This document shows positions 1 to 32,191 of a DNA stretch of 32,191 nt, one piece after another (within the stretch, counting starts at the first letter, position 1; each line of letters begins with the position of its first letter). The stretch covers positions 1 through 32,191 of the forward strand of contig CAMRBW010000026.1 of assembly GCA_947040555.1 (NCBI GenBank), given 5' to 3'. Both the position numbers and the translations under genes were made by a program. The notes beneath the pieces were generated by a model. That model worked only from the letters and a program-made list of their open reading frames with translations. It ran no database searches and had not been told where the DNA came from. Origin of the DNA: an uncultured Oceanospirillales bacterium. Lineage in GTDB: Bacteria; Pseudomonadota; Gammaproteobacteria; Pseudomonadales; Endozoicomonadaceae.

Positions 1-37
1 CAAATTAAAAGGACAAATTAAAAGGACACCCACAAAT
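1..37. repeat. Short direct repeat and shared 16-nt motif of the RAYT element
   Basis: The 13-mer CAAATTAAAAGGA occurs twice head to tail (1-13 and 14-26). Bases 22-37 (AAGGACACCCACAAAT) are an exact inverted copy of 3585-3600, downstream of the transposase gene in this window. This suggests the window opens at the edge of another copy of, or a target site for, the same repeat family. Seen directly; the link to the transposase is inference. Confidence 0.5.
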
Positions 38-60
38 TAATGAAATAACAAGCTTCCCTG

Positions 61-89
61 ATCACCTTTTCTATTTTCCGTCATATAAT
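61..89 (+). promoter_or_regulatory. Putative promoter of the peroxiredoxin gene
   Basis: A perfect -10 hexamer TATAAT lies at 84-89, about 39 bases before the ATG at 128. No good -35 is seen at the usual distance (ATCACC at 61-66 with a 17-base spacer is poor), so an activator may be needed or the call may be wrong. Confidence 0.35.
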
Positions 90-127
90 TTGAACTTGGT
101 TATGGCAAGCAAACAGGAGCAACCATA

Positions 128-592
128 ATGAACCCCCTGCAACCCGGTAATACAGCGCCCCCATTCTCTCTGCTCAACCAGGATGGTGAGACGGTTAATC
201 TGTCTGACTTTGCTGGCAGCAAGGTACTGGTTTACTTCTACCCCAAAGCCTCAACTCCAGGTTGCACGGTGCAGGCCTGCAGCCTGACCGCCAGCCGCTC
301 TGAATTTGATGCTCTGGGTGTGCATATTCTGGGCATCAGCCCTGATCCGGTAAAAAAACTGAAGAACTTCGAACAAAAGAAAGAGCTGAACATTGCCCTG
401 CTCTCCGATGAAGATCACGCTATCGCTGAGCAATTTGGTGTTTGGGGCGAGAAAAAGTTTATGGGCAGGCTCTTCGATGGGATTCACCGCATCAGTTTTT
501 TGGTGAATGAACAGGGTGAAATCGAACATGTTTTTAACAAATTCAAAACCAAAGATCATCATGAGGTAATTCTTGCCTACCTGAGAGGCTGA
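128..592 (+). CDS. bcp: Thioredoxin-dependent thiol peroxidase (Bcp/PrxQ-type peroxiredoxin)
   Basis: The 154-residue cytosolic peroxidase reduces hydrogen peroxide and organic hydroperoxides using thioredoxin. The protein has the peroxiredoxin signature P-x3-T-x2-C (P39, T43, peroxidatic C46), and a second Cys five residues later (C51), the resolving cysteine of the atypical 2-Cys PrxQ/Bcp subgroup. Length matches the family (about 150-157). No signal peptide is present. The ATG is preceded by AGGAG at 115-119, a normal spacing. It stands alone: a hairpin follows at 605-630 and the next gene starts 420 bases away. The assignment as Bcp rather than another peroxiredoxin class rests on the C-x4-C spacing and is secure. 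Confidence 0.95.
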   Translation: MNPLQPGNTAPPFSLLNQDGETVNLSDFAGSKVLVYFYPKASTPGCTVQACSLTASRSEFDALGVHILGISPDPVKKLKNFEQKKELNIALLSDEDHAIAEQFGVWGEKKFMGRLFDGIHRISFLVNEQGEIEHVFNKFKTKDHHEVILAYLRG

Positions 593-604
593 CAGGCCGC
601 GCCG

Positions 605-630
605 AGGGCGACCACAACTGCTGTCGCCCT
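605..630 (+). terminator. Possible terminator hairpin after bcp
   Basis: AGGGCGAC (605-612) pairs perfectly with GTCGCCCT (623-630) across a 10-base loop, 13 bases after the bcp stop. The tract that follows is pyrimidine-rich but not a clean T run, so intrinsic termination would be weak. Confidence 0.5.
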
Positions 631-695
631 TCATTCCTCCCCCCTCTCCTTTTCTGACAAAACCTCACATTTTTTAACAGATAGCCTTCTATTTC

Positions 696-744
696 TTGAT
701 CTGGATCAATAACTTCCAAGCTCCGTAAGTGTCTAATCGCACAG
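696..744 (+). promoter_or_regulatory. FNR/Anr box with class II promoter geometry
   Basis: TTGAT-CTGG-ATCAA at 696-709 is a perfect match to the FNR/Anr/CRP-FNR consensus TTGATN4ATCAA. TCTAAT at 732-737 matches the -10 consensus in five of six positions and would place the start of transcription near 744. The box centre (702.5) would then lie at -41.5, the canonical position for class II activation. The next gene on this strand is the symporter at 1016, so the leader would be about 270 bases and would include the repeat block at 727-933. Low-oxygen activation of that transporter is inferred. Confidence 0.65.
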
Positions 745-933
745 GAACACGGGTTCTGTGTTCATGGATGTCCTGAATAGTGCTGGATAGTGCTGAATAG
801 TGCGGCTCTTACATATATTGAAGTGCCTAATCGCACCGGAGCACGGGCTCTATATTCATGGATGTCCTGAGTAATATGTGCTGAGTAATATGTGGATGTC
901 CTGAATGGTACCGCTCCTACATATATTGAAGTG
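727..933 (+). repeat. Degenerate tandem repeat block with GGATGTCCTGA cores
   Basis: A 50-base unit at 727-776 recurs at 821-870 with six mismatches. Both end in GGATGTCCTGA, and the core recurs at 894-904. A second element, TACATATATTGAAGTG, occurs exactly at 810-825 and 918-933. GGATGTCCTGAAT (766-778, 894-906) is the exact reverse complement of ATTCAGGACATCC upstream of the transposase (2288-2300). The block separates the FNR-type promoter from the symporter gene. Confidence 0.75.
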
Positions 934-1015
934 ACGGATGGCTATGCCGGTTGCCATAACAGGCGACTAACACCTTTTTCAAGCCATAAAATAAACGACA
1001 AGAGGTTGTTCTCGG

Positions 1016-2218
1016 ATGAAGTTGATTCTTCGGTTACTGGCAGGGATTGTTGCCGGTGTGATTATTGGTCTGTTAGTGCCATCCGCAGGGGTTATTGAGG
1101 CTTTGGCTCGTGGCCTGATCACGTACCAGTCGCTGTTTGGTCAGTTTATTAACTTTACCATTCCGCTGATTATTCTCTTTTATATCATGAGCGGTGTTGC
1201 CAACCTGCAAGAAGGCTCCGGTCGCGCTTTGGGTGCCACCATTGGTTTTGCTTACCTCTCCAGTATTATTGCCGGTTCCATGGCATTCTTTGTCTCCAGT
1301 GCCTTTATTCCAGGCATGGTGGAGCTGGGTACTCTGGGTGCAGCCAAGGCCGAAGGTCTGAAGCCTCTGATAATGCTGGAAATTCCACCCATTATGGGCG
1401 TGATGACCGCACTGGTGATGGCCTTCGCTTTCGGTATGGGCATCTCTGTCACCAAGAGCAAAGAGCTGAAAACGGTCGTCGATCAGTCTCGTGATATTGT
1501 TGAACTGATGCTGGCCAAAATTCTGATTCCTGGTCTGCCGTTCTATATTGCCGGTGTTTTTGCCAACATGGCGGTAGAAGGTACAGTCTTCGCCACCCTG
1601 AAGACCTTCGGCGTGGTTCTTCTGCTGGCGGTTGTCATGCACTGGATCTGGCTGACGGCACTCTACTTCATCAGCGGTTCCCTGACAGGTCGTAACCCGC
1701 TGACCATGGCCAGAAACATGCTGCCTGCCTACTTTACGGCGATAGGAACCATGTCCAGCGCAGCCACCATTCCGGTGACCGTTCGTCAGGCCAAAGTCAA
1801 CGATATTGACGACAGTGTGGTCGATTTCTGTGTGCCCCTGTGTGCCACTATTCACCTGTCCGGCAGCGCGATTACCCTGACCACCTGTGCCACAGCCATC
1901 ATGCTGCTGACCGGCATGGCTGCTCCGACCTACATGATGATTCTGCCATTCCTGGTGATGCTGGGTGTCACTCTGATCGCAGCCCCTGGCGCGCCTGGTG
2001 GTGCGGTTATGGCCTCTCTGGGACTGCTCTCCTCCATGCTCGGTTTTGGCGAAGCCGCGATTGCGCTGATGATCGCTTTGTACATGGCTCAGGACAGCTT
2101 CGGTACCGCCTGCAACGTAATGGGTGATGGTGCGATTGCTGCACTGGTCGAGAAGTTTGGCTGTAGCAAGCCGGAAACTGCGCAACAGCCTGAAACGGTT
2201 AACGCAGAAGCTCACTAA
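1016..2218 (+). CDS. Dicarboxylate/amino acid:cation symporter (SDF/DAACS family)
   Basis: The 400-residue inner-membrane secondary transporter is of the glutamate-transporter fold. It is hydrophobic throughout. The HP1 serine-rich motif reads GTMSSAATIP, the TM7 region FCVPLCATIHLSGSA, and TM8 QDSFGTACNVMGD. Aligning TM8 to GltPh by eye, the Asp that binds the substrate amino group is kept (D360) and so is the Asn near the sodium site (N367). The Arg that holds the acidic side chain is replaced by Gly (G363). This argues against aspartate/glutamate and for a neutral amino acid or another substrate, by inference. The ATG is preceded by AGAGG at a rather long distance. The gene is followed by a good terminator. 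The nearest promoter-like signal is the FNR-type site at 696-744. Confidence 0.88.
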   Translation: MKLILRLLAGIVAGVIIGLLVPSAGVIEALARGLITYQSLFGQFINFTIPLIILFYIMSGVANLQEGSGRALGATIGFAYLSSIIAGSMAFFVSSAFIPGMVELGTLGAAKAEGLKPLIMLEIPPIMGVMTALVMAFAFGMGISVTKSKELKTVVDQSRDIVELMLAKILIPGLPFYIAGVFANMAVEGTVFATLKTFGVVLLLAVVMHWIWLTALYFISGSLTGRNPLTMARNMLPAYFTAIGTMSSAATIPVTVRQAKVNDIDDSVVDFCVPLCATIHLSGSAITLTTCATAIMLLTGMAAPTYMMILPFLVMLGVTLIAAPGAPGGAVMASLGLLSSMLGFGEAAIALMIALYMAQDSFGTACNVMGDGAIAALVEKFGCSKPETAQQPETVNAEAH

Positions 2219-2254
2219 CACAACGGGATATTAAACCCCCACTACCAGCTCCAG

Positions 2255-2284
2255 AAAAAAGCGACTCCCACGAGTCGCTTTTTC
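2255..2284 (+). terminator. Intrinsic terminator after the symporter gene
   Basis: The stem GCGACTC (2261-2267) / GAGTCGC (2272-2278) has a four-base loop, preceded by an A run and followed by five T. It lies about 40 bases after the stop codon. The flanking A and T runs could let it act in both directions. Confidence 0.88.
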
Positions 2285-2363
2285 TAATTCAGGACATCCA
2301 AAGAAATTTAACGCAAAATAATTCGGGACATCCAACAACATAATTCGGGACATCCAAAGAAAT
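2285..2363 (+). repeat. Three TAATTC[A/G]GGACATCC repeats upstream of the transposase
   Basis: TAATTCRGGACATCC occurs at 2285-2299, 2319-2333 and 2341-2355. Copies 1 and 3 extend into AAAGAAATTT. The array ends directly at the TTGACA of the transposase promoter. Such short repeats next to a Y1-type gene are what RAYT enzymes are known to recognise. That these are the substrate is inference. Confidence 0.75.
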
Positions 2364-2391
2364 TTGACACGCCCCTCCGCTGATCTATCTT
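2364..2391 (+). promoter_or_regulatory. Promoter of the REP-associated transposase gene
   Basis: A perfect -35 TTGACA (2364-2369) is followed after 16 bases by TATCTT (2386-2391; four of six). The start would be near 2398, giving a short leader before the ATG at 2423. The promoter abuts the last GGACATCC repeat, so binding of the transposase to the repeats could also control its own gene (inference). Confidence 0.6.
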
Positions 2392-2422
2392 TCCTCCCGC
2401 GAATAACCCAACGGGGGAGACC

Positions 2423-3394
2423 ATGACCCAAGCCCGCAGCACATTAATCGACCCGAGCAACACCCCCTATTACCACTGCATCGCTCGCTGCGTGCGACGG
2501 GCTTTCCTGTGCGGAAAAGATGATCTCACTGGTAAGAGTTATGAGCATCGTAAACCGTGGGTAGTCGATCGTCTGAAAGAGCTGGCAGCGGTATTTGCCA
2601 TTGAAGTGTGCGCCTATGCAGTGATGTCCAACCATTACCATGTGGTGCTGCATGTTGATGTAGAGCGCGGAAAAAACGGGAGTGATTGTGAAGTTTTACG
2701 ACAGTGGACGCTGCTCTTTGATGGTCCGCTTCTGGTGCAGCGCTTCCTGGCAGACATCCCTTTAGGAAAAGCTGAAAGAGCCAGAGTTGCCGCGTTTGCT
2801 GCTGAATATCGCCAACGTTTGATGAGCATCAGCTGGTTTATGCGTTGTCTTAATGAACACCTTGCCCGCAAGGCCAATGAAGAAGATCAATGTAAAGGTC
2901 GGTTCTGGGAAGGACGTTTTAAAAGTCAGGCATTGCTGGATGAAGCTGCACTGTTGTCGTGTATGGCCTACGTGGATCTCAATCCGGTGCGAGCGGGTAT
3001 GGCGACAATGCCGGAAGCTTCAGACTTCACCTCTGTTCAGGAACGTATCGAGCAGTGGCGAAAGGGTCAGTGCAAAAGCTGGTTAAAACCGTTTCAAATC
3101 CGAAGCAGACAAGAGGGGGGAATCCCGTTTGCTCTGGCTGACTATTTCGAGCTGGTTGAGTGGGCGGGTCGCTCTCTCAGGGATGATAAGCGTGGGGCTA
3201 TAGCTGGTCAGTTGCCACCTATTCTTGAGCGATTGGGAATCAACCCGAATGCGTGGTTGGGTACCATGAAACCACATGGGAACCGTTTTGTATTGGGGGT
3301 CGGTCGGTTAAAAGCGCTTCGGGCCTTTGCAGAAAAAACCGGAAGACGCTGGGTGCATGGTATGGTGGCTAGCCGGTGCTTGTTTGTGGGCTGA
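2423..3394 (+). CDS. REP-associated tyrosine transposase (RAYT, Y1/HUH, IS200-like)
   Basis: The 323-residue single-strand DNA endonuclease is of the Y1 transposase superfamily. The HUH metal-binding motif is NHYH (H71, H73), and the likely catalytic Tyr is Y183 within MAYVDLNPVRAGM, a signature shared with RAYT proteins. The intervening GRFWEGRFKSQALLDE is also typical. It is longer than E. coli TnpA(REP) (about 165) and belongs to the larger form that starts with a Cys-rich N-terminus (C19, C23, C30). A strong ribosome site GGGGGAG stands 5-6 bases before the ATG. The reading frame is intact, so the enzyme may be active. Flanking copies of its repeats (2285-2363, 3585-3600 and 766-906 inverted) support a RAYT with local targets. 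It probably acts as a domesticated repeat mobiliser rather than a full IS. Confidence 0.9.
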   Translation: MTQARSTLIDPSNTPYYHCIARCVRRAFLCGKDDLTGKSYEHRKPWVVDRLKELAAVFAIEVCAYAVMSNHYHVVLHVDVERGKNGSDCEVLRQWTLLFDGPLLVQRFLADIPLGKAERARVAAFAAEYRQRLMSISWFMRCLNEHLARKANEEDQCKGRFWEGRFKSQALLDEAALLSCMAYVDLNPVRAGMATMPEASDFTSVQERIEQWRKGQCKSWLKPFQIRSRQEGGIPFALADYFELVEWAGRSLRDDKRGAIAGQLPPILERLGINPNAWLGTMKPHGNRFVLGVGRLKALRAFAEKTGRRWVHGMVASRCLFVG

Positions 3395-3584
3395 TGTTGG
3401 TGTTTGTATGCATTTTTTTCTTCCTGAGTGACTGTTCTTGTAGTTTGTAGACTGTAGAGATATCAAAATATCAGGGGCGTGGGTGTGGCATCGTCGGTCG
3501 ATGCCATTGGGTGCTTTTTTTGGCGTTTTATTACTGTTGGGTGGGGAGTTTTTTTAGGATTGGTGCTGGGGGTGGCGTTTGCGG

Positions 3585-3600
3585 ATTTGTGGGTGTCCTT
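3585..3600 (-). repeat. Inverted copy of the window-start motif, 3' of the RAYT
   Basis: ATTTGTGGGTGTCCTT is the exact reverse complement of bases 22-37. With the GGACATCC repeats on the other side, it may mark the downstream boundary of the RAYT-containing element. Confidence 0.55.
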
Positions 3601-3837
3601 GATTCGTGCGGCATATCCGAAAGCAGACGTCTGTGGGAGATTGGGCTTTAGTTGCTCTACGAGAACTGCTGACAATATGGTGGGATTTTTGGTCGTAGAA
3701 TAGGAGCAGGGAAGTGCGAAAGCTCTGAATTATTTGCCCTTTCGATTAAGTACAAATACTTGTAGACTGTCGGAAAAATACATCTTTTTTTCGTAAAATC
3801 ATGATAGACATCAAGGTTTTGAGCATACCCGAGGGAA

Positions 3838-3843
3838 TATAAT
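3838..3843 (+). promoter_or_regulatory. Perfect -10 hexamer before the 206-residue lipoprotein gene
   Basis: TATAAT at 3838-3843 would start transcription near 3850, 29 bases before the ATG. No TTGACA-like -35 is visible at 16-18 bases upstream, so this is a partial promoter call. Confidence 0.4.
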
Positions 3844-3878
3844 TCAACATTAAAACACTCTGTAGAATTGAACACACA

Positions 3879-4499
3879 ATGAAAAAGACTATTTTTGCCG
3901 CTTCTATTGTCACTGTTGCCCTGATGACTGGCTGTTCTTCAGCTCAAAAAACGGACGACACTACTGCTGCACCCGCTGCGACTTCCAGTTCCTCTTCTGA
4001 ATTTACACGCTTCCAGAGCGACAGGCCTGAAGAGAAATCACTGGCTATAGGTGAAGCCAGTGTTGATGCGACTTTCAATTCCGTAGCGGGTATTTACGCA
4101 CAAACTGTGGGTTTGACTGATGCTTATATCAGCAGAGTGGAATCTGCCCCTACATTCAAAAAAATGGCAGCTTTGAAAGAATCTCAAGGTCAGGCCGTTT
4201 ACGATGCGGAAGTTGCTAAACTCACCGCTGCCGAGAAAGCTGAATACGATCAGTACCTGGATAGCTCTACGGATATCACCAAAGGGGCTATAGCACTGCT
4301 GGCTCAGGCCTACAAATTACAGCAGAGCGTCACTGCTGTAGATGTTAAAGCATTTGTCAAAAACCCCATGAAAGTACCAGGCGCATTGAAAGCAGCGAGC
4401 CTGGCGACAGATCAAATCAGTTTCTCCGTTGACTCTCTGGAAATGCTGAAAAAATACCATGACATTTACAGCAATGCCATGAGCTATCAGGGCCGATAA
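3879..4499 (+). CDS. Outer-membrane lipoprotein of unknown function
   Basis: This 206-residue protein has a short signal peptide and a lipobox LMTGC (modified Cys C19). Ser at +2 predicts sorting to the outer membrane. After the Cys comes a Thr/Ala/Ser-rich linker (about 20-42), then a largely helical, Ala/Lys/Glu-rich domain. I do not recognise the family. The gene precedes the CsgG-like lipoprotein gene by 73 bases with a perfect hairpin between them, and all five genes from here to 9993 encode exported proteins, so a shared role is plausible. The ATG lacks a good ribosome site but is the only start that keeps a complete signal peptide. Confidence 0.8.
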   Translation: MKKTIFAASIVTVALMTGCSSAQKTDDTTAAPAATSSSSSEFTRFQSDRPEEKSLAIGEASVDATFNSVAGIYAQTVGLTDAYISRVESAPTFKKMAALKESQGQAVYDAEVAKLTAAEKAEYDQYLDSSTDITKGAIALLAQAYKLQQSVTAVDVKAFVKNPMKVPGALKAASLATDQISFSVDSLEMLKKYHDIYSNAMSYQGR

Positions 4500-4510
4500 T
4501 CAGCACGTCA

Positions 4511-4532
4511 ATGAGCAGCATTCGCTGCTCAT
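4511..4532 (+). terminator. Perfect hairpin between the two lipoprotein genes
   Basis: ATGAGCAGC (4511-4519) pairs with GCTGCTCAT (4524-4532) over a four-base loop, 12 bases after a stop codon. There is no T run after it, so it may slow or stabilise transcripts rather than end them. It could separate expression of the first lipoprotein from the operon behind it. Confidence 0.45.
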
Positions 4533-4572
4533 TCCACCCTTGAATGTTTAATTAAATATCTTTGAGAAAATT

Positions 4573-5586
4573 ATGTCTATCGGCATCAAGCATGTTGGTA
4601 TCCTTGCGACTGCTATTCTGACGGGTTGTGCGGGTATGCAGGGAAAGGTACAAACTGATCCGACGCTTCATACGGTGAGCAGTGCTGATTATAAGTCCAG
4701 CAAGAAGCCTATTGAATTACCGCAGAATTACTCTACAAAAAACTATAAGCGTCTGGTTGTTGCTGTTAATTTTTTCCCAAATCAGGATGTCGGTAGCTAC
4801 AAGAATCTTCCCATAGAGACTGTTTCCACAATGATGGAGACAGATATCAGCAAGTTGAAGCGTTTCACTATTGTGTCCCGTCATCTGGGGCAGAAAGGAA
4901 AAGCCGCTGAGAAACGTTTTCAGGATATGGGCACCACTGATGCCAGCAGTAGAATGCGTTTTGGCAAAGGCATGAATGCAGACTACGGTCTGGTTGCTGG
5001 TGTCTCTGCTGTGAAGGAAGAGTATGATCGTATTGATCACAATGAAGTCCTTTATGTTATACGCGTTGATTACCAGCTGATTGATTTTGAAACGGATGAA
5101 ATCGTCGAAGCAGACACGGCTGAAGGGCGTGCGATCCGGAAAATATTCCGCTTGCCCAGTGGCAAGGTGATTGGTGGATTCGATCAATCACAAGAGGCTG
5201 ATGCTCTCAATCAGGCTTCCATTAATGCCCTCAAAATTATCGCCAACAAGATAGGCAATAAATTGCCTGTTGGTGGTCAGTTAACGGGCTTTAAAGGCAA
5301 TCGCTTCCAGATCGACAAAGGTTATGACAATGGTTTCATGGGCAAGCAGATCGTAACCCTGTACATGTCTGATATGGGTATTGATCTTCCCCTGGCTGTC
5401 GGCGAAGTCACTCCTGGTGCTGCCCAGTCTCCCGGAAAAATTATTCGCTGGTCCAATGATCCAGACGTTAAGGACATCATTGCTGATATAAAAGCTGATC
5501 CTCTGTTCTTCAAGAAGAATGAGATGTTCGCCGTCTCTAATGGTATGCCACTGCCTCCTGAGTGGGACAAGAACTACAAAGACTGA
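4573..5586 (+). CDS. CsgG/LpoB-like outer-membrane lipoprotein
   Basis: This 337-residue protein has a lipobox ILTGC (C19, Ala at +2, so outer-membrane sorting). Residues about 58-230 read like the CsgG/LpoB/FlgO-type alpha/beta fold: KRLVVAVNFFPN, then a helix, RFTIVSR, then GMNADYGLVAGVSAV followed by a strand pair (VLYVIRVDYQLIDFETDEIV) and a helix DALNQASINALKIIANKIG. Family members form secretion pores (CsgG), activate PBP1b (LpoB), or sit in flagellar outer-membrane rings. No curli, PBP or flagellar gene is nearby, so none of these roles is assigned. The C-terminal 100 residues (GYDNGFMGKQIVTLYMSD...) form a further small domain. It heads a compact group of four exported-protein genes; the next start lies 17 bases after its stop. 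Confidence 0.75.
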   Translation: MSIGIKHVGILATAILTGCAGMQGKVQTDPTLHTVSSADYKSSKKPIELPQNYSTKNYKRLVVAVNFFPNQDVGSYKNLPIETVSTMMETDISKLKRFTIVSRHLGQKGKAAEKRFQDMGTTDASSRMRFGKGMNADYGLVAGVSAVKEEYDRIDHNEVLYVIRVDYQLIDFETDEIVEADTAEGRAIRKIFRLPSGKVIGGFDQSQEADALNQASINALKIIANKIGNKLPVGGQLTGFKGNRFQIDKGYDNGFMGKQIVTLYMSDMGIDLPLAVGEVTPGAAQSPGKIIRWSNDPDVKDIIADIKADPLFFKKNEMFAVSNGMPLPPEWDKNYKD

Positions 5587-5602
5587 AGCAGGTTTAAAAA
5601 GC

Positions 5603-6913
5603 ATGCGTTCCAGAGCCAACATCCTCACTTCTCTGGTGATGATATGTGCACTGTTCGGCACTTATGGGGTAGCAGCACATGCTGCTACCCTGAAGGACGC
5701 CCACACAGTGTATTTCAACCAATATGAGACAAGTCCGGCCGGGATTATTGTGGATTCCGGGATCGTGTTTTCCACGGTTATTCTTCCGTACAGTCAGAAT
5801 GCTTCCAAAAGGTCTGTCCGAACCAAGGCGATGCTGGCGGCAGGCAAACAGCTGATTGAGCATTATGCCTTGCCGTCTCAACAATCGTCTACGGGAAGTA
5901 AATCCCTTGACCAGGCGTTGCTCAGACAGCGGGATATCCGGCTTAACAAGCTTCCTTCCCGGGTGCTGGTAAACCGTCAGGAAGGCGACCAATATCGCTA
6001 TGTTTTGGCGGTTGAAGAGTCCCATGTTAAAAAAATTTTAAGTGGGCAGATTGATAAATCTGTATCAGCCAGTGATGTGATAACCGTTCTGCAACAAATG
6101 GATATGGGAGCACATTACAGTTACCTGAGTCAGGTATTGTCTGAGCTGGGGTTACCCGAGATTGCACTCCAGTGGCAAAAAAAAGAGTTGGCTAAGGAAA
6201 TTAACCTTACCAACTATTACCAGCCGTCAAGGATTCCTTTTCACGAAAGAAAGAAAGTTCAGGAGTTGTTGGCTGACGCCACTCCCGGACTGGATTGGTT
6301 ATATGATCTGCCGGCCAGTCCCATTGTGATTGAGTACCATCTGAAGCATAACGACCTGTCGGCTGCTGAGGTACTGGCATTTGAAAGCATAATGTTGCCT
6401 GCTCTGGAGTCACAGACTTATCAGCAGGCTCAAAAAAAATGGAGCCAGGGAGAACTCAACTACCTGCCCACTTTGTCCAGAGAACAAAGCCTGGAATCGC
6501 CGTATAAGGCAGTGCAGCGTTTTCCCGGACACATCTGGTTTGGTCTGACTTTCAGTGATCAGCCAACCCCGGCTTTTGTTAAAGCGAAAGCTCTGTTCGA
6601 GCGGGGGGTTGAACTGGATAAGATCATCACGTTGCTCAAAGAAGGTATAAACCTGTCACCCAGACATAGCGAAAGCTGGCAGTATCTTGGTGCGGCTTTT
6701 ATAGCCAAAGAGCAATGGCAGGAAGCGGCCGTTGCTTATCTGCAATGGATCGTTTTACAGCCGGACAATATCGAGGCTGTGTCTCGTTTCGCAGAATCAC
6801 TTTACAGAATGGGGTTAAAAAATGAGTCTGCTCGTTTTATTCCCTATCTGCGGTTTTATTCCGATACAAATACTTTTGCTAAAAACTCTCTTCAACTCAT
6901 AGAGAAAAAATAA
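5603..6913 (+). CDS. Exported protein with C-terminal TPR repeats
   Basis: A 436-residue periplasmic protein from the chosen ATG at 5603, which gives a clean signal peptide ending near AHA (residues 25-27). An upstream in-frame ATG at 5519 lies inside the preceding gene and would bury the signal peptide. Residues about 60-150 have a basic helix (KRSVRTKAMLAAGKQLIEHY) followed later by YRYVLAVEESHVKKIL, a layout that recalls LPP20/FlgT-N modules. Residues about 325-425 form two TPR-like helical hairpins (SESWQYLGAAFIAKEQWQEA...). TPRs usually dock partner proteins. The stop codon overlaps the next start by one base (TAATG), indicating translational coupling. Function is unknown. Confidence 0.75.
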   Translation: MRSRANILTSLVMICALFGTYGVAAHAATLKDAHTVYFNQYETSPAGIIVDSGIVFSTVILPYSQNASKRSVRTKAMLAAGKQLIEHYALPSQQSSTGSKSLDQALLRQRDIRLNKLPSRVLVNRQEGDQYRYVLAVEESHVKKILSGQIDKSVSASDVITVLQQMDMGAHYSYLSQVLSELGLPEIALQWQKKELAKEINLTNYYQPSRIPFHERKKVQELLADATPGLDWLYDLPASPIVIEYHLKHNDLSAAEVLAFESIMLPALESQTYQQAQKKWSQGELNYLPTLSREQSLESPYKAVQRFPGHIWFGLTFSDQPTPAFVKAKALFERGVELDKIITLLKEGINLSPRHSESWQYLGAAFIAKEQWQEAAVAYLQWIVLQPDNIEAVSRFAESLYRMGLKNESARFIPYLRFYSDTNTFAKNSLQLIEKK

Positions 6914-8580
6914 TGCGATCTCTTTTTAAAGTGACCTTGCTGGCTCTGGCCGTATCCTCTGCTGCCCATGCTGTTGAATTCAAGCCAGGAGACACTGTAC
7001 CTTCTGCCGGCGCTGTTGTTCAGCAAGTCAGCGCCAATGATCCTGCTATTGCTGTGGTAACCCAGCTTCAGGCTGCATCTGCTGCATCTGCTTTGGAAAA
7101 AGATGCGAAAGATCTGGCAGATGAGTTTCTGGCCAGAGGTGGAGTCACAGAGGGATGGAACACCGATAAGAAAATTTATGTAGCGGTTTCTGAAGCGATC
7201 TTCGATTCTGAAGACCCTTCCTATGATGACAGCTTTATTATCAAGCGTTCATTGAAGTCTATGGAAGCGGCACTGGATGCCAAAAGAACGATTATTGAAT
7301 ACATTCACACGGATATGTCCGCTTCCGACAGGGTCAGCACGCCAGGAACGGATTTAAACACAGAATTTAAGGACAAGCTCGACCAGCTTGAGAGAAAGGC
7401 TGAATCCCAAAGAAAGCAAATTGCCAAGTTGATGGAAACCATGGACGCTCAGGAAGCAGAGATGCTGCATGGAGTGACTTTTGGTGACCGTGCCAACGCC
7501 CTGATGGATGCAGCGATCAAAAAAATTGATGCCGGGTTTAACTCTGGCGCCATCGCTGCTGAGAAAAAAGTCAGTTTTGATCGGGCCAAAAACAATTATC
7601 AGTCAGCCATGACTGATCATGAAACCACCATGAATGAGCTTAATGCTCTGGCGGGAAGTGTCACAGGTGAATCCTACAGCATGGTTGAAGCTGTGGCTAA
7701 AATGCCGCTGTTTGGTGCAGTGACTACCGCTCAATTTGAATCCTGGGATCCCGATCGCCAACAATATAAAGTGGCCATGATCACTATCTGGTCTCCGAAG
7801 CAGGAAGAGATGGTGAGAGCCATGATTACAGGTGAGGCTAAAACCGCACCTCAGGGACGGCAGAGTCTGATTGAGTATCTCAACGGTCAGGACTGGTCCA
7901 CTGCGACCGGTGGTCGTAAGTTTCGTGATAACCAGGGCAACTTCTATATTCTTGGTGTTGCGGCCAGCCCTGTTGGTAGCAGCTCCTCTTCTGAGCGCAA
8001 GGCTCGTGGTGTTGCCGAACTGATGGCAAGAAAAGAGGTGGCTACAGCGCTGTATGCGGACGTCGCCTCCCAGCAGAAAGCTGAGCAGGCTATGGCAACC
8101 ATGAGTGGTGGTGCCGGTAAGGATGTCAGCGTTGCTGCGGAAAGTTTTTCCAGTGAACTGGCTCAGAGTATTGAAAACCGCGCCGTTCAGGGTCTGTCCC
8201 GACGTTTCGGCAGGCGTGTGACTCACCCGATCTCTGGTCAGGATATTTACGTCAGCATCTACTCAATTGATGCAGGCAGTATTGCCAACGCCAAGATTAT
8301 GAAAGCCAGCCAATACCAGACCAAAGCGCTTGATGTGCAATCTCAGCAGGAGATAAAAGGCGCACAGGCAGGTTACGAGCAGGCTATTCAGAAGACAGAG
8401 AATAACCGTACAGCGTTTAATAATGCCAAAGTCGCAGCAGCAGACAGCGTTCAGGTTTCCACTGCGCCAGAAAAATCTCGTCCGGTACAGCAGCAAGCAC
8501 CTGCAAAAACAAATCAATCCGGTGCCGGTTCCTACTCTGGTGGTGGTAATGCAGATGCCTCTGACGCCTTTGGCTGGTAA
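6913..8580 (+). CDS. Periplasmic coiled-coil protein with duplicated LPP20-like modules
   Basis: The 555-residue protein has a signal peptide cleaved after residues 18-20 (AHA). Two segments look like copies of one module: WNTDKKIYVAVSEAIF (about 82-97) and WDPDRQQYKVAMITIW (about 277-292). Each is followed by an Ala/Lys/Arg-rich helix (RSLKSMEAALDAKRTIIEYI near 112; ERKARGVAELMARKEVATAL near 360). Between them, residues about 153-245 are predicted coiled coil. The tail (about 490-555) is Gln/Ala- then Gly/Ser-rich and ends in aromatic FGW, which could be an exposed linker. I do not recognise a named family. The start overlaps the previous stop by one base. It is followed 15 bases later by the FlgT-like gene with an AAGGG ribosome site. 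Confidence 0.75.
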   Translation: MRSLFKVTLLALAVSSAAHAVEFKPGDTVPSAGAVVQQVSANDPAIAVVTQLQAASAASALEKDAKDLADEFLARGGVTEGWNTDKKIYVAVSEAIFDSEDPSYDDSFIIKRSLKSMEAALDAKRTIIEYIHTDMSASDRVSTPGTDLNTEFKDKLDQLERKAESQRKQIAKLMETMDAQEAEMLHGVTFGDRANALMDAAIKKIDAGFNSGAIAAEKKVSFDRAKNNYQSAMTDHETTMNELNALAGSVTGESYSMVEAVAKMPLFGAVTTAQFESWDPDRQQYKVAMITIWSPKQEEMVRAMITGEAKTAPQGRQSLIEYLNGQDWSTATGGRKFRDNQGNFYILGVAASPVGSSSSSERKARGVAELMARKEVATALYADVASQQKAEQAMATMSGGAGKDVSVAAESFSSELAQSIENRAVQGLSRRFGRRVTHPISGQDIYVSIYSIDAGSIANAKIMKASQYQTKALDVQSQQEIKGAQAGYEQAIQKTENNRTAFNNAKVAAADSVQVSTAPEKSRPVQQQAPAKTNQSGAGSYSGGGNADASDAFGW

Positions 8581-8595
8581 GGGATAAAACGATCT

Positions 8596-9993
8596 ATGAA
8601 ACGTTGGATATTGATAGTGGCAACACTGTTCGTGTTGCCGACTTTTGCCAGCGCTTCTCTTGATGCAACCGTCAACATGATGCTGGCCAATGGCCAGCAG
8701 ATGGAGATGCATAACGACAAGACCCTCGGGCGTACCGTGATCGCTATCGGTCTTGGTATGCATCGTAAGGCCAATGTCGCTCAAGAGATGGCCCGGCAAG
8801 ATGCCATGAAGTCCCTGACCGCTTTCCTCAAAGGTGAGCGTGTCTCCTCCGTTGAGAGAGCGAGCCAGAGCTGGAAAGGCGATGTTGCAATGCAGGATTA
8901 TTACTCTGCGATCACAACCAACGTCCAGGGTAGCCTGAAAGCGGCCTGGAACTTCAAGGCTGGAGAGCATGAGGGGATGACCTACAGCGTTATGGTTATT
9001 TCCGAGCGTAGCAAAGACTTCTCTGATGTCCTGAATAAACGGGGAGGCACCATTGAGGCCAGGGGTATTGCTTCCCTATCCTCCGGTGTTGAATCGGCCC
9101 GTGCAACCGCTTTGAACAATGCCTTGCGCAGCGCGGTTGAACAATATGGCGGTGTGCAGATGGCGGCAAAAACCACCATCGAAAATGCTGAGTCTTATCG
9201 GGCCAAGCTCTCATCGGTTTCATCCGGACATGTCAGTCGCTACAAGGTGACTGACGAGTACCAGAGAGGTGGCAACTACTATGTGATCATTGCGGCAGAA
9301 GTAAGCGACACACCTCCTGACGGCAAGAAGACGATCGCCGCCATTCAGGAAAATATGGGCCGCCCGTCTTTCGCAATAAAAACCGATAATGCGGAAGTCT
9401 CACGGCTGCTTCGAGAGCTGCTTGCAGCCAGTAACTTTGAGGTGGCATCCTCACCCCAAAGTGCCCGATACCTGATCAATGCCTCTGTCAGTAAATATGA
9501 ATACAAGGCGATGGCGGGTATGACCGGGTTGCAGACGACCATTAAAGTGCGTATCAGCGACCGTTTCGGCAAGGATGACTTGATCAATATTTCTACTGAT
9601 CCAAACGAGAGTGTAGAAATTTCTGATTCCAGCACTTTGCGGGAGCAAAACTCCCTTAAGTACGCGATGGAAGATCTGCAGCCAAAGCTGGTTGGTGCCA
9701 TTCAAAAACAGTTTGTTAATCAGTTTAATAACGGTGCCAAAATAGCGGTTTCGCTGAAAAACTTTGATCGTATGAGAGATGTTGACGAGTTGAAAGCCTG
9801 TCTGGAAAGCCTGCCTTTAACCAAGTCTGTCAGCGTTCAGCCGATTCAGAACCGCACCGCTCGTTATGATGTGATCTACCTGGGAGATCCGGCCAGTTTG
9901 CAGTTGGATGTGCTGAAGAAGTCACGCTCTTTCAGGTTGCGGGGACTGAGAGCACGTAGTTCTGACTCAGGAGCTGTGGTTTTGTCATTTTAA
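8596..9993 (+). CDS. FlgT-like periplasmic protein
   Basis: The 465-residue exported protein has a signal peptide ending at ASA (18-20). Residues about 40-135 and 155-240 look like two LPP20/FlgT-N-type modules: AQEMARQDAMKSLTAFL, and ARATALNNALRSAVEQYGGV followed by YYVIIAAEVSD. Residues about 250-375 resemble a TolB-N/CsgG-like alpha/beta domain, and about 380-465 form a small C-terminal domain. In vibrios FlgT forms the H ring around the flagellar motor with FlgO/FlgP, but no flagellar gene is in view, so the name is a fold-level comparison only. It is the last gene of the group and is followed by a very strong hairpin at 10023-10060. Ribosome site AAGGG at 8579-8583. Confidence 0.75.
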   Translation: MKRWILIVATLFVLPTFASASLDATVNMMLANGQQMEMHNDKTLGRTVIAIGLGMHRKANVAQEMARQDAMKSLTAFLKGERVSSVERASQSWKGDVAMQDYYSAITTNVQGSLKAAWNFKAGEHEGMTYSVMVISERSKDFSDVLNKRGGTIEARGIASLSSGVESARATALNNALRSAVEQYGGVQMAAKTTIENAESYRAKLSSVSSGHVSRYKVTDEYQRGGNYYVIIAAEVSDTPPDGKKTIAAIQENMGRPSFAIKTDNAEVSRLLRELLAASNFEVASSPQSARYLINASVSKYEYKAMAGMTGLQTTIKVRISDRFGKDDLINISTDPNESVEISDSSTLREQNSLKYAMEDLQPKLVGAIQKQFVNQFNNGAKIAVSLKNFDRMRDVDELKACLESLPLTKSVSVQPIQNRTARYDVIYLGDPASLQLDVLKKSRSFRLRGLRARSSDSGAVVLSF

Positions 9994-10022
9994 ACGGATG
10001 ACAATGACAATCTAAACTCCCT

Positions 10023-10060
10023 GCCCCCTGCCGGAGTACACTCCGGCAGGGGGCACTTTT
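10023..10060 (+). terminator. Strong terminator closing the envelope-protein operon
   Basis: A 14-bp perfect stem (10023-10036 with 10041-10054) around a TACA loop, followed by ACTTTT. It lies 29 bases after the stop of the FlgT-like gene. Confidence 0.9.
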
Positions 10061-10193
10061 ATCATTCTGAAAAACCAGTACCGACGAATCAGCACTTTCG
10101 GCAGATGCGTGACAACATGAGTAAAGGTATCTCCAGTGCGAGTTCGACAGCGAAAGAGTCGTTGCCTGTCATTTATGCGACGAAGTAAATTTA
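10061..10193. other. Short intergenic stretch with a possible gene scrap
   Basis: A plus-strand frame starting at ATG 10120 encodes about 22 residues (ending ESLPVIYATK) and stays open some way upstream. It reads like the C-terminal end of a lost gene rather than a functional peptide. Confidence 0.2.
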
Positions 10194-11091
10194 TTATAAG
10201 GAGGCAGCAGGTAACGGGGATGATACATCCACAGAGGTATTGTTCATCAAGCTTTTTGTAAATTTCTCCAGAACTGCGTCGATCTTATTTAATTCACCTT
10301 TCATCTTGTCTGGACCGGTTTTTTTTAGCTCATCACGTAGTTTTAGCAGGTGTATAAAGTGCCATCTTGAATTTTTTTTTGAATAAGCTGTCTTCACAAT
10401 TTTTTTAATAGTTGTTTGTGCAATCTCGCTCTTATTCATTCGAAGTGCGCAGACAAGCATCGTTAGATGCAGTGAACTCATTTTATTGAGATCCGTTATC
10501 GAATCAGAGAGTTTTAATGCAATTTTTTCCAGAGAAGGGTCAGGGTCAGGAGTATGGCGTATTGCGTATTGCGTATTGCGTATTGCGTATTGCGTATTGC
10601 GTAGCCAATGATGGCCAATGATGATTCTTTCCATGTTCCAATAGTTCGCATGGTGAGGTTTTTTGCAATGGCTGTTAGCCCATGGTTTGTTAAAGCCTTG
10701 CCTGCCCACCCTTCGTTTGTCAGTTTTTTGTTTAAAATTTGAACGCTCTCGGGCAAATAAAGATCACAGGCTAAAAAGACCAGATCATTTTCAGTGAGTG
10801 AGTTTAAATTGTGATCTGCGATTTTCTTATCCAGAGCATTTAATTTGTCGATCCATTTTTTTTCATGGCTTTTCGGAAAATGTTGCGCAAGTCCCTTGTA
10901 GAGAGAGCCATGGGCCAGAGGATTTTGATCAGTTACATAAGAAAGGGGACCCTGTGATTGTTGGTGCGTTGAGCGTCGATTGGATGGGGTTCGACAGAGG
11001 TAGTATTATTGACCCTTTGTTGGGTGGGTTTTGGTTGAAAAAGATAGACATAGCCTCCCATACCTTTTCCTCCCACAGACATCACTGCCAT
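10194..11091 (-). pseudogene. Frameshifted or phase-variable gene of unknown function
   Basis: Reading the minus strand, three protein-like frames follow one another. Frame i runs from ATG 11091 to a stop at 10933 (about 52 residues, Gly-rich start then PHPIDAQRTNN). Frame ii is open from about 11005 to 10514 and reads GPLSYVTDQNPLAHGSLYKG, then helical Lys/Leu/Asn-rich sequence including LVFLACDLYLPESVQILNKK. Frame iii is convincing from about 10555 to the stop at 10194 (SLEKIALKLSDSITDLNKMS through RWHFIHLLKLRDELKK). Frame i to ii switches between 10933 and 11005. Frame ii to iii switches at a 7-bp microsatellite (10558-10604) plus a 10-bp duplication (10604-10623). The joined product would be roughly 290 mostly helical residues. 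No family recognised; host-interaction genes often look like this, but that is speculation. Confidence 0.55.
10558..10604. repeat. Heptanucleotide microsatellite (GCGTATT)6.7
   Basis: Six full GCGTATT copies plus five bases of a seventh, perfect throughout, followed at once by a perfect 10-bp tandem duplication (GCCAATGATG at 10604-10613 and 10614-10623). Seven is not a multiple of three, so each gain or loss shifts the frame of the minus-strand gene. One extra copy or two fewer would join frame ii to frame iii. Confidence 0.95.
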
Positions 11092-11427
11092 GGATCAAAA
11101 TGAAAAAAGCAGACCAATGACGAGTGTAATAGAGGGCAATTGGAGCAAGGACGGTTTCTGGAGCATAGATTGATTACCTATCTGCTGGCGAGTGGGCACC
11201 TGTGCTTTTTGACACGAGTGCCTTTCATTGGGAGCTATGGCATCTGGCTGGTCACTAGGCGGGAGCTGTTGTTTTTTTAAGGGCGATACTCACAATTTTG
11301 TGTGTCTGCAAATTCAGCTTCCATCGGGAATACTGCTGGCAGTACTCAATCGCAGATCGAGTATTCTGATCATTATAGAGTGGATCACGGTCACTCCTGC
11401 GGGGATCAACCATTGGACTGAGGTAAG
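11092..11427. other. Gene-free stretch in decayed region
   Basis: No frame in this 336-base stretch reads like a protein I recognise. The plus frame around 11140-11280 (EQGRFLEHRLITYLLASGHL) has a faint transposase flavour but is broken and too short to assign. It separates the frameshifted gene from the murI fragment. Confidence 0.4.
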
Positions 11428-11616
11428 TCATGTTGTGCCTGAATCTGAAGGAAACACTCGGGCATGGCGTAAGGTTACCTCGACCTCGGCTTTCGACCCA
11501 TAGGGGAAACCGGCATTATCTGCACAATAAACCACCGTCAGCCAAGGTATCAACTGGTTGATTTCATCAAAAACTGTAAGACCACCGGCTCTGGAGTCCA
11601 GAATCACAAGCTTCAA
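11428..11616 (-). pseudogene. murI: 5' fragment of glutamate racemase gene
   Basis: The first about 48 codons match the N-terminus of MurI: ILDSRAGGLTVFDEINQL and YCADNAGFPYGSK correspond to the family DSG-x-GG-L-T-V and aDn-x-x-fPYG motifs. The third residue of the DSG motif is Arg instead of Gly. After about residue 50 similarity stops and the frame ends at 62 codons, against about 265 in the family, so it cannot encode an active racemase. It begins with a TTG that overlaps the arsM stop codon (TTGA), so it could still be translated by coupling. It is probably a deletion scar placing a racemase gene start against the arsenic operon. Confidence 0.75.
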
Positions 11617-12668
11617 CAGCAGCCACCCCCGGCCGAGCTGCTATCCCCTAATCCGGGGTCGCAATCAAAAGGGCCATAATGAACATCCCGGTTGCCATGG
11701 ACGGTAAAATGGCAGCCATACCGGGTATCCTGCACCATGGCGGCAGTATTGCCACACACCAGCATCGGTTTACCACGGATAAACCGGTGGTGATCGTCCA
11801 GTTGGAAGTCGTGGGGGTGTTCCCGCATGGTGCCTTTGTAGACCGCCACCTGTCCATAGTCTTCGCAGATGTCTTCAAGATTTTTCAGTTTAAAAGCCCG
11901 CACCGTCAGGGAGTGAAAACGGATTCCGCCTATTTGCTTTTCTAGCTCGGGGTTGGCAATGGTTATTGGGCTGGCGGATAATAACCGGTAGTCTGGGCAG
12001 CCCAGTTTATTTAATAGACGTCGGAAATCTTCAATATACAGGGCGCCACTCAGACACTCGCCCAGCAGTACCGGGTCATCCCTCAGGATTCCGGGTATCC
12101 GCTGACTGGCAAACACATCGGAAAACAGCAGTTCGCCACCGGGTTTCAGTACCCGGAAGATCTCTTTGAAGACATCTTCCTTGCGGGGAGACAGGTTAAT
12201 AACGCAGTTTGAAATCACCACATCAATGGATTCATCTTCTATCCCCAGGGATTGCAGGTTTTCAATATAACCGGTTCTGAAATCCACATTTGGTTGCCCA
12301 TGGTAGCTAAAATTTTTCATTATTGAGGGCTGATGTTTCCTGGCAACGGATAGCTGTTCATCAGTCATATCAACACCGATAACAAAACCATTTTCACCCA
12401 CCAGGCTGGAAAGGATATAAGTATCCCTGCCGGTACCGCAGCCAAGGTCAAGCACCGTACATCCCTCCACTGTCGTTGGAATGGGTGAGCCGCAACCATA
12501 AAAACGGTCAAGAATTTCCGGATCTATCTGTTTGAGAATTTCCAGGACTGAAGCAGGTGCCATGCCCGGATTGGAGCAGCAGGCATTGGTTTTAAGATCT
12601 TTCGTTCCGGTAAGTGTACGACCATAGTATTCTTTAAGTGCTTCGTGCTCATTGGATTGTATTTTCAT
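11613..12668 (-). CDS. arsM: Arsenite S-adenosylmethionine methyltransferase
   Basis: The 351-residue cytosolic enzyme methylates As(III) with SAM, producing methylated and finally volatile arsenicals. The SAM-binding motif VLDLGCGTGRD lies at residues 72-82. The conserved arsenic-binding cysteines are all present: C30-C31 (ACC), C59 (YGCGSPIP), C155 (NCVINL) and C205 (GECLSGAL). The C-terminus ends in a Gly-Cys-Cys tail, common in ArsM. AAGG lies before the ATG. It is the last intact gene of a three-gene minus-strand operon after the phosphatase-like protein and the aquaglyceroporin, and is separated from the latter by about 107 bases of tandem repeats. No arsR or arsB is visible. Function is secure; regulation is unknown. 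Confidence 0.95.
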   Translation of the reverse strand: MKIQSNEHEALKEYYGRTLTGTKDLKTNACCSNPGMAPASVLEILKQIDPEILDRFYGCGSPIPTTVEGCTVLDLGCGTGRDTYILSSLVGENGFVIGVDMTDEQLSVARKHQPSIMKNFSYHGQPNVDFRTGYIENLQSLGIEDESIDVVISNCVINLSPRKEDVFKEIFRVLKPGGELLFSDVFASQRIPGILRDDPVLLGECLSGALYIEDFRRLLNKLGCPDYRLLSASPITIANPELEKQIGGIRFHSLTVRAFKLKNLEDICEDYGQVAVYKGTMREHPHDFQLDDHHRFIRGKPMLVCGNTAAMVQDTRYGCHFTVHGNRDVHYGPFDCDPGLGDSSSAGGGCC

Positions 12669-12735
12669 TGTGGTTACCTTTTTGGGTTGTGAAAATGCCG
12701 CATTTTGTCGTCAGGAGGCGTTGGGCGCATTACTG

Positions 12736-12804
12736 GCTCATGGCTGTTTATATAGCTCACGGCTGTTTATGTCGCTCATGGCTGTTTTTCGCTCATGGCT
12801 GTTT
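12736..12804. repeat. Four tandem copies of GCTCAYGGCTGTTT
   Basis: Copies at 12736-12749, 12755-12768 (one change), 12774-12787 and 12791-12804, with periods of 19, 19 and 17 bases. The last two copies fall inside the end of the aquaglyceroporin gene and encode its final residues (KTAMSEKQP), so repeat growth has rewritten that C-terminus. Confidence 0.85.
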
Positions 12805-13636
12805 TTGAGTATGCACTGTCAACTTTGCAACCCTTTGCGGCAGTGTTGTTCACCAACGGTTCAATAATGTTCTTGAAACTTAAAGCCGCCAGAACTCCTC
12901 CCGCAATAGGGCCGGCAACGTAGACGGTGATAAAACCGAAGTGATTGTCAGGAAATGCAGCGCCCGACCAGCCACAGAGCGCGGCAAGAATACGGGGCGA
13001 CAGATCCCTTGCCGGGTTGAGTCCTGCCTGGGTCAGCGGGGCGATAACTGAGATGATCGCCGCAACGGTCAGACCTATGAATAAGGGCGCCAGATTTTGA
13101 TCAGGTCGTCCAGAGTTACAGCTTTCGGTAAGGGCAAGGATCATGAAGACCAGGGCAAAGGTGCCGATGCACTCGGCAAAAAACGCATTGGTCGTGGAAA
13201 CGGAGGCGATGTGTCCGGCCATTGGGTTTGGGTAATATTCACCAAAGATCATCGCGCTGGCTATGGACGACTGCGTGCCCCGAACAATCTCATGGGTTAA
13301 TTCATACTGCATGATGGAGCTGGAAAACAGCAGATAAAGCAGTCCCGCCGCAACGAAAGCACCGAAAAACTGGGCCAAAAGATAACAGGGAAGCATTGCT
13401 CCGGGCATTCGGCCAGTGATCACCATGGCAATACTCACCGCAGGGTTGAGATGGGCACAGGAAAGCTGCCGGGAAGCATAGATAGCCAGCGTTACTCCCA
13501 GTCCCCATACCATGGCAACCTGGTAAAGTCCGGCATGGGCAGAAAATAAAACCGTCACGGCCACTGAGCCGCAGCCAAATAAAACAATGATAAACGTGCC
13601 GATAAATTCGCCGGTAAAGTCTTTCAGGTAACGCAT
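12776..13636 (-). CDS. Aquaglyceroporin of the arsenic operon (AqpS/GlpF-like)
   Basis: This six-helix MIP-family channel has both NPA boxes (HLNPAVS, about residues 62-68, and GLNPARD in the second half). Asp after NPAR (GLNPARD) is the mark of glycerol-conducting rather than water-only channels, and such channels pass uncharged As(OH)3. In rhizobial ars operons AqpS replaces an ArsB pump and lets arsenite produced by ArsC leave down its gradient; the same role is inferred here. The ATG at 13636 (MRYLKDF) is chosen because AGAGGA lies eight bases before it. An in-frame ATG at 13645 has no room for a ribosome site. It begins 21 bases after the upstream gene. The extreme C-terminus is made of repeat-derived sequence. 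Confidence 0.85.
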   Translation of the reverse strand: MRYLKDFTGEFIGTFIIVLFGCGSVAVTVLFSAHAGLYQVAMVWGLGVTLAIYASRQLSCAHLNPAVSIAMVITGRMPGAMLPCYLLAQFFGAFVAAGLLYLLFSSSIMQYELTHEIVRGTQSSIASAMIFGEYYPNPMAGHIASVSTTNAFFAECIGTFALVFMILALTESCNSGRPDQNLAPLFIGLTVAAIISVIAPLTQAGLNPARDLSPRILAALCGWSGAAFPDNHFGFITVYVAGPIAGGVLAALSFKNIIEPLVNNTAAKGCKVDSAYSKTAMSEKQP

Positions 13637-13657
13637 TCCGATCATCCTCTTCGTTCG

Positions 13658-14596
13658 TTATTTCTGCCAGGTTGACACTTTGGTAAACAGATAGAGCATT
13701 TCTGAACCAATCTGGCGAACTCTCTCATCGTAGTGGCTGTCCGCTTCCCGGGTGTTATCAGTCTCCTTTGGATCAACCCAGGGCAAGGCAATACGGGACG
13801 AGGCACCGGCAATGGCCGGGCAGGTGTTGTTGGCATGATGACAGGCCATAATGGCTACGAATCCCTTCTCTGGATTCGGGGGATCATCATACTTCTTGGA
13901 AAATACCGTCATGGCGGGTTTCTGGTTGGAAAAGCTTACCTGGTACCTGGGATTCTCAGGCAACGGTTGAGTGGACGACGAAAGCATTTTAATGCCGAAT
14001 CCGGCGCGCTGAAGTGCTGCTACGGCACGGTGGTGAAAGGATGATACCTCGGTGCCGCCGGAGTAGGTTGACACCCCGGTGACGCCACAAAAGGCCGCTG
14101 CCGTTGCGGCCCATATCTGCCCCATATGGCTGCGCCGGGAGTTATGGGTACAAATAAATAACAGTTTTACTGTCTGCCCGGCCGCTCGTTGAGTACTGAT
14201 GACGCCCGCCAGGTGATTGAGTTTTTCCCGGCGTTGTTCTGAGATGGTGGCGAAATTGCCGAGCAGATCGTGTATGGTTTTGTCCAGTGGCCCATGGAAC
14301 GACAGATCCCCGACCAGAGGTTGGTGGTCTGGATTCGGTTGTTTGGATGGCTGGTAGAATCCGTTAGTTATCGTGTCAGCTGTAGCCACTGAACCGGTGC
14401 CGTTTATTTCAGTACACACTGGGGCATTGCTCCGTGTGTGCTCAGTCACAAAAGCTGGCCTGCAGCCATTCCGGTCTGCGTCAGCTGCCACTGCCGGTAT
14501 TGCATGCCCTGCTATTAACAACATGACCAGCTGAATTACCGGCAGGAAAAGGTAGCGAACGATCGTGTTTGGTGAGTACATCGCAAATGATGGCAT
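13658..14596 (-). CDS. Exported low-molecular-weight phosphatase/arsenate reductase-like protein
   Basis: The 312-residue protein has a C-terminal catalytic domain (about 95-312) like the LMW protein-tyrosine-phosphatase/ArsC family. The P-loop CTHNSRR has C149 and R155 in CX5R, followed by SHMGQIWA, and the general-acid loop lies in LPWVDPKE. CP (in NTCPAIAG) and further cysteines could serve in disulfide relay. Unusually, the catalytic part is preceded by a hydrophobic segment (about 15-37, ending AVA) and a 55-residue low-complexity linker, so the protein looks secreted to the periplasm or membrane-anchored. It is first in the operon with an aquaglyceroporin and arsM, which argues for arsenate reduction. 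The start lacks a clear ribosome site, so a downstream start giving a cytosolic form cannot be excluded. Confidence 0.75.
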   Translation of the reverse strand: MPSFAMYSPNTIVRYLFLPVIQLVMLLIAGHAIPAVAADADRNGCRPAFVTEHTRSNAPVCTEINGTGSVATADTITNGFYQPSKQPNPDHQPLVGDLSFHGPLDKTIHDLLGNFATISEQRREKLNHLAGVISTQRAAGQTVKLLFICTHNSRRSHMGQIWAATAAAFCGVTGVSTYSGGTEVSSFHHRAVAALQRAGFGIKMLSSSTQPLPENPRYQVSFSNQKPAMTVFSKKYDDPPNPEKGFVAIMACHHANNTCPAIAGASSRIALPWVDPKETDNTREADSHYDERVRQIGSEMLYLFTKVSTWQK

Positions 14597-14608
14597 TACA
14601 AATATTTA

Positions 14609-14626
14609 TGACCGTTACTTCGGTCA
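14609..14626. promoter_or_regulatory. Operator-like inverted repeat before the arsenic operon
   Basis: TGACCG-N6-CGGTCA is a perfect 6+6 inverted repeat 13 bases upstream of the first ATG of the minus-strand operon. Size and position suit a repressor site. It does not resemble the usual ArsR box, and no regulator gene is nearby. Confidence 0.45.
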
Positions 14627-14646
14627 CCCTCCACCATGAAAATGAT

Positions 14647-14674
14647 GCTCTGTCACAATTGATTGTGGCAGAGC
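14647..14674. repeat. 28-bp palindrome upstream of the arsenic operon
   Basis: GCTCTG-T-CACAAT-TG-ATTGTG-G-CAGAGC pairs along 13-base arms with a single T:G position and a two-base centre. It could be a hairpin, a dimer operator or a mobile-element end; there is no T run to make it a terminator on the minus strand. Confidence 0.6.
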
Positions 14675-14746
14675 CTGACCGTGGTCGTTTTTTTGCCGTG
14701 GCTGTAAGACTCTGAACACAAATTGCTGCGAACGCTTGGAGCATAG

Positions 14747-14914
14747 ACGATACAAACCATTGTGAAAAACTGAGCAGGCCTTGATGTTCATCAAATGATG
14801 GTCATGGTGGCTATTCGCAAGCAGTCTCCCGAAGGAGATATTCAAACCATTACCTGGGAGCTCGGTACGTTCGATAAATATTGGGAGCTAATGTGTCAGC
14901 TCTGGCAACAGTGA
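14747..14914 (+). pseudogene. N-terminal scrap of an IS110-family transposase
   Basis: In one plus frame, TIVKN-stop-AGLDVHQMMVMVAIRKQ leads into GDIQTITWELGTFDKYWELM. This matches the start of DEDD-type IS110 transposases (family pattern C-x-GLDVHK-x-x-x-x-VAI, then G-x-x-x-x-TFGT). The TGA at 14771-14773 sits where the family has Cys or Trp, and the frame stops after about 46 further codons, so it is a dead fragment. Alternative explanation: chance similarity over about 45 residues. Confidence 0.5.
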
Positions 14915-15351
14915 GTTTCACGACAAGTGGTTAGAGCTAGCCAAAAGCACCAGTATTGATCCACTAAAACGCTTCGCAAAAGGGTTATGCAGGGCGAGAC
15001 AAGGCTTATTATAATACCGGCAGCGTCGTGTAATTGGTGCGAAGGTCAAAGCATTGAGTGCATTGAATTGAGTACATTGAATAGTGTGAGCAAATGGATT
15101 GGCTATAAAGCTTGTGATTATAACGATCTGAGTATCTGTATCTGAAAATAAGGCAGGAATCTCTAAAATGATCAGCCAACCTGCGAAAGCTCTATAAATA
15201 TAATGGCGGTAATAATACCCAGCGCGCGGGTGCCGGGTTGAGCCATTTTCAAACCAGTCGGCCCCTGACACAAAAGGCTAATCGCGCAAAGATCATTCCG
15301 GCGGGGCCATTGCTGCGTGAAAGTGTCCGAGGTGTTGAGCTATCAAACCAT
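14915..15351. other. Gene-free stretch upstream of the cold-shock terminator
   Basis: About 430 bases with no supported gene on either strand. A 117-codon minus frame (14918-15271) has no ribosome site or recognisable motif. AT-rich, with small local duplications (TTGAGTGCATTGAATTGAGT near 15053-15072). Confidence 0.4.
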
Positions 15352-15385
15352 AAAAAAAGGCAGCCCCCGAGGGGACTGCCTTTTA
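15352..15385 (-). terminator. Terminator of the cold-shock gene
   Basis: On the minus strand, AAGGCAGTCCCC pairs with GGGGGCTGCCTT (one bulged base) around a short loop and is followed by a seven-T run. It is about 40 bases beyond the stop codon. Confidence 0.85.
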
Positions 15386-15423
15386 TCTCACCCGAAGGTG
15401 AAGAAGCAATTAAGGCGGATGCC

Positions 15424-15630
15424 TTAGATTACTTCGATGTCTTCAGCCTGAGGACCTTTCTGGCCCTGAGTCACAACGAAACGAACCTGCTGGCCTTCGG
15501 CCAGGGAACGGAAACCGTCGCTTTTGATCTGACGGAAGTGAGCAAACACGTCAGGACCGTTTTCCTGAGCGATGAAGCCAAAACCTTTCTCGTCGTTAAA
15601 CCACTTTACAGTACCGGTAGTAGTAGACAT
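15424..15630 (-). CDS. CspA-family cold-shock protein
   Basis: The 68-residue single-domain RNA chaperone melts RNA structure. RNP1 is KGFGFI (15-20) and RNP2 is VFAHF (28-32; most relatives have VFVHF). The start [12 protein letters not shown] is typical. Length fits the family (66-70). The minus-strand leader has TAGGA before the ATG and is about 148 bases long from the predicted promoter, as in cspA genes whose leaders act as thermosensors. Which Csp paralogue this is cannot be told from one copy. Confidence 0.96.
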
Positions 15631-15784
15631 GTTGTCATCCTAATTAATCAAAAATAATTGTGCCCTGCAGGCAAGGCGGTTGAGCAAAAAGAGACGCTAT
15701 TATTTATGAAGAACAGGACGAGTGACTACCACCCGGCACATCAAATCTTTGCATAAACTCAAAACACACTTTTAACGTGTCGCT

Positions 15785-15813
15785 ACTATAGAGCAGCGAA
15801 CCTTTTTGATCGA
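15785..15813 (-). promoter_or_regulatory. Predicted promoter and long leader of the cold-shock gene
   Basis: On the minus strand TCGATC (15813-15808), a 17-base spacer and TATAGT (15790-15785) make a sigma70-like site with start near 15778. The resulting 5' leader of about 148 bases has no gene in it and resembles the length of the E. coli cspA leader. The -35 is poor. Confidence 0.5.
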
Positions 15814-16009
15814 CGCGTAGTTTACGCAGATTATGAGAAAAATGCTCTATGGAAGATGATATTTTTTGTTAAAAACGCCGTTCTTTCTTCATGTTTTGCA
15901 ATTTTTTTCATTTCTGTGCCTAATAATCCCAAAATCCTATGGGTTCCCTCCCACAAATGGTGTCATTAAAGATCAATACACCATCAGTTCTCCCTCTCCC
16001 GGAAGGCCC

Positions 16010-16048
16010 AAAAAACCACCCGTACATGATATATGCAGGGCGGTTTTT
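16010..16048 (-). terminator. Terminator of gltA
   Basis: An imperfect stem pairs AAAAAACCRCCC with GGGCGGTTTTTT, with one A:C mismatch, and both flanks are A/T runs. It lies about 25 bases past the gltA stop and could act on both strands. Confidence 0.8.
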
Positions 16049-16072
16049 TATGGTTCAACGATACTTTATCGG

Positions 16073-17362
16073 TTAACTACGCTTTTCCAGGGGAACAAAA
16101 TCCCGCTGGGTCGGCCCGGTATAGAGCTGCCGTGGACGACCGATACGGTAACTGCCACTGATCATCTCATGCCAGTGGGCAATCCAGCCTGGCGTGCGAC
16201 CCGTCGCAAAGATAACGGTGAACATCTCAACCGGAATGCCCAAAGCCTTCAGGATAATACCGGAGTAGAAGTCCACATTGGGATAGAGCTTACGCTCAAT
16301 AAAGTACTCATCTTCCAGGGCAATCTGCTCAAGGCGTTTTGCGATCCGAAGCTGAGGGTCATTGATGTCCAGCTCTGCCAGAACTTCATCGCAGGTCTGC
16401 TTCATGACCCGGGCACGGGGGTCAAAGTTTTTATAAACCCGGTGACCGAAGCCCATCAGTCGGAACGGATCATCTTTGTCCTTGGCTTTGGCAACGAACT
16501 CATCGATATGTGATTCATCACCGATCTCATCCAGCATTTTCAGAACGGCTTCATTGGCACCACCATGGGCAGGTCCCCACAGCGCAGCAATGCCGGCAGC
16601 GATACAGGCAAACGGGTTGGCACCGCTGGAGCCGGTCAGACGAACGGTGGATGTTGAGGCGTTTTGTTCATGGTCGGCATGGAGCAGGAATATCTTATCC
16701 ATAGCCTGTGCCAGTATGGGATTGACCTTGTATTCCTCACAGGGGGTGGCAAACATCATGTGCAGGAAGTTGCCGCCGTAAGTCAGGTCGTTGCGGGGAT
16801 ACATGAACGGTTGACCTATGGAGTGCTTGTAGGCCATGGCCGCCAGAGTGGGCATTTTTGATATGAGACGATGGGCTGTTATCTGGCGGTGTTGCTCATT
16901 GGTGATATCAAGAGAGTCGTGATAGAAAGACGATAATGCTCCAACCAATCCGCACATGATCGCCATGGGGTGAGCATCCCGGCGAAATCCTTTGAGGAAC
17001 TCCACCATCTGCTCATGCACCATGGTGTGCTTCATAATCATGCCGCTGAACCGGTCTTTCTCTTGTTTGTCCGGAAGGTTTCCGTAAAGAAGCAGATAAC
17101 AGACCTCGAGAAAATCCGAGTGCTCAGCCAACTGTTCTATAGGGTAACCCCGATGAAGAAGAACGCCCTTATCGCCATCAATAAAGGTTATTTTGGACTC
17201 ACAGGCCGCCGTAGATACAAACCCAGGGTCGTAGGTAAATACCCCTTCGGCGGTCAGTTTTCGTACGTCTATGACGTCGGGTCCAAGCGTCCCGCTGTAA
17301 ACTGGTAGCTCCACAGAGTTTTTACTACCTTCGATGGTCAGCCGCGCAAGTTTTTCAGCCAT
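16073..17362 (-). CDS. gltA: Citrate synthase (type II, hexameric)
   Basis: This 429-residue enzyme condenses oxaloacetate and acetyl-CoA to citrate. The catalytic residues align with E. coli H264, H305 and D362 as H266 (GPAHGGANE), H307 ([12 protein letters not shown]) and D364 (NVDFYSG). [10 protein letters not shown] (228-237) is also intact. Length and N-terminal domain fit the long, NADH-inhibited Gram-negative form. AGGAGGGG is just before the ATG. It is divergent from sdhCDAB across about 610 bases, the classic gammaproteobacterial layout, and has its own promoter and terminator. Confidence 0.98.
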
Positions 17363-17506
17363 GGGCCCCTCCTGCTGGTACTGTCTGGTTGTGTATTGTT
17401 TGTTAGTATTTTTCTATTTCGTCAGGCTGGGCGTCGGGAAGCGAAAAGTCTCAAAACGAGACTGTTGCCGACCTTCCATCCGTTGTCGGTACACAGAGCA
17501 GACCCA

Positions 17507-17536
17507 ACTATAGAGAGAGAGCCCCATTTTTGTCAA
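17507..17536 (-). promoter_or_regulatory. Promoter of gltA
   Basis: On the minus strand a perfect -35 TTGACA (17536-17531), an 18-base spacer and TATAGT (17512-17507; five of six) give a start near 17500 and a leader of about 138 bases. Confidence 0.75.
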
Positions 17537-17606
17537 ATAGCTGTTTTTTTAGCAGTTTTGCCTGATTTTGTAGTTAGAGAGCGTTGTTCGTCACACTCTG
17601 ACTTAC

Positions 17607-17640
17607 AGTGCTAGATTCATAGTGCTAGATTCATAGTGCT
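17607..17640. repeat. Tandem 14-mer in the gltA-sdhC intergenic region
   Basis: AGTGCTAGATTCAT at 17607-17620 is repeated exactly at 17621-17634, followed by AGTGCT of a third copy. It lies between the two divergent promoters. Confidence 0.85.
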
Positions 17641-17756
17641 ATCTGGTGATTATGGACAAACATCACCCAACAACATAGTGGTTTATTATTACGCAACACT
17701 TGTCGTATTAGTGGTTATACGTATTGCGCATGAGGGATTGCTTTGCCTGCACTTCG

Positions 17757-17785
17757 TTGTAATCAAATGGGTAAGTGAATATACT
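17757..17785 (+). promoter_or_regulatory. Promoter of the sdh-suc operon
   Basis: TTGTAA (17757-17762), a spacer of exactly 17 bases and TATACT (17780-17785; five of six) form a good sigma70-like site. Start near 17792 gives a leader of about 180 bases before sdhC. No perfect FNR or ArcA box is seen around it. Confidence 0.65.
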
Positions 17786-17973
17786 TTGTGGCGAGGTTTG
17801 GGGTGAGGGGCCGCATTTTATATTGTGGCTGTTATGTTGTGGTTGTTTTTGTGAATGGCATATTTTTATAAATAAAAAATGTCTCGTCACAGACTTCCCG
17901 GATTTTCCTTCACTACGTGAATAATTATTTTAAAAGCTGCCAAAAACCCGTTTTGGCTGTGGGGTGTCGGACT

Positions 17974-18348
17974 GTGAACAACAAGAGACCCGTCAATCTC
18001 GACCTGACGACCATAAGGTTGCCTTTGCCTGCGTACACATCCATTTTGCACCGTATCTCCGGTGTGATTCTGTTCGTTGGTATTGCTTTTCTCCTCTACG
18101 GGTTGAACCTGTCTCTCTCTTCTGCGCAGGGCTTTCAGCAGTTCATTGATTGCCTGCAGGCTCCGTTGGCCAAATTTGTTACCTGGGGGCTGTTAACCGC
18201 ACTGGGATACCATTTTGTTGCCGGAATAAAGCATCTGGCTATGGATGCCGGCATCGCTGAAGGGAAAGAGTCTGGAAAGATCGCTGCCTGGATAACTCTG
18301 ATTCTGGCCGTGGCTCTGAGTATTCTCGCGGGGGTTTGGGTATGGTAA
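17974..18348 (+). CDS. sdhC: Succinate dehydrogenase cytochrome b556 subunit
   Basis: This 124-residue membrane anchor has three helices. By alignment to E. coli SdhC the quinone-site residues are S23 and R27 (SILHR) and the heme ligand is H80 (GYHFVAGIKH). GTG 17974 is chosen because it gives the family N-terminus (NNKRPVNLDLTTIRLP) with GGGG upstream. An in-frame GTG at 17917 would add 19 atypical residues and has no ribosome site. First gene of the operon; its end overlaps sdhD by seven bases. Confidence 0.95.
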   Translation: MNNKRPVNLDLTTIRLPLPAYTSILHRISGVILFVGIAFLLYGLNLSLSSAQGFQQFIDCLQAPLAKFVTWGLLTALGYHFVAGIKHLAMDAGIAEGKESGKIAAWITLILAVALSILAGVWVW

Positions 18349-18710
18349 CCAATATAACAAGTCTATCGCGCACTGGTCTTCGTGATTGGTTGGTGCAGCG
18401 TGTTTCAGCGGTGGTTCTGGCGGTTTATACCGTGTTTATAGTCGGCTGGCTGCTTTATACAGAGACGCTCAGTTTCGAGCTCTGGCACGCGCTGTTTGAA
18501 CAAACCTGGATGCGTATTTTTTCCCTGATGGCTCTCGTCTCGCTGGTGAGCCATGCCTGGATAGGGATGTGGACTATCTTCGGGGATTATCTTAATGAAC
18601 GGGCGCTGGGTAAAAAGGCGCTGACGGTTCGTTTTCTGTCTCAGGCACTATGTGGCATTGTTCTGTTTGTTTACATCGCCTGGGGTGTTCAGATTCTTTG
18701 GGGGCTTTAA
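18342..18710 (+). CDS. sdhD: Succinate dehydrogenase hydrophobic membrane anchor subunit
   Basis: This 122-residue anchor has three helices. Heme ligand H71 and quinone-site D82-Y83 (SHAWIGMWTIFGDYL) fall at the same positions as in E. coli SdhD. RDWLVQRVSA at the N-terminus is also a family feature. The ATG at 18342 overlaps the end of sdhC, so translation is coupled. It pairs with SdhC to hold heme b and ubiquinone. Confidence 0.96.
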   Translation: MVTNITSLSRTGLRDWLVQRVSAVVLAVYTVFIVGWLLYTETLSFELWHALFEQTWMRIFSLMALVSLVSHAWIGMWTIFGDYLNERALGKKALTVRFLSQALCGIVLFVYIAWGVQILWGL

Positions 18711-18713
18711 GGG

Positions 18714-20486
18714 ATGTCGAAGATTCGTACGCTGACGTTTGATGCCATCGTGATTGGTGGCGGTGGTGCCGGTTTGCGCGCAGCCCTGCAACTGACCGAG
18801 TCAGGTGTAAGTGCCGCCTGTATCTCGAAAGTTTTTCCGACCCGTTCGCACACGGTCTCCGCCCAGGGGGGGATCACCTGTGCCATTGCCAGCGTGGATC
18901 CGGATGATGACTGGCGCTGGCATATGTATGACACCGTTAAGGGTTCTGATTATATCGGTGATCAGGATGCCATCGAGTATATGTGTTCCGTCGGCCCGCA
19001 GGCGGTCTTTGAGCTGGACCATATGGGCTTGCCCTTTTCGCGTACAGAAGAGGGGCGTATCTATCAGCGGCCCTTTGGCGGACAGTCAAAGAACTTCGGC
19101 AAGGGTGGTCAGGCCGCTCGCACCTGTGCGGCCGCTGACCGGACCGGTCATGCTCTGCTGCATACGCTGCATCAGGCCAATATCAAAAGCGGCACTACTT
19201 TCCTGAATGAATGGTACGCGGTTGATCTGGTCAAAAATGCCAATGGTCAGGTGGCCGGGGTGATTGCCATCGACATCGAATCCGGCGAAGTGGCTTACGT
19301 CAAGGCCAAAGCGACCGTGCTGGCGACCGGTGGTGCCGGCCGCATCTACGCTTCGACCACCAACGCCCTGATCAATACCGGCGATGGCGTCGGTATGGCT
19401 CTGCGCGCCGGGTACATGGTGCAGGATATGGAGATGTGGCAGTTCCATCCCACCGGCATCTATGGCGCCGGTACACTGGTGACTGAGGGCTGTCGTGGTG
19501 AAGGTGGCTTCCTGATTAACGGTGAAGGTGAGCGCTTTATGGAGCGTTACGCCCCCAATGCCAAGGATCTCGCCGGACGTGATGTGGTAGCCCGTTCGAT
19601 GATTCTGGAGATTATGGAAGGTCGTGGGGCTGGCCCGAACAAGGATCACGTCCTGCTGAAGCTGGATCATCTGGGTGAGGCCGAGCTACACGCCAAACTC
19701 CCCGGCATCTGTGAACTCGCCAAAACCTTCGCCCATGCTGATCCTGTTAAAGAGCCGATTCCGGTGGTGCCGACCTGTCACTACATGATGGGAGGGATTC
19801 CCACCAATATTGGCGGTCAGGCCCTGATGCAAAATGCTCAAGGCGAAGATCAAATTATTGAAGGTCTCTACGCGTGTGGCGAAGCCGCCTGTGTCTCGGT
19901 GCATGGTGCTAACCGTCTGGGTGGAAACTCTTTGCTGGATCTCGTTGTCTTTGGCAGGGCAGCCGGGTTACAGATCAAAAAGAGTCTGGAAGAGGGCTTT
20001 GATGCCATCGATGCCAACGACGCCGATATTGAAGCGGCCATGGTGCGCCTCAACCGCCTGAATGAATCCAGCGCCGGCGAAAAAGTGGCGGATGTTCGCC
20101 GTGATCTGCAGAACATCATGCAGTTGAATTTTGGCGTGTTCCGTCAGGAAGACAATATGATGAAGGGCCTTGAGGCGCTGGATGCCCTGAAAGGTCGTCT
20201 TGCCAATCTCCATCTTGAAGACAAGAGCAATATCTTCAACACCGCCCGCATCGAAGCGCTGGAGCTGGAGAATCTGTTCGAAGTGGCGTACGCCACAGCG
20301 GTATCTGCGCTTGAGCGTAAGGAGTCTCGTGGGGCCCATGCCCGTAACGACTATCAGGAACGGGATGATGAGAACTGGCTCAAGCACTCACTCTACTTCC
20401 CTGTCGATAAACGGATTGGCAGGCGGAAAGTGAACTTTACGCCTAAAACTATGGAAGCGTTCCCACCGCAGACGCGGACATACTAG
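18714..20486 (+). CDS. sdhA: Succinate dehydrogenase flavoprotein subunit
   Basis: This 590-residue catalytic subunit oxidises succinate to fumarate at covalent FAD. The dinucleotide motif is GGGGAG (15-20) and the FAD-linked His is H46 in [10 protein letters not shown]. The active-site Arg lies in [10 protein letters not shown] and a substrate His in [13 protein letters not shown]. Length matches E. coli SdhA (588). The gene begins three bases after sdhD; GGGGGC about eight bases before the ATG is the likely ribosome site. Confidence 0.98.
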
Positions 20487-20530
20487 ACTGGCCTAAATCG
20501 CCAAATCATAAAGGGCCGGGAAGGAGAAAC

Positions 20531-21244
20531 ATGATGAGCTTGCAGGTGAGCGTTTACCGCTACAACCCCGAACAGGATTCTGTTCCCCATATGCAGGACT
20601 TCACGGTGGAAGTGCCTGAGGGCAAGGATCTTATGGTTCTCGATGTCCTGGCTCTGATCAAGGAACAGGATGACAGCTTTGTCTACCGCCGTTCTTGCCG
20701 CGAAGGGGTGTGTGGTTCTGATGGCATGAATATAGGTGGCACCAACGGACTGGCCTGCATTACCCCCCTTTCGGAGGCGGTACGCAAGGAGAAACTGGTC
20801 TTGCGACCTCTGCCGGGATTGCCGGTGATTCGTGATTTAGTTGTGGATATGTCCTTGTTCTACAAGCAGTATGAAAAGGTACGTCCCTATCTGATCAACG
20901 ATACGCCACCGCCAGCGACCGAGCGGCTGCAGAGTCCTGAAGAGCGTGCCAAACTGGATGGACTCTACGAGTGTGTCCTGTGCGCCTGTTGTTCCACAGC
21001 CTGTCCGTCGTTCTGGTGGAATCCGGATAAGTTTGTAGGTCCGGCTGGTCTGCTACAGTCATACCGCTTTCTGGCTGACAGTCGTGACACCGCCACCGAG
21101 GAGCGTTTGTCCGATCTGGAAGATCCCTTCAGTGTCTTTCGCTGCCGAGGCATCATGAATTGTGTCGATGTCTGTCCCAAGGGCTTGAATCCTACCCAGG
21201 CCATTGGTCATATACGGAAGATGCTGTTGGAAAAGGGCTCCTGA
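20531..21244 (+). CDS. sdhB: Succinate dehydrogenase iron-sulfur subunit
   Basis: A 237-residue electron-transfer subunit. Cysteines for the [2Fe-2S] centre lie in SCREGVCGSDGMNIGG and NGLAC, for [4Fe-4S] in CVLCACCSTACP, and for [3Fe-4S] in CRGIMNCVDVCPKG. In the 2Fe-2S motif the usual third ligand position reads Asp (CGSD), as in E. coli SdhB. Two adjacent ATGs (20531, 20534) follow AAGGAG. The second has the better spacing and gives MSLQVSVYRYNP. Confidence 0.97.
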   Translation: MMSLQVSVYRYNPEQDSVPHMQDFTVEVPEGKDLMVLDVLALIKEQDDSFVYRRSCREGVCGSDGMNIGGTNGLACITPLSEAVRKEKLVLRPLPGLPVIRDLVVDMSLFYKQYEKVRPYLINDTPPPATERLQSPEERAKLDGLYECVLCACCSTACPSFWWNPDKFVGPAGLLQSYRFLADSRDTATEERLSDLEDPFSVFRCRGIMNCVDVCPKGLNPTQAIGHIRKMLLEKGS

Positions 21245-21400
21245 TTGTAGCCGTGTGCTGTATCCGCAGAGTTTATTGGCGAACGTAAATAAAAATTACA
21301 AAGAGGAACATGAGGACAGGTGATTTGCTCGAATAGACCAGCCTATAATTGGCAGCGAATAATTAAGTAGCGAATTATTTGTTCTTCCCGCATGACACTT

Positions 21401-21464
21401 TGTGTACCGTATAAGTTGTGTACCGTATAAGTTGTGTACCGCGTAAGTTGCGTACTGCGTGAGT
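21401..21464. repeat. Four 16-bp tandem repeats between sdhB and sucA
   Basis: TGTGTACCGTATAAGT at 21401-21416 and 21417-21432 (identical), then 21433-21448 with two changes and 21449-21464 with further drift. The changes increase in order, as in a slowly decaying repeat tract. Confidence 0.9.
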
Positions 21465-21540
21465 ATTGTGCGGATTTGTTCCGACCGAGGCAGTGGCGCA
21501 CATAAGCGTTATGGCACTGCCAAAGGATTTAATCAACTGG

Positions 21541-21568
21541 GCCCTCCGGATGTTGACCGGGCTTTTTT
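21541..21568 (+). terminator. Terminator-like hairpin between sdhB and sucA
   Basis: GCCC-(TC)-CGG pairs with CCGGGC (21557-21562), with a two-base bulge, and is followed by six T (21563-21568). It could reduce read-through from sdh into suc or act as an attenuator. The gap also holds the 16-bp repeats and no obvious promoter. Confidence 0.55.
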
Positions 21569-21631
21569 GCGGGATGGTCAGCCATCTCCTGCGTGAAGTG
21601 CGCCACGTTTTGTATGGGGTGGAAAGTAATA

Positions 21632-24478
21632 ATGCACGATAGTGTCATGCAGCGTATGTGGCAAACGGGCCATATCTCCGGAGGAAATGCCGCCTATGTG
21701 GAGGAGATGTATGAGCGCTATCTACGCGAACCCGGCTCTGTGCCCGATCAGTGGCAAGACTATTTCGCCAGTCTGCCCCCGGTGGCGGGTGCCGGTGTTC
21801 AGGATGTTCCCCACTCCACCGTCCGTGAAAACTTTCTCCACCTTGCCCGTAGCCGCCATCGGGCGCAACCGGTAGCGGCGAGTGCCGTCAGCAGTGAGTA
21901 TGAGAAAAAACAGGTTCTGGTCTTACGACTGATTAATGCCTACCGGGTACGCGGACACCAGAAGGCGATGCTGGATCCACTGGGGCTGATGCGCCGTGAA
22001 GATATTCCCGATCTCAAGCTTGAGCACCACGGCTTGAGTGAAGCCGATACCGATACCCTCTTCCAGACCGGCTCACTCTTTCTCGGCAAAGACGATAAGA
22101 CCCTGGGTGAAATTCGACAGGCCATGGAGTCCACCTATTGTGGCTCTATTGGTGCCGAATTTATGCATATCGTCAACACCGAGGAGCGGCTCTGGTTTCA
22201 GCAGCGTCTGGAGAGCGTGCGCGGCCGACCCGATATGGGCACCGAGGCGCGCATGCATCTGCTGGAGCGTCTGACAGCGGCAGAAGGGCTGGAAAAATAT
22301 CTCGGTGCGCGCTACCCGGGCACCAAGCGTTTTGGCCTTGAAGGGGGCGAATCCCTGATCCCGATGCTGGACGAGATGATCCAGCGTAATGGTGCCAGCG
22401 CGGTCAAAGAGATTGTGATTGGCATGGCCCACCGGGGGCGTCTGAATGTACTGGTCAATATTCTTGGCAAAAGCCCGGCCGATCTGTTCGATGAATTTGA
22501 GGGCAAGATCCATCTGCATTCGGCGGAAGGGTCCGGCGATGTGAAATACCACCAGGGCTTCTCTTCCAATGTGATGACCCCCGGCGGAGAAGTGCATCTG
22601 GCCCTGGCCTTTAACCCCTCCCATCTGGAGATTGTCAGCCCTGTGGTTGAGGGTTCCGTACGCGCCCGTCAGGATCGTCGCAATGATGGTGAGCGCCGGA
22701 AGGTGTTATCAATCGCCATTCACGGTGATGCGGCTTTTGCCGGTCAGGGGGTAGTGATGGAGACCTTCCAGCTCTCCCAGACCCGTGCCTATGGCATCGG
22801 CGGCACCATTCACATCGTCATCAACAATCAGGTGGGCTTCACCACCAGTAAGCGTGAAGATGCCCGCTCTACTGAGTACTGCACCGATGTCGCAAAAATT
22901 GTTGATGCACCGATTCTGCATGTTAACGGTGATGATCCCGAGGCCGTAGTCTTTGTCACCAAACTGGCGGTTGATTACCGCAAAGAGTTCAAGAAAGACG
23001 TTGTTATTGATTTGGTCTGTTATCGCCGCCGGGGCCATAACGAAGCTGACGAGCCCTCCTCTACCCAGCCGATGATGTACAGCCAGATCAAGGTGCAGGA
23101 TACCACCCGTGGTCTCTATGCCCACGATCTGGAAGAGCAAGGCGTACTCTCTTCCGGGCAGAATGAAGTGATGGCGGAAGAGTATCGCAAGGCGCTTGAG
23201 AGTGGTCGGCATGTGGCCAAAAGTCTGGTGCGTGAATCCAATGGCGAACTCTATGTCGATTGGACGCCCTATATTAATCGCAAATGGACCGCCCGCCATG
23301 ACACCCGTGTGGCACTGGGCACACTGCAGGGGCTGGGTCAGGCACTGGCCCGCATACCTGAGGGCTTTGAGGTTCAGCGCCAGGTCGGCAAAATCATTGA
23401 CGACCGGCGCAAGATGGCGGCCGGAGGTTTGCCTATTAACTGGGGAATGGCAGAGTCACTGGCCTATGCCACGCTGTTGATGGAAGGCCACCCGGTTCGC
23501 ATCACTGGGCAGGATGTCGGTCGAGGTACCTTTTCCCATCGCCATGCGGTGCTGCACAGCCAGAAAGATGGTGCCACCTGGGTGCCTCTGGCCCATCTTG
23601 CCGAAGATCAGCCATCGCTGCAGATCTATGACTCTGTGCTCTCCGAAGAGGCCGTGCTCGCCTTTGAATATGGTTATGCGACCACCCAACCCCATGCACT
23701 GGTGGTCTGGGAGGCGCAATTTGGCGACTTTGCCAACGGCGCCCAGGTGGTGATCGACCAGTTCATCACCAGTGGCGAATCCAAGTGGGGACGTCTCTGC
23801 GGTCTGACCATGCTACTGCCCCATGGCTATGAAGGTCAGGGGCCGGAACACTCATCGGCTCGTCCCGAGCGCTTCCTGCAGATGTGTGCCGAACACAATA
23901 TTCAGGTCTGTGTACCAACGACACCGGCCCAGGTGTTCCATATGCTGCGTCGTCAGGTGTTGAGGCCCCTGCGCAAACCGCTGATTGTATTTACTCCCAA
24001 GTCCCTGTTGCGGCATAAAATGGCGGTCTCTTCACTGGAAGAGCTCGCCGATGGCTCGTTCCAGACCGTACTGCCGGAAGTTGATGCACACGACAAGAGC
24101 AAGGTCAAACGTCTGGTTATGTGCAGTGGCAAGGTCTATTACGAGCTCCTTGAGCAGCGTCGTGCACAGCAACTGGATCATGTCGTCATTATCCGTATCG
24201 AGCAGCTCTATCCATTCCCGGAGGAAGACCTGCAGGCCATCATGGATGAGTATCCAAATCTGACCTCTGTCGTCTGGTGTCAGGAAGAGTCCATGAATCA
24301 GGGAGCCTGGTACTGTAGTCAGCATCATATGCGTCGGGTAATTGCCGAGCACAGGAATAAAGCGCTTGCTTTGACCTATGCGGGACGACCTCCATCAGCA
24401 GCACCAGCCTGTGGCTATATGTCGATGCATGTGGAGCAACAACAGAAACTTATTGCCGATGCATTGACTCTGAGTTAG
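21632..24478 (+). CDS. sucA: 2-Oxoglutarate dehydrogenase E1 component
   Basis: This 948-residue thiamine-diphosphate enzyme decarboxylates 2-oxoglutarate and passes succinyl to the SucB lipoyl arm. Characteristic blocks are GMAHRGRLNVL (about 264), KYHQGFSS, FNPSHLEIVSPVVEGSVRA, HGDAAFAGQG (about 365), the TPP/Mg region INNQVGFTTS (about 397) and GQDVGRGTFSHRHAV. The ATG at 21632 is chosen because it gives the family N-terminus (short helix then GGNAAYVEEMYERYL). An upstream in-frame GTG at 21593 would add 13 unrelated residues. GGAAAG lies nearby as the ribosome site. Confidence 0.97.
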   Translation: MHDSVMQRMWQTGHISGGNAAYVEEMYERYLREPGSVPDQWQDYFASLPPVAGAGVQDVPHSTVRENFLHLARSRHRAQPVAASAVSSEYEKKQVLVLRLINAYRVRGHQKAMLDPLGLMRREDIPDLKLEHHGLSEADTDTLFQTGSLFLGKDDKTLGEIRQAMESTYCGSIGAEFMHIVNTEERLWFQQRLESVRGRPDMGTEARMHLLERLTAAEGLEKYLGARYPGTKRFGLEGGESLIPMLDEMIQRNGASAVKEIVIGMAHRGRLNVLVNILGKSPADLFDEFEGKIHLHSAEGSGDVKYHQGFSSNVMTPGGEVHLALAFNPSHLEIVSPVVEGSVRARQDRRNDGERRKVLSIAIHGDAAFAGQGVVMETFQLSQTRAYGIGGTIHIVINNQVGFTTSKREDARSTEYCTDVAKIVDAPILHVNGDDPEAVVFVTKLAVDYRKEFKKDVVIDLVCYRRRGHNEADEPSSTQPMMYSQIKVQDTTRGLYAHDLEEQGVLSSGQNEVMAEEYRKALESGRHVAKSLVRESNGELYVDWTPYINRKWTARHDTRVALGTLQGLGQALARIPEGFEVQRQVGKIIDDRRKMAAGGLPINWGMAESLAYATLLMEGHPVRITGQDVGRGTFSHRHAVLHSQKDGATWVPLAHLAEDQPSLQIYDSVLSEEAVLAFEYGYATTQPHALVVWEAQFGDFANGAQVVIDQFITSGESKWGRLCGLTMLLPHGYEGQGPEHSSARPERFLQMCAEHNIQVCVPTTPAQVFHMLRRQVLRPLRKPLIVFTPKSLLRHKMAVSSLEELADGSFQTVLPEVDAHDKSKVKRLVMCSGKVYYELLEQRRAQQLDHVVIIRIEQLYPFPEEDLQAIMDEYPNLTSVVWCQEESMNQGAWYCSQHHMRRVIAEHRNKALALTYAGRPPSAAPACGYMSMHVEQQQKLIADALTLS

Positions 24479-24505
24479 TCAGCGAACATAGAACAAGGAT
24501 TACTT

Positions 24506-27212
<2,707 letters not shown>

Positions 27213-27248
27213 TTCGGTGACTATAAGAGAATAAGAACATCAAAGGGT

Positions 27249-27270
27249 GAGAGAGGGGAACGCCTCTCTC
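27249..27270 (+). other. Intercistronic hairpin between lpd and sucC
   Basis: GAGAGAGG (27249-27256) pairs perfectly with CCTCTCTC (27263-27270) over a six-base loop. There is no T run, so it is more likely an mRNA-stability or processing element than a terminator. Confidence 0.6.
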
Positions 27271-27312
27271 TCAATAACGATAAAACCAAGCCTGAGCGCA
27301 TGGGGTATTGTC

Positions 27313-28482
27313 ATGAATCTTCACGAATATCAGGGCAAGCAGCTCTTTGCCGAATATGGGTTACCGGTCTCGACCGGTTACGCCTGTGACACGGCAGATG
27401 AGGCGGTTGCAGCGGCGGACAAAATTGGGGGAGATACCTGGGTTGTCAAAGCACAAGTTCATGCCGGTGGTCGTGGCAAGGCGGGCGGCGTAAAGCTGGT
27501 AAAATCCCGTGAAGAGATTCGTGCCTTTGCTGAAAACTGGCTTGGCAAGAACCTTGTTACCTACCAGACCGATGAAAAGGGTCAGCCAGTCAGCAAGATT
27601 CTGGTGGAGAGTTGCACCGATATTGCCAGTGAACTTTACCTTGGTGCTGTCGTCGATCGTTCAACCCGTCGTGTCGTCTTTATGGCGTCCACCGAGGGCG
27701 GTGTGGAGATCGAAAAGGTAGCGGAGGAGACCCCGGAAAAAATTCTTAAAGAGGAGATTGATCCTCTTGTCGGTGCTCAACCCTATCAGGCCCGTGAACT
27801 GGCCTTCAAACTGGGTCTGAATGCCAAACAGGTGAAGCAGTTCACTACCATATTCCTCGGCCTGTCCAAACTCTTCCATGATTATGATCTCGCCCTGCTG
27901 GAGGTCAATCCGCTGGTGATTACCGATGCGGGTGATCTTCACTGTCTGGATGCCAAGATCACCATCGACAGCAACGCTGTTTACCGTCACCCCAAACTCA
28001 AGGCGATGCACGATCCCAGTCAGGAAGATGCCCGTGAGGCTCACGCGGCCGAGTGGGAGCTGAACTATGTGGCGCTGGATGGCAGCATTGGCTGCATGGT
28101 AAACGGCGCGGGTCTGGCGATGGGCACTATGGATATCGTCAAACTGTATGGCGGTGCGCCGGCCAACTTTCTGGATGTGGGCGGCGGTGCCACGCGGGAA
28201 AGGGTCACCGAGGCGTTTAAAATTATTCTTTCCGACAACAATGTGAAAGCGGTGCTGGTCAATATCTTCGGCGGCATCGTCCGTTGTGATCTGATTGCTG
28301 AAGGCATTATCGGTGCAGTGAAAGACGTCGGCGTTAAGGTGCCGGTGGTGGTACGACTGGAAGGCAATAACGCTGATAAAGGCTCGAAACTGCTGGCTGA
28401 TAGTGGGCTGGATATTATCGCTGCTACAACGCTGGAAGATGCAGCAGAACAGGTGGTCAAGGCAGCGGAGGGCATGGCATGA
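27313..28482 (+). CDS. sucC: Succinyl-CoA synthetase beta subunit
   Basis: This 389-residue ATP-grasp subunit makes ATP or GTP while converting succinyl-CoA to succinate. It starts [12 protein letters not shown] like E. coli SucC (388), with [16 protein letters not shown] in the nucleotide-binding region and EVNPLVIT and [11 protein letters not shown] motifs. ATG 27313 is chosen for this N-terminus and for TGGGG eight bases upstream. It ends overlapping sucD by four bases (ATGA). Confidence 0.98.
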
Positions 28483-29351
28483 GTATTCTGATTGATAAAA
28501 ATACCAAGGTGATCTGTCAGGGTTTTACCGGCTCTCAGGGCACGTTCCACTCGGAACAGGCGATCGCCTACGGCACTCAAATGGTGGGTGGCGTAACACC
28601 CGGAAAAGGCGGTCAGGTCCATCTCGGTCTGCCTGTTTTCAATACCGTGGTCGAGGCTGTTGAAGCGACCGGTGCCGATGCCAGTGTGATCTACGTTCCT
28701 GCGCCGTTCTGTAAAGACTCTATTCTCGAAGCGGCTCAGGCCGGTATCACACTGATTGTCTGCATCACTGAAGGCATTCCCACCATTGATATGCTGGAAG
28801 CCAAGGTCAAGTGTGATGAGCTGGGCGTGGTGCTGATCGGCCCCAACTGCCCCGGTGTGATTACTCCGGGAGAGTGCAAGATCGGTATTATGCCCGGTCA
28901 TATTCATAAAGCCGGTAAGGTTGGTATCGTGTCACGTTCCGGCACCCTGACCTACGAAGCGGTTAAGCAGACCACAGATTTTGGCTTTGGTCAGTCGACC
29001 TGTGTCGGTATCGGTGGTGATCCGATCCCCGGTTCCAGCTTTATCGATATTCTCGGCCGTTTTGAGAACGACCCGGCCACGGAAGCGATTGTGATGATCG
29101 GCGAGATTGGTGGCACTGCCGAGGAAGAGGCGGCGGCCTTTATTAAGGCTCACGTTACCAAACCGGTAGTCTCCTATATTGCCGGAGTCACGGCACCTGC
29201 CGGTAAGCGTATGGGCCATGCCGGTGCGATTATTGCCGGCGGCAAGGGGACAGCCGATGAGAAGTTTGCCGCGCTGGAAGATGCCGGTGTCAAAACCGTT
29301 CGCAGTCTGGCAGATATCGGTCAGGCTCTGAAAGAGGTGACGGGCTGGTAA
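28479..29351 (+). CDS. sucD: Succinyl-CoA synthetase alpha subunit
   Basis: The 290-residue CoA-binding subunit carries the phospho-His H247 (RMGHAGAII), matching E. coli H246. [15 protein letters not shown] and [10 protein letters not shown] form the CoA site and [12 protein letters not shown] is conserved. The start codon overlaps the sucC stop (ATGA), so the two subunits are co-translated. Last gene of the operon, followed at once by a strong terminator. Confidence 0.98.
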
Positions 29352-29371
29352 GTCTTCGTTAAAACAACAAA

Positions 29372-29407
29372 CCCCGCCACCGTTGTTAGACAGTGGCGGG
29401 GTTTTTT
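29372..29407 (+). terminator. Terminator of the sdh-suc operon, shared with pepE
   Basis: Nine-bp perfect stem CCCCGCCAC/GTGGCGGGG (29372-29380, 29393-29401) followed by T6. On the other strand it is followed by TTTGTTGTTTT, so it can also stop the convergent pepE transcript. Confidence 0.93.
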
Positions 29408-29421
29408 ATGCCCGTGGACGA

Positions 29422-30147
29422 CTACTGATCCATCAGAAACTGGACATTGTCGTCTTCCTGAAACACCTCTGCAGCCACTTCGTGGCGGAACAGCTTCATC
29501 GATTTGCCATTGGCACTGATAAAGTTCAGGGTTTCACCGTCAATATGGAACAGGGTGCCTTCGGGAATGCCGGCCACCACTTCGTGACGGTTGACCGCCA
29601 GAAACTCTTCAATGCGCTGATCCCGGGTTTCGCCATTGTGACCTGCCGGTGACGCTTCGATGTAGTGAGGATTAATCTGGAACGGCACCAGATTCAGGGA
29701 GTTCATCACCACGCTGGTAATGATTGGCATATCATTGGTGGTACGAATCGTCGGGCAGGCGATGTTGGCACCGGCACTCCAGCCAATATACGGCTTGTTG
29801 TGGGTAATAACCGCCTTGCGAATGACATTAATCAGACCAAGGTCGTGCAAGGTCTTGTTCAACACCCAGGTATTACCGCCGGAGACGATAATGCCATCGG
29901 CTTGCTCAATAGCCGTCACCGGATCTTCACAGCGATGCAGACCGATGACTTCGCAGCCAAGCTCGCTCAGGGTCTCCTGCACTGCCGCAACACGGTCATC
30001 GTGACTGGCGCGGATAACTGCATAGGGAACCAGCACGAACTTTCGGGCACCGGTCTTTTCCACAACTTTACGGATTGTCTCAAGACCGTATTCCATAACT
30101 TTGTTTTTGCCGGGAATAATCCCGTTGCTCAGTAAAACCACGTTCAT
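29422..30147 (-). CDS. pepE: Dipeptidase E (alpha-aspartyl dipeptidase)
   Basis: The 241-residue cytosolic serine peptidase (family S51) splits Asp-X dipeptides. Residues S124 (GWSAGAN), D139 and H161 (NPHY) match the Ser120-Asp135-His157 set of the Salmonella enzyme with a constant offset of four. GGNTWVL (90-96) is also a family block. GAGGA lies before the ATG. It starts 10 bases after dcuC and is clearly in one operon with it, suggesting joint use of aspartyl peptides and C4-dicarboxylates. Confidence 0.93.
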   Translation of the reverse strand: MNVVLLSNGIIPGKNKVMEYGLETIRKVVEKTGARKFVLVPYAVIRASHDDRVAAVQETLSELGCEVIGLHRCEDPVTAIEQADGIIVSGGNTWVLNKTLHDLGLINVIRKAVITHNKPYIGWSAGANIACPTIRTTNDMPIITSVVMNSLNLVPFQINPHYIEASPAGHNGETRDQRIEEFLAVNRHEVVAGIPEGTLFHIDGETLNFISANGKSMKLFRHEVAAEVFQEDDNVQFLMDQ

Positions 30148-30157
30148 AATTGTGTCC

Positions 30158-31531
30158 TCAAGAGTACATGGCGATCGCGGCGATCAGCACAATAACCATC
30201 GACGACATCATAGGTACAAACGTGCGCTTGATAACGTCGAGGGGAGAGATGTTGCCCATACCGGCGACGGTGATGATAACACCCGCGACCGGCGAAATAG
30301 TACGACCAATACCGGCAGCAAACAAAATCGGCACCAGCGCCAGCAGCGGGTTAACCCCGAAGCTTTCGGCAATCATCGGCACGATAGGGATAAAGGCCAT
30401 CACCGGTGCGTTACCGGAACCGGTAATAAACGCCGCCAGCAGGATAAAGAGTGAGAACACAATGGCGATGCTGGCAGGCCCGAGAGACATGGACTGGGCG
30501 AAAGCGATCAGGCCAGAGATTGCGCCGGCATTGGAGAGACCATTGGAGAAGAACTCGGCCGCGATCATCAGGGTGATAACGCTGGCGAAGATCATACCGG
30601 TGCCGTTTAACCAGGCGCTGAAATTATCAAAAGCCTTGTTCAGGGAGCGGAGATGGAACGCATCAATAACAATACAGATGCTCATGGTGGTCATCATGGC
30701 AACGGGGATGTTCATCTTGATGCTGGAGACGAACAGTTCAGAGAAACCGAACAGCAGAATAAATGGAATAACCGGCATCAGTGCATAGTAGGCGGGTGCC
30801 GTCTGAGCGGTGTCGTCACCGGCACTGGTCAGATATTTGCCACGATCATCCGCTGGGTTGTAGCCATCCTTCTGGTCGCAGTAACGCTGCCACAGAATAT
30901 TAATAAAGGGAATGGTCAGCAGCAGAATACCCTGGAAGATAGTCTGATGGTTGACGACAAAATCCATCACATCGACACCGATAGCTTCGGCACCAATAAC
31001 AGCATTCATCTGACCGGGACCGAACTCCCAGGCGGTAGGAATAACGATGGTCGCTATTGCGGTGCGGGCACTGATACCGGCATTACGCATAACCGGATAG
31101 AGGGTACCCATCAACAGCAGGGAGAGCGATGTGGCGCCGGTGATAAACACATACAGGAAAGAGACAAACACCAGCATGATGGCCAGCAGGGTGTAAGGAT
31201 TTTTCACGGCCATAATGGGGCGTGATGTCATCTTCACCATGGCCTGGGAAGCACCAATGTGAGTCAGGTAAGTTGACACACCGGCAATAGAGACCAGCGT
31301 CAAACCCACCTTGGACAGGCGAAAGTTGGTGATCTCGGTAAATTTCTGCCACAAGTCAAAGAACATCAGTCCGGTGGTGTCGCCTTCCGGCAGAATCGGA
31401 TTGATGCCCTGTATCTGTGAGTAGGTGAGTAGCGCCAGACCGGCGGTGATCAACGTTGCCTGGGGGTTGAGCTTTTTCAGCATGGCAAAAGCCACTAGCC
31501 CCACGACTATCAGGATAAAAGCAATATTCAT
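30158..31531 (-). CDS. dcuC: DcuC-family C4-dicarboxylate transporter
   Basis: This 457-residue inner-membrane carrier has about 12 hydrophobic segments and the E. coli DcuC length (461). It begins MNIAFILIVVGLVAFAMLKK; the frame is open further upstream, but those 77 residues are charged and atypical, so ATG 31531 is chosen although no strong ribosome site is seen. DcuC is known to export succinate during fumarate respiration and fermentation. A related subgroup (YfcC-like) may carry amino acids or peptides, which the pepE partner makes worth considering. Substrate is therefore only probable. Confidence 0.85.
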   Translation of the reverse strand: MNIAFILIVVGLVAFAMLKKLNPQATLITAGLALLTYSQIQGINPILPEGDTTGLMFFDLWQKFTEITNFRLSKVGLTLVSIAGVSTYLTHIGASQAMVKMTSRPIMAVKNPYTLLAIMLVFVSFLYVFITGATSLSLLLMGTLYPVMRNAGISARTAIATIVIPTAWEFGPGQMNAVIGAEAIGVDVMDFVVNHQTIFQGILLLTIPFINILWQRYCDQKDGYNPADDRGKYLTSAGDDTAQTAPAYYALMPVIPFILLFGFSELFVSSIKMNIPVAMMTTMSICIVIDAFHLRSLNKAFDNFSAWLNGTGMIFASVITLMIAAEFFSNGLSNAGAISGLIAFAQSMSLGPASIAIVFSLFILLAAFITGSGNAPVMAFIPIVPMIAESFGVNPLLALVPILFAAGIGRTISPVAGVIITVAGMGNISPLDVIKRTFVPMMSSMVIVLIAAIAMYS

Positions 31532-31800
31532 GTCATAGTGTTCTATAGGTATGTTGCAAGATAACGTTAATTTCTTATTAAGAACGTTGGCTATATGGTT
31601 TGCGTCGTATATTCGGGCAATTAGCAACACAGTGAACTGATTTGAAGCAAAGGAATAATGCGCGCTCGATAGGTATTTATACCTGCCCCAATAATGCGAT
31701 AAGTACTCGGACATGCAGAAAACAGAGACCGGATCCGTATTTGTGTCTATATCGGTCACCATCTCCCTGATGGTGGTCTTGAGGTCACCGCAGAAACTTC
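31532..31800. other. Upstream region of dcuC; no gene
   Basis: 269 bases between dcuC and the IS66 end, AT-rich. An imperfect FNR-like site is present (minus strand TTGCT-N4-ATCAG at 31650-31637, eight of ten consensus positions). No clean promoter spacing can be shown, so regulation is uncertain. Confidence 0.4.
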
Positions 31801-32191
31801 GTAAGCGTTCAAACAGGGGGCAGACTTCCCCTATTTGTCGAGATCGGATTTTAACGGATAGGCCCCGAATTTCTCCTTCCAGAGTCGTGATATCAGCCCC
31901 CTGATATTGCGGGCTGGGTGAAGACTGATGCGTTGCAGAACATCAACCAGGTATTTGTAGGGATCAATGCCTGCCAACAGGCAACTGGTGATCAAGGTCT
32001 GGAACACGGCAGCATTATCCGCTCCTTCTTCTGTCCAACAGAACTGGTCAACCAGTGGTTTGGCTTTTTTCTGGCGATAATCGCGCAGGGCATCACCTTT
32101 CAGCTCCAGTCGACGAATGTCGTCTTCGACTTTATACGGTACTGGGCTCACATCATTCGATCGCCTAAAATAGAGCCAAAATCAGCACTGG
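31801..32191 (-). mobile_element. End of an IS66-family element with a truncated transposase
   Basis: The plus strand at 31801 begins GTAAGCGTTC, the typical IS66 terminal sequence, 30 bases beyond the stop codon of a minus-strand frame (31831 to the window edge, open throughout). The last about 80 residues match the IS66 TnpC C-terminus: EEGADNAAVFQTLI, GIDPYKYLVDVLQRI, then HPARNI and a WKEKFGAYPLKSDL tail. The preceding YRQKKAKPLVDQF resembles a segment that in IS66 lies about 100 residues earlier, just before the domain containing NN-x-x-ER-x-IRP. That domain is missing, so an internal deletion is inferred. The 5' part lies beyond the window. Confidence 0.75.

Follow-up and report, generated by a model that had tools for sequence, protein, structure and literature searches.

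A patchily distributed gene set with FlgT-, CsgG- and LPP20-like modules as a candidate non-flagellar outer-membrane scaffold of marine Gammaproteobacteria

The 32,191-nucleotide stretch of DNA analysed here (the window) carries five neighbouring genes, g0 to g4, whose products are exported and which are kept together across distant Gammaproteobacteria. On this basis the locus is read as specifying a periplasmic scaffold that is anchored in the outer membrane and is not flagellar, with a ring or a disk as its most likely shape, a reading that is preferred with middling confidence. A narrower version of it is more tentative: the products would form a free-standing ring or disk machine of H-ring modules, independent of the flagellum, sharing ancestry with the flagellar rings and in some versions accompanied by its own murein-cutting enzyme. 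FlgT and CsgG are ring formers, and rings of the FlgT/FlgP type are known from flagella; LPP20, FlgT_N and CsgG-like folds are also present in proteins that do not assemble into rings. The initial annotation had proposed a separate ring- or pore-forming assembly, and its non-flagellar nature, the joint travel of its genes and the FlgT/CsgG-like folds are borne out below, while the forming of a ring or pore is the part that we infer. The set is probably an unstudied outer-membrane scaffold, and in the open-access literature searched no publication was found that treats it as a system. Finding these modules in a cell that has no L and P rings provides a direct way to ask about the origin of the rings and their stand-alone role, and brings uncharacterised genes from marine symbionts into one testable frame with, at a greater distance, a Francisella operon.

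All five genes lie on the forward strand. Four are tightly packed, as first described: the ORF calls give g1 (4573-5586, 337 aa), g2 (5603-6913, 436 aa), g3 (6913-8580, 555 aa) and g4 (8596-9993, 465 aa), with 16 bases between g1 and g2, an overlap of one base between g2 and g3, and 15 bases between g3 and g4. The count of four genes did not hold, since a small helical lipoprotein gene that had been overlooked, g0 (3879-4499, 206 aa; recognised by its lipobox and its position in relatives), heads the set, for a total of five at this locus and as many as eight in other genomes. The stop codon of g0 lies 73 bases 5' of g1, and a forward-strand hairpin without a T-run between the two genes (4510-4533; fold of 4500-4550, -16.8 kcal/mol, z -4.3) is a possible site for processing or attenuation. 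The terminator noticed behind g4 is present at 10022-10055 on the same strand, with a stem computed as 15 pairs, a 4-base loop and a following CTTTTAT (-35.5 kcal/mol, z -8.5 vs shuffles). Export signals are likewise found on all four proteins originally listed, with a lipobox (LTGC followed by A) at the N-terminus of g1 and a signal peptide without lipobox in each of g2, g3 and g4; the lipobox of g0 has Ser at +2. On inspection, none of the window proteins has an obvious inner-membrane helix past the signal peptide. The genes are real, dN between the window and E. acroporae being 0.17-0.34 with saturated dS. An Rfam search gave no match. Upstream of the set (2423-3394) is a transposase gene of the IS200/REP-associated type (Y1_Tnp match under the cut-off), and 3' of the terminator (10552-10603) the 7-base repeat GTATTGC occurs seven times.

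The set is rare, has a patchy distribution that bears signs of horizontal transfer, and is found in a few marine bacteria. Relatives of g3 occur in 3 of 37 genomes of the family, in 5 of 247 Vibrionaceae and in 1 of 369 genomes of the class, that one being the window's own. That the genes travel together is upheld by two gene orders kept in distant gammaproteobacterial hosts and by a diverged Vibrio version. A Methylococcaceae MAG (L007) shares the order of the window, g0-g1-g2-g3-g4, and the order g0-g1-g4-g2-g3 is found in XeTr1 (L004, Endozoicomonadaceae) and in Vibrionaceae. The Vibrionaceae sets add g6 (an LPP20 lipoprotein), g7, predicted from its SLT domain to be an MltC-like lytic transglycosylase, and g5 (LPP20), which has two alternative places; the transglycosylase and LPP20 genes (g5, g6) are absent at the window locus. 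Relatives of g1 are present in the related sets, and those of g0 share its position in L007, L004 and L021-L024. Because identity among the latter is low (17-24%), the membership of g0, which belongs to the set, rests on position, size and a shared pattern. The g2 protein has weak Pfam TPR matches towards its C-terminus, near residues 337-408, and its positional homologues precede g3 in L005, L007, L004, L008 and L021-L024.

Not every part is always needed, because G650 has g0-g1-g4-g6-g7-g5 without g2 and g3, and in E. acroporae g1 is reduced to its last 47 residues; g2-g4 of the latter still show purifying constraint when compared with the window. The arrangement in G650 suggests that g2 and g3 are gained or lost together as a unit. 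In the diverged version, seen in two Vibrio-family genomes (L065, L066), equivalents of g1, g4, g5 and g7 are recognised at 85-100% profile probability, g6 is weakly matched, and g0, g2 and g3 are assigned by position only; the diverged g1 occurs in 18 Vibrionaceae genomes. In XeTr1, a member of the window's family, g1 shares 70-75% identity with the Vibrionaceae genes but 28% with that of the window, which points to horizontal transfer. A phage or plasmid origin was considered and dropped, tblastn having found no match for g3 in the phage collection and none for the Aliivibrio relative of g3 among the plasmids. Several neighbours differ between loci. In two Vibrionaceae genomes the operon is followed by a membrane protein that bears a zincin-like motif and weakly matches DUF3267 (L021, 13390-14160; L022, 13407-14177), a gene for a β-barrel outer-membrane protein lies directly after g4 on the opposite strand in E. 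acroporae (L005, 11397-12062), and in G288 (L050, 2079-4465) a g1-type protein stands behind a lipoprotein that looks SPOR-like to the eye, without the rest of the set.

By its sequence, the exported protein g4 carries two tandem FlgT_N/LPP20-type modules followed by a C-terminal half. Residues 152-237 match Pfam FlgT_N at 37.3 bits (cut-off 28.8), and hhalign relates the first module to the second at 86.7% (E 4e-6). The g4 profile also matches 9hmf_C (E 3e-4), deposited as a putative lipoprotein and possibly FlgP, and FlgP lends this match weak support. The structure model of g1 (mean pLDDT 59, from a shallow alignment, so that details and inserts are uncertain) finds its best fold match in the LPHT-ring chain 8z5n (E 3e-11), followed by FlgT 3w1e (E 7e-10) and, with the same low confidence in the model, CsgG 4uv2 (E 4e-7), in agreement with the CsgG-like fold claimed at the outset. 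Its C-terminal domain, as read by eye, looks like FlgT-C, and g1 and FlgT stay in register throughout a weak profile alignment. Judging from these best matches, g1 would be an outer-membrane-type lipoprotein combining FlgT-M/C-like parts with a CsgG/LpoB-like fold. PDB matches of g1 to XaxB (E 0.006) are put down to chance, as they cover one stretch and are absent from the fold search.

These modules recall the Vibrio H-ring (FlgO, FlgP, FlgT), with which the set shares the FlgT_N modules of g4, the FlgT-like fold of g1, an LPP20 lipoprotein (g6, in Vibrionaceae) and the character of outer-membrane-linked periplasmic proteins. The set is not the flagellar H-ring, because the L- and P-ring proteins FlgH and FlgI were not found in the window genome (3.5 Mb, 208 contigs, 98.7% complete), and in the Vibrionaceae carriers a canonical FlgT lies beside FlgO/FlgP near flagellar genes, at a locus apart from the set. 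FlgH and FlgI were also not found in G425. The expected lack of orthology to a flagellar set is thus supported, and the set differs further from the H-ring in dividing the domain arrangement over two proteins and in its extra TPR and coiled-coil proteins. Nor is the set curli: the ORFs examined beside it, in the window and at the related loci, included neither a curlin-like substrate nor CsgE or CsgF, and the initial annotation had likewise seen no curli gene nearby.

A first alternative is that the locus regulates peptidoglycan synthesis, with g1 acting like LpoB by reaching through the wall to the UB2H domain of PBP1B, the other proteins positioning it and the linked lytic transglycosylase balancing synthesis against cutting. 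In its favour, g1 is a lipoprotein with a Pfam LpoB-type domain above the cut-off (24.4 bits vs 22.3), the window genome contains a PBP1B with UB2H and no further LpoB was found in it, an MltC-like enzyme accompanies the Vibrionaceae versions, and the Francisella protein FTT1540c is annotated as LpoB (PMC8149597). Against this, g1 falls far under the cut-off of the NCBIfam LpoB equivalog (16.6 vs 110.6), exceeds Vibrio LpoB in length by about 140 residues and has another C-terminal domain, and its model matches FlgT and CsgG better. Moreover, most carriers tested (XeTr1 and four Vibrionaceae) have a full canonical LpoB as a separate gene, and G425 has g1 with no match to UB2H. This role is considered unlikely as the main function of the set, although in the window genome, where PBP1B is present and no other LpoB was found, g1 may serve also as LpoB.

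Somewhat less probable still is a CsgG-like secretion pore, in which g1 would be the outer-membrane channel for some substrate and g4, g3 and g2 its periplasmic adaptors. The likeness to the curli channel lies in the fold of the g1 core, CsgG being among its best fold matches, and one Vibrionaceae g1 has a weak Pfam match to CsgG. However, g1 bears an extra C-terminal FlgT-C-like domain, the substrate and accessory proteins of curli were not seen beside the set, and the low-probability alignment with E. coli CsgG shows gaps in g1 at the first membrane hairpin of CsgG, the remaining hairpin being charge-rich on reading. Given these gaps in a weak alignment, a CsgG-style pore seems less probable than a ring.

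The g3 protein is modelled by AF2 as two β-α-β-β modules, the first of which is split by a long coiled coil; the model comes from a shallow alignment (mean pLDDT 60), and its details and inserts are uncertain. The strand-helix order is compatible with LPP20. Direct profile comparison was tried as proof of LPP20 modules in g3 and did not provide it, hhalign against LPP20 proteins staying below 1%, and no Pfam match was obtained. The LPP20/FlgT-N modules first reported are borne out for g4 by Pfam FlgT_N, and in g3 are suggested by a modest model without profile match. DUF6844, considered as a possible name, yielded neither a Pfam match nor a paper. In a search of the PDB, the sole significant fold match of the g3 model is 4QVR, Francisella FTT1539c (Foldseek E 6e-9, probability 1.0, 408 columns, TM 0.56 to the target, rmsd 15, 14% identity): the local domains are alike, and the overall arrangement does not superpose. 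Sequence-level PDB searches with the whole g3 profile and with its C-terminal module returned nothing useful. An acidic-aromatic C-terminal tail of g3 (DAFGW, DSFDW, DEDDF, DDDDF) occurs in the window, L004, L007, L008 and L021-L024 and is absent from the diverged Vibrio versions; it is a possible docking signal.

FTT1539c belongs to a predicted four-gene operon, FTT1537c-FTT1540c (PMC4696196), which, given the fold match to g3 and the LpoB-type annotation of FTT1540c, parallel to g1, is likely a distant relative of the set; the likeness is drawn from a modelled fold and an annotation, and there is no match at the sequence level. A transposon mutant of FTT1538c is mildly attenuated, with polar effects possible (PMC4696196). 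A role in shaping outer-membrane vesicles or tubes, as perhaps for the Francisella products found in tubular vesicles, is improbable here: FTT1538c is detected in the vesicles and sera of vesicle-immunised mice recognise FTT1539c (PMC6795709, PMC10963506), but any outer-membrane-associated protein is expected in vesicles, and the link to Francisella consists of the annotation and of that single fold match, with 14% identity.

For the preferred reading, a periplasmic scaffold anchored in the outer membrane, the nearest known job is that of the H-ring, which helps polar flagella across the outer membrane (PMC7990780). A second parallel is the basal and medial disk of Campylobacter (FlgP, FlgQ, PflA), which likewise combines two-module SHS2-type proteins (compare FlgQ) with a TPR protein and includes the FlgP possibly represented by 9hmf_C. 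Unlike the Campylobacter disk, the set occurs in a window genome without a flagellum and with no PflC/PflD-type protein seen, and the sequence relation is very weak. According to a published rule for the SHS2/FlgP family, ring formation correlates with an insertion located after the helix and before the second strand (PMC12222027). The placement of the g3 coiled coil after the SHS2 helix fits this correlation, as do the extra 20-30 residues that g4, on visual inspection, carries between helix and second strand. In such a scaffold g0 and g1 would be located at the outer membrane, on its inner face, and g1 and g4 could form oligomers as lateral neighbours, in the manner of FlgT in the H-ring. 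The coiled coil of g3 and the TPRs of g2 might then serve as spacer and connector towards the wall, comparable to Campylobacter PflA and other TPR disk proteins. In the Vibrionaceae versions the two LPP20 proteins may widen the assembly, and the MltC-like g7 may clear murein for it. Such an assembly might enclose a conduit, lend stiffness to the outer membrane or give vesicles their shape. G425 also contains a second FlgT-like gene with a neighbour that looks LPP20-like when read (L040, 1191-3034); FlgH and FlgI were not found there, and the pair is possibly another non-flagellar set.
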